Positions 1-55,847 of a stretch of 55,847 bases of DNA are shown here, piece after piece (the stretch's first letter is position 1; every line of letters starts with the position of its first letter). Both the position numbers and the translations under genes were made by a program. Source of the DNA: a virus; IMG/VR virus record IMGVR_UViG_3300038301_000366, positions 1 through 55,847 of that record, one strand, 5' to 3'. The notes below the pieces were generated by a model. That model was not told the DNA's origin, did no database searches, and saw nothing but the letters and a program-made list of their open reading frames with translations.

Positions 1-783
1 GCAGATGGTGTTGACCCTGCGACTAGAGAGCATGATGTTTATTATACAAGATACAGAAGGGTTGTTGAGAAAGAGCTGATGTTCTCTAGTTCGACAGAGT
101 TTTTATTGGGAGGCACTCCGATTGAGAATTCTTTCCGAATAATAGAAGAACCTTCGGGTAGGTTTTTGCGTATTTCAGAGTATGTGCTTGAGGGGGCGAA
201 GGTTACACTCCTTGAAGAGCCTCCTAAAGCAGTGAAATTGAGGGCTTTATATACAGAGGAAATGACCCAATCCGGTCCCTTCAGAGTCAAACCTGCGGTT
301 TCTTACCGAGATATTATAAGTGGTGTGATTATCGCTTTTGGTCGTAGACTTCAAAAAGGGGATGAAGTAGCGATTATAGTCTCTGAAAAAAGAGAGTCCG
401 TTTCTCATGAATATGGGGGTCGTTGGGATGTCAGTGTGGACATTGATTTAATAACAAGAGATGTTCATTCTCAAGCAGACATTGCAGATCAGACGGCAGT
501 ATGGCTGTGGTCGAGTCTAAGACCAAAGTTGACTAACTTAGGTTTGGAAATTTCTGATGTTTCTTTAGGGGGTGAATCTGAAGAAGTTTATGATGATAAC
601 GGGGATGACTACTTTTACACGGCTAGTTTAAGTTTTTCTATTCAGGTGGATTGGTTCATTCATTTCCCCCTTGTGATTCCAATTCAGAGTATTTCTAAGC
701 AAGGAATACAGCTGACTTCGATCAACAGTCCTGTGACGGGATTAGGTAATCGAAGTGCTGATTTAGTTCAAAGGCTTTTATAG
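1..783 (+). CDS. Virion structural protein upstream of the sheath, 5' end outside the window (possible tail completion/terminator protein)
   Basis: The reading frame is open from the first base, with 26 codons before the first ATG at position 79, so the gene starts upstream of the window. The visible 260 residues have no transmembrane segment or signal peptide and alternate short strands with acidic turns. The C-terminal half (an amphipathic stretch with WLWSSLRPKL, then a long strand pair ending near WFIHFP) resembles the general build of small tail-terminator or neck proteins, but I see no diagnostic motif. Its place immediately before a zinc-ribbon protein and the tail sheath supports a neck or tail-end role. 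This is context-based inference; the protein family is not recognised with certainty. Confidence 0.55.
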   Translation, partial: ADGVDPATREHDVYYTRYRRVVEKELMFSSSTEFLLGGTPIENSFRIIEEPSGRFLRISEYVLEGAKVTLLEEPPKAVKLRALYTEEMTQSGPFRVKPAVSYRDIISGVIIAFGRRLQKGDEVAIIVSEKRESVSHEYGGRWDVSVDIDLITRDVHSQADIADQTAVWLWSSLRPKLTNLGLEISDVSLGGESEEVYDDNGDDYFYTASLSFSIQVDWFIHFPLVIPIQSISKQGIQLTSINSPVTGLGNRSADLVQRLL

Positions 784-825
784 TTATTCTATAAGAGCCT
801 AAGAATATAGTAGGAGGACTTCTTT

Positions 826-1251
826 ATGCCTATATTAAAGTTCCAATGTTCTTCTTGTGGTCTTTCCTCAAGAAAAAGAGTCGGCAAGCAAAAATCAGAA
901 ATAAAATGTGATTGCGGTATGCAAGCACAGGTTGTTCAGTGTGTTTCTGCTTCCGTTGGGTTTACCTCGAAAGTAGACCAAACCATGAAGGTTCAATCTT
1001 CAGGTGTAGATTCTTTTGACTTGGACTTTGATCGTGTCATCGGTGAAGACGCTCAACAGAAATGGGAGCAGATTTACCGTAGACGCAGAGATAAATGGGA
1101 CTTGATAGAGTCTCATAATGCTACAGGGAAAGACCTCATAAGAATGGATGATCAAACATATCAAGTCCTCCCTGAAATGGGAAACAATCTTCGCTCTAGC
1201 AGAGTCTCTGCTATGGATAATATTAAGTCTAGCTCTTCCACTAATCAATAG
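826..1251 (+). CDS. Small zinc-ribbon protein of the sheath operon
   Basis: A 141-residue protein with an N-terminal zinc ribbon: Cys8 and Cys11 (CSSC) pair with a later Cys-x-Cys (CDCG, near residues 28-31). The rest is polar and probably helical, with a Ser/Asn-rich end. A good ribosome site (AGGAGG) lies 8 bases before the ATG. The gene sits between the structural gene that ends at 783 and the sheath, with an 11-base gap to the latter, so all three are likely co-transcribed. The ribbon is a different version of the FmdB-like ribbons at 14990 and 16605. Role unknown; it may be a virion or assembly protein. Confidence 0.7.
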   Translation: MPILKFQCSSCGLSSRKRVGKQKSEIKCDCGMQAQVVQCVSASVGFTSKVDQTMKVQSSGVDSFDLDFDRVIGEDAQQKWEQIYRRRRDKWDLIESHNATGKDLIRMDDQTYQVLPEMGNNLRSSRVSAMDNIKSSSSTNQ

Positions 1252-1262
1252 GAGAAACAATT

Positions 1263-4200
1263 ATGGCTATTAGAGGCGGTTACGCACCACCAGGAGTTTA
1301 TACAGAGACAGTATTTGAGTCTCCTACTCCACAGAATAACTTTTCGGGGAGAATCCCCCTTCTGATCGGTTCAGGTACTGAGACTTTTGCACAAAACGGT
1401 TTAAGTTTAGTGCGAGGGTCTTCTTCGATCATAGATCAACAAATGGTAGAAGAAGACGCTACAGGTAGAGTTGTTCTTTCTCAGAATCCAAATAGCACTT
1501 ATAACTTAGGGGCTTTTGACGGAACTACTGCACAAGTAAGAACTCGTCAATTTCCTATCGTTACAGGTGATGGTACAGGGACGACAACTAAAACTGCTTC
1601 TTCTGTCTCGGCTACGATTAACGGAAGTGCTGTGGTTGTTCTTGCCGTTAATGGGAAAGATGGCTTAGTCACTCTTTCTCAAGCCCCTAAAGAGGGTGAT
1701 GATGTAAGATTGACTTACTTCTTTAACCGTACTGATGTCCTCGTAGACTCTGAAGATGTTTCAGATCAAGTATCTGATGACCTTTCAGAGCTTTACGGAA
1801 CAGCAGGGACTATGGAGGTTAAAGCCGCTTCTCGTAGCTTTATCATTACTGTTGACGGAACTGTGGGGATTATAGAAATCCCACTTAAACCCTCTAATGT
1901 TACGAGAGAAAACCACTTAAGTGTTATTGTCGGAAAGATTAACTCTTCAAACATTGGTACTCTTGTGGCAAGCACTTATGTTGACCACAAAGGCTCGACT
2001 AACCTCAAGTTGGTTGCTGACGGTTCTATTAAGATTGGTGCAGGTTCTTCAAATGAAGTTCTTGGTGTGTTCAACACTCAAAAAGGGTCAGAAAGAAACT
2101 CCGTTTTCTACTCCGATCAAGCTCCGATTGTTGATGGGACTAATGGCGGTAAAGCTACTTCAGAAGTATCTGACGTTACTGTTACTGTAGACTTAGTTCC
2201 TGTAACCCCTACTTCTTTAGATCCAACAACAGGTGCGATTACTCTATCAGAGCCTCCAAAAGTTGGTCAGAAAGTAGCTATCTCTTATTACTTCAACAGC
2301 TTTGTAGATAACTTTGATTATCTGCCTGCAAGAGATGTGGTTTCTGTTGATCGAGTTGCTATCGCCCCTGAAGATACTGTGGGTCCTGCGGGGCTTTTTA
2401 GTGAAGGTGAGAGTTGGGTTCTTAAAGATGACAAACTCTATTGGGGTACTTTTGCTTCTGCCTCTTCGGGTCTAGTTCAGAATGGAGATGTTTCTTTTGG
2501 TACTACCCAAATTACAACTTCTCTACGAGACGAAAGAGTATACCTCAGTGAGTGTTCTGCTTTTGTGGACAATACAGGTAAAATCTTACCTAATGTCTTT
2601 AAGCTAGCTCACCAACCCACTGACGGTACAGGCACAGGCACTTCTACTTACAACTCAACGAAGGTTATCGTTAGAGTCGGTTGGAATATCTCAGACGCTT
2701 TGGCGAATGACGTTGCTGAAGTAGTTCGAGTCAACCCTTCAAACTCTACGGTTACTCTGAGTCAGCCTGTTCCTTACGGTCAGAAAGTGTTTGCGACTTT
2801 CTACTACAATAACATCCAAGATCAATACTCGATTGCAAGTGGAGGTTATGATCTTACTGTTGCTTCAGTTGGTGGATCGAATGTTGGTACTTATACCGTA
2901 TCAAAGGCGAACCTACCTCTTTATGGAGCAACCTTTGAGGGTAAAGGCACTGACCTTTCTCTTACTACTCTGAACTTCCCATCGGGAGCAGAGACAAGAT
3001 CAGACGCTATTTTAGGTAGCGGTAAAGCTGTAGAAGAAGACATCACAGTTCAGATTGAGAACTTTGAAGCAACACCTGCTATGTTCTTCACACCTAACCC
3101 TGCTCCTTATGTGTTTATCCAAGGTGAATCTGACACTATTAAGATCACTGTTGATAATAACGCAGAGCAAAGTGTTATTTTGACTGATCCAACAGGTCTT
3201 ACAAAGGGTAGAGGATTGCTTACTTATCATGTAAGTGAACCACTTCCTTATACTGCTTCTTCAGATAATACTGACTTGGGTTCGATCAATGGAAACATCT
3301 TCTTAAAGATCGACAATGTAGATATTACAGTTGAGACAGGTGCTATCGCCACAGCGACTGCTTCTGAGATTGCTGATGCGATCAATACAGATGTAAATGG
3401 TGTTGGTGCTAAGTATTATGCGATGACTCCGATGAGTGCTTTGGACTTAACACAAGGTAAACACACTCATCTTACAATTAGATACAGAGGTATAAATGGA
3501 GCTGACGCTCTTAGTGAGAATGTTAAAACCATTACTATTGGTTCAATTGCTTATCCTTCAGCTTCTGATATTGCTTCAGCTCTTCAGACTCAAATTGATG
3601 ACGTTGCTAATTTCAATGGGGATATTGATATTAATGTTTCTTCTGAAGATGGGTTTCTTGTTTTTAGTCTTGATGGACTACTTGCAGGAGATGTTCAAGG
3701 ATACCTTGAGTTCCTTTCCATTGACAAAGGAAATAATGACGCCGCATTAGGTGATCTAAACTTTGGTTTGATTGCAGGTATCGACACTGATGTTGCTGAT
3801 GGATCTCAGACTAAGTTTGGTATTCTTCCTGTTGCGTTTGCTGTCTCTACAGATATTGATGGTGCAGGAAGCAATTCTGTTAAAGATCGTTTGATCTTCA
3901 GAAACAGAACTCGTATTGGGGCTGACTACTTCCCTCCCATTCAGTTGGGTCTTGAAGTTATTGGTGGCTCTATTTTGACTGAGTGTGGTCTTTCATCTAC
4001 TGAGGTTAAAGCTGTAAGAACTGCGGTTGTAGAAGCTCCAACTCTTCTTATAAGAGCAGGTTGGGGTGATCAGTCATCTACGACAGGTAGTCCTAAAGTA
4101 ACTTTCTACAATGGTGATAACACAAGCTTCGCTCAAAACAGCACTTTGAATCTTAACTTCTCAGGTGTTTCTAAGTCTGTAACCTTTACCTCTTCAGCAG

Positions 4201-6107
4201 GAGGTACGGGAGCTGACTTATTTAATGATGGTGCTAAAGCTACGGCAGGTACTGTTGTTAAACAATTGGGGGATGCTCTTGCAGGTGTTGCTACTGTAAG
4301 CATTGAAGGTTCTAATCTCAGGATTGTCTCTACAAGCAAAACTGAAGATGACTTCATTACTGTTGAAGAAGGTACAGCAAATGAATTACTTGGTTTGACT
4401 GAGGACTTCACCACAGTCTCTACTCTTGTAAATGCGGAAGCTCTTTCTTCTGCCTTCATGCAGAACGCACCTACTACTTTAACTAGCTTGTTGTTGAGTC
4501 TTCCGTTTACTCACAATGGAGCAGGTTCTTATTCTAACACTGCGATTTCTTTTGTTAAGAAAGACGCTACAGGTAAGAGCTATGTTGGTTTTGAGAGCTT
4601 GACTGTTGGTTTGAGTTCTTCTCTTACGTTTGGTAATGGAAATGCTGTTAGCACCCATACAACTCGTTTGGGTATTAAGAATGGTGACACCTCTGTGGGT
4701 GAAGCTCCTTATCAGGGCTTCTTTGTTACTTCTTCTAACTCAGCAGGTACAGGTTCATCAAACACTTCGACTCTGAATGACGGAACGGGTGTTGATGGTG
4801 TGGTTGGTCAAACTTACATTGACTCAGTTACAGGCTTTAGCTTCACCTTACTTCCTCGTGCGGGGGGTCAAGCTTATTCTACGGGATCAAACTCGACTCT
4901 TTCTTTCAAGGTGTCTAAGACTCTGACCACTAATGCAAACATTCCTGTTACTTCGATTGCAGGTGTTAGCCTTACAGTAGCGAACACAGTGGGTACTCAG
5001 ATTGGTGATACCGCTTTGGTTGAGACTTTCCATCATCTCGGTAACGAGCCTTCTTTGGGTGAGCCTTACTATGTAAATATCACTCGTAAGAAGAGTGCCT
5101 TTAATACGGGTATCTTCACTCGCCTTGCTGATGTAACAGCTACTTACGGACCTGTTAGTACAGATAACCCTCTTTCTCTTGGTGCTTACTTCGCTTTCTT
5201 AAATGGAGCGAATACGATTGCACTTAAGCAGATTTCTTTGAGTGACGGTCAAACTGAGCCTACAGTAGCTCAGATGATTCAAGCTTTGAAAGACGTAGAG
5301 GGTGAGATCAGCCCTGGACTTTCTCCCTCTGTTATCGTTCCTTTGATCCCTGCTAGTACAGAGCTTCTCGCTGATGTTTCTTTACACTGTGATTTGCAAT
5401 CTAGCTTAAGATTCAGATCAGAAAGAACAGCCATCTTGGGTGTACCCGCAGGGACTTCACCTGCACAAGTTTCTACATTGGCTAGAAATGTAAAGAACAC
5501 TCGTGTTCGTCTGATTTACCCTGACATTGTAAGTATTACTCTTACGAACAATGTGGGAGCTTCTGTCAATACTATCGTTGATAGTCGTTATCTTGCTGTC
5601 GCAATGGCTTGTGCCACTACTTCAGCTACGATTGATGAAGCGACACCTTGGACTAACAGAACGATTGTAGGGTTCAATGGCCTCCTAAGAACACTTGACG
5701 CTGTTGACGCTAACCAAACTGCTTCGGCAGGTGTTACGATCCTTCAGCAACAAGGTTCTGTTCTTAATGTGCGTCAAGGATTGACTACTGATGTTAGTTC
5801 TATTTTGACCAAGACTCCGACTGTGATTCAGATTGCAGACGCAGTTCATCTTCGAGCGAGAAATCTCTTGAATGGATACATTGGCGAGAAGTATCTCCCA
5901 AGTATTGTTGGTCAGATTGAAGGTCGTGTGAATCAGATGTTCAAGGATCTTGTGAAACAGCAGATTATTGACTCTTATACAGGTCTTTCAGTGTCTCGTG
6001 ATCCCGAAGATCCTACAGGGCTTCTTGTAGAGGTATTCTACAAGCCGATCTTCCCACTTCTTTACATTCAGTTTACCTTTAACTTAAGAAGTTCGATTGA
6101 CGCTTAG
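1263..6107 (+). CDS. Tail sheath protein, unusually long
   Basis: This encodes the contractile sheath subunit that surrounds the tail tube. The N terminus (GGYAPPGVYTET) is the classic sheath start. The last 130 residues form the conserved C-terminal domain: a long helix with ARNLLNGYIGEKYLPS, then a strand pair ending in FPLLYIQFTFNLRSS. At 1614 residues it is more than twice the size of most sheath proteins (about 400-700). The extra mass is Ser/Thr/Gly-rich beta material, including at least three related modules near residues 108-158, 300-350 and 459-522 that share a VTLS-(Q/E)-P-P-x-G-x-x-V-x-(I/F)-x-Y-(Y/F)-(F/Y)-N pattern. These are probably surface domains inserted in the sheath. Ribosome site AGGAG. 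Its stop overlaps the stop of the convergent thymidine kinase by 4 bases. Confidence 0.93.
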   Translation: MAIRGGYAPPGVYTETVFESPTPQNNFSGRIPLLIGSGTETFAQNGLSLVRGSSSIIDQQMVEEDATGRVVLSQNPNSTYNLGAFDGTTAQVRTRQFPIVTGDGTGTTTKTASSVSATINGSAVVVLAVNGKDGLVTLSQAPKEGDDVRLTYFFNRTDVLVDSEDVSDQVSDDLSELYGTAGTMEVKAASRSFIITVDGTVGIIEIPLKPSNVTRENHLSVIVGKINSSNIGTLVASTYVDHKGSTNLKLVADGSIKIGAGSSNEVLGVFNTQKGSERNSVFYSDQAPIVDGTNGGKATSEVSDVTVTVDLVPVTPTSLDPTTGAITLSEPPKVGQKVAISYYFNSFVDNFDYLPARDVVSVDRVAIAPEDTVGPAGLFSEGESWVLKDDKLYWGTFASASSGLVQNGDVSFGTTQITTSLRDERVYLSECSAFVDNTGKILPNVFKLAHQPTDGTGTGTSTYNSTKVIVRVGWNISDALANDVAEVVRVNPSNSTVTLSQPVPYGQKVFATFYYNNIQDQYSIASGGYDLTVASVGGSNVGTYTVSKANLPLYGATFEGKGTDLSLTTLNFPSGAETRSDAILGSGKAVEEDITVQIENFEATPAMFFTPNPAPYVFIQGESDTIKITVDNNAEQSVILTDPTGLTKGRGLLTYHVSEPLPYTASSDNTDLGSINGNIFLKIDNVDITVETGAIATATASEIADAINTDVNGVGAKYYAMTPMSALDLTQGKHTHLTIRYRGINGADALSENVKTITIGSIAYPSASDIASALQTQIDDVANFNGDIDINVSSEDGFLVFSLDGLLAGDVQGYLEFLSIDKGNNDAALGDLNFGLIAGIDTDVADGSQTKFGILPVAFAVSTDIDGAGSNSVKDRLIFRNRTRIGADYFPPIQLGLEVIGGSILTECGLSSTEVKAVRTAVVEAPTLLIRAGWGDQSSTTGSPKVTFYNGDNTSFAQNSTLNLNFSGVSKSVTFTSSAGGTGADLFNDGAKATAGTVVKQLGDALAGVATVSIEGSNLRIVSTSKTEDDFITVEEGTANELLGLTEDFTTVSTLVNAEALSSAFMQNAPTTLTSLLLSLPFTHNGAGSYSNTAISFVKKDATGKSYVGFESLTVGLSSSLTFGNGNAVSTHTTRLGIKNGDTSVGEAPYQGFFVTSSNSAGTGSSNTSTLNDGTGVDGVVGQTYIDSVTGFSFTLLPRAGGQAYSTGSNSTLSFKVSKTLTTNANIPVTSIAGVSLTVANTVGTQIGDTALVETFHHLGNEPSLGEPYYVNITRKKSAFNTGIFTRLADVTATYGPVSTDNPLSLGAYFAFLNGANTIALKQISLSDGQTEPTVAQMIQALKDVEGEISPGLSPSVIVPLIPASTELLADVSLHCDLQSSLRFRSERTAILGVPAGTSPAQVSTLARNVKNTRVRLIYPDIVSITLTNNVGASVNTIVDSRYLAVAMACATTSATIDEATPWTNRTIVGFNGLLRTLDAVDANQTASAGVTILQQQGSVLNVRQGLTTDVSSILTKTPTVIQIADAVHLRARNLLNGYIGEKYLPSIVGQIEGRVNQMFKDLVKQQIIDSYTGLSVSRDPEDPTGLLVEVFYKPIFPLLYIQFTFNLRSSIDA

Positions 6108-6685
6108 TCCTTGTGATTTTGACTGAGGTTGAAGTCAGCTCTTGTAAGGGGTACATAATGAAACCCTGCATCAACTGACTCACCCTCAGTAATACGCCCT
6201 CCGCTTTCGTCCACCTTTGCATTGAAGATGGCTTTCTCCCCTCCAATCGCAAAGGTGGCGATTTCTTCTATTTTGTCAGCCCATGCCATTAAGAATGTAG
6301 CTCCCTCAAATGGGTTTCCTTTAAAGTCTGTCCGTAAACCATAGGCAAAGACAGGGACTCCAATTTGATCTGCGACCACAGTGAGTTTAAGCACTTGTTC
6401 TTTCGTTAAGAACTGAGCTTCGTCTACAAAAACAACGTCAACTGAGACACTGTTTTTGATAGTGTCCTGTAGGACGATCTCAGCAGGGTTAGAACTTTTA
6501 GAAAGAGGAGTAGCTTCATGGGTAAACCCAATCCTTGAAGCTACTTGAGATGATCCATCTCTTTTTTGAGAAACATCAGGGACAAGGATCAGGAACTTCA
6601 TTCCTCTTTCTGAACAAGAATGGGCTCTCATCAAGAGGTTTGCTGACTTCCCTGCGTTTACGGTTGAATAAATAAAAGTTAACAT
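6104..6685 (-). CDS. tdk: Thymidine kinase, TK1 type, lacking the zinc ligands
   Basis: Phosphorylates thymidine to dTMP in the salvage route, probably to feed phage DNA synthesis. The 193 residues hold a P-loop (TVNAGKS, residues 8-14), the catalytic DEAQF motif (88-92, Glu89 the likely base) and the lasso region near residues 145-180. In TK1 enzymes four Cys/His residues hold a structural zinc. Lined up by eye with the E. coli enzyme, all four are replaced here (Phe145, Gly148, Thr181, Asp184) although the flanking residues match well. Start has AAGGAAG 4 bases upstream, inside the end of the sigma-like gene (7-base overlap), so the two are a minus-strand operon. The P-loop begins with Ser-Thr-Val in place of the usual Gly-Pro-Met. 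Confidence 0.9.
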   Translation of the reverse strand: MLTFIYSTVNAGKSANLLMRAHSCSERGMKFLILVPDVSQKRDGSSQVASRIGFTHEATPLSKSSNPAEIVLQDTIKNSVSVDVVFVDEAQFLTKEQVLKLTVVADQIGVPVFAYGLRTDFKGNPFEGATFLMAWADKIEEIATFAIGGEKAIFNAKVDESGGRITEGESVDAGFHYVPLTRADFNLSQNHKD

Positions 6686-7353
6686 CGACTTCCTTTTGTG
6701 TATGGCTCTAAAGTCTTTCTTATATCTTTGATGTATTTATTTACCTTTCGAGTGTCCATTTTTCTACGTCTTGAGATATGACTTATTTTATGTCCATCAA
6801 GAAGGTCGTCATAGATATCAACTAACTCTTCTTTTAATAATCCTCTCAACTCTGAAAGTAGGATTCTTTCATTTATTTCACCCTCCACAACATCCTTCGG
6901 AATGTTGAGCGTATACACATCTTCTGCTGATTTCTCTTTCCCGAAAATCTCTCTTTGGGCTCTCTTTCTAGCTTTATTTATATAGTTGATTGTTACGCAC
7001 CTTGATACCATAACAACATAAGTGCTAAAGGCAGACTTTTTTTCATCATAAGGGCATTTACCTTTATTTCTTATAAGAATCCCTTTGTATACTTCCTGTA
7101 GCACATCTTCAGGGTCGCAGTTATTGATGTAGCACAGATTCAAGCAGTGCTTTCTAAACAGCTTTTTAACTTCAAGATGTTTTTTGGTGAGGTCTATCCC
7201 TTTTCGGGCGTTTTTTACTTTTAACTTTTTAGGCTTTCTTCCTTCCTTCTTCTTAGGTTGTGTGAAAGAGAAAGTAGAAAGTTCTAAAACACCTATTTGC
7301 CATTTTTTTAAACGACTCGTGTTTTTAATCTGATATATGATCATAGACATCAT
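6679..7353 (-). CDS. Sigma-70-family (ECF-like) sigma factor
   Basis: A 224-residue basic protein with the layout of a small two-domain sigma factor. Residues about 65-131 look like region 2: PEDVLQEVYKGIL, then AFSTYVVMVSRCVTINYINK, the pattern in which ECF sigmas recognise the -10 element. Residues about 165-220 look like region 4, a helix-turn-helix with a variable spacer before it. The first 60 residues are Lys-rich and unlike a usual sigma. It could redirect host RNA polymerase to phage promoters, probably late ones; that is inference. No good ribosome site precedes the first ATG, and Met4 (MIIYQ) is a plausible alternative start. It is divergent from the gene starting at 7409. Confidence 0.7.
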   Translation of the reverse strand: MMSMIIYQIKNTSRLKKWQIGVLELSTFSFTQPKKKEGRKPKKLKVKNARKGIDLTKKHLEVKKLFRKHCLNLCYINNCDPEDVLQEVYKGILIRNKGKCPYDEKKSAFSTYVVMVSRCVTINYINKARKRAQREIFGKEKSAEDVYTLNIPKDVVEGEINERILLSELRGLLKEELVDIYDDLLDGHKISHISRRRKMDTRKVNKYIKDIRKTLEPYTKGSRC

Positions 7354-7408
7354 TTCTTGGTTTGGGGGGTGGTGTGGAAAAGTAAACTTACAAGAGAAAG
7401 GAAGTCAA

Positions 7409-8491
7409 GTGAGTATTAAACAAGTAATCAATCAAATCGAAGATCTTGAAGGTAGATCAATTCTAAAATCAAAGGTTTTTATTGATCAATATGGTTGGGG
7501 TAAACTCAAGGAGACACTTGACCTTTACATTAAAGGTTTAAGTTTTGGGATTCCTGAAGATGAGCTTGAAAGCTTATTTAAGGTAGAAGAAAAAAATACA
7601 TCTGATTTAACAGATGCCTCGTCCGTAGAATCTTTCGTCACTTACCCTGAAGACTCTATAGAAGACTCTATAGAAGACTCTATAGAAGACCTTATAGACG
7701 TTATTAAAGAGGAAGAACCCGTTGACCAACCAACGCCACATTACTTCTTAAATAATGAGCTTATTCATAAGGCTTTGTATAGGTTGTCTGATGAAGGTGT
7801 TCTTTCTATTATGTCGAATCAGATCTGTGATTTAGCAGGGGTGGATCAGTCAAAGGGAAACCTTAAAAAGATTACACAAGGTCTTGAACAAGCAGGCTTT
7901 AAGTCTAAATATGCAAGCAATCCTTTGAAGTTTACTCGTACTAGGGCGAACTTACATGAAGTAGATTTAAATAACTTGACTGAGTGTTTAAATTCTTTAT
8001 GGAAATACCTTTCGGATCGAAGAGATAAGAACATCAAGTTGCCCATAAAGATTGAAGACTATCTTGATGGAACTGAAGGATCAGTCAAGTTAAAGAGAGA
8101 TAAAGAGGACTTATTCATCGCTGTCGGAGACGCTACCTATAATAACTATTTTGTTGAGTTAACTCGAATCTTAGAGAAGGTGTACGGGCATACTGACCAA
8201 CTTGTTGGGGGTGAGTGGGTTGAGAATACAGAGTTAAATAAGTACCTTCTTTCCGAGGCTCTTTTGAAAGCTTTCCCTTCAACCACTTTAAGAAGGACGG
8301 TCAAAAAAGAGTACCCTGAACTTGACAACTTTGAAGTGGAGGGTACTGTTCAGCACTTACGAGACTACTTAAATGACGTTCAAGTTAAAGTAGGTCTTTT
8401 AAATGATAATTGGTCTTCTATAGACACAGCAGTGTCAGGTTTCGTATATCTTGTTGTTATCATGTCTTTAAATTATCACATGAACCAATAA
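7409..8491 (+). CDS. Protein of unknown function with acidic 4-residue repeats
   Basis: I chose the GTG at 7409 because a clear AAAGGAAG ribosome site lies just before it; an in-frame ATG at 7337 would overlap the divergent sigma-like gene and has no such site. The 360-residue product has a helical N-terminal part, an acidic linker with tandem EDSI units (about residues 81-96 from this start), and a longer helical C-terminal domain with many Leu and Lys. No enzyme motif or membrane anchor is evident apart from a short hydrophobic stretch near the end (SGFVYLVVIMSL). The family is not recognised. It leads a plus-strand group with the transglycosylase and TOPRIM genes. Confidence 0.75.
   Translation: MSIKQVINQIEDLEGRSILKSKVFIDQYGWGKLKETLDLYIKGLSFGIPEDELESLFKVEEKNTSDLTDASSVESFVTYPEDSIEDSIEDSIEDLIDVIKEEEPVDQPTPHYFLNNELIHKALYRLSDEGVLSIMSNQICDLAGVDQSKGNLKKITQGLEQAGFKSKYASNPLKFTRTRANLHEVDLNNLTECLNSLWKYLSDRRDKNIKLPIKIEDYLDGTEGSVKLKRDKEDLFIAVGDATYNNYFVELTRILEKVYGHTDQLVGGEWVENTELNKYLLSEALLKAFPSTTLRRTVKKEYPELDNFEVEGTVQHLRDYLNDVQVKVGLLNDNWSSIDTAVSGFVYLVVIMSLNYHMNQ
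7649..7696 (+). repeat. Four tandem 12-bp units encoding EDSI repeats
   Basis: Units of GAAGACTCTATA run head to tail; the first three are exact and the fourth differs at two positions. They keep the reading frame and encode EDSI-EDSI-EDSI-EDLI in an acidic linker. Such repeats change copy number easily by slippage. Confidence 0.9.
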
Positions 8492-8508
8492 AGGAGAAAA
8501 ATTAAACA

Positions 8509-9258
8509 ATGATAAATCTTATTCTAATGTTATCACTTTCCTCGCAATGTTTTGTCGATCAAATGCAATGGGCAAGTAAAGTTGAAATCCTAAAGCCCTT
8601 TAGCTTTCTTGTGTCCACAAGAGGGGCAAACAAAAAGTTCCTTAAAAAGCTCTATACATTAGCCGAGAAGAAGAACGATAAGATTGATTCAAGATACTTC
8701 GCTCTCGCTTGGATGGAGAGTCGTCTACGCCCCTTCCCACATTCAGGAGATAAAGGAGAAGCGTGTGGGATTTACCAAATCCATGCCCGTCATTCTTACC
8801 CCCTGTTCCGTAGGAGAAAAGGTTATGTTGGTTGGAATGCGAAAGAAAACAAAAGGCTCGTCAGGAAAGAGTGTGCTAAGTTAAGAGGAGTTACCTACTC
8901 TGTAGACACTCTTTCTAGGTTAATAAAAATCCATGACCGAAAAAAAGTTCCTCCCTGCCACCACAACAGTGGGGTTTATGGGAAGTGTAACTCTTGGTAT
9001 GAGGAAAGACTTGGTTTTTGGATGTTTTATTTTGAAGCTAGTAAAGTAATATGTGATGAAAGGATACAAAACGCTATGGCTATGATGAGAACAGGATCAC
9101 CCGTCCCCACTGCACCCACAGATAAGATTCAAGGCTACTTGGATAATATGAATGGGAAAGAACCTCAAAAGAAAGACGATGAGGTTTATATGTCAGGTTA
9201 TGAGCTTGCGAATAAAGTTAAGAAGGGAGAGGAGGAAGCTCCTTCATGGGCAGTGTAG
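8509..9258 (+). CDS. Lytic transglycosylase, SLT family, with N-terminal hydrophobic segment
   Basis: Cleaves the glycan strand of peptidoglycan. The SLT signature is clear: ALAWMESRLRP with catalytic Glu70, then GEACGIYQIHARHSYP (residues about 83-98, the GxxQ motif), and later a HHNSGVYGKCNSW stretch that corresponds to the conserved Tyr/Asn region of the fold. The first 16 residues (MINLILMLSLSSQCF) are hydrophobic and may be a signal peptide or signal anchor, which would let the enzyme reach the periplasm; the region is short and has no positive charge, so this is uncertain. It could serve in lysis or in entry. It overlaps the TOPRIM gene by 13 bases. Ribosome site GGAG. Confidence 0.85.
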   Translation: MINLILMLSLSSQCFVDQMQWASKVEILKPFSFLVSTRGANKKFLKKLYTLAEKKNDKIDSRYFALAWMESRLRPFPHSGDKGEACGIYQIHARHSYPLFRRRKGYVGWNAKENKRLVRKECAKLRGVTYSVDTLSRLIKIHDRKKVPPCHHNSGVYGKCNSWYEERLGFWMFYFEASKVICDERIQNAMAMMRTGSPVPTAPTDKIQGYLDNMNGKEPQKKDDEVYMSGYELANKVKKGEEEAPSWAV

Positions 9259-9926
9259 TATCTTGGATCGAGCAAGGTTTAACCCCTTGTTCTGAAAAGC
9301 ACTTAGCTTATTTAAATGGTAGAGGGGTAGATGAAGATACCACCATTTCTTTCTATACTTGGAAGTGTCCACCGACCCCCTCTCCTTGTCAAAGATTCAC
9401 TCTTAACTTTGGCACTACGGGCAATCGTATTGAAGGTCATCTGATCATTCCAATTTACACACCTAGAGGTGGTTTGATTGGTTTTGAAGCTAGAGACTTT
9501 GATGGTGAAGGTAAGAAGAAGGTGCTTCAATATAGGACAACCCAAGCCCAATGGAATCCTTACTTTTTAGGGTCAGAGAAGGCTTTTGCTTCTCTGTGGA
9601 ATGGTTGCGATCTCTATATTGTAGAAGGTATCTTTGACCTTGTTGCCTTAGAGAAAGTGATCCCTAAATCAGACGCTGTTATTTCAACTCTGAGAGCAGG
9701 TATGGATAACAACTCAATCAACATGATCTCTCGGTTTTTATCTGCTTATAACACCATTTACATAGCTTATGATAATGATGAGACAGGTAGAAAGAAGGGT
9801 GCTTGGCTCAAGTCAAAGTTTGAGTCATTAGGAGCTAGGGTTTACCTCGCAAAATATAGGGGTAAAGACCCTAATCAGGTGTGGAAAAAAGGCGGGTTGG
9901 CTATGTTAAGAAGAATGTTCTGTTAG
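9246..9926 (+). CDS. TOPRIM-domain, DNA primase-like protein
   Basis: The C-terminal half is a TOPRIM domain like that of DnaG-type primases: YIVEGIFD with Glu127, then IAYDNDETG with Asp176 and Asp178 as metal ligands, then KDPNQVW (residues 207-213). The N-terminal half has the small strand-rich lead-in of primases (GHLIIPIYTPRGGLIGFEAR). At 226 residues it lacks both a CHC2-type zinc finger and a helicase domain, so it is a short stand-alone form; primase activity is inferred, not shown. The start lies within the transglycosylase gene, with GGAGG upstream. Its stop overlaps the stop of the convergent gene at 9923 by 4 bases. Confidence 0.82.
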   Translation: MGSVVSWIEQGLTPCSEKHLAYLNGRGVDEDTTISFYTWKCPPTPSPCQRFTLNFGTTGNRIEGHLIIPIYTPRGGLIGFEARDFDGEGKKKVLQYRTTQAQWNPYFLGSEKAFASLWNGCDLYIVEGIFDLVALEKVIPKSDAVISTLRAGMDNNSINMISRFLSAYNTIYIAYDNDETGRKKGAWLKSKFESLGARVYLAKYRGKDPNQVWKKGGLAMLRRMFC

Positions 9927-11011
9927 TACATCAAAAATGTGCCTTCAACCCAATGCTTTCTTTCAGCGGTAGTCAAAGACTCTAAGAAGTCATTACCCCC
10001 TTGCCCTCCACCGTAGATTAGATAATCAATGATCTCTCTGAGGACCTTTAATTCGCCTCTGGAATAAGACGTGTTAATAGGTGTCCCACGCATCCCATCG
10101 TTATAAAGCTCTCGGATTAATTTTCTATGTTGGTTTTTCAAATTTGGACGAGTAGATATCCTAAGATGTTCTAAGATTACTTTTATTCTGTCGTGGTGTC
10201 CTAGTGTCCCGAACTTGCTTTCAGTCATGGTTTGTTTTTTTGGTTTACCTGACTCATTACTTTCAAGAGCGGAAATCTGTTTGGGCGAAAGGCTTCTCCC
10301 ACTTAAAACTTGGCTTTTTAAAGACTTTAAAAATCGGTTGTTAGGGGTCTTCTTAAGCACTGCGTTTATTCGGTTTAAGAGTGTTTGGTCAACTGTACCC
10401 GATCCTTCAAACTTTCCAATCGCCGCTCTTTGCCTAGTAGATAGTCTAGTTCCTTTGAGGATTTTTTCTCTCAAGTCACTTAAGAAAGGATGGTTCTTCA
10501 ATCTATTTTCATTTAGGAGATTTTGAATCCTTGCAAGGTCAGAGCTTGGGTCAAGTATTTGCTCAAGCTGATTCAAAATCTTTTCGTCTCTCTTAGAAAG
10601 AGAAGATTGACCTAGTAAAGTGTCGATGACTCTTGGTGCATTAGATCCGAAAGCAGTTTTGATCTGATTTAAGAGTGTATTGTACGTTTCTTTTTGTGCC
10701 TTTAATTTCTCCCCACTGATTAAAAAGTTCTCAAGCTTTTTCCCTGAGTGCATCGGAAAGATGCTGAATCTCCTTGGGTCTGAATCTACTATGAACTCTG
10801 CCGACATTACATCATCTTGAAGATCCCCACCGCCCCCTATTTTAAGAAGGTGCTTTTCGGGTGCAGTCTCTGTAGATTCTTCGGGACCAAAGTTCAGAAT
10901 AGAAACATCAAGCTCCAACCCTTTGTAAACAGCAGGGCCATCGGGAGAACTCATCCCTAAAAGATCAAGAAGCTCATCAGGATCAAATTCGATTGCAATA
11001 ACGTAAGCCAT
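9923..11011 (-). CDS. Helical-repeat protein with LSxxQ modules
   Basis: A 362-residue protein. The N-terminal 120 residues are a separate domain (MAYVIAIEFDPDELLDLLG). After that comes a series of helical modules of about 40 residues with the pattern N-x-FL-x-L-(K/R)-x-x-(I/V)-L-x-G-x-x-LS-x-(K/R)-Q-x-x-A(I/L); clear copies read HPFLSDLREKILKGTRLSTR and NRFLKSLKSQVLSGRSLSPK. The same module occurs in the protein at 34487. The C-terminal part ends in HWVEGTFLMY. Function unknown; the module is seen in phage proteins but I know no assigned activity. AAGGA lies 7 bases before the ATG. Expressed against the neighbouring genes. Confidence 0.8.
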   Translation of the reverse strand: MAYVIAIEFDPDELLDLLGMSSPDGPAVYKGLELDVSILNFGPEESTETAPEKHLLKIGGGGDLQDDVMSAEFIVDSDPRRFSIFPMHSGKKLENFLISGEKLKAQKETYNTLLNQIKTAFGSNAPRVIDTLLGQSSLSKRDEKILNQLEQILDPSSDLARIQNLLNENRLKNHPFLSDLREKILKGTRLSTRQRAAIGKFEGSGTVDQTLLNRINAVLKKTPNNRFLKSLKSQVLSGRSLSPKQISALESNESGKPKKQTMTESKFGTLGHHDRIKVILEHLRISTRPNLKNQHRKLIRELYNDGMRGTPINTSYSRGELKVLREIIDYLIYGGGQGGNDFLESLTTAERKHWVEGTFLMY

Positions 11012-11021
11012 TTTTCTATCC

Positions 11022-11093
11022 TTATACTAGATTTAATATTTGCTCGATGCAGAGGCACATCATCAAAGGTTCAGAGTAAAAACAAAACATCAT
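11022..11093 (-). CDS. Possible 23-residue leader protein
   Basis: A minus-strand ORF of 24 codons (MMFCFYSEPLMM start) preceded by AAAGGG six bases before the ATG. Its stop lies next to the ribosome site of the gene starting at 11011, which would suit translational coupling. It is rich in Met, Cys and Leu. Only the ribosome site and position support it; it may be chance. Confidence 0.3.
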   Translation of the reverse strand: MMFCFYSEPLMMCLCIEQILNLV

Positions 11094-11111
11094 GCCACCC
11101 TTTCTTTTAGA

Positions 11112-11119
11112 CTCTTTAT
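11112..11119 (+). promoter_or_regulatory. CTCTTTAT element before the gene at 11159
   Basis: CTCTTTAT lies 40-47 bases before the ATG, followed by AAACGGTCTAGC. The region before 16226 has nearly the same block (ACTCTTTATATGTCTAGC). Similar sequences occur before 13476, 16076, 17776, 30559, 30942 and 34487. This is probably a core promoter element, but it is inferred only from recurrence. Confidence 0.4.
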
Positions 11120-11158
11120 AAACGGTCTAGCGATAGATAAATAAAAAGAGAGGCAATC

Positions 11159-12412
11159 ATGGACATTGTAAGACTTATTAAGATCTCGTCTCAGTTCCCG
11201 AATACAAAACTCGCTAAGGCTACAGAGACTTATCTTCTTTCTTTGGTTAAGAAAGAGATTGAGCATAACTCAAGCTTAGAGTTCTTGAATCAGTTATCAG
11301 ATAGAGTAGCTTCCTCCCCCTCGAACCATTGGCAAAGAGGTCTTATGCTCTTAAAGAGGGCTTCTCAAGGCGAAGATGTTATTCATTTCTTAGAGCATTG
11401 GGAAGATCAGGGTTCTCGATCTTTGAACTTTGAAGGCAGTAAGAAAGAACTCATTCGTTTAGCTTATGAGAACCCTTCTCTTAGACCGATCATTGTAGGT
11501 GCGGAGTCAGCTCAGATAAGTCAGTCTGATCTGAACCAAGCAGGTAAACAAAAAGCTAAAAAGCAAGACCGAGCCCCTAAAGGAGAGGGGAGAGGTGCTG
11601 AGAGGAAGATGCAGAAAGCTGAAGGTAAGAAGAGTAAAAAACAAGAGCTTCAAATGTTGATGACTAATTACAAATCAAGCGAGAACGGTGCGGAAAGAAC
11701 TAAGATAACTAAGAGACTGCAAAGTCTTATTCGAGGTAAAAAAAGAACAAAACAGACCCCAAAGCTTATGAAAATAATGGTCAATTGGAACAAATACTCT
11801 AACGGTATTAAGAAAGTAAAGTCACCTAAAACAAAAGAAGAAGTGACTTGGGCTACTTTGTTTTCTGATGAGGAGACAAAAGAATTTGCAGAGGAGTTAA
11901 GAGAAGAAGAGTACATCAAACCACTCTTTCAACTTGCAAAAAGAATTGTCCAACAAGCGGGGGATGGTAGCGAGAAAGATGACTCCAAGAAGAAAGACGA
12001 GCCTAAGAAGGATGACAAGGGTGAGTCAGATACAAGTAAGTCCGATGGAGATAAAGGTGAGAGTAAAGGAGAGGATAAGGGTATCGTAGAAAGTCTTATG
12101 GAGAGTGAGGGTATCTCTAAAGAAGAAGCCCAAGACATGGCAGGTAACATTTTAGAGGGTGAAGGTGATGATGAAGATGATACTTCAGAAGCCCCTGATT
12201 CTTCAGAGTCAGCAACAGGTCAGTCTGTTTCTACAAGTGGAGGTCTTGGAGGATTAGGTGGGGAGTCAAGTGGGGGCGACAGTGGAGCTAAGGGCTATAC
12301 TAAAGTCAAAAAAGGACCGCACGACACAAAAAAGCAGAAAAAACAGCAATCTGACAGTCGAAAAAAGAACAGAAAGAAAGCAAACTCAAATGACTTAGAC
12401 ATTAGTTTTTAA
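11159..12412 (+). CDS. Large charged, mostly disordered protein carrying the KKLIR-AYxNPxLR module
   Basis: 417 residues. Residues 1-115 are helical and end in KKELIRLAYENPSLRPIIV (95-113), a module that recurs at the N terminus of the 2H phosphoesterase-like protein at 13476. From about residue 120 the protein is Lys/Glu/Asp/Ser rich with a Gly-rich patch (GGLGGLGGESSGG) and a Lys-rich tail, so most of it is likely unstructured. Such composition suits a scaffold-like or nucleic-acid-associated virion protein, but that is inference. It opens a plus-strand unit with a CTCTTTAT element upstream and a weak AGAGAGG ribosome site; the next gene starts 13 bases after its stop. Confidence 0.75.
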   Translation: MDIVRLIKISSQFPNTKLAKATETYLLSLVKKEIEHNSSLEFLNQLSDRVASSPSNHWQRGLMLLKRASQGEDVIHFLEHWEDQGSRSLNFEGSKKELIRLAYENPSLRPIIVGAESAQISQSDLNQAGKQKAKKQDRAPKGEGRGAERKMQKAEGKKSKKQELQMLMTNYKSSENGAERTKITKRLQSLIRGKKRTKQTPKLMKIMVNWNKYSNGIKKVKSPKTKEEVTWATLFSDEETKEFAEELREEEYIKPLFQLAKRIVQQAGDGSEKDDSKKKDEPKKDDKGESDTSKSDGDKGESKGEDKGIVESLMESEGISKEEAQDMAGNILEGEGDDEDDTSEAPDSSESATGQSVSTSGGLGGLGGESSGGDSGAKGYTKVKKGPHDTKKQKKQQSDSRKKNRKKANSNDLDISF

Positions 12413-12425
12413 GAAAGGAAAACAA

Positions 12426-13409
12426 ATGATTAACTTCTTACAGTCCCCAAGTCAGTTCAACACTGTAAATATAAAGATGGCATCTCTTTCAGAAAGACAG
12501 CTAGTGATTATCGCCTGTTTTCAATATAGACAAGCGAAGACTCTACGCCTCGCCTCCAACTGGGTAACAAATCTAATCAGTTCGGGTGTCGCTAAAGTTA
12601 AAGGCATGGCGAAGTATGTTAAAAATGCGTTCTTAAAAATCTTAAAAGTGTTCTTTGTTCAAACCCCTGTCGTCAACCTATTCACTGAGTTTTTTCAATC
12701 CCTTGCTTATGATCGTCTACTGTCAAAGCTCTATTTCGCATGGAAACTAGGTGCTAAACATAGGGAGAGCGGTAAAGACCTTCTGAGTAGAGTGGGGTTC
12801 ATCAAGTATTATGGATCAAGGGATGGACTGTTCTTCTATGATGATTATATGAGTGGGTATGATGATACTTCTGACCTTAAAGATTTAAGAATCAAGGCGG
12901 TAAATATCGCTAAGGAAGATTTAGGTTTGAGGACAGTCACAGAGATTATAAAAGTGGCGTGGGAAACCCTAAACCCGTTCAAGTTTTTTGAGTCTTTCTT
13001 TACCTCATTAAAACTGATTGGTAAGAAAAAGGTTTTCTTACCTGGCTCAAGGACAGAAGCTAGTTTTATAGACATCTTTCTGTATCAGTTAAACTATGCA
13101 ATCCCTATGATGATCGCTATTTCATTACCTCAGATATTTACGATTAAAGTGTTAGGTGGTCTAGCACTAGGTTCACTTATGGGATACAACCCTAAAGATA
13201 TTATCAAAGGAAATAGCTCCTCCATCAAAAAACTCAAAAGGGGCATTTCTTCTCTTTTCTTTAAACAGCAAAAAAGATTTGATGTGGAAGAAATCTTTGA
13301 GAAGATTCCTGAAAAAGATGTTTTCTTCCATGACGCTCAAGGTGATCTTAAATCTGTTCAGAGTGCTTCAGAAGAAGAAATAGAGGAACTAGTTAAAAGT
13401 ATAAACTAG
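12426..13409 (+). CDS. Membrane-associated protein of unknown function
   Basis: 327 residues, basic, helical. A hydrophobic stretch around residues 215-255 (YAIPMMIAISLPQI, then IKVLGGLALGSLMG) looks like one or two membrane segments, and the 60-85 region is amphipathic and Phe-rich. The C terminus is acidic. No known domain seen. KMAS lies at residues 17-20, a short motif also seen in several neighbours. Similar build (helical soluble part, membrane hairpin, short tail) appears at 22136, 28689 and 29375. Ribosome site AAGGA; follows the charged protein by 13 bases, so co-transcribed. Confidence 0.75.
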   Translation: MINFLQSPSQFNTVNIKMASLSERQLVIIACFQYRQAKTLRLASNWVTNLISSGVAKVKGMAKYVKNAFLKILKVFFVQTPVVNLFTEFFQSLAYDRLLSKLYFAWKLGAKHRESGKDLLSRVGFIKYYGSRDGLFFYDDYMSGYDDTSDLKDLRIKAVNIAKEDLGLRTVTEIIKVAWETLNPFKFFESFFTSLKLIGKKKVFLPGSRTEASFIDIFLYQLNYAIPMMIAISLPQIFTIKVLGGLALGSLMGYNPKDIIKGNSSSIKKLKRGISSLFFKQQKRFDVEEIFEKIPEKDVFFHDAQGDLKSVQSASEEEIEELVKSIN

Positions 13410-13475
13410 TAACGTATATACCTCTTTTATCTTTTTGCCTTTGTAACTAAATAAAACAACAATAAGGAGACTCCC

Positions 13476-14042
13476 ATGTCCGACACAAGAAAGAAACTAA
13501 TAAGAATCGCTTACGATAACCCACATTTGCGATCTAAAATCCTACCGACTTTGAACAAAATCTCAGCTCAAAAAAAGAAGAAGACCAAGGTCAACTTCAT
13601 TGAAGCCATTCTTGAGAACCCAACTGACTTAACTTCTTGGTTGGAAAGACAAGACGATGCTCCCTCACTCAAAGGTTGGGATATTAAGAGTCATCACATG
13701 ACGATGGAATTTTTAAAGAAGGGCAAAGCAACAGACCTAGAACCTTATAAACAGTTCTTGGGTAACACCTATACCGTAGACATTGTAGGATATGCTTTTG
13801 ATGACAAGTGTGTTGCAGTCTTAATAGACACAAACTTGCCTGTCGATAACAAGTTCCCTCATATTACGGTAGCTGTGAATGGTGTGTCTCCTGTATACAG
13901 CAACGACCTCTTGAAAGAGAAGAGTGCTTCAGGTGAACTTATCCAAGCAAAAGGTAAGCTTAAAGTGAAGGTTGGGTACTTTGACTTTAAGACTCACCGT
14001 TATGATCTTCCTCATGAGTTTTTTGAAACTGACGAGGATTGA
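13476..14042 (+). CDS. 2H phosphoesterase-like protein with an N-terminal KKLIR module
   Basis: 188 residues. The N terminus (KKLIRIAYDNPHLRSKILP, residues 6-24) matches the module in the protein at 11159, then a Lys-rich linker. The rest carries two HxT motifs spaced as in 2H phosphoesterases: HMTM (His74, Thr76) and HITV (His129, Thr131), within GWDIKSHHMTMEFL and KFPHITVAVNGV. This superfamily includes 2'-5' RNA ligases, cyclic phosphodiesterases of RNA repair and the phage anti-CBASS nuclease Acb1, which cuts cyclic nucleotides. The substrate here cannot be told from sequence. AAGGAG lies seven bases before the ATG. Its 3' end overlaps the minus-strand gene 14012-14359 by 31 bases. Confidence 0.7.
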   Translation: MSDTRKKLIRIAYDNPHLRSKILPTLNKISAQKKKKTKVNFIEAILENPTDLTSWLERQDDAPSLKGWDIKSHHMTMEFLKKGKATDLEPYKQFLGNTYTVDIVGYAFDDKCVAVLIDTNLPVDNKFPHITVAVNGVSPVYSNDLLKEKSASGELIQAKGKLKVKVGYFDFKTHRYDLPHEFFETDED

Positions 14043-14359
14043 TCTGATTTCCAAGTGTCAAAGAGTCCTTCGCAGATTATATCTTCAAGATTCTCTGACT
14101 CAAGCTTCTCGTTGATAAGATACTTTCCGTTATTGTATCCAAGCTCTCCCCCTTCTTTGATAAGTAAGAGACACATACAAGACAAAGTAGCTTCATCCTC
14201 TAATACGGGAATCCACCCTTTATTGAAGGCTCTGTCTTCGTATCTGATTCTTATTTTTTGAGTTAGCTTATAGGGTGGGCAAGCCAACATACCTTCAGTC
14301 CATTTCCATCTTGGATGTTGAACTAGCTTAATGATAGATGACATCTTCATCTTTTTCAA
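14012..14359 (-). CDS. Small protein of unknown function
   Basis: 115 residues with a Trp/Pro-rich N-terminal part (HPRWKWTEGMLACPPY) and an acidic end. No motif I recognise. A second in-frame Met (MSSIIKL, about 15 bases downstream) is as good a start. It overlaps the upstream gene 14328-14753 at its 5' end and the 2H protein gene at its 3' end, which is tight even for a phage. Compactness and shared orientation with 14328 favour a real gene. Confidence 0.55.
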   Translation of the reverse strand: MKKMKMSSIIKLVQHPRWKWTEGMLACPPYKLTQKIRIRYEDRAFNKGWIPVLEDEATLSCMCLLLIKEGGELGYNNGKYLINEKLESENLEDIICEGLFDTWKSDQSSSVSKNS

Positions 14360-14753
14360 ACAAGAAGGAAAGAGACACTAGAGGGTTTCTTATTTTGATA
14401 GGTCCTTCAAAAATATATTCGTTTTTTATAAGATTTGGAGGTCTTTGGTAATAGGCTTCTATGCCTTCTTTGTTCATTTTTAGTAAAACGAAACCATATT
14501 CTTCTTGGCTCTTTAAACAAAGACAACAAGTGAAGTCCACCCCCCAAAGTAAAGAGTCATTTATTTTCTTGGTTAAGTCTTTTTGGTCTTCTTTAGAGAA
14601 GGTGTAAATAACACTACCTTGAGGGCAATAATAGAATGAAGGGCTTTCATTCAGTGGTATATTATTCTGTATAGTCTTAAATATGTTTTTCCTACATTGT
14701 AAAAGAAGTTCTTTCTTTGTGTTTTTTTGTTGGGGGTTTAAATCATGGAACAT
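14328..14753 (-). CDS. Small protein of unknown function
   Basis: 141 residues, mixed alpha/beta by eye, with CCLCLKSQEEYGFVLLKM in the middle (three Cys in four residues). No known domain. It ends in DVIYH, much like EIVYH at the end of the protein at 15169, and both have similar size and a central strand-rich region, so the two may be distant relatives; this is weak. Start overlaps the divergent gene at 14745 by nine bases, and no convincing ribosome site precedes it. It forms a minus-strand pair with 14012. Confidence 0.5.
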   Translation of the reverse strand: MFHDLNPQQKNTKKELLLQCRKNIFKTIQNNIPLNESPSFYYCPQGSVIYTFSKEDQKDLTKKINDSLLWGVDFTCCLCLKSQEEYGFVLLKMNKEGIEAYYQRPPNLIKNEYIFEGPIKIRNPLVSLSFLFEKDEDVIYH

Positions 14754-14990
14754 AGGAAATCTCGCTTGTATCGGAGTTTGCTTTCTCGATTAGAGAACTG
14801 TAAATTTCTTCTTAAGTCATCCTCGAAGGATTTGTCATCTATTAATAAATATCAGAAAAACGCTTCAAACGAAGATTTAACTCTAAGAATGTCTTTTTTA
14901 ATAAAAGAGTTAGACAAAACTTTCTTAGACTTAGAAAGTCGGTATAAGGAAGAGAAAAGAAAAGTCCGTAAAGAAAGAGAGTCTAAGTAA
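14745..14990 (+). CDS. Small basic coiled-coil protein
   Basis: 81 residues, helical and highly charged (RKSRLYRSLLSRLENC at the start, KEEKRKVRKERESK at the end). The only ribosome-like signal is TGGGGG before the ATG. Its stop overlaps the start of the next gene (TAATG), which argues for coupling to the zinc-ribbon gene. No function recognised. Confidence 0.55.
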   Translation: MEHRKSRLYRSLLSRLENCKFLLKSSSKDLSSINKYQKNASNEDLTLRMSFLIKELDKTFLDLESRYKEEKRKVRKERESK

Positions 14991-15172
14991 TGCCTACTTA
15001 CAATTACAAATGTAAAAAAGAAGTATGTCAGCAGGAGTTCCAAGTTTTTCACAAAATGGATGACCCAAAACCACCCTGTCCTAAGTGTGGTGAGGAAGAC
15101 CCCAAACTGCTGATCAAAGGTATGAACTTTGTTCTTAAAGGACAAGGTTGGTTCAATAGCGGTGGTTACTAG
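14990..15172 (+). CDS. FmdB-type zinc-ribbon protein
   Basis: 60 residues that match the FmdB zinc-ribbon pattern from end to end: MPTYNYKCKKEVC at the start (the first knuckle is C-x4-C rather than the usual C-x2-C), then PPCPKCGEE, then the closing FVLKGQGWFNSGGY. Members of this family are small zinc proteins of uncertain role. A second copy lies at 16605. Translation is probably coupled to the gene before it (TAATG). Its stop overlaps that of the convergent gene 15169-15576 by 4 bases. Confidence 0.85.
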   Translation: MPTYNYKCKKEVCQQEFQVFHKMDDPKPPCPKCGEEDPKLLIKGMNFVLKGQGWFNSGGY

Positions 15173-15576
15173 TGATAAACAATTTCTTCACTGTAGTTAT
15201 CGACTAACTGTGGTAGACACTCTTCTAAGTTTACTTCTTTATAGTCGCTTAAAAAAATGTCCGAGGTATACGTTTTGAGTTCATTTATAGTTCGATCATA
15301 TATTAATAAGAGTACGTTATCTTGATTAGTGTCTTGATTTTCTACAATACACCAAAAAACAAACCCCCTAGAGGCAGGCTCTTCTTTAAGCATGGTTTTT
15401 AACATCATAGACCAATTATCTATAACTATGTCAGCTAAACACAAGTGAGGATAGTCGAGGATTATTCTTTCTTCCATCAGACTAAACGAAGTCGCTTGAG
15501 GTGGCTCTAGCTTTAAATAAATCTTATGTTGGATTACATACTCTTTTAGAAACTCAATAAATATTTCTATGTTCAT
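15169..15576 (-). CDS. Small protein of unknown function
   Basis: 135 residues, alternating helices and strands, acidic at the C terminus and ending in EEIVYH (see 14328 for the similar end). No signal peptide, membrane segment or known motif. The ribosome site is AAGGG, eight bases before the ATG. It overlaps its convergent neighbour by the 4-bp CTAG stop pair. Confidence 0.6.
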   Translation of the reverse strand: MNIEIFIEFLKEYVIQHKIYLKLEPPQATSFSLMEERIILDYPHLCLADIVIDNWSMMLKTMLKEEPASRGFVFWCIVENQDTNQDNVLLLIYDRTINELKTYTSDIFLSDYKEVNLEECLPQLVDNYSEEIVYH

Positions 15577-15600
15577 CTTTTATCCCTTTGAGGTTTATAT

Positions 15601-15927
15601 ATGAAGTCTTATACCTTCCCTGTTATTTTTTTATGCCTCGCTGAACTCATTTTTTGGTTTAAGGGTAATTCAAAAGAGTTATACGGGATAGCATGGGGCC
15701 CTTTAAAATGGTGGCTGTACACAAGTTTATTTACAAACTACCTATGCCTATATGCTTGGTGGAAACTCATAGAGTTGGGAGACGTTTGGAAAGCAGGAGT
15801 TACTTGGGCCTTTTGTGGTCTAAGTATTGAACTGATATTGAACTGTTATTTTTTTGGCTTCAATTGGAGAGGGATTGTGGCTTTAACTTTGTGTGGTCTA
15901 GGGGTTCTTGTAGCCCACAGTGGTTAA
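15601..15927 (+). CDS. Small integral membrane protein (three or four segments)
   Basis: 108 residues dominated by hydrophobic stretches at about 5-20, 35-55, 66-86 and 90-106, with Trp-rich loops (WGPLKWWLY). The size and layout are like multi-span holins or small phage membrane proteins, but there is no specific match; a role in lysis or in changing the host membrane is only a guess. The ribosome site is weak (TTGAGG). The stop is shared in a TTAA overlap with the convergent micro-gene at 15924. Confidence 0.65.
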   Translation: MKSYTFPVIFLCLAELIFWFKGNSKELYGIAWGPLKWWLYTSLFTNYLCLYAWWKLIELGDVWKAGVTWAFCGLSIELILNCYFFGFNWRGIVALTLCGLGVLVAHSG

Positions 15928-15989
15928 TCATCTCTTGGTGGGTTTAATAGCCTTCTGACTGCTTCTTTCAACCATTCTTTATCGCACAT
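15924..15989 (-). CDS. Possible 21-residue protein with a strong ribosome site
   Basis: A 22-codon ORF (MCDKEWLKEAVRRLLNPPRDD) with AAGGAG six bases before the ATG. The predicted peptide is a short amphipathic helix with a Pro-Pro end. Its stop overlaps the stop of the membrane protein gene by 4 bases, the same junction seen at five other convergent gene ends here, which supports it as a real gene. Too short for standard gene callers. Confidence 0.5.
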   Translation of the reverse strand: MCDKEWLKEAVRRLLNPPRDD

Positions 15990-16040
15990 GATAACTCCTT
16001 AAATAAATTTGTAATAAAGAGAATGCTCTGATACTACACC

Positions 16041-16047
16041 CTCTTAT
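16041..16047 (+). promoter_or_regulatory. CTCTTAT element before the micro-gene at 16076
   Basis: CTCTTAT lies about 29-35 bases upstream of the ATG, the same position as the related elements at 11112, 16180 and 30902. Support is the recurrence alone. Confidence 0.3.
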
Positions 16048-16075
16048 TTTAATGTATCAGAATAGGAGTTCAGAC

Positions 16076-16171
16076 ATGAACTTTTTCACTTACTTAGCTA
16101 TCACAGGTTCTGCGTTTACTTACTCAATGTTCTTCCTTATGGCGTATAGGTATTACAGAGACCTTCAGTGA
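16076..16171 (+). CDS. 31-residue membrane peptide
   Basis: An ORF of 31 codons (MNFFTYLAITGSAFTYSMFF at its start) preceded by AGGAG with normal spacing. Residues 3-24 form one likely membrane helix, followed by a basic end (RYYRDLQ). It sits alone between a CTCTTAT element and the SWIM-protein unit. Single-span micro-proteins are common in phages, but none of their known roles can be assigned. Confidence 0.55.
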   Translation: MNFFTYLAITGSAFTYSMFFLMAYRYYRDLQ

Positions 16172-16179
16172 TTTTTATA

Positions 16180-16187
16180 CTCTTTAT
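16180..16187 (+). promoter_or_regulatory. CTCTTTAT element before the SWIM gene
   Basis: CTCTTTATATGTCTAGC lies 39-46 bases upstream of the ATG at 16226 and closely matches the block upstream of 11159. It is a candidate -10-type element of a phage promoter, inferred only from recurrence. Confidence 0.4.
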
Positions 16188-16225
16188 ATGTCTAGCCTTT
16201 AAATGTATGTATCAAGAGGGTAGAC

Positions 16226-16603
16226 ATGAAAACGAAGACATCCGCAAAAAAAGATTTGATCTTAAAAGACTTAGACCCTTCGGTCATTTCTAAAGCGAAG
16301 TCTATTTCTGTTGTAGCTAAAGACTTTGAACAGAAAGTTTTTAGAGAGCCGATTGTATTTACAGTGGGAGATTATCAAGTATCACTTGAAGCTAAAGGAG
16401 TTCGTAAAGATCCTGATATTTTCTTAAGTTGCAACTGTGCTTATTGGAGATATCAAGGTAGTGAGTTTCATGCTCAAAAAAATGGTTATTTGTTCGGTAC
16501 ACCTAAAGGTACATTAGATGAACCTGTCAAGCGTGACCCTCAAGGTACTCATAAAGTGTGTAAGCACGTTTATGCGGTCTTGAGAGATTTTTTTGGAGTC
16601 TAA
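16226..16603 (+). CDS. SWIM zinc-finger protein
   Basis: 125 residues. The C-terminal half has the SWIM pattern C-x-C-x(n)-C-x-H: SCNCAYW (Cys69, Cys71) and VCKHVYAVL (Cys112, His114). SWIM domains bind DNA or proteins. The spacer between the halves is about 40 residues, longer than in many SWIM proteins. The N-terminal half is a small helical and strand region (SVISKAKSISVVAKDFEQKV). It is followed directly by an FmdB-type zinc-ribbon gene, so two small zinc proteins are co-expressed. Likely role in DNA handling or virion assembly, not shown. Confidence 0.78.
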   Translation: MKTKTSAKKDLILKDLDPSVISKAKSISVVAKDFEQKVFREPIVFTVGDYQVSLEAKGVRKDPDIFLSCNCAYWRYQGSEFHAQKNGYLFGTPKGTLDEPVKRDPQGTHKVCKHVYAVLRDFFGV

Positions 16604-16604
16604 A

Positions 16605-16991
16605 ATGAGATACGAATATAAATGCACCAAGTGTGAGATTGAATATGAATGTTCAATACCTATGGATGATTACAAAACCCCCCAACCCTGCCCTGAGTGT
16701 GGGGTTAAGAATGAAAAACTTTTTCAACCCACTAGAAACTTCATTCTTAAAGGTGATGGTTGGGCTGGTAAAAACCATAGGATAAACCAACAGATGAGAG
16801 CTAAAAATAAGAAGCTAGACGCAAGAACTGCTGAAATGAAGCGTGATGCACCTAATGTTACTCTCGCCCCTAATGTCGATGGTGAACGTGTAGACTCTTG
16901 GGGCGAAGCTCAAAAATTAGCTCAGTCTAAAGGTAAAAGCACTGAATCTTATGAACCCCTGATCGCAAAAGAGAAAGCGAGTAAAAAATGA
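16605..16991 (+). CDS. FmdB-type zinc-ribbon protein with a charged tail
   Basis: I start at the ATG at 16605 (MRYEYKCTKCEIEYECS), which has GGAG upstream in the end of the SWIM gene. The first 50 residues are an FmdB ribbon: KCTKC, then PCPECG, closing with FILKGDGWAGK. The remaining 78 residues are Lys/Gln/Ala-rich and likely helical. It is a paralogue of the short protein at 14990, extended at the C terminus. It overlaps the next gene by 4 bases (ATGA). Confidence 0.82.
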   Translation: MRYEYKCTKCEIEYECSIPMDDYKTPQPCPECGVKNEKLFQPTRNFILKGDGWAGKNHRINQQMRAKNKKLDARTAEMKRDAPNVTLAPNVDGERVDSWGEAQKLAQSKGKSTESYEPLIAKEKASKK

Positions 16992-17716
16992 GTAGAGGAC
17001 GCTTGTTAGCTAGTTTAAATTATAGATCTAAAGGTGTTACAGATATGTCTATCTCTAACACGAATCTTAGAAATATCGAAACATTGCAAGTATATGGGGC
17101 GAGTTCTTTGAACGATGCTTTTTTAAGCCCCTCTTTGCTTTTTTCTGTTAAGTCGGGTCGGACGTATCTTTCTCCGACTCTAAAGCAAAAAAGATTTAAA
17201 GGCCAAGAAGACAGTAAAAGAGATATTACTAGCTTCTTGTTTAACCTAGATGACTTTGCGACAGTCCCTCAAGTAGGAGTGACAAGAATCCCTCCCGATT
17301 CTGATATAATTTATTTACGATTGCGAGGGGTTTTAAGAGATGGGTCTACCACACGCTTTGGTCCTGTACTTGCTGTTCCACCTTATGATTTCTTTGGGGT
17401 TACTGTACCTTTTTTCACTACTGTGGGGAATGCTCCCGATTTAGCGACTAATGGGGTGATCCCTGACGTTTTGGGTGAAGGTTCTTTAAACCTCCACCTC
17501 CCTTATTTTAGTGGGACTTTTAACATTAAGAATTTCTCTCAAGCTCAAGGGGGGACGAACTTGTTCTTTTCCCTTTCAGCAGGTATGACCCCCTCAATTC
17601 TGAGACCAGGGGAGGAACTCACTGTTACAGGTGTTTCTGTCCCCGAAGTTTTTGTAGCGTCTGATGGAGGTACGCCTCTTTTCTCTATTAGATGTGGGAT
17701 TGTTAATAGAGGCTAA
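16988..17716 (+). CDS. Probable virion structural protein
   Basis: 242 residues, mostly beta strands with few charges in the second half (PYFSGTFNIKNF, then a C-terminal beta region). No membrane segment or enzyme motif. It precedes three tandem paralogues that are probably virion proteins, which suggests a structural role. An internal Met (MSISNTN at 17045) could be an alternative start, but the first ATG is coupled to the previous gene by an ATGA overlap. Confidence 0.6.
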   Translation: MSRGRLLASLNYRSKGVTDMSISNTNLRNIETLQVYGASSLNDAFLSPSLLFSVKSGRTYLSPTLKQKRFKGQEDSKRDITSFLFNLDDFATVPQVGVTRIPPDSDIIYLRLRGVLRDGSTTRFGPVLAVPPYDFFGVTVPFFTTVGNAPDLATNGVIPDVLGEGSLNLHLPYFSGTFNIKNFSQAQGGTNLFFSLSAGMTPSILRPGEELTVTGVSVPEVFVASDGGTPLFSIRCGIVNRG

Positions 17717-17721
17717 ATACT

Positions 17722-17729
17722 TTCTTTAT
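17722..17729 (+). promoter_or_regulatory. TTCTTTAT element before the three tandem structural genes
   Basis: TTCTTTAT lies 47-54 bases upstream of the ATG at 17776, a little farther than at the other sites. Similar to the elements at 11112 and 16180. Confidence 0.3.
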
Positions 17730-17775
17730 GTGAGTATTCTTTTAGACCCAGTTCGTTCTTGAAGGAGAAGATGTC

Positions 17776-18486
17776 ATGGCACAAGTTTATTTAATCGCTC
17801 GTAGAGCCGAAGTTCAGAATGGGTCAGTTATGGTTACTGACTTGTTCCCCAATGAAAGCCAAAGAAATACTGCAATCGACCCCGTTGGTGCAGGCCCGAT
17901 CTATGTAAGACAGATTGATCTAGGTGTGAAAGGAAAGTATAGAGCTATCCTAAGCACCACTGCAAACGTGATCTCGTTTGCTCGTGAATCAAGAGGTCTT
18001 GTTGCTTTCCTTATTAAGAATGTTGAAGCAGGCGGAGCTAACGGAGACGCTCTTACAGTTGCAGAAGCAACAATCGGAGCTAACCTTATCCTCGCAGAAG
18101 TTCGTGATGGAAATGCTCTCCCCGCAATTGCTATTAACGGCATTCTTACTAACATCAATGTTGGTGGTGCAGGTACTGACATTGAAGCAAACAGCACTGT
18201 TTCTGAGCTTATTCGTGTTCTTTCAGGAGAGACTTACATCGTCAAAGCAGGAAGTACGGTCGAAGACGCAAATGGAAACTTTGTCCCTGATGTTAATGCT
18301 TCAGCAGGCTTTCAGAATGATGTGAGACACCCTGTTGATGGGGACTCTTCTTGGGTTCTTTCAGCGCAAGGCGGTGTTCTTTCAGGTCTTAAATCTAATC
18401 AAAATGTAAAGGTAGGTTTTGCAGGTGTTTTGACCACAGACCCTATCGTAACCGTTTATAATGCAGACGGTTCATTGTTTGTTTAA
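17776..18486 (+). CDS. Virion structural protein, first of three tandem paralogues
   Basis: 236 residues. Early signature (VTDLFPNESQRNTAIDP, residues about 20-36) followed by GPIYVRQ, then an N-x-STxSEL(I/L)-(R/E)-(V/I)-LSG region near residues 140-153 and a closing SxxxNADGSLF. All three neighbours share these, so the family arose by tandem duplication. No signal or membrane segment; Gly/Ala-rich and probably beta-rich. Its ribosome site is AAGGAG, normally spaced. I believe this family occurs in other large phages, but I cannot name its exact role (decoration, tail or baseplate). Confidence 0.75.
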   Translation: MAQVYLIARRAEVQNGSVMVTDLFPNESQRNTAIDPVGAGPIYVRQIDLGVKGKYRAILSTTANVISFARESRGLVAFLIKNVEAGGANGDALTVAEATIGANLILAEVRDGNALPAIAINGILTNINVGGAGTDIEANSTVSELIRVLSGETYIVKAGSTVEDANGNFVPDVNASAGFQNDVRHPVDGDSSWVLSAQGGVLSGLKSNQNVKVGFAGVLTTDPIVTVYNADGSLFV

Positions 18487-18508
18487 ACCATAAGAATGGA
18501 GATTTAAA

Positions 18509-19225
18509 ATGCCTTTTATTTGTATGCCCACAGTACCTAATAAAACAGATGAGGTTTTGGTTCAGATCACTGATCTATTTCCTCACAAAACTCAATCAAA
18601 CGCTACCCTAAATCCTAACTTTCAAGGACCTCGTTATCAACGAGCGATCTACAATGGGGCTTTAGTTAAGACTGTCGTTCTTGAAGCTGATTTCACAGTG
18701 AAAACTACGGTTTCGGGTCTTTCTGCATACTTGATTTCTACGATAGAAGTTACAAGCGATGCAAATGATATTGGTCTAACTCCTGCCCAAGCAGACGCTA
18801 TCGCAACTGCTATCATTGGTCAGGTCGGTTATGCTTCTTCTCTAACTGTCGCTGTTATCAATGCTCTTATCCAAGCTACTACAGTTGATGGGGGTGATGC
18901 TGATGGTATTGGGAAGGGTAACAGCACTGCGACTGTTTTAGAGATTCTTCAGATTCTTTCAGGCAGTCGTGTTTATACCTTACCTGCGACTACAGATCTA
19001 GGGAATGAGGGTGCAAACGATGTGTTTATTCCTTTAGACGCTAACATTCAAGCTTCTTTCTTTAGCACCCCTGTTGGAACTAAAGATGTTTCTAGTGCTG
19101 ACGCAAGCTTCTTCACCTCTGCTCGAAGCGGTCAAATCAATCTAGCTCAGTCTAAAAAGACTACTAGTGGTGTCGCTTCCCCTGTTCTCGTTGCTTACAA
19201 CGATGACGGTTCATTAATCCAATAA
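18509..19225 (+). CDS. Virion structural protein, second of three tandem paralogues
   Basis: 238 residues. ITDLFPHKTQSNATLNPN replaces the first paralogue's motif and is followed by GPRYQRA; then SGLSAYLISTIEV, TPAQADAIATAI, NSTATVLEILQILSG and a C-terminal YNDDGSLIQ. It lies 22 bases after the first paralogue with TGGAG upstream. Same family and unknown exact role as its neighbours. Confidence 0.75.
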   Translation: MPFICMPTVPNKTDEVLVQITDLFPHKTQSNATLNPNFQGPRYQRAIYNGALVKTVVLEADFTVKTTVSGLSAYLISTIEVTSDANDIGLTPAQADAIATAIIGQVGYASSLTVAVINALIQATTVDGGDADGIGKGNSTATVLEILQILSGSRVYTLPATTDLGNEGANDVFIPLDANIQASFFSTPVGTKDVSSADASFFTSARSGQINLAQSKKTTSGVASPVLVAYNDDGSLIQ

Positions 19226-19240
19226 GTTAGGAGTTAGAAA

Positions 19241-19918
19241 ATGCCTAATCCAGTTATTTGCTTAAGGGATGAAACTATCCCTAATAATAGTTTTCAGATT
19301 ACTGATCTCTTTCCAAACCGTTCACAGAGAAACCCTGTGGTTGACCCTGCGGCACAAGGACCTCGTTATCTCAGACAACCTGAGAATAATATTCCTGTCG
19401 TAGCTAACAATGCTGTTTCTAAGGCTGTGAGTGGTCTTACTGCTTACCTGTTGACCACAATAGATGTTCAAGCAGGTGGGGCTAATCCTACTCCTGCCCA
19501 AGCTAGCGACATGGCGGGTACGTTATTAAAAAGAATGAGAAATGGGAATGAACTCACTCTCGCCAAAATAAATGATGCGATCCAAGCAGCGGGTAATGGT
19601 CAAGACTTTAATAATACAGGTATCGTTGGTACAGGTGATTCCACTGCTACTGTTCAGAATATCTTGAGCATTCTTGGTGGTGCGAACTTTACTGTTTCAG
19701 CAGGTACGAGTGTCGCTGATAGCTATCTTACAGAGGCACAACAGACTTCAGCTTTCAACAGCAATGTCTATCAAGCGATTGACCCAAGTGATTCAAGCTT
19801 TTATCTTTCTGTAGCGAGAGGTCAGCTTTCTGTGGCTAAATCATCTAGCACAGACGCTAAAGGTAATGTTCTTTACCCTCAGTGTGTGTTATATAAAGCA
19901 GACGGTACTTTACTTTAA
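19241..19918 (+). CDS. Virion structural protein, third of three tandem paralogues
   Basis: 225 residues. ITDLFPNRSQRNPVVDP, GPRYLRQ, SGLTAYLLTTIDV, STATVQNILSILGG and the closing YKADGTLL are all present in the family order. AGGAG precedes the ATG and only 15 bases separate it from paralogue two. The three copies differ most in the middle, as expected if the shared segments form a common fold and the middle is exposed. Confidence 0.75.
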   Translation: MPNPVICLRDETIPNNSFQITDLFPNRSQRNPVVDPAAQGPRYLRQPENNIPVVANNAVSKAVSGLTAYLLTTIDVQAGGANPTPAQASDMAGTLLKRMRNGNELTLAKINDAIQAAGNGQDFNNTGIVGTGDSTATVQNILSILGGANFTVSAGTSVADSYLTEAQQTSAFNSNVYQAIDPSDSSFYLSVARGQLSVAKSSSTDAKGNVLYPQCVLYKADGTLL

Positions 19919-19932
19919 GAATTTATGGGGGT

Positions 19933-20160
19933 TTGGGTTTGAAAATCGCACTTCAGGATAAGAGGGCAGTCGGAGCTTTCCTTAAGAAAAGCTCTTTTGA
20001 CGGTCGAGTTTTGACCTCAGATGGTTTATGTTTAACAGCCAAGTGGGGAAAGAAACCTTTAGTTGCGAAGTGGGATAAAAAAGGTAAGCTTGTTATAATT
20101 CCCTCTGAGGACAGAGGAGTGAAGAAGGCTCAAAATCTTGTCTTAGATTTAAGAGACTAA
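19933..20160 (+). CDS. Small basic protein of unknown function
   Basis: 75 residues if TTG at 19933 is the start; a second TTG at 19939 is equally possible, and both sit in a G-rich stretch that could serve as a ribosome site. The product is a compact Lys-rich strand-and-helix protein (KKPLVAKWDKKGKLVIIPSE) with no known motif. It lies between the paralogue block and the small protein at 20163, and its 3' end is two bases from it. Confidence 0.5.
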   Translation: MGLKIALQDKRAVGAFLKKSSFDGRVLTSDGLCLTAKWGKKPLVAKWDKKGKLVIIPSEDRGVKKAQNLVLDLRD

Positions 20161-20162
20161 AG

Positions 20163-20402
20163 ATGATGAAGTATAAAACTTCTGATCTTTATTTTTCAGC
20201 TTATCTGAAAACTGCGGGTGTTCGTTTTGTGAGTACAGAGAAAGAAGGAAATAAGGTCTTCTTTATCTTTGAGAAAACGGACATGATACGAGACTTAAAA
20301 AGAGAATACTTTAACAGAACGGCTCGTATTCCTGCTTTGAGTTTTGTTGATGAAATAAGAAGTATGAAGTCTTTGACTTATATGGCTCGTCAAGACCATT
20401 AA
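20163..20402 (+). CDS. Small DUF5659-like protein
   Basis: 79 residues with TSDLYFSAYLKTAG at the start and FFIFEKTDMIRDLKREYFN in the middle, the pattern I recall for DUF5659 proteins (a short TSDLY lead, a strand pair, then a helix with a conserved Tyr). The function of that family is unknown. Two Met codons in a row make the exact start uncertain. No convergent overlap here: 43 bases separate it from the end of the pentapeptide protein. Confidence 0.55.
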   Translation: MMKYKTSDLYFSAYLKTAGVRFVSTEKEGNKVFFIFEKTDMIRDLKREYFNRTARIPALSFVDEIRSMKSLTYMARQDH

Positions 20403-20445
20403 AACTACTTCAGGGATTCGAGGAGTATGTTAGCTATTTTACTTC

Positions 20446-21285
20446 TCATATCTTAACCATCCCTCTTTTAGTAGCTTCCTCATCTGAGAAAGGGAGCTTC
20501 GTGTATTTATTATATTTAGCGTCAGTGAGGTCAGCTTCAGTGAGGTCAGCTTTTGTGAGGTTAGCGTCAGTGAGGTTAGCGGATCTGAGGTCAGCGAATC
20601 TGAGGTTAGCTAATGTGAGGTTGGCGAATCTGAGGTCAGCGAATCTGAGGTCAGCTTCAGTGAGGTTAGCTTCATAGAGGTCAGCGTATGTGAGGTCAGC
20701 TTTTATGAGGTTAGCTTTTATGAGGACAGCGAATCTGAGGTTAGCGGATCTGAGGTAAGCGTTTCTGAGGTGAGCGTCAGTGAGGTTGGCTAATCTGAGG
20801 TTAGCGTTTCTGAGGTTAGCTCCTGTGGGGGTAGCGAATCTGAGGTCAGCGTTTGAGAGGTCAGCGTTTGCGAGGTCAGCGTCAGTGAGGTTAGCGTCAG
20901 TGAGGTCAGCGTCAGTGAGGTCAGCGTCAGTGAGGTCAGCTTCAGTGAGGTCAGCGGATCTGAGGTTAGCTTCTCTGAGGTTAGCTTCTCTGAGGTCAGC
21001 TAATGTGAGGTTGGCGGATCTGAGTCTTGCTTCATAGAGGTTGGCTTCAGTGAGGTCAGCTTTTATGAGGTTAGCGTTTCTGAGGTTAGCTTTTATGAGG
21101 TTAGCGTTTCTGAGGTTAGCTTCAGAGAGGTCAGCGTCAGTGAGGTTGGTTTCGCTAAGATCAGTGTTTCTTAAATCCCACCCTGAGAAGTCCTGACCTG
21201 AGAGATCTTGACCTTCAAGACCCTTAATCATTTCTTCCTCTAGTTGGGCTACTCTTTCCATTAAGTTAGCTATCTTGTTTCTCAT
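20446..21285 (-). CDS. Pentapeptide-repeat protein
   Basis: 279 residues; from about residue 25 to 260 it is nearly unbroken pentapeptides of the A-(D/N)-L-x-x type (ADLTDADLTDADLTDANLTD and similar), roughly 45 of them. These fold into a right-handed square beta helix of about 12 coils. Known members mimic B-form DNA and protect DNA gyrase (MfpA, Qnr), but many have no known role. The N terminus (MERVAQLEEEM) is a short helix and the C terminus a short cap. AGGGAG precedes the start. It is an isolated minus-strand gene, so perhaps separately controlled. Confidence 0.92.
   Translation of the reverse strand: MRNKIANLMERVAQLEEEMIKGLEGQDLSGQDFSGWDLRNTDLSETNLTDADLSEANLRNANLIKANLRNANLIKADLTEANLYEARLRSANLTLADLREANLREANLRSADLTEADLTDADLTDADLTDANLTDADLANADLSNADLRFATPTGANLRNANLRLANLTDAHLRNAYLRSANLRFAVLIKANLIKADLTYADLYEANLTEADLRFADLRFANLTLANLRFADLRSANLTDANLTKADLTEADLTDAKYNKYTKLPFSDEEATKRGMVKI
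20516..21190 (-). repeat. Degenerate 15-bp tandem repeats coding for pentapeptides
   Basis: Many units in plus-strand register like GTGAGGTCAGCGTCA and CTGAGGTTAGCGTTT run head to tail across the pentapeptide gene. They keep the minus-strand frame, and every repeat also leaves an open plus-strand frame, so a 60+ codon shadow ORF there should not be called. The near-identical units make this a likely site of unequal recombination. Confidence 0.9.
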
Positions 21286-21372
21286 GTTCTTTAACTCCCT
21301 ATTTATTAAAAGTAGATAAGCTATAGAACATTTATTAACCCTCCTGTTTGAACACTTAGAAAGAGGATTGTT

Positions 21373-22116
21373 ATGAGATCTTTCATTGTATTTTTTATTA
21401 TTATTCTCACCCCCCTTCTTTCCTTTGGTCAGGTTAATATTGAAGATTTAAGAGGAGGGTCGAAAGAGGGGTTTTCAGGGACTATTGATGTAGGCTTCGA
21501 GAGGCTTACAGGGAACAATGACGTTTTAACTTATGCTCTAAAAAACAGAGTCGATTATGTCCAAAAGACACACCATATCTTTCTTCAACTCAGCTCTGAA
21601 AAGGGAGTTAATGAAGGGGTGGACTTTAAGGATGAAGCTTTTGCTCATTTGAGATGGACAACTATGTGGTGGGGTTTTGCAGGTACGGACTTCTTCATTC
21701 AAAGTCAATATGATGACTTTAAGGACTTAAAAATACGTCAGCTTGAGGGAGGGTATTTAAGACTTGTCTCTCCCTTATTTGATGGGGAAGTAGCTTTAGG
21801 TTTAGGTGCGATGTCTGAATATGAGCAACTGAAAGAAGGTGGGGGTGAAGGCTTTACTACTCGATTTACAAACTACGTTTCTTTAACTGAGAAATGGTTT
21901 GGAGGTAAACTCAAGATGTCTTTAACAGGTTATTATCAACCCAAAGTGGAGGATCACTCTGATTATCGTATGACTGCTGTAGGTCAAGTGGGCGTAAACA
22001 TTATCGGTGGTTTCTCTATACTTCCTAGTTTTAAGTATTCTTATGATTCCAAACCCCCTAAAGGTGTTGTCGTAGATGATCTTCAGTTAAAGCTTTATAT
22101 GAGATACCATTGGTAG
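21373..22116 (+). CDS. Outer-membrane beta-barrel protein, DUF481-like
   Basis: 247 residues starting with a signal peptide (MRSFIVFFIIILTPLLSFGQ). The mature part is strand after strand: GFSGTIDVGFERLTGNND, then paired strands with alternating hydrophobic residues, and the last strand (LQLKLYMRYHW) ends in an aromatic residue, the outer-membrane beta-barrel assembly signature. The pattern fits the DUF481/YdiY family of salt-induced porin-like proteins. Carriage by a phage would suggest masking the receptor or blocking superinfection, but that is inference. Start is preceded by AAAGAGG. Confidence 0.72.
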   Translation: MRSFIVFFIIILTPLLSFGQVNIEDLRGGSKEGFSGTIDVGFERLTGNNDVLTYALKNRVDYVQKTHHIFLQLSSEKGVNEGVDFKDEAFAHLRWTTMWWGFAGTDFFIQSQYDDFKDLKIRQLEGGYLRLVSPLFDGEVALGLGAMSEYEQLKEGGGEGFTTRFTNYVSLTEKWFGGKLKMSLTGYYQPKVEDHSDYRMTAVGQVGVNIIGGFSILPSFKYSYDSKPPKGVVVDDLQLKLYMRYHW

Positions 22117-22135
22117 AAAGAACAAGGAGAAAGTT

Positions 22136-23137
22136 ATGAATCGTCAAGCAAGTGTATTTAATGTCTTAATGGCACATGAACAGAACCGAAAGATCCGCAG
22201 AGCTATAGTCGCTTCTGGGAACGTCAGAGAAATGGATCAAATGAGGCGTGTTTTTTCGACTCTTTTGAACAGCTCTAAAGTAGCTTCAGTTGACGCTACT
22301 TTTTGGGAGGATGCTGATGACTACTTAAAAGATGAAAGAACTCAGAATGAAGTGAAAGAAGGTCTTGGTACTGCTTATCTGACTAGAATCATTAATGAAT
22401 ATAAAGAGAGATTCTCAAGGAAGTTCAGTGGTCCTTTCTCTTTGATTAGCGATGTTATGAAAGAAAGAGGTTTAGTGGGTAAGATTCATACTTTTGTGGA
22501 TAAAGCTCAAAAACCAAAAACACCTTATGAGGCAAAGATTGCAGAGAGCTTGAAGAAAGCAGGTGACTTTAGTTCGACTCTGAAAATGATGGGTCAGTTA
22601 ATTTCTGCAAGAACACCTCAAGAGGTTGGGGTATTGACGGGTTCTTCTTATGACGAGATGAGAGAGTACTTTAATGTAGGGGAAGACACTACTTCCGATT
22701 GGGCACTCACTAAGATGGAAGACCTTTCTCAATATATAGTAAGCACCCCTGACACTAAACTACTCGTTGTGAAAATTGGGATCACGATTCTTAAAATATC
22801 ATTGATCGCTTTACTTGCGAAAACCGCTTTAGCTACCGTTGGTTTAGGCATCCTGAAAGTCGTTGGGGTTGTCTTGCTTATTGTTTTAATTACCGACTCA
22901 ACAGCAACGGCTCAAATTATAAGAAAGATGGGTGTTTCTTTTGCAACTGTAGGGCTAGGTGTCATTAAAGATCTTGGTAAAACCTTTAAGTTTTTAGGTC
23001 GAACCACACGAGACTTCTATGAGAAAGGTAAGGGTTGGTTGAAGAAAATCTTCCGAAAGGCTGCACTTCGTAAGATTGATTGGCTTTTGGAGAACAACCA
23101 TAACTTTAGACGCTCTTACTTGCTTACCTCTATTTAA
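22136..23137 (+). CDS. Membrane-associated virion-type protein
   Basis: 333 residues. The N-terminal 200 residues are helical and charged; KVAS occurs at 48-51. A long hydrophobic segment follows around residues 204-260 (KIGITILKISLIALLAKT, then ILKVVGVVLLIVLIT and a third stretch), probably two or three membrane helices, then a basic tail rich in Lys and Phe. No known domain. It starts 20 bases after the barrel gene and may share its transcript. Similar in build to the proteins at 12426, 28689 and 29375. Confidence 0.72.
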   Translation: MNRQASVFNVLMAHEQNRKIRRAIVASGNVREMDQMRRVFSTLLNSSKVASVDATFWEDADDYLKDERTQNEVKEGLGTAYLTRIINEYKERFSRKFSGPFSLISDVMKERGLVGKIHTFVDKAQKPKTPYEAKIAESLKKAGDFSSTLKMMGQLISARTPQEVGVLTGSSYDEMREYFNVGEDTTSDWALTKMEDLSQYIVSTPDTKLLVVKIGITILKISLIALLAKTALATVGLGILKVVGVVLLIVLITDSTATAQIIRKMGVSFATVGLGVIKDLGKTFKFLGRTTRDFYEKGKGWLKKIFRKAALRKIDWLLENNHNFRRSYLLTSI

Positions 23138-23149
23138 GGGAGATTAGTT

Positions 23150-24697
23150 ATGTATAAGCGTTCTTGTGTTATTGCTCTCTCTGACATAAACGGAAAGAAG
23201 TTTATGTTTAAAAACAGAGATAGAAATTATACACCCCAACTAAAAATCTATCACACCATGAGAAATGGTGTTGAAATGGTGTACTTCAGAGATGAACACA
23301 CGGGTTGGGTTGAGGGTATAAATGAATATGGGATTGGAATCTCTAACTCTGCTCTTATGGTTATTTGGGATGAGAAAGAGGGTAAGGGTGGTAAAAAGAA
23401 GAAAGATAACATTACATTAGGTGCTTTAGGCTCTAGGGATGCAAGTAGAATCCTTAAGACTTTAGAGTGCCGTACTTTTGAAGACGCTTTAGAGACAGTA
23501 ATACACTATGATGGAGGTGTGCGTGGGCATACCTTTCTTTCCGATGGAGTTGAGGCTAGGTCAGTAGAGCATACAGCTAAACATAAAGCTTTTATTTCAG
23601 ACTTGAGTGCAGGTAAACATCATGTCCGATCTAATCATGGTGATAACTACCCCGATGCAGGATACACAATAGGTGAGAACAAAGAGAGTTCGCATACTAG
23701 GTTAAAGAAAGTGTTTGACACTCTTTCTGAAGTAGAATCACCTGAAGACTTGATTAAACAGCTTTATGCACAAAGGTTTGAAGACCCTACTTCTCCATTT
23801 AATGTCGTTCGCAGGACTGATAATATGTATACAAGCAGTCAGCTCATCTACGATTTTGAGGAGAAGAAAATCTCTCTCTATCTAGTTCCTGAAGACTGTG
23901 ATTATTTAGGGTATGTAAAAGACTTTAGTCATCAAGGTGTTTGTTCTTTTGATGTGTATAGATTAGGATACTTTAATAGTGATGGGTCTTTTAGAATTAA
24001 AAAGATTAAAGCAAACCCTGTTCGAGTAGCGAATCGTGTTAAAATGGCTTCGAGACAAAAAGCAGATAAGAAGGCTATAGCCCCTATCATTAAAAAAAAG
24101 ATTCTGAATATCTTTGATAAAGAGGAACGTAGCAGTGCTATGTATAAGCACTTTGAAGAACAGTTTGGTGTGGGTAACAAAGACCCTTTGATAAACAGAG
24201 ATGAGTCTCTCTTTATAGAGTGGGTTCAGAATCTTGAAGAAGATATCCCCCCTAAGTTTTGGAGATCATTATATTTAATTCCTGAAGATGGTTTATCTTG
24301 GGAAGCTGAAGATGTTTCTTTAGTTGGTGATTTAGAATGGGCGATAGACAAACGAGGGACTTATATCTGTGGTAAAGCACTTGTTTCGGGTTTGTGGGAG
24401 ATGTCGGGAGTGGGGAGAGAAGCGTATGTTGCCTACAGTGGAGAGTTCCCCATATATTCTCATCAGGAATGGTATTTGCGTGGGCTTGACCCTGAGATTG
24501 ATAAGCTTTGGGAAAAGTTCAAAAACTTTTTAAAATTGAAAACAGCACCTAATGGGGAATCTAAAGGTGGGGGTAAAATCTCTAGGGGTTGGGAAGGTAA
24601 ATATCACTTTAGTAAAGTGGTCAGCTTTTGCTTCCCTGTTTTTGAAGATAAACTGTTAGATATACAATATAAATTTCATATCGGAATTTTACCTTAA
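23150..24697 (+). CDS. Ntn-hydrolase (C45 / amide hydrolase-like) with a C-terminal extension
   Basis: 515 residues. The first 250 match N-terminal-nucleophile amide hydrolases: Cys6 (MYKRSCVIAL) as the likely nucleophile, KNRD near 21-24, GINEYGIGISNSAL near 57-69, and HHVRSNHGDNYP further on, the Asn-His pair typical of C45 acyltransferases. The first five residues would be removed to free Cys6. The substrate is unknown; members act on penicillins, bile salts, acyl homoserine lactones and other amides. A Lys-rich linker with KMAS near residues 298-301 joins a 200-residue C-terminal domain of unknown type (GLSWEAEDVSLVGDLEWAID). Unusual cargo for a phage structural region. Confidence 0.65.
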   Translation: MYKRSCVIALSDINGKKFMFKNRDRNYTPQLKIYHTMRNGVEMVYFRDEHTGWVEGINEYGIGISNSALMVIWDEKEGKGGKKKKDNITLGALGSRDASRILKTLECRTFEDALETVIHYDGGVRGHTFLSDGVEARSVEHTAKHKAFISDLSAGKHHVRSNHGDNYPDAGYTIGENKESSHTRLKKVFDTLSEVESPEDLIKQLYAQRFEDPTSPFNVVRRTDNMYTSSQLIYDFEEKKISLYLVPEDCDYLGYVKDFSHQGVCSFDVYRLGYFNSDGSFRIKKIKANPVRVANRVKMASRQKADKKAIAPIIKKKILNIFDKEERSSAMYKHFEEQFGVGNKDPLINRDESLFIEWVQNLEEDIPPKFWRSLYLIPEDGLSWEAEDVSLVGDLEWAIDKRGTYICGKALVSGLWEMSGVGREAYVAYSGEFPIYSHQEWYLRGLDPEIDKLWEKFKNFLKLKTAPNGESKGGGKISRGWEGKYHFSKVVSFCFPVFEDKLLDIQYKFHIGILP

Positions 24698-24708
24698 GGA
24701 GAGTTTTC

Positions 24709-25299
24709 ATGGACGTTTTTGACCGTATCGCAAGTGAGTTTGTCAAGGAAGCCCGTGTCCCTTCGACTAAGAATATTAAACGAGAGCCTGTTCCTTGTAA
24801 GAACCCTAATACTAAAGGTCCTTGCTACCGTTCGACAGGTAAGCCTTGGACAAAGAAAGAAGTAGAGACTGCTTATAAAGAGTGGAAGGGATCTAAAAAT
24901 TTAGGTAAGGGGGGTGATCTGTGGTCTAAATATGAGGGTGCTTCAACTGGTAATGGCAAACTCAACATAGAAAGAATTAATAAGAACCTTAATGAGATAG
25001 AGGGTGAACTAAACGAAAAGGCTTATACTAAGGGAGATAAAATCAAAAAGTTCTTTGGGAAGAAAAAGAAAGTCGAAAAAGTCTTAGGAATCAGTCGTTC
25101 TACTAAGGGGGGTGATGGAGACCCTAAAAAAAAGAAGCTACGAGAAGATAGAAAGAAGAGCCGACAACAAGGCAAAAACTTTGGAAAGAAGAAACCTAGC
25201 CGTAGAAAAGACCTTGCACAGCATAATAAGAAAGCTTCTTATCGTGAAGCAAGTCAAAGAGTAGCAAATAGATATTTAGCCGTAAGGGGTTGGGTATAA
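24709..25299 (+). CDS. Lys/Arg-rich protein with VAxRYL-type C terminus
   Basis: 196 residues, very basic and Gly/Lys-rich in the middle (KKKKLREDRKKSRQQG). The N terminus has RIASEFVKEARVPS and a CKNPNTKGPCYR pair of cysteines. The last 25 residues read KKASYREASQRVANRYLAVR, an AS-rich amphipathic helix resembling KKASAKKVASQYMEKHAF in the protein at 39005. It may bind DNA or be packaged in the head; both are inference. Only 11 bases follow the Ntn-hydrolase gene. Confidence 0.65.
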   Translation: MDVFDRIASEFVKEARVPSTKNIKREPVPCKNPNTKGPCYRSTGKPWTKKEVETAYKEWKGSKNLGKGGDLWSKYEGASTGNGKLNIERINKNLNEIEGELNEKAYTKGDKIKKFFGKKKKVEKVLGISRSTKGGDGDPKKKKLREDRKKSRQQGKNFGKKKPSRRKDLAQHNKKASYREASQRVANRYLAVRGWV

Positions 25300-25300
25300 T
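25295..25300 (+). promoter_or_regulatory. TATAAT with downstream AGAGGGT before the ParB-like gene
   Basis: GGTATAATAGAGGGT overlaps the stop of the gene above and lies 43 bases before the ATG at 25338. The same 15 bases occur before the gene at 40735 (40683-40697). A consensus -10 is present but no clear -35. Possible promoter. Confidence 0.35.
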
Positions 25301-25337
25301 AGAGGGTCAAAAACAAGTTTGGTGATGAGGATTATTA

Positions 25338-25754
25338 ATGCACACATATGAAAAAAATGGTGACGTTTGGGATGTCTCTAAGTTAATAGAACTTTCAGGA
25401 AAGAAAGAAGCAACTGATTGGGAAATACCTTCTGACTTTTTAGAGGGATGGTCATGGGGTGATAGTCATTTATCTGATCATATTCTTAGATGCTTGAAGG
25501 CTGATATGTCTTGTCCTGTGTTGGTTTGTGATGGCCTAGTCGTTGACGGTTGTCACCGTATATGTCGAACAATTTCTTTAGGTCACCGAATCATTAAAGC
25601 TGTCGATTTAACTGATTGTATGCCCCCTCCCGATTGGAGAGAAGAAGTTGAGGAAATCCAAGACAGTAAATGGGTTTTTGGGGATATGGTTAAGGTTTTA
25701 AGTTCTTTTGATCGAGTTCAAGAAGACTTTAGGCATCCTATAGACGGCATTTAA
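25338..25754 (+). CDS. ParB/sulfiredoxin-fold protein
   Basis: 138 residues. VLVCDGLVVDGCHRICRTIS (residues about 61-80) is the core of the ParB-like nuclease/sulfiredoxin fold, where a DGxHR motif forms the nucleotide or DNA phosphate site. The usual second motifs of partition ParB (helix-turn-helix and CTP-binding set) are absent, so this is a small relative rather than a partition protein. Activity unknown. A TATAAT element lies about 40 bases upstream. Confidence 0.6.
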   Translation: MHTYEKNGDVWDVSKLIELSGKKEATDWEIPSDFLEGWSWGDSHLSDHILRCLKADMSCPVLVCDGLVVDGCHRICRTISLGHRIIKAVDLTDCMPPPDWREEVEEIQDSKWVFGDMVKVLSSFDRVQEDFRHPIDGI

Positions 25755-25812
25755 GTTTGATAGTCCTTCTATCTTTTCTCTATTTTAAACTAGAGAGGAA
25801 GGAGATAAAGCG

Positions 25813-26709
25813 ATGTCTGTTTTATTTAAGCGGAATCAGATCCTTGGGAGAGGTGACTTAGATGTATTTCTTACTAACTCAAGTGGGAATGTTTCTAATG
25901 CCGCCGAGATCACTTATGCTCTTTATTACGTTGACCCAACCCCACCTGAAGCGGAAGTCTTAATCGGCAATGCTACGAGAGAGCCTGAGAATCCTTCAGT
26001 TGGTGAGTACTATGCAAGTGTGAGAATACCCCCTACAGCGAGTTATGGTACTTATAGGATCAGATGGTCTCTGAAAGAGTTAGTCAACAGCCCTGCTCAG
26101 ACAGTGGTTCAAGAGTTTGAGATTGTCTCGAATGATCTTTCTTTAGTGGTTACAATGAACCCTGCTGAAAGAGATATGGTAGACAAACTAAGACTTCTTT
26201 TAAGAGACCAAAATCCTGACAAATACTACCATTTTCGACCTCCTGAACATGAATCTAGCATTGGTGCTTACAATCGAGTGTTCGGACAAGTATGGGAAGA
26301 TGCGGAGTTTCTTGAGTACCTAGAAAGAAGTCTCGATTGGTGGAATATGCAACCACCTGAGACAGAAAATCTTAGAAACTTAACTCAGCTAGTTGCTCAG
26401 AAACCTGCGTGGAGAACACCGATCCTTCAAGGTGCGATACAGTTTGCAGCTATGGCGTTGCAAGCAAATTGGATCGTGGATGAGTTTGATTACAGTATCG
26501 GTGGCATTTCTCTTTCTTTAGATAGATCCTCTAAGTATGAAGGTCTTAAATCGAGTGCTGAACAGATGTGGAGTCAAAGCGTTGAAGCAAAAACTCGAAC
26601 CACAAAGTTTATGAGAGGTCTTTCCCAGCCGAAATATGGGATTGGGATAAGAAGTGCGTTCGGGCCGCACGTTGGGAAGGGGGTCCTTTCGCCCAGGAAT
26701 TTCATCTGA
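25813..26709 (+). CDS. Neck/head-tail connector-like structural protein
   Basis: 298 residues. The first 115 residues are strand-rich with an Ig-like pattern (NAAEITYALYYVDPTPPEAE, then YGTYRIRWSL). The rest is helical (DMVDKLRLLLRDQNPDKYYH, LEYLERSLDWWNMQPPE). The C-terminal end (KYGIGIRSAFGPHVGKGVLS) is Gly-rich. The layout resembles neck or head-completion proteins of large myoviruses, and the AAGGAG-spaced start is clear. It is followed by a homing-endonuclease gene that may interrupt the original operon. Context inference mostly. Confidence 0.6.
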   Translation: MSVLFKRNQILGRGDLDVFLTNSSGNVSNAAEITYALYYVDPTPPEAEVLIGNATREPENPSVGEYYASVRIPPTASYGTYRIRWSLKELVNSPAQTVVQEFEIVSNDLSLVVTMNPAERDMVDKLRLLLRDQNPDKYYHFRPPEHESSIGAYNRVFGQVWEDAEFLEYLERSLDWWNMQPPETENLRNLTQLVAQKPAWRTPILQGAIQFAAMALQANWIVDEFDYSIGGISLSLDRSSKYEGLKSSAEQMWSQSVEAKTRTTKFMRGLSQPKYGIGIRSAFGPHVGKGVLSPRNFI

Positions 26710-26761
26710 TTTCTTAAAGGTTTACGAGCTTTGGTGGGTGTGGGGTAACCAAAAAAAGTGT

Positions 26762-26791
26762 TTGACAATCAACTAATGTTTGGTGTATGTA
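26762..26791 (+). promoter_or_regulatory. Possible sigma70 promoter for the homing endonuclease gene
   Basis: TTGACA (26762-26767) is followed after 18 bases by TATGTA (26786-26791), which is a weak -10. The gap region before the gene has no other signal. Free-standing homing genes often carry their own promoter. Low confidence. Confidence 0.3.
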
Positions 26792-26822
26792 TCTGAACTC
26801 AAATAAGAGAAAGGATATATAT

Positions 26823-28211
26823 ATGTCAACTCATTGTCCTGCGTGTAAGAAAGTATTAAAAAAAAAGGCGTTACCCTCTCACATCAAGGGTTGTCTCGAT
26901 TGGAATACAAAGATTGGAGTTCCCTCATCCGAGTTCAACTTTGATGAGTATTTTCAAAGGGGCTTGTATGAGTCGCAACTGATCGAGAATGTAGACTACT
27001 TGTCTTGTAAGATTTGTGGTTATCGTAAGAAGCGTATTGCCGACCATGTAAGAAAGGTGCATGGTTATGATGCGAAAGACTATCGTGCTAAGTATAACGC
27101 CCTAACCTCAATCCCCAAGATAAATGAGAAGCGTAAGGCTACGGTCAAAGATCGTTATGGAGTAGATAATGTATTCCAAGATACATCGGTAAAAGAAAAG
27201 TCCAAAGAGACAAATCTTAAGCGTTATGGGGTATCTCACATTGCCCATAGTGAAGAGATCAAAGAGAAGCGTAAAGCGACCAACCTAAAGCGTTATGGTG
27301 CAGAGAATGGGTTTGCTTCGGAGATCATCAAGGAACGCATTAAGGAGACAAATCTTAAGCGTTATGGGGTGGGGAATCCTAATCAGTGTGATGAGGTATT
27401 ACAGAAGCGTATCAAGACAAATCTTGAGCGTTATGGTGTTAAGCACTATGTTGAGACTGACGAGTTCCAAGAGAAGTTTAAGGAATCGAGCTTAGATCGT
27501 TACGGTGTTGATCACCCTATGAAGAGTGAGGTGCTACAACAAAGAAACAAGCAAGCGATGGTTGAGGCTCATGGTGTAGAATACCCTTCACAAGTTCCTT
27601 GGTTTGCGTCCAAGTCTAAGTCTACTTACCTTGAGAGATATGGTGTTGAACACCATACACAGACACAAGATTTCCTTGAGAAGAGAAGGGCAACTTGTCT
27701 TGAGCGTTATGGTGTGGATAATCCTTCTAAGGCACAAGAGGTCAAGGATCGTATTAAAGAGACTTGGTTGGAGAATTATGGAGTACCATTCCCACCTCAG
27801 AGTTTGCAGAGTACCTTTGATTTCCCTAACAAGTTGGAGAGGTACTTTGACTCGATTACGCCTGAGAGGTTGGTCTATGCAGGGGATCACTCTTATTGGC
27901 TAAGACACAAGGGTGCGAGCGGAGCGAGAAATCCCGACTTCATCTATTTGTCCGAGAGTCAGTATGAGAGTTATGTAGGGGGTGCTAACTTGAATGACTT
28001 GCGAGTGTATAAGGTGGTGGAGGTCTTTGGTGACTATTGGCATGGGGAATCAAAGACAGGAAAGAGCAATGAAGAACATGAGAAAGAGGTTATGGACTAC
28101 TATGCTCGTTGTGGGGTGTCTTGTCTTGTGATTTGGGAGGGTGATATACATAAGGACGAGGTTTCAGTTATAAGTAATGTGGTTGACTTCGTTGAAGGTA
28201 GTTTTATCTGA
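26823..28211 (+). CDS. Homing endonuclease-like protein with RYGV repeats and Vsr-like end
   Basis: 462 residues from the ATG at 26823 (AAAGGA upstream; an upstream ATG at 26787 lacks one). Two zinc-finger-like units start it: Cys5/Cys8/His20/Cys24 and Cys62/Cys65/His75/His80. Then come about ten repeats of roughly 30 residues with the core L-(K/E)-RYGV-x-(N/H), a common DNA-reading repeat of phage mobile genes. The last 90 residues have NPDFIY, VVEVFGDYWHG and CLVIWEGDI, the Vsr-like nuclease pattern of EDxHD homing endonucleases. Arg codons are mostly CGT, unlike the AGA-rich neighbours, as expected for a transferred gene. Confidence 0.85.
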   Translation: MSTHCPACKKVLKKKALPSHIKGCLDWNTKIGVPSSEFNFDEYFQRGLYESQLIENVDYLSCKICGYRKKRIADHVRKVHGYDAKDYRAKYNALTSIPKINEKRKATVKDRYGVDNVFQDTSVKEKSKETNLKRYGVSHIAHSEEIKEKRKATNLKRYGAENGFASEIIKERIKETNLKRYGVGNPNQCDEVLQKRIKTNLERYGVKHYVETDEFQEKFKESSLDRYGVDHPMKSEVLQQRNKQAMVEAHGVEYPSQVPWFASKSKSTYLERYGVEHHTQTQDFLEKRRATCLERYGVDNPSKAQEVKDRIKETWLENYGVPFPPQSLQSTFDFPNKLERYFDSITPERLVYAGDHSYWLRHKGASGARNPDFIYLSESQYESYVGGANLNDLRVYKVVEVFGDYWHGESKTGKSNEEHEKEVMDYYARCGVSCLVIWEGDIHKDEVSVISNVVDFVEGSFI

Positions 28212-28273
28212 ACTGCTCTGATAGTTTTTTTATGTTCTGTTATTTGCACACTGTAACAAGGAAGGCTAAAGCC

Positions 28274-28669
28274 ATGAAAAGATCAGCATCAGAAATCATT
28301 AATGAACTTGAGCAGAGAATCGCTAGCCTTGAGAAGCAATCTTCCTCTCCTGTTTTTGAACTTGAGGGGCACATCTACGAAGGTTCAAATGGTGATTATT
28401 ATGTCCGTAAGCGAGGCGACCTTAAGGAGATCACTAGTTACATCGAAAGTTGGCCTAATAGAGTCTTAATTGCAGAAGATGAAGGTTATGATTGGAAGAT
28501 AAAGTATGACTATAAGCACTTCTTTGGTTTTACTGCATCTAATGGGCTAACAGAGCTTGAACTGTTTTGTGTAGAGGGAGAATGTAGGACTGAAGTACGT
28601 CAGCTTGAGTTACTTCTTCGCAAAGTACTTTTAATTCCTCGTAGTGTTCGCACTGACTTCAACAAGTAA
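28274..28669 (+). CDS. ASEIIN-LE module protein 1
   Basis: 131 residues from the ATG at 28274, which has AAGGAAGG eight bases upstream; an in-frame ATG at 28232 would add 14 residues and has no site. The first 20 residues (MKRSASEIINELEQRIASLE) are a helical module shared with three other proteins here. The remainder is mixed: an acidic strand-rich middle with YDWKIKYDYKHFFGF and a helical C terminus with CVEGECRTEVRQLELLLRK. No known function. It lies next after the homing gene, and two more module proteins follow directly. Confidence 0.65.
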   Translation: MKRSASEIINELEQRIASLEKQSSSPVFELEGHIYEGSNGDYYVRKRGDLKEITSYIESWPNRVLIAEDEGYDWKIKYDYKHFFGFTASNGLTELELFCVEGECRTEVRQLELLLRKVLLIPRSVRTDFNK

Positions 28670-28688
28670 TCTGAAGAAAGAAAAAGCA

Positions 28689-29372
28689 ATGAGAAGAAGA
28701 GCCTCAGAAGTAATTCATGATTTAGAAATAAGAATCGCCCATCTTGAAAGAGAAGCTTTTTTGGGTGATTCCCTAGATTCAGTTAAAAGAAATCTCGTAA
28801 AGTTATTTGATAAGATACCTTACATGAGAGAGATCATTGCTTTACTCAAAAAGGTTTCTAATACTAGAAGCATGAAGGGGGCTCGCACTCTTGCAAAGCA
28901 ACTAGTGTATATTTACGATTATGATCCTGAGTATCAAATCTTAGAAGATCATATCATGAAAACGGAGAGGACTTTGAAAGGTCGTATTGGGTTGGCTTTA
29001 GATATGCTAGTTTCGACTGCCGAACTTAAACTAGCTAGAGATCAGTCCCCTTCTGAAGTTGCTTTGAGAAAGTTTACTCAGGGAGTTCCTGCGATATTAG
29101 TTTTGGCGGCGATACTTCAACAAATTTATTTTGTAGTCTCACCGATGCTGAGTGGGGTGCTTTTATATGCGAGTGCTACTGTTATTTTCTCTATCATTAC
29201 TTATGTTTTAGCGGTGGGTTATAATAAGTTATCTGACATTTTAGAGCCAATCTTAGAGGGTAGAGGTTCACAATCTAAGCTCAGAACGAGTAGTGGTTCA
29301 ATGTCTAGGGTTGCTTACGCTCTTGAAGAGGCTATTCAATATCACAACCTAGAAGCAGAACGGTTAAAGTAA
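28689..29372 (+). CDS. ASEVIH-LE module protein 2, with membrane segments
   Basis: 227 residues from the ATG at 28689 (an upstream in-frame extension would include the previous gene's end). The module reads MRRRASEVIHDLEIRIAHLE. After a charged helical region, residues about 135-180 are strongly hydrophobic (VPAILVLAAILQQIYFVV and a second stretch, ATVIFSIITYVLAVG), probably a membrane hairpin. The C terminus is helical and ends in EEAIQYHNLEAERLK. A weak GAAG signal precedes the start. It overlaps no gene but is two bases from the next. Confidence 0.65.
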   Translation: MRRRASEVIHDLEIRIAHLEREAFLGDSLDSVKRNLVKLFDKIPYMREIIALLKKVSNTRSMKGARTLAKQLVYIYDYDPEYQILEDHIMKTERTLKGRIGLALDMLVSTAELKLARDQSPSEVALRKFTQGVPAILVLAAILQQIYFVVSPMLSGVLLYASATVIFSIITYVLAVGYNKLSDILEPILEGRGSQSKLRTSSGSMSRVAYALEEAIQYHNLEAERLK

Positions 29373-29374
29373 CC

Positions 29375-30487
29375 ATGAGAAGAACTGCATCAGAAATCAT
29401 TAATGACCTTGAAATTAGAGTAGCCGAGCTAGAGAAAGAAGCGGGCTTTATAGATGATATTTCAAGCACTTTTAATGGGCTTGTTAATATCCCTAAGAAC
29501 ATTGTTAAGAAGATCATCAATGGGTTTGCGGATATCTACAATACAATACAGCTTGAGTTTGAGGGAAATGAATCCAAGATTAACGACTCTTTAGGGGCGT
29601 TGTTGGGTTCAAGGGTTTTTAGAGCGATGGCGGGAGTGACAACTACAAGAGCGGGCTTACCTAAGATCGTTTCTTTCAATGCTTCAGTGCCTTTAAACTC
29701 AATATTCACAGGGGGAAAAGCTGAAGATAAAAAGATTCAGTTAAAAGACCTTGTTAAAAAGTATGTGGGTGAAAACCAAACGAGAATGAAAAGTGCTTAT
29801 CTTTCTTGGTATTCGGATTTCAAACACATCCTTAACCCTAAAAAGATTAGTGAAGGTGAGAGTTTTAAAATCTTCATGGATGCTCTTAAAAGGTATTCTA
29901 AGGTACTTTATCGGTTTTTCACATCTCTCATAGGGGTAGTGGGGATAATGGCTTTAAAAGGTACGGTAGTGTCCACCATCATAGTGATGATAGCTCGTTT
30001 GATCGTCCAAGCTTCAGGTTTAAGAACCACTCTAGCAGATATGACTGAGTATACAGCTTTGAGTCAAAATACAAGGGTTCGTATTGTACAAGAAGTCCCT
30101 TCGACCACACAGCTACCCACGATAGAAGAAGCCCAAGACCTTGCTAAAAAAATGGAAGTTGCAATGTCAAAAGGTGATCTTACATTAGACGCTATCCCTG
30201 CTTCAGATAATAACTTTCTTCAAATCGAAACAACAACGATAGAAACGCCAATGTCTCAATATCAACCCATAAACTTGGATGCAGATCAGGTTAAGGATTA
30301 TCTAAAACAAAACATAGGTAGTTTTGCACCACTCATCCTAACAGGGTTTTTAGCTCTTTTAGAGAAAGCGATGTATCGTTGGGTTGTCAATACTGAAGAA
30401 TATGATGAGATGGTAGAGGGTAAGACAGCGAGTCAATATCCTGCCATCACTTATCTAACGTATAAGTTAGAGACAATAGCTTTATAG
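29375..30487 (+). CDS. ASEIIN-LE module protein 3, with membrane segments
   Basis: 370 residues. The module reads MRRTASEIINDLEIRVAELE, nearly the same as that of the protein at 35859. A helical region and a mid-protein hydrophobic patch (LIGVVGIMALKGTVVSTIIV, about 185-205) are followed by a second hydrophobic stretch (NIGSFAPLILTGFLALLE, near 315-333). Otherwise no known domain. The start is two bases after the previous stop with no strong site, so it is probably translated by coupling. Two membrane segments far apart recall proteins that insert into a host membrane during ejection; this is inference. Confidence 0.65.
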   Translation: MRRTASEIINDLEIRVAELEKEAGFIDDISSTFNGLVNIPKNIVKKIINGFADIYNTIQLEFEGNESKINDSLGALLGSRVFRAMAGVTTTRAGLPKIVSFNASVPLNSIFTGGKAEDKKIQLKDLVKKYVGENQTRMKSAYLSWYSDFKHILNPKKISEGESFKIFMDALKRYSKVLYRFFTSLIGVVGIMALKGTVVSTIIVMIARLIVQASGLRTTLADMTEYTALSQNTRVRIVQEVPSTTQLPTIEEAQDLAKKMEVAMSKGDLTLDAIPASDNNFLQIETTTIETPMSQYQPINLDADQVKDYLKQNIGSFAPLILTGFLALLEKAMYRWVVNTEEYDEMVEGKTASQYPAITYLTYKLETIAL

Positions 30488-30520
30488 CTTCAAAACATTT
30501 ATGGGTTGGGGGGTTCTTAG

Positions 30521-30529
30521 TCTTTTTAT
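30521..30529 (+). promoter_or_regulatory. TCTTTTTAT element before the gene at 30559
   Basis: TCTTTTTAT lies about 30-38 bases upstream of the ATG at 30559, in the place of the similar elements at 11112 and 30902. It is followed by a hairpin (30531-30551) whose right arm holds the ribosome site. Confidence 0.3.
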
Positions 30530-30530
30530 T

Positions 30531-30551
30531 CTCTTTCCTTTCAAGAAAGAG
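30531..30551 (+). promoter_or_regulatory. Hairpin covering the ribosome site of the next gene
   Basis: CTCTTTC and GAAAGAG form a perfect 7-bp stem with a 7-base loop (one more U-G pair may close it). The right arm contains AAAGAGG, the only ribosome-like site for the ATG at 30559, so the hairpin could mask it. It lacks the U run expected of a terminator. Confidence 0.35.
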
Positions 30552-30558
30552 GTAAAAG

Positions 30559-30900
30559 ATGGAAGCAATCTTTAATCTTATCTTCGAGAATTACATCTCT
30601 AAAAAAACCACGACCACTTGGAAGGTTATAGTGGATGCATTTGGAGGGCAGGAGTTCCTTAAATCTAAAATAGGTTTAATATATGTCTTTGCCACCACTG
30701 ATTCCGTCACTTTGTTTTTTCGGAATGGGTTAAGTAAGCCCAATAGAGTAGAGGTGCTACGAACTGCTGAAAATAGACATAGGGTTATATTTAGGACGGT
30801 TGAGAATTACGTTTATTTTGTACACTCTGTTTTCCATGACGTGAAAAAAGAAGATTTCATTTCTTTATTCGAGAGAGAAACAAACTTGTCTATTCAGTAA
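30559..30900 (+). CDS. Small protein of unknown function
   Basis: 113 residues, mixed alpha/beta with many aromatic residues (VYFVHSVFHDVKKEDF). No signal, membrane helix or known motif. Its ribosome site is AAAGAGG within a hairpin. It heads a small group of genes that includes two short envelope-type proteins. Confidence 0.5.
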   Translation: MEAIFNLIFENYISKKTTTTWKVIVDAFGGQEFLKSKIGLIYVFATTDSVTLFFRNGLSKPNRVEVLRTAENRHRVIFRTVENYVYFVHSVFHDVKKEDFISLFERETNLSIQ

Positions 30901-30901
30901 T

Positions 30902-30909
30902 CTCTTTAT
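30902..30909 (+). promoter_or_regulatory. CTCTTTAT element before the gene at 30942
   Basis: CTCTTTAT, 33-40 bases upstream of the ATG, identical in core to the elements before 11159 and 16226. Confidence 0.4.
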
Positions 30910-30941
30910 TTATCGTTGTTAGTTACAACAAGGAGTTAAGT

Positions 30942-31199
30942 ATGTCACAAAGAAGTGAAAGCACCGAAAAGGCTTTAGATTGGGTCTTTAAAATCACGAC
31001 TGCTCTTGTGATACCTGCATTAGTTTGGTCTTTTAAACTTTCTACTCAAGTTACTGTGTTGGAGCAACAATTTATCGCTCAAGAAAAAGAGATAGTACAA
31101 ATGAGAGAGGATTTCAAAGAGCAAATAAATGCAGGTAATGAGAAGTTGTCTAAAATTTATGAAACACTCATTAAGCAAAAATTAGGAGCCCCCCCATGA
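30942..31199 (+). CDS. Single-span membrane protein with coiled coil (possible inner spanin)
   Basis: 85 residues. One hydrophobic stretch (about 17-33, ITTALVIPALVWSFKL) is followed by a long charged coiled coil (VLEQQFIAQEKEIVQMREDF). This is the layout of i-spanins, the inner-membrane half of the Gram-negative lysis complex, and of several other phage membrane proteins. The next gene starts within its stop (ATGA overlap) and encodes a protein with a signal peptide, as expected for a spanin pair; that partner lacks a lipobox, so the match is incomplete. Confidence 0.5.
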   Translation: MSQRSESTEKALDWVFKITTALVIPALVWSFKLSTQVTVLEQQFIAQEKEIVQMREDFKEQINAGNEKLSKIYETLIKQKLGAPP

Positions 31200-31540
31200 A
31201 ATCTTTCTCCGTTTACCTTTTAGTTGTTATTTCAGGTCTTATATTTATATCTTCCACACCTACTCTTTCTCTTTCTGAGGTGAAGAGTAAGGTTAAAAGA
31301 CCTATTAGGATCTCTATCTCAGAGAAGAACAGTATTGAAGAAAAGGTGAAGACTGTAAAAACCCCAATAATAACTAAGAAGTTAAAGTCTAACACATCAG
31401 AACTTTTAAAAAATGTGGAAACCATGCCCAAAAAAAATATGGCTGTGGTAAAAGAATATCGTCAAGCCACCCTTTCAGAGGCGGCTCAAACCTTTAATCG
31501 AAAGTGCTTAGAGTTAGAAGCACTTCTCAAGGAGAGATGA
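31196..31540 (+). CDS. Small exported protein (possible partner of the gene before it)
   Basis: 114 residues. The N terminus (MKSFSVYLLVVISGLIFISS) is a signal peptide or membrane anchor; the remainder is Lys-rich, helical, and ends in KCLELEALLKER. No Cys follows the signal at a lipobox position, so a classical o-spanin is not supported. It overlaps its neighbour by 4 bases (ATGA) and lies four bases before the next gene. Confidence 0.45.
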   Translation: MKSFSVYLLVVISGLIFISSTPTLSLSEVKSKVKRPIRISISEKNSIEEKVKTVKTPIITKKLKSNTSELLKNVETMPKKNMAVVKEYRQATLSEAAQTFNRKCLELEALLKER

Positions 31541-31543
31541 TAT

Positions 31544-31846
31544 ATGAGCGACAATCAAACACCCGTACAAGTTGGTTCACTAAATGAAGAAGAACTTTCA
31601 GAGTTCACTCAAGTTCGTAACCTTGCTTCTCAAATGATTCAGCAGTTGGGATCACTAGAGCTTCGTAAGTCTCGACTTGTTACGGATTTGGAAGCGAATG
31701 AACAAAAAGCACAAAATGTTCTTTCTCAAGCTCGTCAACGAGTAGGGATTGAGGACGACACCCCTTGGCAAATTCGAGATGATGGCTCGATCTTCGCTTT
31801 ACAGTCTGAAGAGACTACCTCTGAGGAGGAGACAAGCGAGGGCTAG
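31544..31846 (+). CDS. Small coiled-coil protein
   Basis: 100 residues, a long central coiled coil (NLASQMIQQLGSLELRKSRL) and an acidic Thr/Glu/Ser tail. GGAGAG lies before the ATG. The family is not recognised; it might be a chaperone-like or scaffold piece for the structural protein that starts 12 bases after it. Confidence 0.5.
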   Translation: MSDNQTPVQVGSLNEEELSEFTQVRNLASQMIQQLGSLELRKSRLVTDLEANEQKAQNVLSQARQRVGIEDDTPWQIRDDGSIFALQSEETTSEEETSEG

Positions 31847-31858
31847 AAAGAGGCTCTT

Positions 31859-33220
31859 ATGACAGCAGGTTGGTACAAAAGTAGAACAGCATACCCTTTG
31901 CCCCCGTTGTCTACGAGTGCGATTTCGCCTTACCTTAAGAACAAGATAGACTTGAGGTGGGAGAACCCTTCTATTAGACATGAAAACGAAGGTTGGATTG
32001 TCAGAGGGGTTAATATCTATAGATCAGAAGCTTCTGATCTTGGCCCTTATAGGAGAGTAAATCTTACTCCTGTAGGAGGCACTTTCTTTAGAGATGAAAA
32101 CCATACTTTCACTATTCATAATGAAGTGGTGAACACTTGGATTTCTAAGGGGGATCAAGCCGAGAGAGCTTATAGATTTAAAACGGTAAATCCGATTTCA
32201 AGCTCTTCAGAACTAGGGACTCCCTCTGTGTCTCCAAAAGATGTTCTTGTTACTATAGACGGTGATATAACTCCTGTTCATATGGTGCTAGGTGAGTTGG
32301 GTGAGGTGTCTCTTTTAGAGTACACTTTACCTAACGCAAAAAACCTTAGAGAAGAGTCCTTCCCTCACCCGATTAAAGAAGACTCTGAAGTGCTTGTGAG
32401 CTACATAGGATACAACCCTTCAAACCGAGTGCGCTTAGGTGTAGATAAGAAGGATTATTACAGGATAACGACAGTAGCAGAAGACCCACAAACAGGAGAT
32501 CTTTTTGAAACGCCTTTAGATCAATGTCCTCCTTTTTCTGATCGTGAAATAGAGAGAGTTGATTATATGTGGAGAGAGGGCATTAGACGTAATAATTGGA
32601 TACTTGATCAAGGTGGAGAAAGAGTTAAGTTGTTTGTCCGTAGAGTTTCGGGAGAGCCTTGTGGTTGTGGGGACTTCAACAGAGAAACTCTTATTTATGC
32701 GAAGCAACCTGACTCTCTTTGTATGATGTGTTTCGGCACAGGTATTCGAGGGGGGTATGATGGACCTTATGACATTATAGTTGGACCTGATGATGGAGAG
32801 AAAGCGATCACTCAAGAAAACACAGGTAGACGTAAGACTCACAATTATGGTGTTTGGATTGGACCTAGTCCGATAGTAAATCAGAGGGACTTTATTGTGA
32901 AACAAAATAATGACCGTTACTCAATAGGCCCTGTTTCTTTCGCTTCTAATCGAGGCAACATACTCCACCAAACTTTTAGTATTTCTTATCTCGATTCTGG
33001 AGAGATCAGATACAAAGTTCCTGTTGGCGGAGTTCCTGTTTCTTGGGGTGATGTGAGATATACTTATAAGCCCTATAGGGATACTTATCACGCTAGGGGT
33101 GACGCTCCCTTCTTAGCTTCTCCGAGTTCTGCATACCCCTTAGAAAGTGATCGTAAAGATAAACCTAACGCTTATGAGGTTAGAGGTCGTACAGGTACTT
33201 GGGAAAACCATCACTCTTAG
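31859..33220 (+). CDS. Virion structural protein with FN3-like start and a Cys4 knuckle
   Basis: 453 residues. Residues about 30-120 are strand-rich and resemble a fibronectin type III domain (NKIDLRWENPSIRHENEGWI). Residues about 265-295 hold a Cys cluster: GEPCGCGDFN and LCMMCFGTGIRGGYDGPYDI, a zinc-knuckle-like unit with CxxCxGTG. The rest is strand-rich and the C terminus is Pro/Arg-rich. This combination occurs in structural proteins of large myoviruses, probably at the neck or baseplate. Its place directly before an HK97-gp10-like gene fits a neck or tail-joining role. Exact role not known. Confidence 0.65.
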   Translation: MTAGWYKSRTAYPLPPLSTSAISPYLKNKIDLRWENPSIRHENEGWIVRGVNIYRSEASDLGPYRRVNLTPVGGTFFRDENHTFTIHNEVVNTWISKGDQAERAYRFKTVNPISSSSELGTPSVSPKDVLVTIDGDITPVHMVLGELGEVSLLEYTLPNAKNLREESFPHPIKEDSEVLVSYIGYNPSNRVRLGVDKKDYYRITTVAEDPQTGDLFETPLDQCPPFSDREIERVDYMWREGIRRNNWILDQGGERVKLFVRRVSGEPCGCGDFNRETLIYAKQPDSLCMMCFGTGIRGGYDGPYDIIVGPDDGEKAITQENTGRRKTHNYGVWIGPSPIVNQRDFIVKQNNDRYSIGPVSFASNRGNILHQTFSISYLDSGEIRYKVPVGGVPVSWGDVRYTYKPYRDTYHARGDAPFLASPSSAYPLESDRKDKPNAYEVRGRTGTWENHHS

Positions 33221-33230
33221 AGGTTAAATT

Positions 33231-33800
33231 ATGGTCAATAAAAAGAAGCCCTTTATCCTCAAAAAAAAGAGAGTCCCTAAAGTTAAAGCTATGAAAGATG
33301 GTGTGAAGCTTAAGAGCGTTAGGGTTACGGATGAAGAAATCATTAAGGTAATAGCGAGCCATGCTGTTCTATATGTAAGAATGGCTGCAGTAAAAGCTTC
33401 TTACTTAGGAGCACCTTCCATCATAAGAACGGTTGAGTTTAAAAACTCTCTCGGCTATGAGATCGTCCAAGATAGTAGGGGGGGGTATAGTTTTAAACTC
33501 ACTCTTAAATATGATGATCGGTGGAGTTGGGTTTGTGATTACTTAGAAAGTTCAGGTAAACCTTTCCCTATGAAGTGGCTTACTAAAGATCAACTTAAAA
33601 AAACAAAAACGATACCGATTAAAGACAAAGAAACAGGGGAGATTGTGTTTCGCACCACTCCTTTAACGACAAAGAAAGCATGGATACATCCAGGAATTAA
33701 GAAAGGTATGTGGATTGATGAGGGTATAGAAAAGGGGATACGAAGGGCGATGCCGACAGTATCAAAGATGGTAAAAGCTAAAATGATTGAAGGTAGGTAA
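33231..33800 (+). CDS. HK97 gp10-like tail or neck protein
   Basis: 189 residues. The C-terminal part reads KKAWIHPGIKKGMWIDEGIE, with the HPG-x-(12)-(F/W)-(I/L)-(D/E)-x-(A/G) pattern of the HK97-gp10-like minor tail and neck proteins, followed by a long basic helix. The N terminus is Lys-rich. It follows the structural protein at 31859 by ten bases and precedes the His-rich protein by one base. Role as a tail-joining or completion protein is inferred from the pattern and place. Confidence 0.55.
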   Translation: MVNKKKPFILKKKRVPKVKAMKDGVKLKSVRVTDEEIIKVIASHAVLYVRMAAVKASYLGAPSIIRTVEFKNSLGYEIVQDSRGGYSFKLTLKYDDRWSWVCDYLESSGKPFPMKWLTKDQLKKTKTIPIKDKETGEIVFRTTPLTTKKAWIHPGIKKGMWIDEGIEKGIRRAMPTVSKMVKAKMIEGR

Positions 33801-33801
33801 A

Positions 33802-34446
33802 ATGATTTATGTTGTTAAATGTCAGATAGACAGTCTTTCTATTTCTTCTCTTGGGATTAAGATGAAGAAGGGCGACTCTTTTGAGTGTCCTAAAAGGATT
33901 TATGATTCTAATATTGAGATAAAGAGTTTGATTTCTTCGGGGGCGGTTACTTCATACCCTAAAATGCCTGTAGTCCAAGAGGTTCAGAGAAGGGGTTTGA
34001 TTGCCCGTACTCGTATTAAAGCTACCCCACCCCCTGAACCAAAGATAGTGGTGCAGGAAACTGTGCATCATCATGAAAAAGTGGTGCAGAAAAATGTACA
34101 TCATCATGAAAAAGTGGTGCAGGAAACTGTGCATCATCACCATGAGAGCAAAGTTGATTTAGATGATCTAGCTTCTAAACTCTTAGAGAAACTTAGTGGT
34201 GTGATCTCTCCTGAAATAATAGCCCAAGCTGTAGCGAGTCAAATACCTAAGCAAGTTGTAGTTCAAACATCAAATGCAGAGAAGTCTTTTGATTCAAGTT
34301 CCGAGGAGCTGACTTTTATCCCATCAAAGATCATATCTGATGAGTTGAAGTCTTCTTCATCAAATGTTTCAGAGTCTAGTAGTCAAGATGAAGGGCTGAA
34401 TGACGCTCTTTCTGCTCTAAGGGCTATGAAGAAAAGTAAAAAGTAA
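33802..34446 (+). CDS. Protein with three VVQ-V-HHHE repeats
   Basis: 214 residues from the ATG at 33802 (AAGGTAGG upstream); the upstream TTG at 33787 overlaps the previous stop. The N-terminal 85 residues are a small strand-rich domain. Then come three 11-residue units VVQETVHHHEK, VVQKNVHHHEK and VVQETVHHHHE, which place clusters of three or four His at a regular spacing, good metal-binding sites. Then a helical domain (SKLLEKLSGVISPEIIAQAV) and a Ser/Glu-rich tail. Function unknown; possibly a tail fibre or spike part. Confidence 0.6.
   Translation: MIYVVKCQIDSLSISSLGIKMKKGDSFECPKRIYDSNIEIKSLISSGAVTSYPKMPVVQEVQRRGLIARTRIKATPPPEPKIVVQETVHHHEKVVQKNVHHHEKVVQETVHHHHESKVDLDDLASKLLEKLSGVISPEIIAQAVASQIPKQVVVQTSNAEKSFDSSSEELTFIPSKIISDELKSSSSNVSESSSQDEGLNDALSALRAMKKSKK
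34048..34146 (+). repeat. Three 33-bp tandem units encoding HHHE repeats
   Basis: Three in-frame copies at 34048-34080, 34081-34113 and 34114-34146; copies one and three match closely and copy two has several base changes, including AAAATGTA in place of AAACTGTG. They encode VVQ-(E/K)-(T/N)-V-HHH-(E/H). Confidence 0.85.
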
Positions 34447-34451
34447 TAAAT

Positions 34452-34458
34452 GCTTTAT
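34452..34458 (+). promoter_or_regulatory. GCTTTAT element before the gene at 34487
   Basis: GCTTTATGC lies about 29-35 bases upstream of the ATG, with the spacing seen for the other CTTTAT elements. Weaker match than those at 11112 and 30902. Confidence 0.25.
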
Positions 34459-34486
34459 GCTTTCCCATTAAAAAAAGGAGAGCAAA

Positions 34487-35458
34487 ATGAGTGAATACCA
34501 TTCCAATAAAATCATGGTTTACCTCCCTACTTCAGAAGTACAAAAAATCTTGGGTTTGAGTAAAAAAACGGATGTGTTTCTTGATGAATACCAAGTTAAA
34601 ATCCGTAAGCGTGGGGACAATACTTTAGTTTTGGTTGAGGTATTAGACACTGCGATTTTAGGTGGCATTGAAGAGGGTATCGCACAAGTGAGATCTCGTC
34701 TTTATAACCACCTAACAGACAAAGACTCAATAGCAAGAGTCTTAGATGTTCTTTCCGTTAGACCTGAGAGTGAGTTTTTTCAAGGTATTCTTTCAGACCT
34801 TCAAAATGGAGATCCTCTTTCTTATAGGATTGATGAGATTCTTTCCGAGATTGAGGAGAGGAAAGAAAACCCTGATTCTAAGGTTTTAAGCCTTATTGAG
34901 AGTGCTAAAAGTAAGCAACCAAATAGTAGATTCATTAAAAGTCTTGAAGGTCAGTTTAGAGGTGGGTTTGATCTTTCTGAAGGTCAAATCAGTGCGCTAG
35001 AAAAAATTGTAACACCTGTTATTAACCAAGGTCAGTTGGACTTAGTTGATAACGCTCTCTCCTCTCAACCAAACAGCAGGTTTTTAAAGCAATTGAAGTC
35101 TGTATTAGAGGGTGGGAGGTCTTTATCTCAAAAGCAGTTGGGCGTTGTAAATCAAATTCTAAACCCTCAACAGCAGTCTTCTTCTCCTTCCTCTTCTTCA
35201 GACCCTCAGACTAGACTTCTTGAAGATCTTTCAGCTAACGGAAGGTATCTTACTCGTGATGACTATTTAGTAATCCGAAATGCCTTAAAGGGGGGTCAGC
35301 TAGATGAAGAACAAAGAAAGAGACTCCGACACCTTATTTATAAAAACACTAGAAGACTTCAGAACACTTACTCAAGAGATGAAGTAAGGCAGATCTTAAA
35401 AAAGGCTTCCGCTAGAGTTGTAGCTATGTTTTTAAATAACCCTCCATCAGATCAGTGA
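34487..35458 (+). CDS. Helical-repeat protein with LSxxQ modules, related to 9923
   Basis: 323 residues. Two clear modules: NSRFIKSLEGQFRGGFDLSE and NSRFLKQLKSVLEGGRSLSQ, plus weaker ones before and after. They match the modules of the minus-strand protein at 9923, so the two proteins share a repeat family although they lie 24 kb apart on opposite strands. The N-terminal 100 residues differ between them. The C terminus (ILKKASARVVAMFLNN) is an AS/VA-rich helix like those at 24709 and 39005. AAAGGAG precedes the ATG. Function unknown. Confidence 0.75.
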   Translation: MSEYHSNKIMVYLPTSEVQKILGLSKKTDVFLDEYQVKIRKRGDNTLVLVEVLDTAILGGIEEGIAQVRSRLYNHLTDKDSIARVLDVLSVRPESEFFQGILSDLQNGDPLSYRIDEILSEIEERKENPDSKVLSLIESAKSKQPNSRFIKSLEGQFRGGFDLSEGQISALEKIVTPVINQGQLDLVDNALSSQPNSRFLKQLKSVLEGGRSLSQKQLGVVNQILNPQQQSSSPSSSSDPQTRLLEDLSANGRYLTRDDYLVIRNALKGGQLDEEQRKRLRHLIYKNTRRLQNTYSRDEVRQILKKASARVVAMFLNNPPSDQ

Positions 35459-35546
35459 TATCTTTGTTTATCTCACGCTATAAAACTCTTGTACTTTCTT
35501 CGTTTCTATCTAACAATCAAATTGTTCTTTTTAGATTGGGAAAAAA

Positions 35547-35735
35547 ATGGAAGATGATTTAAGTAAAAAAGTCGAGTGGCAAGACTTTAGTTTAGAAGAG
35601 ACAAATGATTTTGAAGTGATGAAAGTCTATAAGAAAGTCATCATTATTGATTTGAATGGTAAAAGATTTGAGTTTAAAGGGAGGTTTTGTGTGAACCCTC
35701 AAGAAGATAGGGTTGTCGCAACCGCTTTACCTTAA
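35547..35735 (+). CDS. Small strand-rich protein of unknown function
   Basis: 62 residues, acidic start and a strand-rich core (KKVIIIDLNGKRFEFKGRFC). No known motif. The ribosome site is weak (GGGAAAAA). An AT-rich hairpin (35512-35526) precedes it. Composition and spacing suggest a real but minor gene. Confidence 0.45.
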   Translation: MEDDLSKKVEWQDFSLEETNDFEVMKVYKKVIIIDLNGKRFEFKGRFCVNPQEDRVVATALP

Positions 35736-35781
35736 GTAATACTTTTTTTATATATGTACGTTTTTGTTTTTAGGGCAAAGA

Positions 35782-35800
35782 TTGTCTTATAATCTTTTTA
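35782..35800 (+). promoter_or_regulatory. TATAAT overlapping an AT-rich hairpin with a T run
   Basis: TATAAT (35788-35793) lies about 65 bases before the ATG at 35859, with TTGTTT about 18 bases upstream. The same bases form AAGATT/AATCTT arms around a 7-base loop, followed by TTTTT, so a weak terminator for the gene above is an equally good reading. Confidence 0.35.
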
Positions 35801-35858
35801 TGAGATAACATAGTTGATGTTTCTCTAACTACAAATTGAAAGACTTAGGAGTCTAACT

Positions 35859-36560
35859 ATGAGAAGAACAGCTTCAGAAATTTTAAATGGTCTTGAGATG
35901 AGAGTTGCTCGTCTTGAGCGTACCGCCAATACTCGCAGAGACCCTCGCAAAGTAGGACCTCGCACTCTTGTTGATCAAAACGAGGATGCACAGGATATCC
36001 TTGACCTTGCACAAGGCGCAGGCTTCCGAGGAGCTAAGATTCAGTACCAAGGTGACAATCCTGTTGTTGTTCTTGAGCGCAATCACTACATCTTCCTTAC
36101 TGATAAAGGATATGAGATTGAGAACCCACAGGGTGGCTCAACATTCACTTTTAAGTTTGGTGATGTTAAACACCACATTCAGAGTGAAGGTGGTTCTTTC
36201 GGTGGTTCTGAGATTGGCATGGAGAGTATGGAGCTTACTCCTACTTTTGAGGATGTACACAATCTCCTAACTGCTGACGGTGGTTACATGGGCGAGCGTT
36301 GGCAACGAGCATCTAATGATCGCTTCATCGGTGGCGATTATCTTATGAATGTTAAACTTACTCGCATGGGAATCAAGTTCTCCCTTACAGGACCCGACCT
36401 TAAACGTGGTGAGTCTATTTCTGAGGTTCGTGGTATGGTTAAGGGCGATGATCGTATGGAGCAACTCGAAGCTCTTTCTCAACGTCTTGATGCTATCGCA
36501 ATGGCAGCAGGCAAGCGCAAATCTAAAAGCCGTATGAGAGCTTTGAAGGCTTTAGGTTAA
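35859..36560 (+). CDS. ASEILN-LE module protein 4
   Basis: 233 residues. The module (MRRTASEILNGLEMRVARLE) is almost the same as in the protein at 29375, 6.5 kb away. The remainder has no known domain: a strand-rich middle (DNPVVVLERNHYIFLTDKGY) and a helical C terminus with a basic KRKSKSRMRALKALG end. Arg codons include seven CGC in 233 codons, rare in neighbours, so it may have another origin or be highly expressed. The last base is three bases from the stop of the convergent gene. AGGAG lies seven bases upstream of the ATG. Confidence 0.68.
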   Translation: MRRTASEILNGLEMRVARLERTANTRRDPRKVGPRTLVDQNEDAQDILDLAQGAGFRGAKIQYQGDNPVVVLERNHYIFLTDKGYEIENPQGGSTFTFKFGDVKHHIQSEGGSFGGSEIGMESMELTPTFEDVHNLLTADGGYMGERWQRASNDRFIGGDYLMNVKLTRMGIKFSLTGPDLKRGESISEVRGMVKGDDRMEQLEALSQRLDAIAMAAGKRKSKSRMRALKALG

Positions 36561-36563
36561 GAC

Positions 36564-37649
36564 CTAGTATAGTTGGTAAACTAAACCGACTTGCATAGAA
36601 GTCTGAAGATTTTGATCTAACAAGACTCCGATAATAGGGGCTAGGTTGAAGTTCCTTCCGAATAGCTTAGTGTGGTAGCTTCCAAAAGCCCCCACACCAA
36701 GTATTTCAGTTGAGACTACACCGTTAGCCCCTAGTCTTATTTCCCCTCCTCTAAAGTTGATTAAAGCACCTCCTACAGTCAAACCTGTTCGGAAGTCAAC
36801 GCTTGAGCTACTTGATAGGGTAGGGGCAAAAGAAGCCCCTAATAGAACAGAGGGGTCAAACCAACCTAATGTATTTCTGAACAGACCAGGTTTTACGGCT
36901 GCGGTGTGAAAGAAGACATCTGTTTCTTCATTGTCTCCCTCTTTAATTTCAAAAGACTGTAGAGATTTAAACTTCTTAGTCTTCTCGTCATTATATCCAA
37001 TTTCAAAGAACATGGCTTGGTTCTCTACGACCCCCTTTTTATCCCTAAACCCTACTGTCGTGACTCTAAACTTTAAGTCAAACTTTAACTTAAACTGATC
37101 GCCCCAAATGTTTTCTGAAGAGAAAGTTGTTACGGGGTTCTCTCTAGTTGGGTATCTCCATTTAATAGGGAAGCGATCACATTTCTTAGGGTTCTCTTTA
37201 CACCAAGCAACGTCTTGAGCTTTAACGCCTTTCCATTCTTTCGGAGGGGGTGTCTTCTTACTGACTTTTTGCCCAACATCTGCAAACCCTTCTGTTAAAT
37301 GAGCGTCAACTCTTCTCATTCTTACAGAGAGACTACTGACTTGAGCGTTTGTCTTTCTTTGGTATTCCTTGATCTTGCTTTGAGTGTCCCTAGAAAGAGA
37401 GCCTAATGCTTTGTTCGTTCTTTTTTCGAGTTCATCTATGTCTACCATTTTAGCTTTAGCTAGACCGACCTCTTTCTTAATCTCTTGAAGTAGTTGAGCT
37501 TGGGGGTCGAGCTTATCATTTATTTGATCTCGTATTCGATCTTCCATTTCAGACATTTTATAGTTATTCCAAAATTGACCTCCGAGAGAAAGTGTGTAAA
37601 CAGCTAAGAAAGAGTAGATAACTTTGGTTAAAGATAAGTTTTCGATCAT
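36564..37649 (-). CDS. Envelope protein: membrane anchor, coiled coil, C-terminal strand domain
   Basis: 361 residues. An N-terminal hydrophobic segment (KVIYSFLAVYTLSLGG, about 9-24) is followed by a long charged coiled coil (to about residue 125) and a strand-rich C-terminal domain with alternating hydrophobic residues that ends in QVGLVYQLY, an aromatic terminus like that of outer-membrane barrels. It may be an inner-membrane-anchored protein reaching the outer membrane, or a barrel-related protein. AAGGAG precedes the start. Minus-strand, with the gene at 35859 ending just before it. Role unknown. Confidence 0.55.
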   Translation of the reverse strand: MIENLSLTKVIYSFLAVYTLSLGGQFWNNYKMSEMEDRIRDQINDKLDPQAQLLQEIKKEVGLAKAKMVDIDELEKRTNKALGSLSRDTQSKIKEYQRKTNAQVSSLSVRMRRVDAHLTEGFADVGQKVSKKTPPPKEWKGVKAQDVAWCKENPKKCDRFPIKWRYPTRENPVTTFSSENIWGDQFKLKFDLKFRVTTVGFRDKKGVVENQAMFFEIGYNDEKTKKFKSLQSFEIKEGDNEETDVFFHTAAVKPGLFRNTLGWFDPSVLLGASFAPTLSSSSSVDFRTGLTVGGALINFRGGEIRLGANGVVSTEILGVGAFGSYHTKLFGRNFNLAPIIGVLLDQNLQTSMQVGLVYQLY

Positions 37650-37672
37650 TTTTTCTCCTTTTTTTAATATAC

Positions 37673-37697
37673 CATCTTCATATTCTTATATAAGATG
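37673..37697 (+). promoter_or_regulatory. Hairpin in the divergent region 37650-37747
   Basis: CATCTT(C)ATAT and ATATAAGATG form a 10-bp stem with one bulged base and a TCTT loop. It lies between two divergent genes and could be an operator, a transcript end or a promoter-linked structure. Only the sequence supports it. Confidence 0.3.
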
Positions 37698-37747
37698 TTT
37701 ACCCCCAAATCGGGAGAACTACAACCTAACTCATACCGAGGTATTTA

Positions 37748-38371
37748 ATGAGTATAAACTTTCAAGACATAAACCAAGACTTACTAAAGTTTGTTTTAGA
37801 GCATCCCTATCAATGCTTTCAAGTAAACACAGACATTAACCAAGTGATAAAAACCACGAGTGATCTTCTCAAGACTAAAAACATTGAGTTTACAGCTAAA
37901 GATATTTCTTCAACACTTAAAACCCTTAAAAAAAGTTTACAGTCTCGTAAGGGTCTTAATAAAGTAACTCATCAAGCGATAAAGCCTGCTAAGTTTATGT
38001 GGGCGAAGTACGTTTGTAATCATTTCACGATTCGATCTATGAATGAGTTTGATGAGCTTTGTCGGAATGTTTGGGGGAGCAGACTTCCTGACATTTATCG
38101 TAAAACACTTAAGAGCTATTACGACACAGGGTCTCATGTTGAGTCCGACAAACTACTTTCAGAACTGTTTGGAGAGGACATTCAAACTGTTGTACCTCCT
38201 CATCTTACAGGACGGGTTGAGGTTGGGGATATTAAGATTACAATGGGAACAGGGACATTGACTTTTAAAACTTTGGAAGCCTCTAACTTGAAGAAAGTGG
38301 AGAACTCTAAAAAAATCTCTATCGGGCGAGTTGAGGGTGGGCTTCTTTTTGATGTGGTGATTGACTTTTAA
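37748..38371 (+). CDS. Protein of unknown function
   Basis: 207 residues, helical in the first two thirds (SLQSRKGLNKVTHQAIKPAK), then a strand-rich end (VEVGDIKITMGTGTLTFK). No membrane segment or known motif. GAGG precedes the ATG. It lies beside the kinase gene; an overlap with an in-frame extension of that gene disappears if the kinase begins at 38427. Perhaps co-transcribed with it. Confidence 0.6.
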   Translation: MSINFQDINQDLLKFVLEHPYQCFQVNTDINQVIKTTSDLLKTKNIEFTAKDISSTLKTLKKSLQSRKGLNKVTHQAIKPAKFMWAKYVCNHFTIRSMNEFDELCRNVWGSRLPDIYRKTLKSYYDTGSHVESDKLLSELFGEDIQTVVPPHLTGRVEVGDIKITMGTGTLTFKTLEASNLKKVENSKKISIGRVEGGLLFDVVIDF

Positions 38372-38426
38372 GTCTACTTTCTTGGGCGAGGTTGGTAAGC
38401 TCTCTGTAAAAAGGGAGGTTACTAAA

Positions 38427-39008
38427 ATGCAAATTGCTGTAGAGGGCTTAATCGGAGTAGGGAAATCAACTTTTGTTGAGAAGTTTACTGAGATAACAGG
38501 GTTCAAACCTCAATATGAGAGTGTTGAGGATAATCCTTTTCTGTCTCTGTATTATGAAGACCCAAAGCGGTGGGGGTACACACTTCAATCTTACTTTCTT
38601 TACCGAAGATATAACGACCATATGGTTAAAGGAGATATCGTTCTTGATCGGTCTTTGTACGGGGATATACCCTTTGCAGACTTACTTCTCAAGTTTGGAT
38701 ACATAACAGGTAAAGAACACTCTTGTTATATCTCTCACTTCAACACTCTTGAGCCTTTAATTCCTGCTCTTGATGTTTGTATCTTTCTTAAGATCAGTCC
38801 TGAAAAAGCGATAGAACGTGTCTATAAGAGGGAGAGAAGCTTTGAGGTAGGTCTTGATATAGGTTACCTTAAAGCTCTTGAACACGAGATCATTAAGATC
38901 CCTTTAAGACTACGCCCAAGTACAAGAGTGATTGAACTTGACTGGGGGGATATGAATGAAGAGCAGATGGAAGGTAAAATAAAGTCTTTGGTGGGTGAGA
39001 TCTTCTAG
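38427..39008 (+). CDS. Deoxynucleoside kinase
   Basis: Phosphorylates a deoxynucleoside for salvage. I chose the ATG at 38427, with GGGAGG nine bases upstream; an in-frame ATG at 38361 adds 22 residues and overlaps the preceding gene. Features: P-loop (GLIGVGKST, 7-15), VEDNPFLSLYYEDPKRW (33-49), the LDRSLYGD motif (Asp74-Arg75) and the ISPEKAIERVYKRERSFE lid region. The sequence resembles the dCK/dGK/TK2-type family rather than TK1. Together with the thymidine kinase at 6104, the phage has two salvage enzymes. Its stop overlaps the convergent stop by 4 bases. Confidence 0.88.
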   Translation: MQIAVEGLIGVGKSTFVEKFTEITGFKPQYESVEDNPFLSLYYEDPKRWGYTLQSYFLYRRYNDHMVKGDIVLDRSLYGDIPFADLLLKFGYITGKEHSCYISHFNTLEPLIPALDVCIFLKISPEKAIERVYKRERSFEVGLDIGYLKALEHEIIKIPLRLRPSTRVIELDWGDMNEEQMEGKIKSLVGEIF

Positions 39009-39748
39009 TACATCTCTCCACTAGGCTCTTTTGTCATATCTCTTTTCCGATCAGAGAGTCTAGCTTCCCTCATCTCTTTTACTAAGAGTTTTTGAAGATC
39101 TCTTTGAGGGATGTTCTCATCAACACCTGTCATGGAAACTACAACGAACAAATCTTGCATAGCATTTCTATGTTCACCTTGTTGGTAAGTGTCTCTTGAG
39201 ACCGATAACTTAACTTTTAAGCCATCAATCTCAAGGATCGCAGTATCATCTCGACCCATACCTAGTTTACTCTGAACTTCTCCTATGTTTCTTCCGTACA
39301 TGGGGTTTCCATGAAGCCATACTTTCGCTTTATCAAATCTAGACCGTTTTACTTTCTCAGGGTCTTTAAAAAGATCTAAGATTCTTCCTAAAAATGCGTG
39401 TTTTTCCATGTATTGACTAGCTACTTTTTTAGCACTTGCTTTTTTGGGGTACTTTTTCATTTTCTGAGGATCCTTCACACCTTGGTTAATGAGGTAGTCT
39501 TTTTGATCTTTAGTACATCTAGGACTACTAGGGTTTTTGTATTTACAATAGATAGACCAAGCCATAGGGAAAGCGTAATCGGGGTCGTACCCTTTCTCTT
39601 TCTCGAAGTATTCTGCTTTTTCAGTAACATACTTTGGGCGGTCTATCTCTTTCTTATCTTCTGATAATATCTCTGCATTTCGAGTGGGTAGAGAGTGTGT
39701 TGAATACCCCCCATACATTTTACCTGATGAGTTAAATGCTTTTTTCAT
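39005..39748 (-). CDS. Protein with YCKYKNPxSPxC motif and AS-rich helix
   Basis: 247 residues. The motif AWSIYCKYKNPSSPRCTKDQ (around 63-82) is a small Cys-containing unit that I believe recurs in large-phage proteins. It is followed by KKYPKKASAKKVASQYMEKH, an AS-rich helix, then a strand-rich C-terminal domain (LEIDGLKVKLSVSRDTYQQG) and an acidic tail ending in GEMY. Function unknown; the motif set resembles proteins that may be packaged in virions. AGGAG precedes the start. Minus-strand, convergent to the kinase, divergent from the tail tube. Confidence 0.6.
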   Translation of the reverse strand: MKKAFNSSGKMYGGYSTHSLPTRNAEILSEDKKEIDRPKYVTEKAEYFEKEKGYDPDYAFPMAWSIYCKYKNPSSPRCTKDQKDYLINQGVKDPQKMKKYPKKASAKKVASQYMEKHAFLGRILDLFKDPEKVKRSRFDKAKVWLHGNPMYGRNIGEVQSKLGMGRDDTAILEIDGLKVKLSVSRDTYQQGEHRNAMQDLFVVVSMTGVDENIPQRDLQKLLVKEMREARLSDRKRDMTKEPSGEMY

Positions 39749-39771
39749 GTTATCATCTCCTAATAGTCTTT

Positions 39772-39795
39772 CTATCTATGGAGCTTGATAGATAG
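39772..39795 (+). promoter_or_regulatory. Perfect 8-bp inverted repeat between divergent genes
   Basis: CTATCTAT and ATAGATAG surround an 8-base spacer. It lies between the gene at 39005 and the tail tube gene. A similar TATCT-rich hairpin lies at 55306-55341 between another divergent pair. Operator, or part of a promoter region; not shown. Confidence 0.35.
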
Positions 39796-39844
39796 TTTAT
39801 TAAATCTCTTCTTTAAGTAGACAATATTCATTTGGAGAAACATC

Positions 39845-40669
39845 ATGGCTAACACGGACTCAAAACCTGCTAACGGAGCGCAAGGCTCAAGTCATATTTA
39901 TGACTACAACTCATCACCCAACACGAGAGCGGCGATCTCACAGAAAGTAAGATTGTTAAGCCCTGTTTACAAACCAGGAACAGGAAACAACTCACTTCTT
40001 TATCAACTTGGTGTTTGTTCAAGTATGAGTGCTGACTTCAACAGGGGTGTTGAAGATATTCGTGGTATCGGTTTCGGTGATACCATTGCCGAGCGAGTGC
40101 CAGGTGTTTCTGACCCTGTGGATGTCTCTATTGAAAGAACACTCTTATATCTTTCTAACGGACATCAAGCGTTTGGTTTTGCAGGTGGTGTGGATGGACC
40201 TGTTCGTACTTTGCAACATCACAGATGGCCTTTTGACATTGAGCAACAGTTGGTATTCTCAACCATTGCAGATCAAGAATCTCCTGAGAATATTACAGAG
40301 ACTAATAAAGGTATTCGTGAGATTGATTTCAGTGGTCAGAAAGTTACAGGTGCTTCAGATTTCTATACTGATGGTCAAGTACATAAAGCTATCATCACTT
40401 ATTTTGAGGCGTGTTGGATGACAGCTATTTCGGGTGCTAACCCAAGTGCAGATTCATCACTTATGACTCAGAGTATTTCAGCAGCAGCTCAAGACGTACA
40501 CGACTTGTTCTCTACTTACGGAGAGTTCATGCCTAGTGGTAATGATCCATCAACAGGACAAAGCGGTACTATCAGACATAACAGTTGGTCAAATGGTGGT
40601 TTCCAAGGTTCTTCTAACATTGATCGACCTGCTGCTGAAAAAGTTGGTGGAAGCAGTGGTGGTATCTAA
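39845..40669 (+). CDS. Tail tube protein
   Basis: 274 residues, beta-rich, with a Gly/Ser-rich start and end typical of tube subunits (GSSHIYDYN, GGSSGGI). Central block GIGFGDTIAERVPGVSDPVD followed by IERTLLYLSN, then RTLQHHRWPFDIEQQLVFST fits the tube proteins of large myoviruses. It lies directly before the tail chaperone pair and tape measure, the usual order. GGAG upstream. The sheath that goes around this tube is 34 kb away. I am confident of the tail-tube role from order and pattern. Confidence 0.8.
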   Translation: MANTDSKPANGAQGSSHIYDYNSSPNTRAAISQKVRLLSPVYKPGTGNNSLLYQLGVCSSMSADFNRGVEDIRGIGFGDTIAERVPGVSDPVDVSIERTLLYLSNGHQAFGFAGGVDGPVRTLQHHRWPFDIEQQLVFSTIADQESPENITETNKGIREIDFSGQKVTGASDFYTDGQVHKAIITYFEACWMTAISGANPSADSSLMTQSISAAAQDVHDLFSTYGEFMPSGNDPSTGQSGTIRHNSWSNGGFQGSSNIDRPAAEKVGGSSGGI

Positions 40670-40682
40670 TACTTAGCTACTT

Positions 40683-40702
40683 GGTATAATAGAGGGTAGC
40701 CG
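40683..40702 (+). promoter_or_regulatory. TATAAT extended -10 with a downstream hairpin, before the chaperone genes
   Basis: TTGGTATAATAGAGGGT: the TG before TATAAT (40685-40690) gives an extended -10. The bases right after form AGGGTA-GCCG-TACCCT. Shares 15 identical bases (GGTATAATAGAGGGT) with 25293-25307. No clear -35. Confidence 0.4.
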
Positions 40703-40734
40703 TACCCTTAAACTAAACGGACAGGATTTACATT

Positions 40735-41316
40735 ATGGATTTGTCTCAACTTAAAAAGGCTTTCGAGCCTATTTCTCAAATTGGACACCTACGCAAAACT
40801 GTGGAGGTGTTTGGTTTGTCTATGACTCTGAGGACTCTTACTGTTAGAGAGGATGCAGAAGTTCAACGTATTCTTTCAGATCTTCGAGAAGAAGAAGATA
40901 CAACAACAGTTGAGTATCTCGATATTTTCAGAAAAGAGACTCTTGCTCGTTCGATTGTGAAAGTTGGAGATCAAGACCTTGATGAAGAATACGTTAAAAC
41001 AGGTGATCTTCTTGAAAATGGAACACCTGTTAAAGTTAGGAAAGTTGTGGCTGTCTCTGAGATTCTTGACACATTTTCTCGTGTTGTTTTAGGTGAGATT
41101 TTTACTTTGCTCACTGACCTTACAACGGAAGCTGAAGAAGAAGTTAAAAAGCTCAACCCTACGACTAAGAATGTTGAAGAAGAAAAGCAAGAGCTTCAAG
41201 CGAGGGTCGAAGATTTAGAGTTGCTTGAGAGATCCAATAAATCAGATGAAGCCGTTAAAAGTTTACCTAAAAAGGTAGATCAATATGCCTCGGCTTTACA
41301 GGATATGGACACATGA
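40735..41316 (+). CDS. Tail assembly chaperone 1
   Basis: 193 residues. It lies between the tube and the tape measure, where myoviruses place the two tape-measure chaperones. The first 100 residues hold strands and helices (MTLRTLTVREDAEVQRILSD, TLARSIVKVGDQD), and the last 70 residues form an acidic coiled coil (AEEEVKKLNPTTKNVEEEKQ). It ends in TGA, directly followed by TAA, then the next ATG, in the same reading frame, so this is not a frameshift pair. No ribosome site stronger than GGACAGG precedes its start. Confidence 0.65.
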   Translation: MDLSQLKKAFEPISQIGHLRKTVEVFGLSMTLRTLTVREDAEVQRILSDLREEEDTTTVEYLDIFRKETLARSIVKVGDQDLDEEYVKTGDLLENGTPVKVRKVVAVSEILDTFSRVVLGEIFTLLTDLTTEAEEEVKKLNPTTKNVEEEKQELQARVEDLELLERSNKSDEAVKSLPKKVDQYASALQDMDT

Positions 41317-41319
41317 TAA

Positions 41320-42429
41320 ATGAAAGACTATTACGCAAGTGTGCGTTCTCTCATTGTTGAAGGGGGTTTGTTTAGGTCTTTCACATCTAAAGAGCATAAC
41401 CTCCATTTAAAGTTAAGAAACCCCACACAAAAAGACTTGGATTGGGTTTTTGAAGTTTCTCCTTTTGACTTAAAAATGCGTGAAATCGCACTCATCTCTA
41501 AGTGCATATATTCAATAAATGGGAGAGTCTTAAAAGGAGAGGAAGTCCTTGAAGAACTGCTCTGTTTAGTTTCGGGTACTTCAAATCCTGTGGGTCGCAG
41601 ATTGATTCTTTGCCTAAGTACCCTTATTGAAGAAAGTCAATCCGCATTTGATTATCTTGAAGCCTTCTCTTATGAGAGCGAATCTCGATCTGTTTGGCTT
41701 TCTTGGCAAGCTAAGTCTAATCTTGGAATCAACTTTTTAGATGACCTCTCTAACATACAAAGCCATTGGGTGGTATGGAATCAAATAGAGGACGAAAGAA
41801 ATAAGGTTCGGGTGGATTGGGAACAAGCCCTTTTAGTTACTTCTTCAATGAACTCTAAAGGTGCTAAGAGTATTCGAGAGGGTTGGGAAGTAGAAGACAA
41901 GAAAATAGAGTCCTATAGAAAAGATCTAATGAAAAGTGCTAGATCAGGGAAGATGGATAAAGCAGAAATTAGAAGGATAAAAAATAAGAAGAATAACTTT
42001 CAAGATCTGCAAGAGGAATACAAGAGGTGGCTTTCGGGCGATGAAGATGAACATGATCGTATAGTTCGAGAATACAAAGATTCTATGTATAGGAAGATAG
42101 AGGACGATAAACGAAGGGCAGAGGAAGCGAGGGAGCGCAACAGAAAGAGAAGAGAGGATATACATACTCTTAGAAATAGCTCTTCTATAAGTACTCCTGT
42201 GACAGCATTGACGGATGCTGACGTAGCCCGTCTTTCTAGTGCTAAGAAGTTCAAGGAGACTAACGAACATGAAGAAAGATTTGAACACGTTAAAGAAAGA
42301 TATATTCTTGCTCAAGAAGTTAGTCCAAATGTCTCTATTGATGAGAATGGGAACATTGTCTCAAAAGCACCTAAGAAGAAGTCTCTAATGGAGCAGATTT
42401 CTAATCGCACCCCTAGATTGGAGGATTGA
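41320..42429 (+). CDS. Tail assembly chaperone 2
   Basis: 369 residues. The first 160 residues are a mixed domain related in pattern to the first chaperone (LRNPTQKDLDWVFEVSPFDL, IALISKCIYSINGRV). Residues about 215-280 are a highly charged coiled coil (KRRAEEARERNRKRREDIHT). The C terminus is disordered. It sits in the same frame as the gene before it, separated only by TGA TAA. It precedes the tape measure with GGAGG inside its own end. Chaperone role inferred from position and pattern. Confidence 0.6.
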   Translation: MKDYYASVRSLIVEGGLFRSFTSKEHNLHLKLRNPTQKDLDWVFEVSPFDLKMREIALISKCIYSINGRVLKGEEVLEELLCLVSGTSNPVGRRLILCLSTLIEESQSAFDYLEAFSYESESRSVWLSWQAKSNLGINFLDDLSNIQSHWVVWNQIEDERNKVRVDWEQALLVTSSMNSKGAKSIREGWEVEDKKIESYRKDLMKSARSGKMDKAEIRRIKNKKNNFQDLQEEYKRWLSGDEDEHDRIVREYKDSMYRKIEDDKRRAEEARERNRKRREDIHTLRNSSSISTPVTALTDADVARLSSAKKFKETNEHEERFEHVKERYILAQEVSPNVSIDENGNIVSKAPKKKSLMEQISNRTPRLED

Positions 42430-42431
42430 TC

Positions 42432-45400
42432 ATGGCTAATAGTTATTTTGAGGAGGTTGTCAAGTTAACGAATGACATGGACCCTTTAATTAAGAAGTTT
42501 GAAAAGCTTACGACTAAAAACGATACGTTTTTAAATAGCGAGCTTAAAAGACTTAAGGGTTATCAGTCTTTTATGGAAAAGATAAATAACAACCTATGTA
42601 ATGCGATTAAAACAAGATCTACCGCAGAAGCAAGATCCCTTAAAGAAATAGCAGAAAGAACCTCAAACAATCACAAAGAGATAATGAGCTTGATGAAGAA
42701 AAGGTCGCAAGCTGAAAGAGATCTTTACAATGCTAAGACTAAAGAAGAGCAGGATATCCATAGACAAAGAATTCAAAACCTCGCTAGCGAGTTAGAAACC
42801 ACTAAAGAAACTGAACAGATGGAGAAAAAAAATGCTCAAAACATAATAGATGGGCTTACTAAATACCAAAGAGCCATTGATAATATGAATGGTAGGGTTA
42901 GAGGGACTATATTTGATCCCCAAGTCGGCTTCTTTGGTAGCGGGGCAAAACTGAAAGACATGGACAAGAACGTGGAGTTCATGGAAACCCGTATGGTAGG
43001 TATGGCAGATACTGTGGGAGATGCCTTTTCGGGTAGTTTAGATTCAGTTCAGTCTAGGATCGATAAGTTGGGTAGGGGTGCAGGTAGTTTCATTAAAGAT
43101 TTGAGTACGGCAGCTAAAATGAAGAAGGCGGAAAAAGGTGGGGGTGGGGGTATGGCTCTAAATCTTATGAGCAAGCTTAGTGGGGTAGGGACTCTTCTTA
43201 CAGGACTAACGGCAGGGTTTGGGGCGTTGTTTGCTATATTTAAAGTTATGCAAGCGGTTGAAGAGAAGATTAAAGCAGTAAACTCTGAGCTTCTTGATAC
43301 CTATGGGGCTTCAGATCTTGTCGCTTCAGGTATGACTAATGTTTACGATTCAGTTAATCAAATCAGAAAAGAACTCTCTGACCCTAACTTTGCAAACGGT
43401 TTAGGTGTAACACTTGAAGAAGCAAGAAAGCTTGCTTACACTTTTAATGATATTGGAATCAGCTTCGGATCACTTCAAGATGACGGATTAAGTCTTACTG
43501 ATAGTGTTACTAAGCTGAAGGAAATGACAACAGTCTTCCAAGCTTCAGCTAAGACTTTAGGGGTCGATTTTTCAGCTCTTGTAGGCTTTGGTAAAGAGTT
43601 CAGACAAGAGCTTGGTGTTTCAGTTAAAGAAGGGAAATACCTAGAAAGAATGTCCCAAGAATTTGGGAGGATTAGAGATTTAGCTAAACAATCTTCTTTA
43701 AATACAAAAGACTTTTTCGGTGTTATCCAAGACCTTTCACAAGGTATTGGGACAATGAATATTAGAATAGGGGAGGCGGCTACCTTATTTGTGAACCTAC
43801 AGAAAGTTTTAGGACCTCAAGCGGCTCAGGCTTTTGTGAAAGGATTGGCAGGGGGCTTCAAGGGTGAAGGTATCCAAGACAGATTTAAAAGAATCATTCT
43901 TACAGGAGGTATGAAGAAAGTAATGAAGAGGTCTGCTGAAGACACCAAAAAAGATTTCTTTAGTCTTTTTGCAGGCGGTAAACTTGATAAGGTTTTAGGT
44001 GAGGCAGGTGTAAATAAAAATACTAACTTTGCAAAAATGACAGACGCTGAACTAGAGAAAGCAATGGGTGTTTTAAGAAGAAAGGGAGGTACAGAAGGAG
44101 AAGGTGCTGCAAGACAGCTTATGAAATCAGTAAGACTTGCTCGTGGTGGGGAAGGTGGTCTGTCAGCTCAAGCTTTGGCTCTAGGTGATCTTGATATGAC
44201 AGGGGCTCTCTCTGCACAAATGAAACAGCTTTACAGTGTTACGGGAGGTAAAGGCTTCAGAGATGTTACAGCCATTGAGATGGAGAAAATATCTCAGATG
44301 ACAGGGAAGAGCATAGAAGATTTGGAAGGGATGAGACATCTTGATATGGCTATGAGAGAGGACTTCAGAGTTCTCCAAGAAGTACAGAGTAAGAACACCT
44401 CTGAAACAGGCGCACGAGATGCCGATAAGATCAAGAAAGCATTAGAGGAGCAAGGACTAACCGGCTTAAATGTGGATAAGGAAGGCAACATAACTGATAA
44501 GAGTGGTCGTCAGATTAAAGACATACAAGATTATATCGCTTCTCAAGGTGCTGTTATAGACGCAAAGGAGGGGATTGATGCTCAACTAGATCAAGTGGCT
44601 CTTTTACAAGAGGTAGTAGAAGCTACTATGACCTCTGCTGATATGATTAACAATCATTTAGGCGGGTTAATTCAAGGTATGTCTGACCCTATTAATGCAC
44701 TCGCAGGTAGGTTTGTGTTTGGGACTCGAAGGAAGAAGTTAGCAAAAGCTAGAGAGTTAAGAGGTGAAATTAAAGGGGATACAAAACAACTGCAAAAAGA
44801 TAGAGAGAAGGAAAGAAAAAGAGCAGGTGCGGAAAGGTTGAGGATAGATAAAATAAGGAACAAGAAAAAGAGAGAAGAAGCTCAAAAAGCAGAAGAGGAA
44901 ACGATAAAGCGGAAAGAAAAAGGGTTTAAAAAGCAACAGCTTGAAATAGAAATAAAGTCTAAACAAGCCTCTCTTCTAGCTCAAAATAGGACGCTCGCAA
45001 AGGGAGATGAATCCGGCAAGGCGGCAGCTATTGCAGAGATTTCTAAAAAAGGTGGAGATACACAAAAGAGAGTTGAGGAGAGTTTAGGGGCGAAAAAAAG
45101 TTTAGAAGCTTATCTTCAATCTGAAGGGGTGACTAAGGAGCAATTGATGACTGTTGTGGGTGGTGGGCAAATAAAGGATCACACAGAAGCTACGGGGTTT
45201 ATCCAAGAATGGTTCGGAGGTAGTGGTCGAGATCCCGATGATCTAGCAAATGAGGAAAAGATAAAAAAAATCATGAAACTTTATAATATTAAGACTCTCG
45301 CTAAGTTAAAAAATGACCCAGTCTACACAGGAGGGACAAAGACATCACAGCAGAGTGCCATCCTTCAGATGGGCAGTGGTCAATCAGTCTCATTAGATCA

Positions 45401-46142
45401 GAGCGCAGTCGATGGGATGGCGATGGACTGGTCTGATACTAAGGTGAATGAAGGTAAGGGAGGTAGCCACGATAAAGACTTATCAAAAACATTAGTGAAA
45501 GAAGCTAAAAAAACAGAAGACAAACAAATCGAAGGTATAACTACACTTAATAGTGAAATAGCCGCAACTAAAGAAGAAATTAAAAAGTTAAGCGAATCAC
45601 CTGCTGATATTACGAAAAGAGCACAGCTAGAAAGCAACATTCAAGCAAAGAATGCAGCTCTTCGAGATATGAATGTCGAAACGCACATGGAAGCTATCCT
45701 TAAAGCTAGGAAAAAAGATTTATCAAACACGATGAAAGGTACGTTTAAGGGGGAAGGTGATTTAAGCACTCAGGGTGGGAGAAAGTCTTATATTGATCAA
45801 ATAGATGCGAAAGTTAAGAAGCTAGAGGCGATTGATGCAGACCAACTAAGCCGAAAACAGAAACATGAGCTTCAGAATCTATTGGATCTAAGGGATGACT
45901 TTAGAATGTACTATGCTCAAGACGCATCTCTTTCCCCAGGTGGGGGTACTCCTTTCATAGGAAACGCAGGCTCTCTCGTTCAAGGAACTGAGACCGACAC
46001 TGCTATGCTTGTGGACTTCACAAAAGCAAAAGGCGGGGGGCGAGGAGGTGGTGATATGTATGTCACCATAAACGGAAATAACGAACAAGCTATGCTCGCT
46101 TCCCTTGAGAGCCATATGAAATCAATGGGCTTTATTGGATAG
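42432..46142 (+). CDS. Tape measure protein
   Basis: 1236 residues from the ATG at 42432 (GGAGG upstream, within the end of the chaperone gene). It sets tail length and runs inside the tube. Long coiled coils dominate: residues 1-150 and a Lys/Glu-rich run around 770-860, separated by a Gly-rich hydrophobic region (about 253-272, LLTGLTAGFGALFAIFKV) that can cross a membrane during ejection. At roughly 0.15 nm per residue the tail would be about 185 nm long; this is an estimate. No peptidoglycan hydrolase motif is evident. The C terminus (GGGRGGGDMYVTINGNNEQA) resembles that of other tape measures. Confidence 0.9.
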   Translation: MANSYFEEVVKLTNDMDPLIKKFEKLTTKNDTFLNSELKRLKGYQSFMEKINNNLCNAIKTRSTAEARSLKEIAERTSNNHKEIMSLMKKRSQAERDLYNAKTKEEQDIHRQRIQNLASELETTKETEQMEKKNAQNIIDGLTKYQRAIDNMNGRVRGTIFDPQVGFFGSGAKLKDMDKNVEFMETRMVGMADTVGDAFSGSLDSVQSRIDKLGRGAGSFIKDLSTAAKMKKAEKGGGGGMALNLMSKLSGVGTLLTGLTAGFGALFAIFKVMQAVEEKIKAVNSELLDTYGASDLVASGMTNVYDSVNQIRKELSDPNFANGLGVTLEEARKLAYTFNDIGISFGSLQDDGLSLTDSVTKLKEMTTVFQASAKTLGVDFSALVGFGKEFRQELGVSVKEGKYLERMSQEFGRIRDLAKQSSLNTKDFFGVIQDLSQGIGTMNIRIGEAATLFVNLQKVLGPQAAQAFVKGLAGGFKGEGIQDRFKRIILTGGMKKVMKRSAEDTKKDFFSLFAGGKLDKVLGEAGVNKNTNFAKMTDAELEKAMGVLRRKGGTEGEGAARQLMKSVRLARGGEGGLSAQALALGDLDMTGALSAQMKQLYSVTGGKGFRDVTAIEMEKISQMTGKSIEDLEGMRHLDMAMREDFRVLQEVQSKNTSETGARDADKIKKALEEQGLTGLNVDKEGNITDKSGRQIKDIQDYIASQGAVIDAKEGIDAQLDQVALLQEVVEATMTSADMINNHLGGLIQGMSDPINALAGRFVFGTRRKKLAKARELRGEIKGDTKQLQKDREKERKRAGAERLRIDKIRNKKKREEAQKAEEETIKRKEKGFKKQQLEIEIKSKQASLLAQNRTLAKGDESGKAAAIAEISKKGGDTQKRVEESLGAKKSLEAYLQSEGVTKEQLMTVVGGGQIKDHTEATGFIQEWFGGSGRDPDDLANEEKIKKIMKLYNIKTLAKLKNDPVYTGGTKTSQQSAILQMGSGQSVSLDQSAVDGMAMDWSDTKVNEGKGGSHDKDLSKTLVKEAKKTEDKQIEGITTLNSEIAATKEEIKKLSESPADITKRAQLESNIQAKNAALRDMNVETHMEAILKARKKDLSNTMKGTFKGEGDLSTQGGRKSYIDQIDAKVKKLEAIDADQLSRKQKHELQNLLDLRDDFRMYYAQDASLSPGGGTPFIGNAGSLVQGTETDTAMLVDFTKAKGGGRGGGDMYVTINGNNEQAMLASLESHMKSMGFIG

Positions 46143-46152
46143 GATTTGAACT

Positions 46153-46809
46153 ATGGCGAAGATTATTAAACCAACATTTAACTCACACTTAGATGAGTAC
46201 AATAAAGCACTCAATAAAAGACCTGTTTACTTTGATATTATACACCCTGATGGAGTTACTTCTCTGTTAGGTGATTTAAGACTTGTGTGCCATGTAAACC
46301 CTACACAACTCTCTTTCTCTTACCAAAAAAAAGTTAGTCGTAGTCCTACGATTGGAGGGTGGATTGAAACCTATTGGGGCGATGAGCCTTACACAATAAC
46401 TCTTGATATGAGTACGGGTGGTTTTATTCGGGTTTTTTCGGGTCTTTCCAACACCACAGGTCCTGTTAACTCTCTCCAACAAGAAAGAACCGCCACTGTT
46501 GGTATGCCTTCAAGTTCTACTTACGGTATAGATCTCGGTGGTAATAGAAGAGAGACTCTAGCTTATGATAAATATTTAGACTTACTTTCTCTGTTCCACA
46601 ATAACGGGTCGATTTACGACAGCAGAGGTTATGTGACTCTACAGGGTAGAATCCAAATGAACTTTGATGGGGGGCAGTGGTACGGATGGTTTCAGAGTTT
46701 TTCTGTTTCCGAGACAGCCGACTCTCCTTTTGCCTTTAAGTTAAATATGGTTTTCCAAGTAGAAAGAGAAGTACATGGCGTAAGAACTCAAGGAGGAGAT
46801 TTTAGATGA
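46153..46809 (+). CDS. Baseplate or tail protein A
   Basis: 218 residues. NPTQLSFSYQKKVSRSPTIG followed by GWIETYWGDEPYTITLDMST resembles the segment NPSSFEVSYNAIQSYQDQTR and QRWGEELPTISISCSIGAF of the next protein, so the two are paralogues. Strand-rich C terminus. AGGA precedes the start. Overlaps the next gene by 4 bases (ATGA). In myoviruses with this order these are baseplate or tube-cap proteins, but the specific role is not clear. Confidence 0.65.
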   Translation: MAKIIKPTFNSHLDEYNKALNKRPVYFDIIHPDGVTSLLGDLRLVCHVNPTQLSFSYQKKVSRSPTIGGWIETYWGDEPYTITLDMSTGGFIRVFSGLSNTTGPVNSLQQERTATVGMPSSSTYGIDLGGNRRETLAYDKYLDLLSLFHNNGSIYDSRGYVTLQGRIQMNFDGGQWYGWFQSFSVSETADSPFAFKLNMVFQVEREVHGVRTQGGDFR

Positions 46810-47777
46810 AAGGCACAACAGCAACAGTACCTTATATAGATCTTCCTATGGGAGAAGATGTAATCTTATTCCCTGAAGACAGCGAAGATCACTTTCCTAT
46901 AGATATGTCGAATCAAAACTTGAGGCAGTATTCTCCATTTATTTTGGAAGTTGTACCTCCTAAGATAAACATGGCTGATGGTAGTCAATATGAACAAAAC
47001 AAATTTCTGAAATCTCGTAATGCAAGTCTTCCTTTTAGTAGTCCTTTAAACCAAGCTAATAATCCGTTACCTAGATCAAGAACAGGGTTGTCTGACTTTA
47101 CCCCCCAACTCTCAAGTCTAGCGGGTTCTCCCATTAACGCTTCAAGTAAAAGCAGATCAAGGTCTAACTTAGGTAATACTATAGAAGCTGTTTCCCCTGC
47201 TTATACGGATACAGATAACCTCATTGATTATGCGATTCAGTATAGGGCTTTAGACACTCTCCCCCCGATTGTATTTATGATTAACCCTTCAAGCTTTGAA
47301 GTCTCTTATAATGCGATACAAAGCTATCAAGACCAAACTCGATATGGCTTTGTATTTCAAAGGTGGGGAGAGGAACTTCCGACAATAAGTATTAGCTGTT
47401 CAATAGGTGCTTTTATTGCAGGGTATAAAGGCAACAAAGGTCCTAATGGCTTAACACATACAGCTAGGAAAGACAGTGCAAGCTTCCGCCATCTGATGGC
47501 GATCTTTTCAGTCTATAGAAACAGTGCCGCTATCGCAGATCGAATAGGTCGTTCTAGAGCGTATCAAGCAGTAGGTAGGCAAGCAATACACTATGATGGT
47601 CAGACTTGGGAGGGTCGTATAGAAAGTATGAGCTACACTCTTGAAGAGTCTCGTCAAAATGGAGGTATTTCTTTTGATCTTTCTTTCACCGTTTACAATC
47701 ATAAGTTTAATGATCCTATGGAAGCCATTTTTGTAAAAAGACTCATGGACTTAAACTCAAGTGAGGAAGTAAGATGA
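46806..47777 (+). CDS. Baseplate or tail protein B, paralogue of A
   Basis: 323 residues. The first 130 residues, Ser/Asn-rich, are not found in the paralogue. The C-terminal 190 carry the shared domain (FMINPSSFEVSYNAIQSYQD, then RWGEELPTISISCSIGAFI and a strand-rich end GGISFDLSFTVYN). GGAGGAG lies 9 bases before the ATG, inside the previous gene. Overlaps the hub gene by 4 bases (ATGA). The pair may form adjacent rings of the baseplate hub. Confidence 0.65.
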   Translation: MKGTTATVPYIDLPMGEDVILFPEDSEDHFPIDMSNQNLRQYSPFILEVVPPKINMADGSQYEQNKFLKSRNASLPFSSPLNQANNPLPRSRTGLSDFTPQLSSLAGSPINASSKSRSRSNLGNTIEAVSPAYTDTDNLIDYAIQYRALDTLPPIVFMINPSSFEVSYNAIQSYQDQTRYGFVFQRWGEELPTISISCSIGAFIAGYKGNKGPNGLTHTARKDSASFRHLMAIFSVYRNSAAIADRIGRSRAYQAVGRQAIHYDGQTWEGRIESMSYTLEESRQNGGISFDLSFTVYNHKFNDPMEAIFVKRLMDLNSSEEVR

Positions 47778-50700
47778 GTAATATATTAGAAGACAGACCA
47801 TTCGCAGGGAATTGGTCGCAAGACACTCTTAACAAACACAGAAAGATAGTCTCTTGGACTCCTGATGCGATTGTTCATTTAAATGGGGACACTAAAATTG
47901 CAGGGTGTAATGAGTGTAAGAATAAAATCGACTTCCAAGCCTTTATTACTTCTGTTTCGGTGAACGGAGGGGTAAGTTCGGGTGATTCTTCTTCTTCCAT
48001 AGAAATGTCTATCCCTGGCCACTATGGCGACACTATTTTTAAAGATGGGGAATTCTTATTTTCAACAGGTGTTGAGGTAAATATTTACTACAGAGGTTTC
48101 TTTGAGATTGAAGGTCACGCACCTAAAGGTTCTCTTTACACAAATGAAGCAACTCAAGAACAATATGAACTTAGTGAGTTAGCCTTACGTCCTTACTACC
48201 CTGTATTTCATGGGGTAGTGACGAGTGTTTCTTTTAACTTTAGTGGGGGTTTTTATTCAGCAAGTCTGAGCTGTAATGGGATGCTTCATTTTTGGCAGAA
48301 CCAAAAGATAAACACCAATGCGGCGTACCTAGCGGCAGTCCCTGCTGAATCAAGAGGTTCAATGAGGTTAGATGGTCATGTTTACACGAACATGACTCCT
48401 CATCAGATTATCTATGACTTGTTTCGGGACTCAGGAGGTTCGGCAGGGGATGCAGAATGGGTTTTTAATTCTTCGAGTAATCAGAGTAATAAGAATCCTG
48501 CGGGTCGTAGCCTGTTTTCAGACGCTCTGAGATATTGGGAAACCCGATTTGCTCAAGGTATGTATGCTTTGAGGATGTATGGGGCTTCGGGTTCTATGTT
48601 CTCTACTCTCCAAACCGCTTTTATCGGTGATCCTTCAAGGGGTAAGAGAAAAGGCAAGGAGATAAGAAATATCATTAGAGGTCAGCGTGACATAACAAAG
48701 AATGGTAAGCCTACAAGTCTTGAGTTGGGTGTTGCTCAAACTTTAGGTGTCTTTGAGAAGGACGATAAAAACCGCTTCTTGAGAGGTGTTGATTTAGAAT
48801 ATTCCGTTGAGTTAGACGACACAGGAAGGGGTGGCTTAGGTCTACTCGCTACAGAGCTAAAGTCGTTCATTACAGACATTGGGGCTTTAGGTAATGTTGA
48901 GTTATTCTCAAGTAGCTTTGAAACTAAACAGCAGATTGCAGATACGGTAGCTGAGAAAGTTGGTTATGAGTTTTATCAAGATATGGATGGAGACTTAGTT
49001 TTTAAACCACCCTTCTATAATATGGACACTAGCTCTAGTCGCATCTATAGAATTAAGAGGGAAGATGTACTTGATATTTCTTTCCAACATGAAGAACCTG
49101 CTTATACCTATGCTATATGTAAAGCAGGGATGTTTAGAAATACAGCAGGTTTGGGTATGGAGGGAACTTGGGGGGTTAAAGGAACTTACGTTGATTATAG
49201 GCTTGTTGCAAAATATGGATGGAAGCCTTTAGAATTTGATTCAACTTTCTTCAACACAGCAAGGCAAGCCTTTTTTGCTGCTGTTGTAGAGTTAGAGAAA
49301 GCAAATACAAATATTAATGGGTGTAGTTTAACTATCCCTTTAAGACCTGAGTTAAAGGCGGGTTACCCTATCTATATTGAACACATAGATTGCTTTTATT
49401 ATGTCACAGCAATCGCTCATTCTTTCTCTTTCGGAGGAGATTGTACTACGAGCTTAACTCTTACAGCTCGAAGAAAGAAGTACCTCCCACCAGGAGATCC
49501 TAAAAAGAATGGTATTGACTCAATAAGATTAGACAATCCTTTGTACCCCCCGAAGGCTTTAATATCTAAAGACGGGGACGGAGTTCATTATAATAGGATA
49601 GGATTTCCTAATGTAGTGATGGCACTAGATCCATACCACATAGACCCAACTCAAGTTCTTAATGGGTTAGATCTCTTAAAAGGAGCAAATGCAGGGTTTA
49701 AGTCACTTGACCGAAAACTCTACAGAAATATGTTAATAAAATATGCACTATCTTTAAAATGTCTTAGACTCTCAAATGCTCCTGAAGATAGTTCCCCCGA
49801 TGATGTTACTTTATATAAAGGACCTTGGATTATAACTAAGGCAAATGGAGATAAAGGTACTTTAAAAATTGGAGTGGTTGAAACCCACAGAAAAAGAACA
49901 AAAAAAGGAAAGAAATATGTGACGAAGACCCGAAAGGGGATGGCAGATATGCTTGCAGGGGAGTTAGGTTTAAATCAAATAGGAAACGATTTAAGAGCTG
50001 GTAGGAAATATGCAGCTAGGCTAAGAAAGCGAGGAAAGAAAAACGCTAAAGTTGTTGACGAGGAAGTACTAGCCGCTTATGAGAAAGCTAAGGCAAAATT
50101 GCGAGGGAATAATGGTGAGGCTACGATCATTGATTTAATCGAAGCCATTGAACATAGGGTCAAAGCCGATACAAACACACAAGGAACTTCGGCAGAGCTT
50201 GCTAGGTTATCTAATAAGAAATCGAGTTTTAACCCTAATCAACCTGGATATTACCGATATTATTCATGTTCTCACCCCAAAGAAGAACATCAAGGACCTC
50301 CTCAGACTAGAGCTAATAACGTAACGAAAAAAACAGACGATCTTACAGTAGCGGGGAAGAAAGTAGAAGATGCGAAAGAAGAGGCAACCCAAATCACTCT
50401 TGAAAATGTGGCTATAGACGAGACTGATACTAGGCAGATAAAGAACGAAGTTGGGGCTACGGGAGATCACAATAAAGTTCAGTTTGGGGACGGCACAATA
50501 AAGAGAGGTTTACTTACAAGAACTAGGTATACAAGCACTAAAACTGAAGTCGTTCCTACGAAAGATATTCTATTTCTTTCTTTTCAAGAACATGGCTATG
50601 CAGTTTACAAACAAAATTATAGATTCAGTGTTAGTGGTAAAATTACACCGACAGAGCTTTATACTGCGATAAAGAAAGCAATCACAGCGAGAATTAGGTG

Positions 50701-51700
50701 GGCGTGTGGGAAAAAAACAAGATCAGCTACTACAGCGAATGGTAAGTTGTTTCGGAAAAAAGGACCTTCCAGATTCCAATTAGTGAGAGTGCTAACAATT
50801 AATGAAAAAGACGACCTTAAACACACCAAAGTTGTAGGAAACATTGATGCTAATAATATACAAAAGGTTATTATATCTACGGCTAATAATTTAATGAGTC
50901 AGTTAATAAATGATTGGGGAGCCTTGACAGAAACAACGAAGGAAATGGACAGGAAAGTTGTTCTAAAGATTGTGAAGGAAGTTTCTGCTCATTTGGGTGC
51001 GAAAACAAAACTAGGGAGAAGAATAACATACTCAGCAAATCCGGGGTGGGAGTATGCAGATTCTTGGAAAAGCCCAATCTTCCCTGTTTCAGATGAAAAA
51101 GGGTATGAGCTGTTTGGGGCTTATCAGTATGGTCGAGGGTTAAATATAATTAATGGTGCTCAGTTTGACTCCCTTTTGAAGCAGGACAGAACCCGAATCT
51201 TAAATGAAGATGATATAGATTCATTTCTCACAGACTTGCACAAACTAAAAAAAGAGAACTTAACTATAGAACAAAGAAAAGCTCATTTTGAATCATTGAC
51301 TGAGAAAGTTTATAAACGTCTATATCAAGATGAAGGAAAACTAGAGAAGGCGTTTAATCGACTTACAGGGGAGAAGCTTCAAGGAGAGAATAAGAAACAA
51401 GGTTTTATTGAGGGTGTTTCTAAGGCTTTAATGACTCAAACAAATGACCAAGTAGTTGCGAATGTTCCTGTGCGTCTTTCAGAAATAAGACCTGAAACGA
51501 GAGGGGGTGCTGCTTGTGATTGTAGAGGAGACACTAGCGATGTTGAGATCTTCTTAGCTGACGAAGGCAACTATTTGGGTGTACAAAGCCCGACTGATTT
51601 AGATGACAGTCATATTGTTTCCCATTACAAAGAGGAGATGAGGGGTAAAGTAGACCAATGGAAGCGTAGACAAGATAAGTTATCAGGAGAAACAGAATGA
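47774..51700 (+). CDS. Baseplate hub protein with a long C-terminal extension
   Basis: 1308 residues. The first 580 or so residues match the hub domain set of myoviruses (SVSVNGGVSSGDSSSSIEMS, then ISFQHEEPAYTYAICKAGMF, then GYPIYIEHIDCFYYVTAIAH): the gp27/gpD-like hub that links tube, spike and baseplate. The remainder is a Lys-rich extension of about 700 residues with no domain I recognise, ending in GAACDCRGDTSDVEIFLADE. Hub proteins are usually 400-800 residues, so the extension may be a cell-wall-facing or virion cargo part. ATGA overlaps link it to both neighbours. Confidence 0.78.
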   Translation: MSNILEDRPFAGNWSQDTLNKHRKIVSWTPDAIVHLNGDTKIAGCNECKNKIDFQAFITSVSVNGGVSSGDSSSSIEMSIPGHYGDTIFKDGEFLFSTGVEVNIYYRGFFEIEGHAPKGSLYTNEATQEQYELSELALRPYYPVFHGVVTSVSFNFSGGFYSASLSCNGMLHFWQNQKINTNAAYLAAVPAESRGSMRLDGHVYTNMTPHQIIYDLFRDSGGSAGDAEWVFNSSSNQSNKNPAGRSLFSDALRYWETRFAQGMYALRMYGASGSMFSTLQTAFIGDPSRGKRKGKEIRNIIRGQRDITKNGKPTSLELGVAQTLGVFEKDDKNRFLRGVDLEYSVELDDTGRGGLGLLATELKSFITDIGALGNVELFSSSFETKQQIADTVAEKVGYEFYQDMDGDLVFKPPFYNMDTSSSRIYRIKREDVLDISFQHEEPAYTYAICKAGMFRNTAGLGMEGTWGVKGTYVDYRLVAKYGWKPLEFDSTFFNTARQAFFAAVVELEKANTNINGCSLTIPLRPELKAGYPIYIEHIDCFYYVTAIAHSFSFGGDCTTSLTLTARRKKYLPPGDPKKNGIDSIRLDNPLYPPKALISKDGDGVHYNRIGFPNVVMALDPYHIDPTQVLNGLDLLKGANAGFKSLDRKLYRNMLIKYALSLKCLRLSNAPEDSSPDDVTLYKGPWIITKANGDKGTLKIGVVETHRKRTKKGKKYVTKTRKGMADMLAGELGLNQIGNDLRAGRKYAARLRKRGKKNAKVVDEEVLAAYEKAKAKLRGNNGEATIIDLIEAIEHRVKADTNTQGTSAELARLSNKKSSFNPNQPGYYRYYSCSHPKEEHQGPPQTRANNVTKKTDDLTVAGKKVEDAKEEATQITLENVAIDETDTRQIKNEVGATGDHNKVQFGDGTIKRGLLTRTRYTSTKTEVVPTKDILFLSFQEHGYAVYKQNYRFSVSGKITPTELYTAIKKAITARIRWACGKKTRSATTANGKLFRKKGPSRFQLVRVLTINEKDDLKHTKVVGNIDANNIQKVIISTANNLMSQLINDWGALTETTKEMDRKVVLKIVKEVSAHLGAKTKLGRRITYSANPGWEYADSWKSPIFPVSDEKGYELFGAYQYGRGLNIINGAQFDSLLKQDRTRILNEDDIDSFLTDLHKLKKENLTIEQRKAHFESLTEKVYKRLYQDEGKLEKAFNRLTGEKLQGENKKQGFIEGVSKALMTQTNDQVVANVPVRLSEIRPETRGGAACDCRGDTSDVEIFLADEGNYLGVQSPTDLDDSHIVSHYKEEMRGKVDQWKRRQDKLSGETE

Positions 51701-54030
51701 GTCCTAAGAGTAGTAAGATGAATATCTCATCTGCGGGAGCAAGTGAGAGGGTCAGAAACAGTGCTTTAAAGCCTAGCAATCCTAGTTATGGTTGGTCAGC
51801 TCTTTCTCTTTGTATTGCTAAGATCATAGATGTCTTTCACCCTGAGATGAGATGTAATATTGAAATCGTCTATGGGGAACACCAACGCCCTAAGTATTCG
51901 GGTGTTGAGCTATGTGTCGCTTCAGCAGGTTCAAGGCACTTCTTAGGTGCGATCCCTCAAAAGGGTGATTACTGTGTGGTAGGTTGGGTAGCTAACTCTA
52001 ACGCTAAAGCAGACAGGAAACAGCCTGTTATTCTGACTTGGATGCCTCGTACTCCTTGGTTTGGTCAAGAGTGGTTACCTGTTCAAGATTACAGCACAGA
52101 AGAGGGGGTTTTAAATAACCCAAAGGATCGACAAGCCATAGATCAAGTGGGTCAAAGGATTCGCTTTAAGATGAGGCATATAGAGCCAGGGAATGTGTTG
52201 GCTTCATCTGCACAAGGTTCTGACTTAGTTTTAGATGAAGGGGTTCTTCTTACGAATAGGCGAGCGAATGAGATAAGACTTCGAGATCAAGATCAAGCGA
52301 TAGTGATGAGGTCAATCCAACAGTTCCATGCGACAGCAGGAGCTAGGGTCTATTCAGGTATGGTTCAGAGAGACGCACAGCACATACCTAAAGAAATGAT
52401 TTCTGATGGTGGGAAATGGGATGGGGATTTTCAAGTTGATGTGGAGACAGGGATTCCTTTTGAAGTCCCTGAAGCTATGGAAGCAAATGAGGTAGCTGAA
52501 GGGAATCTATTACCTCACAAGTTATTTCTTAGAGACTCTGATGGAAAGTCAGCGTTCGAGAAAGATGGGGGCAGTATAGAACCTTCCTTAAATCCATATA
52601 ACTTTTTCTTTGAAGCCAACTTAATAGACAAAGATGGTTTTGTCGTTACTTCCAATCCTGGAAGGTTGTTGTATGGGGGTAAATCAATCCTTAGAATGAA
52701 CAAAAAGGGATTAGATAGGAAGGCTAAGACAGGGAGTCCTATTTCAAATGCTTTATCAGAGTATAGGGTAGAAGTATCTCACACTTCAGATGGTACTTTA
52801 CCTGTCACTGAGCAGACAGATGGTTTTGATTCTGAACGGCTTGCAGAAGGAACACCTCTAGTTGAGTTTGTTTTAGGCAGTGTTGTGGGGAATGATCCTT
52901 TTAGTGCGGGGAGATCTGATTATGGTCTTCCTTTAGGTGTTTCTTTCTTGGATGGGGTAGGTACTCTTACACCTTTCCTTGAAGGCGAGGTGGGTACTCA
53001 ATGCGCTACCTTACTTAAAGTGAGTCCATTAAGTTCAGATCTTTCAGATTCATTTATTTCCTTCACCAAGAATGGTGCTTTGAAGGCGCAGATTTCTGAT
53101 CCTTCACCTGAATCTATAAGAGCTAATGTAGAAGGTGGAGGTCTAGTAGAGTTTAAGGGAGAGTTGAATGTTAGCTCTCCTTTATTAAACTTAAAAGGTG
53201 GGGTTGAAGGGATGAACTCTCTAGGGGTGAACATTACTTCTCCCGAAGGTGCAGTCAATATAACGGCAGGGGGTTTTACTTCTCCTAATGAAGGAGCTGA
53301 AAACCAAGACCCAAGAGAGTCTCAGGTTAGTCTTAGCATAAGTGGGAGGAAGGGTGTTTCTATTCAGTCAGGTACTGTAGTGAAGATTGTTTCTCCTGTT
53401 GTAGACTTTAGTAATGTGAAGACGTTTAGGTTTTCATCACAAGATACCTTCTCTATGAAGAGCGGTAGTTCTATGTCTACAGAGACTTCAGATATGACAG
53501 TTTCTGTATCGGGATCGAAGCAAGCCATGTATGCAGGGCCATCTAACTTCAACCCTCTTAACAATCAAGGAAAGTCAGAGACTTTTGGATCTTCTCCTGC
53601 TACGGGTAGCATTGGAGGAGCGGTTAAATCTGAGACTGTACTTTTTGGTGATGTTGATAAAACCACACTCACAGTAGGGGATCGAAATACCACAGTTGTG
53701 ATAGGTAACATCAACCACACTTCAGTGTTAGGTTCAGTAAACAACCAAGCAGGACTTAACTCAGTGAGCGTAAGCCCTTTAGGTATCTCTGCTACTGCGG
53801 TATTTGGTAATGTTGAAGTACAGTCGATTGTAGGGCAAGTGAACATTACAGGGACTTTAGGTGTTGGTATTAGATCAGCTTCTAATGTTGCGATCCTATC
53901 AAGCTCCATAGTATTAAAGTCACCCGATGCTTCAGCAGGGTTTGTTATGTGTGCTTCAGACTTGCACCCTTTAATCGGTAAGCCTTATGGGTTTTTAGGG
54001 TTATTACCTAGAACTACGATCTTGGGTTAA
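51697..54030 (+). CDS. Central baseplate spike (gp5/gpV-like)
   Basis: 777 residues. Residues 30-130 form an OB-fold-like domain (SLCIAKIIDVFHPEMRCNIE, QKGDYCVVGWVANSNAKADR) as in the gp5 or gpV spike proteins. From about 440 the chain is low-complexity strand repeats (VSLSISGRKGVSIQSGTVV, VLFGDVDKTTLTVGDRNTTV), typical of a triple-stranded beta-helix spike. No lysozyme domain is visible. No terminal Pro-Ala-Ala-Arg tip motif is seen. Fourth gene of a coupled run with the two baseplate proteins and the hub. Its stop overlaps the convergent stop by 4 bases. Confidence 0.8.
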   Translation: MSPKSSKMNISSAGASERVRNSALKPSNPSYGWSALSLCIAKIIDVFHPEMRCNIEIVYGEHQRPKYSGVELCVASAGSRHFLGAIPQKGDYCVVGWVANSNAKADRKQPVILTWMPRTPWFGQEWLPVQDYSTEEGVLNNPKDRQAIDQVGQRIRFKMRHIEPGNVLASSAQGSDLVLDEGVLLTNRRANEIRLRDQDQAIVMRSIQQFHATAGARVYSGMVQRDAQHIPKEMISDGGKWDGDFQVDVETGIPFEVPEAMEANEVAEGNLLPHKLFLRDSDGKSAFEKDGGSIEPSLNPYNFFFEANLIDKDGFVVTSNPGRLLYGGKSILRMNKKGLDRKAKTGSPISNALSEYRVEVSHTSDGTLPVTEQTDGFDSERLAEGTPLVEFVLGSVVGNDPFSAGRSDYGLPLGVSFLDGVGTLTPFLEGEVGTQCATLLKVSPLSSDLSDSFISFTKNGALKAQISDPSPESIRANVEGGGLVEFKGELNVSSPLLNLKGGVEGMNSLGVNITSPEGAVNITAGGFTSPNEGAENQDPRESQVSLSISGRKGVSIQSGTVVKIVSPVVDFSNVKTFRFSSQDTFSMKSGSSMSTETSDMTVSVSGSKQAMYAGPSNFNPLNNQGKSETFGSSPATGSIGGAVKSETVLFGDVDKTTLTVGDRNTTVVIGNINHTSVLGSVNNQAGLNSVSVSPLGISATAVFGNVEVQSIVGQVNITGTLGVGIRSASNVAILSSSIVLKSPDASAGFVMCASDLHPLIGKPYGFLGLLPRTTILG

Positions 54031-54851
54031 ATATCCCCTAATAAGTCATCTAAGCCTAAGTCTGCTGATCCTTCTTTGAACTTTAAGAATTCTTCTCTGT
54101 TGTCTTCGTATTCTTTAAAGAGAGCATACTCTTCTTGGCTCATAGCTTCTTTCGACCAAAATTTATTGGAAGAAGTGGATAACTTTTGTCTTTCTTCTGC
54201 TCTGCGATTGGCTTCAGTTTTTGCTTCTTGTTTAGAGTCAAATACATCATTGGAAGAGACATAACTCCAATGCCCATCTTTTTTGTTCATAGGTGAGATA
54301 TGAAGTCCAAAAGTAACTTCTTCGATTTCAGACTTAATAACTCTCCCATCATGGTAGATAGCCCATAGTACATCACCCTCTCTAGGGGCGTAATCTGCTC
54401 TGTGAGCGAGTTTTTTAATAGATCTAGGTCGAGTAGCGGATGCCTTTAATCTACTCCCTGTAGCGTAATCTGAGGGCAAATAGCCTTTACTGTCTCTTTG
54501 TGGTTGGGTTTCCTCTTCTTGGGTTTCCTCTTCTTGGGTTTCCTCTTCTTGGGTTTCCTCTTCTTGGGTTTCCTCTTCTTGGGTTTCCTCTTCCATTAGG
54601 GGAAGTTGAGAAGGTGTTCCCATAGGCGTAAGGATAAACTTTTTACCTAAAGGTTCTTTCTTGAACAGGTTCTGTTTACATCCATGGTCTAAAATCATAT
54701 CCCAACGGGCTTGACCCATTTTTTTAATGCCCATAGAAGCACAAGCAAAGGGCTTCCAATGGTCAACCTTCTTTCTTTTAGAGCCCTTTTTAGCGAGGTC
54801 TTCTTTCAGTGCTTTTAAGATTGCTTCGCAAGCTGTCTTTTGTTCACTCAT
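54027..54851 (-). CDS. Unknown protein with an acidic EETQE repeat linker
   Basis: 274 residues. The N-terminal 80 residues are a basic helical domain (HWKPFACASMGIKKMGQARW); six copies of EETQE form an acidic linker (about 87-116), and the rest is a mixed domain (YAPREGDVLWAIYHDGRVIK, a Tudor- or SH3-like strand set by eye) with an acidic C terminus (LGLDDLLGDI). No known function. The ribosome site is AGGGTGA. It is convergent with the spike gene and shares a minus-strand unit with the gene at 54860 (eight-base gap). Confidence 0.6.
   Translation of the reverse strand: MSEQKTACEAILKALKEDLAKKGSKRKKVDHWKPFACASMGIKKMGQARWDMILDHGCKQNLFKKEPLGKKFILTPMGTPSQLPLMEEETQEEETQEEETQEEETQEEETQEEETQPQRDSKGYLPSDYATGSRLKASATRPRSIKKLAHRADYAPREGDVLWAIYHDGRVIKSEIEEVTFGLHISPMNKKDGHWSYVSSNDVFDSKQEAKTEANRRAEERQKLSTSSNKFWSKEAMSQEEYALFKEYEDNREEFLKFKEGSADLGLDDLLGDI
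54506..54595 (-). repeat. Six tandem 15-bp units coding for EETQE
   Basis: Plus-strand GGGTTTCCTCTTCTT repeats six times; the first five copies are exact and the last varies at the end. Read on the minus strand, the units encode EETQE in an acidic linker. Copy number may vary in related genomes. Confidence 0.9.
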
Positions 54852-54859
54852 TAATCACC

Positions 54860-55255
54860 CTATTCGTAATAACCTAAGTCGTCTAGTTCGGAGAGGTCTA
54901 TGTATTCCTTTATTACTTCTCCTAGAGGTTCAGATTTTTCCCAAAATTTAAGGTCTTGGTTATGACCCCAAAGTATGGGTGGTGTAGTACATAAGAACTT
55001 ACTTTTATTGTCTCCAAACACCTTTTTAGTATCCATGTAATGCTCATGCAGTTCTCTTTCACTTTTGAAGTATAGACTTTTTTTAAGCCCTATGTTGTCA
55101 GCTTCTTCATAGACAACCATGCTTTTATCACCGTTAAAAACGAAGACATACACAACAGGCTTTGACTTTACCTTTACTGTTATGGGGGTTTTTTCATCGG
55201 GACACTCATTGATTCTTAAAGAAAGTACGTCTTTATAGTTTACGTCTAATATCAT
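54860..55255 (-). CDS. Small protein of unknown function
   Basis: 131 residues, strand-rich (PITVKVKSKPVVYVFVFNGD) with an acidic C terminus (YIDLSELDDLGYYE). GGAGGAAG precedes the ATG, the strongest ribosome site in this part. Minus-strand and divergent from the partial gene at 55438. No known domain. Confidence 0.6.
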   Translation of the reverse strand: MILDVNYKDVLSLRINECPDEKTPITVKVKSKPVVYVFVFNGDKSMVVYEEADNIGLKKSLYFKSERELHEHYMDTKKVFGDNKSKFLCTTPPILWGHNQDLKFWEKSEPLGEVIKEYIDLSELDDLGYYE

Positions 55256-55305
55256 GATCTTCCTCCTTACACCTTATATATCTGAAAATCTCATGTCTTC
55301 AATAT

Positions 55306-55341
55306 ATTATCTATCTCTCTCTTGAGTAAGAGGTAGATAAT
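55306..55341 (+). promoter_or_regulatory. 13-bp imperfect inverted repeat in the divergent region
   Basis: ATTATCTATCTCT and AGAGGTAGATAAT pair at 12 of 13 positions plus one T-G pair, around a 10-base loop. The sequence between the two divergent genes (55256-55437) has no other feature I recognise. It lacks a T run, so an operator or attenuator-type structure is more likely than a terminator. Confidence 0.4.
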
Positions 55342-55437
55342 TAACATGATAAACCAAGCAAAAGCGGGTGTGTAACCCTTTCATTTTAGTTTGTGTCCAT
55401 GTCTATCTCAGCTTAAAACACAATGAAAGGTCTTAAA

Positions 55438-55847
55438 ATGAGCGTTAATCTTGAGAAAGAATCTTCTTGGTGGAGTGGTTTATTTAAACCGACATACCGT
55501 ATATCCTTATTTGGGCTTTATAATATTGAACGCAGGGGAGATATTGATGCCATAAAGAATGAAATCAATGGCTTCATAGACCCAACTTCTTTGAGAAGAA
55601 GAGGATATGAGGGTTGGGAGTGGAGTCTTAATAGTTGTAAGAAAAGATTGATAAATTTCAAAGGTCAATCTGATTTGGCAGGTGAAGAACAAATAAGTTT
55701 GACTCTCCGTTCTTCATCAAAGGAGGGACTTTTCGCCTCACTAGAAGATATCAAAGAGATTTTCAACTTGTTGCGAGTGCGTTTTCCTCAGAGTTTAAAG
55801 ACTCAACTAAAAACAGCTAAAGCGAATGTAACTCCTATACGTCAAAG
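55438..55847 (+). CDS. Protein of unknown function, 3' end outside the window
   Basis: 136 complete codons plus part of another; the frame stays open to the end of the window. The start MSVNLEKESSWWSGLFKPTY has AAAGG upstream; an in-frame ATG at 55423 has none. The visible part is charged and helical with a few strands (EEQISLTLRSSSKEGLFASL). No known domain. Any statement on its function needs the missing end. Confidence 0.6.
   Translation, partial: MSVNLEKESSWWSGLFKPTYRISLFGLYNIERRGDIDAIKNEINGFIDPTSLRRRGYEGWEWSLNSCKKRLINFKGQSDLAGEEQISLTLRSSSKEGLFASLEDIKEIFNLLRVRFPQSLKTQLKTAKANVTPIRQ

Follow-up and report, generated by a model that had tools for sequence, protein, structure and literature searches.

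A phage 2H phosphoesterase of the tRNA-ligase CPD/CNPase branch, a likely RNA end-healing enzyme with a recurrent N-terminal module

Introduction

Phages are known to mend tRNAs cleaved by the defences of their hosts, and the general view is that the enzymes for this task are synthesised after infection. Genes for 2H phosphoesterases are present in one third of medium and jumbo phages (PMC9503650). Reviews place the 2H proteins of jumbo phages chiefly in RNA repair (PMC7824862; PMC9503650), so this assignment was already known. 2H proteins fused to MuF or portal proteins are thought to be packaged and to act against signalling (PMC9503650), and the 2H domains of injected, polyvalent proteins are reported as a group that never associates with RNA ligases (PMC5512222). 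In CNPase, the HxTxxF and HxT motifs comprise H230/T232/F235 and H309/T311, and replacement of F235 leaves almost no activity (PMC4643303). Capsid-targeting sequences of phage T4, about 10 N-terminal residues in length, direct foreign proteins into the head (PMC9026906).

Here we analyse a 2H gene in a metagenomic contig, part of a viral genome, that is 55,847 bases long and was studied over its whole length (the window). An earlier note, made from this sequence alone, had proposed an anti-signalling enzyme similar to phage Acb1, with RNA repair as the main alternative.

Results

The open reading frame at 13476-14042 (plus strand, as are all features of this gene) encodes 188 amino acids that form an N-terminal module, a linker and a 2H phosphoesterase domain of the tRNA-ligase CPD/CNPase branch. 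The coordinates and the ATG start are those of the earlier note; a Shine-Dalgarno-like AAGGAG, a good ribosome-binding site, is found in the sequence at 13464-13469, 6 bases 5' of the ATG. A 275-kb sister virus carries a full-length copy of the protein with 68% identity, and the gene occupies the same place in both viruses. Over 183 codons, the two copies show 46, 28 and 104 differences at codon positions 1, 2 and 3, respectively, and thus differ mostly at the third position. The open reading frame is a real gene. Since it is known from a metagenomic contig alone, an inactive or decaying captured gene might be considered. The purifying pattern of substitution, the shared location and the invariance of the catalytic residues described below argue against decay, which we regard as extremely improbable and dropped on the substitution pattern against the sister.

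Two HxT motifs, H74-M-T76 and H129-I-T131 with 55 residues between them, had been reported for this protein and are present as described. By itself, such a pair is weak evidence because two or more HxT/S motifs occur in 16% of composition-preserving shuffles. In an alignment of 14 relatives, the invariant positions were exactly H73, H74, T76, N125, P128, H129, T131, S142 and N143; both His/Thr pairs, the conserved motif of the 2H superfamily, are thus free of variation among the 14 sequences. On the basis of conservation, the first catalytic motif is H73-H74-M-T76-x-x-F79 (13692-13712), an HxTxxF that corresponds to CNPase H230/T232/F235 and in which F79 matches F235 by spacing. The second catalytic motif is N125-x-x-P128-H129-I-T131 (13848-13868), a PHxT that corresponds to CNPase H309/T311, with the invariant S142-N143 (13899-13904) 3' of it.

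The sole Pfam family matched was PF08302 (tRNA_lig_CPD, the phosphodiesterase domain, CPD, of fungal tRNA ligase), with an E of 4.3e-9 and a score of 36.7 bits against a cut-off of 23; the matched stretch comprises residues 92-154 only. All of the 14 aligned members matched this family at E<=1. A relative with 42% over 83 residues is found in LR756511, a 595-kb uncultured phage. Alignment-based scans of viral contigs gave 19 loci in the main scan and two further ones later (L152, L153), and a scan of viral contigs with the single protein gave no relatives. The conserved patterns were also run twice against 84,980 prokaryote genomes; zero relatives were found, and therefore cellular operon context could not be used. 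A plasmid collection also contained zero relatives. Among PDB sequences, neither phmmer nor a profile search reached CNPase and Trl1, and weak MYB matches were put down to chance. In PHROGs, matches were solely to unnamed families without assigned function.

An AlphaFold model was calculated from the 14 sequences (pLDDT 86.9, pTM 0.73). It shows N-terminal helices at residues 3-14 and 16-30 and a 2H domain that starts at about residue 36. In a Foldseek search of the PDB, the best 45 matches were CNPase catalytic domains without exception (45/45). With VIA-align, residues 36-171 (13581-13988) superpose on CNPase over 136 residues at 2.5 Å with a Z of 13.3, and the fungal tRNA-ligase kinase-CPD (Trl1-type, 6u05) follows with a Z of 11.0. 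No 2H family besides these two exceeded 6.8, the approximate value for bacterial and plant CPDases; Acb1 (7t26) reached 6.5 (3.9 Å, 110 residues) and a Burkholderia phage phosphodiesterase 6.3. CNPase, tRNA-ligase CPD, CPDase, LigT-like and Acb1-type 2H proteins make up the best 50 structural matches listed (Z 6-13). Among the viral models of BFVD, the top rows include a Marseillevirus RNA ligase and giant-virus proteins, and Acb1 of phage RisingSun stands at rank 29 (E 0.014). The earlier note had suggested comparison of a predicted structure and named a model without a paired-His site as evidence against a 2H enzyme. This objection fails because the model has the 2H fold and matches CNPase and the Trl1 CPD. 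By profile, conservation and fold, the protein is a 2H phosphoesterase, as had been supposed, and the Pfam match and the predicted fold, with CNPase and the Trl1 CPD as its nearest neighbours, place it in the tRNA-ligase CPD/CNPase branch.

In other phages, the same 2H domain forms the C-terminus of fusion proteins, of which there are three kinds. It is joined to a CCA-type nucleotidyltransferase (PolyA_pol/CCA) in L042-L046, to an AAA_33 kinase in L041, L048 and L050, and to a HAD_SAK_1 ('Swiss Army Knife') RNA-repair phosphatase in L005-L007, where the fusion gene lies between an upstream gene of the CCA/poly(A)-polymerase type and a downstream NUDIX gene. The kinase part has T4 polynucleotide kinase as its best match (profile E 0.006). 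A model of the kinase fusion resembles T4 polynucleotide kinase with a Z of 10.9, which is supportive at most, since this model is of low confidence (pLDDT 57.9). The L041, L048 and L050 contigs also encode T4 Rnl1-type ligases, at a distance of a few kb on the downstream side of the kinase fusion. An association with polynucleotide kinase and RNA ligase is seen in these relatives; it was not seen in the window, and the sister virus has only a separate P-loop kinase. LR756511 contains several RNA ligases and kinases, HAD_SAK_1, a CCA-type enzyme and RlaP.

In the window, the protein stands alone and carries no fused repair domain. Besides its kinase, the 275-kb sister virus encodes a HAD_SAK_1 protein (G001 109683-110354) and two tRNA-Arg genes. 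T4 Rnl1, RNA_ligase and RtcB had no match in the window or in the 149-kb and 275-kb sister records, and the window and the 275-kb sister likewise gave no match to a CCA enzyme or RlaP; all of these records are possibly incomplete. KptA was absent from 13 of 13 records tested. The next enzyme to act on a 2'-phosphate, should one arise, would therefore likely be a phosphatase of the HAD_SAK kind.

These observations bear on the Acb1-like role that the earlier note had put first. Such a virion-delivered enzyme would degrade cyclic oligonucleotide signals (CBASS, type III CRISPR or similar) early in infection. Membership of the same superfamily, the paired His/Thr residues, and the matches to 7t26 and to RisingSun Acb1 are compatible with it, as is a sister virus in which no ligase was detected, and such action has been proposed for 2H domains of virion-delivered polyvalent proteins (PMC5512222; PMC9503650). 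However, CNPase and the Trl1 CPD are much nearer in both fold and sequence, so that Acb1 is the closest relation by neither. Its fusion partners are PNK-like kinase, CCA-type and HAD_SAK enzymes, and relatives lie near ligases, an association that is absent from the signal-degrading 2H group (PMC5512222). We consider an Acb1-like role unlikely, and the gene has been moved off the list of anti-CBASS candidates. Healing of RNA 2',3'-cyclic phosphates, the former alternative, is much better supported because the CNPase/Trl1 fold is far closer and relatives are fused to or near RNA-repair enzymes.

In another reading, the enzyme would belong to nucleotide or NAD metabolism and, in place of RNA ends, would scavenge ADP-ribose 1'',2''-cyclic phosphate or small 2',3'-cyclic nucleotides. 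CNPase and plant CPDase accept small substrates of this kind (PDB titles). NADAR genes are close to the kinase-2H fusions of L041 and L048, and L041 has a NUDIX gene as well. On the other hand, KptA is the usual source of ADP-ribose cyclic phosphate, and with KptA missing from all 13 records a route coupled to it was dropped; moreover, the fusions join the domain to enzymes of RNA ends. Scavenging thus seems quite unlikely. It is likely that this phage protein serves in RNA end healing, as a 2',3'-cyclic phosphodiesterase of the CPD/CNPase type found in fungal tRNA ligase, with cyclic RNA ends as the presumed substrate; the fold by itself does not determine the substrate.

The N-terminal module comprises residues 3-30 (13482-13565), corresponds to the two predicted helices and has the sequence LIRIAYDNPHLRSKILPTL. 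It is found again on further proteins of related giant phages. Within the window, a second copy, KKELIRLAYENPSLRPIIVG, is located internally at 11441-11500 (plus strand) in a 417-aa open reading frame (11159-12412). The module (LIRIAYDNPHLRSKILP) is N-terminal on three sister-virus proteins and, as TLRSKLIRLAHENPALRPQLLPLL, on six proteins in the 400 kb of LR745208 that were read. One of the sister-virus proteins, of 524 aa (G001 174527-176101, minus strand), has three copies of the LIRxAYENP module, two of them close to its N-terminus and the third close to its C-terminus. Matches in MT836493 and a Vibrio phage were set aside with an E of 4 or more. Elsewhere, CPD proteins begin with other prefixes, for example MMNFAQWVENE, MKKLLIEWRKFLKEE and MKNLIRKILKEE (genomes W01, G006 and G007), which are common to other genes of the respective genome. 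A run of short genes in L040 (895-4685), with the CPD among them, has two N-terminal prefixes, MKKLLTEWRKFL and MKITKSQLRQIIKEE, and resembles a series of cargo genes that each bear a tag.

To quantify such recurrence, the first 25 residues of each gene were scored against those of non-paralogous genes of the same genome, with start codons called simply. The CPD prefix ranked 11/232 in the sister, 10/170 in G009, 5/92 in G006, 6/103 in G007 and 10/476 in LR756511; no recurrence signal was seen in G008 (285/393) and G005 (19/47). The CPD thus bears a recurring N-terminal prefix of its own genome in five of the seven genomes of sizeable length. For the seven genomes, the combined p is 0.0025, and p is 0.03 after leaving out the two genomes in which the prefix had been seen beforehand. 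Control segments showed no pattern (combined p 0.11 for residues 31-55 and 0.87 for residues 56-80). Within the 55-kb window alone, the test was negative (rank 33/55) because too few module-bearing genes are present there, and on five small contigs it was weak and mixed. A tendency as for the CPD was observed for CCA-type genes (12/170, 16/393, 156/476) and HAD_SAK genes (31/232, 27/476). RNA ligases and stand-alone kinases showed no enrichment, all ranking at 32% or worse. The contrast between healing genes and sealing plus kinase genes gives a p of 0.001 but is a lead only, since the comparison was unplanned and the starts were called simply. Judged from these sequences, the module is real and recurrent on unrelated proteins of related giant phages. 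An N-terminal address on unrelated proteins of one phage, as in the T4-type internal proteins, is seen in the sister, in LR745208 and in the CPD ranks.

A second N-terminal module, M(R/K)R(T/S)ASEI(I/L)xxLExR(I/V)AxLE, is shared by at least four otherwise differing proteins of the window (28232-28669, 28644-29372, 29375-30487 and 35859-36560) and about ten of the 275-kb sister; it is probably another address tag.

Some CPD genes of other phages lie beside head genes. The CCA-CPD gene of G007 adjoins an S77 prohead protease gene and is 3.8 kb from a T4-type portal gene, in L005 and L007 a T4-type terminase gene is divergent from the CCA and HAD-CPD genes, and the CPD of L039 precedes a gpA terminase by about 2 kb. 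In L007, an intein-like segment that carries a LAGLIDADG domain splits the large terminase (1235-4372, minus strand). An S77 prohead protease was detected in G006, G007, G008 and W01 and was not detected in the window, the sister, G005, G009 and LR745208, the records of which are possibly partial. Prohead protease types besides S77 exist.

A gene that lies 7 kb upstream of the CPD gene in the window is tail-sheath-like, by a weak Pfam match that does not reach the cut-off. The gene directly upstream (12426-13409) encodes a 327-aa protein, and at this position the sister (L004 6671-7931) holds genes for an iron/manganese superoxide dismutase and for a protein resembling FMN reductase; from its variable content between conserved flanks, we read this site as a cargo spot. 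Further downstream are three tandem paralogues of about 230 aa (17776-18486, 18509-19225 and 19241-19918; ITDLFPN/HxSQxN...YLxR), probably virion proteins, whose order is kept in the sister. A pentapeptide-repeat protein is encoded at 20446-21285 on the minus strand (Pfam E 1e-66), and a 515-aa acyl-transferase-like protein (AAT, PF03417) at 23150-24697 within the phage structural region.

The idea of delivery with the virion, which had been drawn from the N-terminal module, gains from the recurrence of the module, the prefix enrichment across phages and the proximity to head genes; packaging itself stays conjectural. The module could instead address another place (for instance a scaffold, a host complex or a phage compartment inside the cell) or be a mobile helix pair, with the enzyme made in the cell. 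This would fit a module that spans about 28 residues in two helices and lacks the short T4-like pattern, as well as the internal copy in the window, the three copies in the 524-aa protein and a sister virus in which S77 was not detected. Against it stand the short CPD prefixes common to other genes, the presence of S77 in all of W01, G006 and G007, and the CPD genes that adjoin head genes. We give such a non-packaging role an even chance. It concerns delivery only and is therefore compatible with an RNA-healing activity.

Discussion

A mechanism for RNA healing can be proposed by analogy to CNPase. Metal-independent ribonucleases, e.g. host tRNA-cleaving defence enzymes or toxins, would leave RNA with a 2',3'-cyclic phosphate. 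H129 would activate a water molecule that attacks the cyclic phosphate, and H74 would protonate the leaving 3'-O, presumably giving an RNA end with a 2'-phosphate and a 3'-OH. Repair might then be completed by a 5' kinase, a ligase and a phosphatase, the last possibly the HAD_SAK_1 protein known from the sister virus. The N-terminal module may be a phage address tag that perhaps packages the enzyme into the head, so that it would enter with the DNA.

On a broader scale, we tentatively suggest that several unrelated giant-phage lineages might pack and inject an RNA-healing kit (2H CPD, HAD_SAK and CCA-type enzymes) via lineage-specific N-terminal tags, so that repair precedes phage expression and the ligase is made later. 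This is a possibility that we rate as rather doubtful. If true, tRNAs cut by host defence would be mended before phage genes are expressed. The tagged CPD, its head-gene neighbours and the kinase, CCA and HAD fusions make 'repair on arrival' a testable idea. The combination of repair partners with packaging-like prefixes was not found described in the literature searched.

Among known systems, the catalytic domain of vertebrate CNPase (e.g. 9etl, 2ydd) is the closest solved fold, with HxTxxF and HxT in common. Identity is 15%, and the window protein is about 70 residues shorter and lacks the PNK-like N-terminal domain. The fungal Trl1 CPD (PF08302; 6u05) shares the 2H fold, the HxT pair and a family match above the curated cut-off. 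Like the KIN-CPD of Trl1, phage relatives fuse the CPD to a kinase, whereas the window protein is a stand-alone minimal domain of about 135 residues without ligase and kinase parts and with an N-terminal phage module. Acb1 (7t26), an anti-CBASS nuclease, is likewise a small phage protein with the 2H fold and paired His/Thr, but is distant (Z 6.5, 3.9 Å, 110 residues) and without a sequence match. The T4 capsid-targeting sequences are likewise short N-terminal addresses on unrelated proteins of one phage, and in CPD phages with T4-like heads the prefixes are comparable to them. The module in the window is longer and of other sequence, and packaging by means of it is putative. Finally, the RNA-repair 2H proteins of jumbo phages (PMC7824862) belong to the same superfamily and have the same proposed role together with ATP-grasp ligases, kinases and HAD phosphatases; compared to these, the branch described here is CNPase/Trl1-like, forms CCA-type and PNK-like kinase fusions and carries recurring N-terminal tags.
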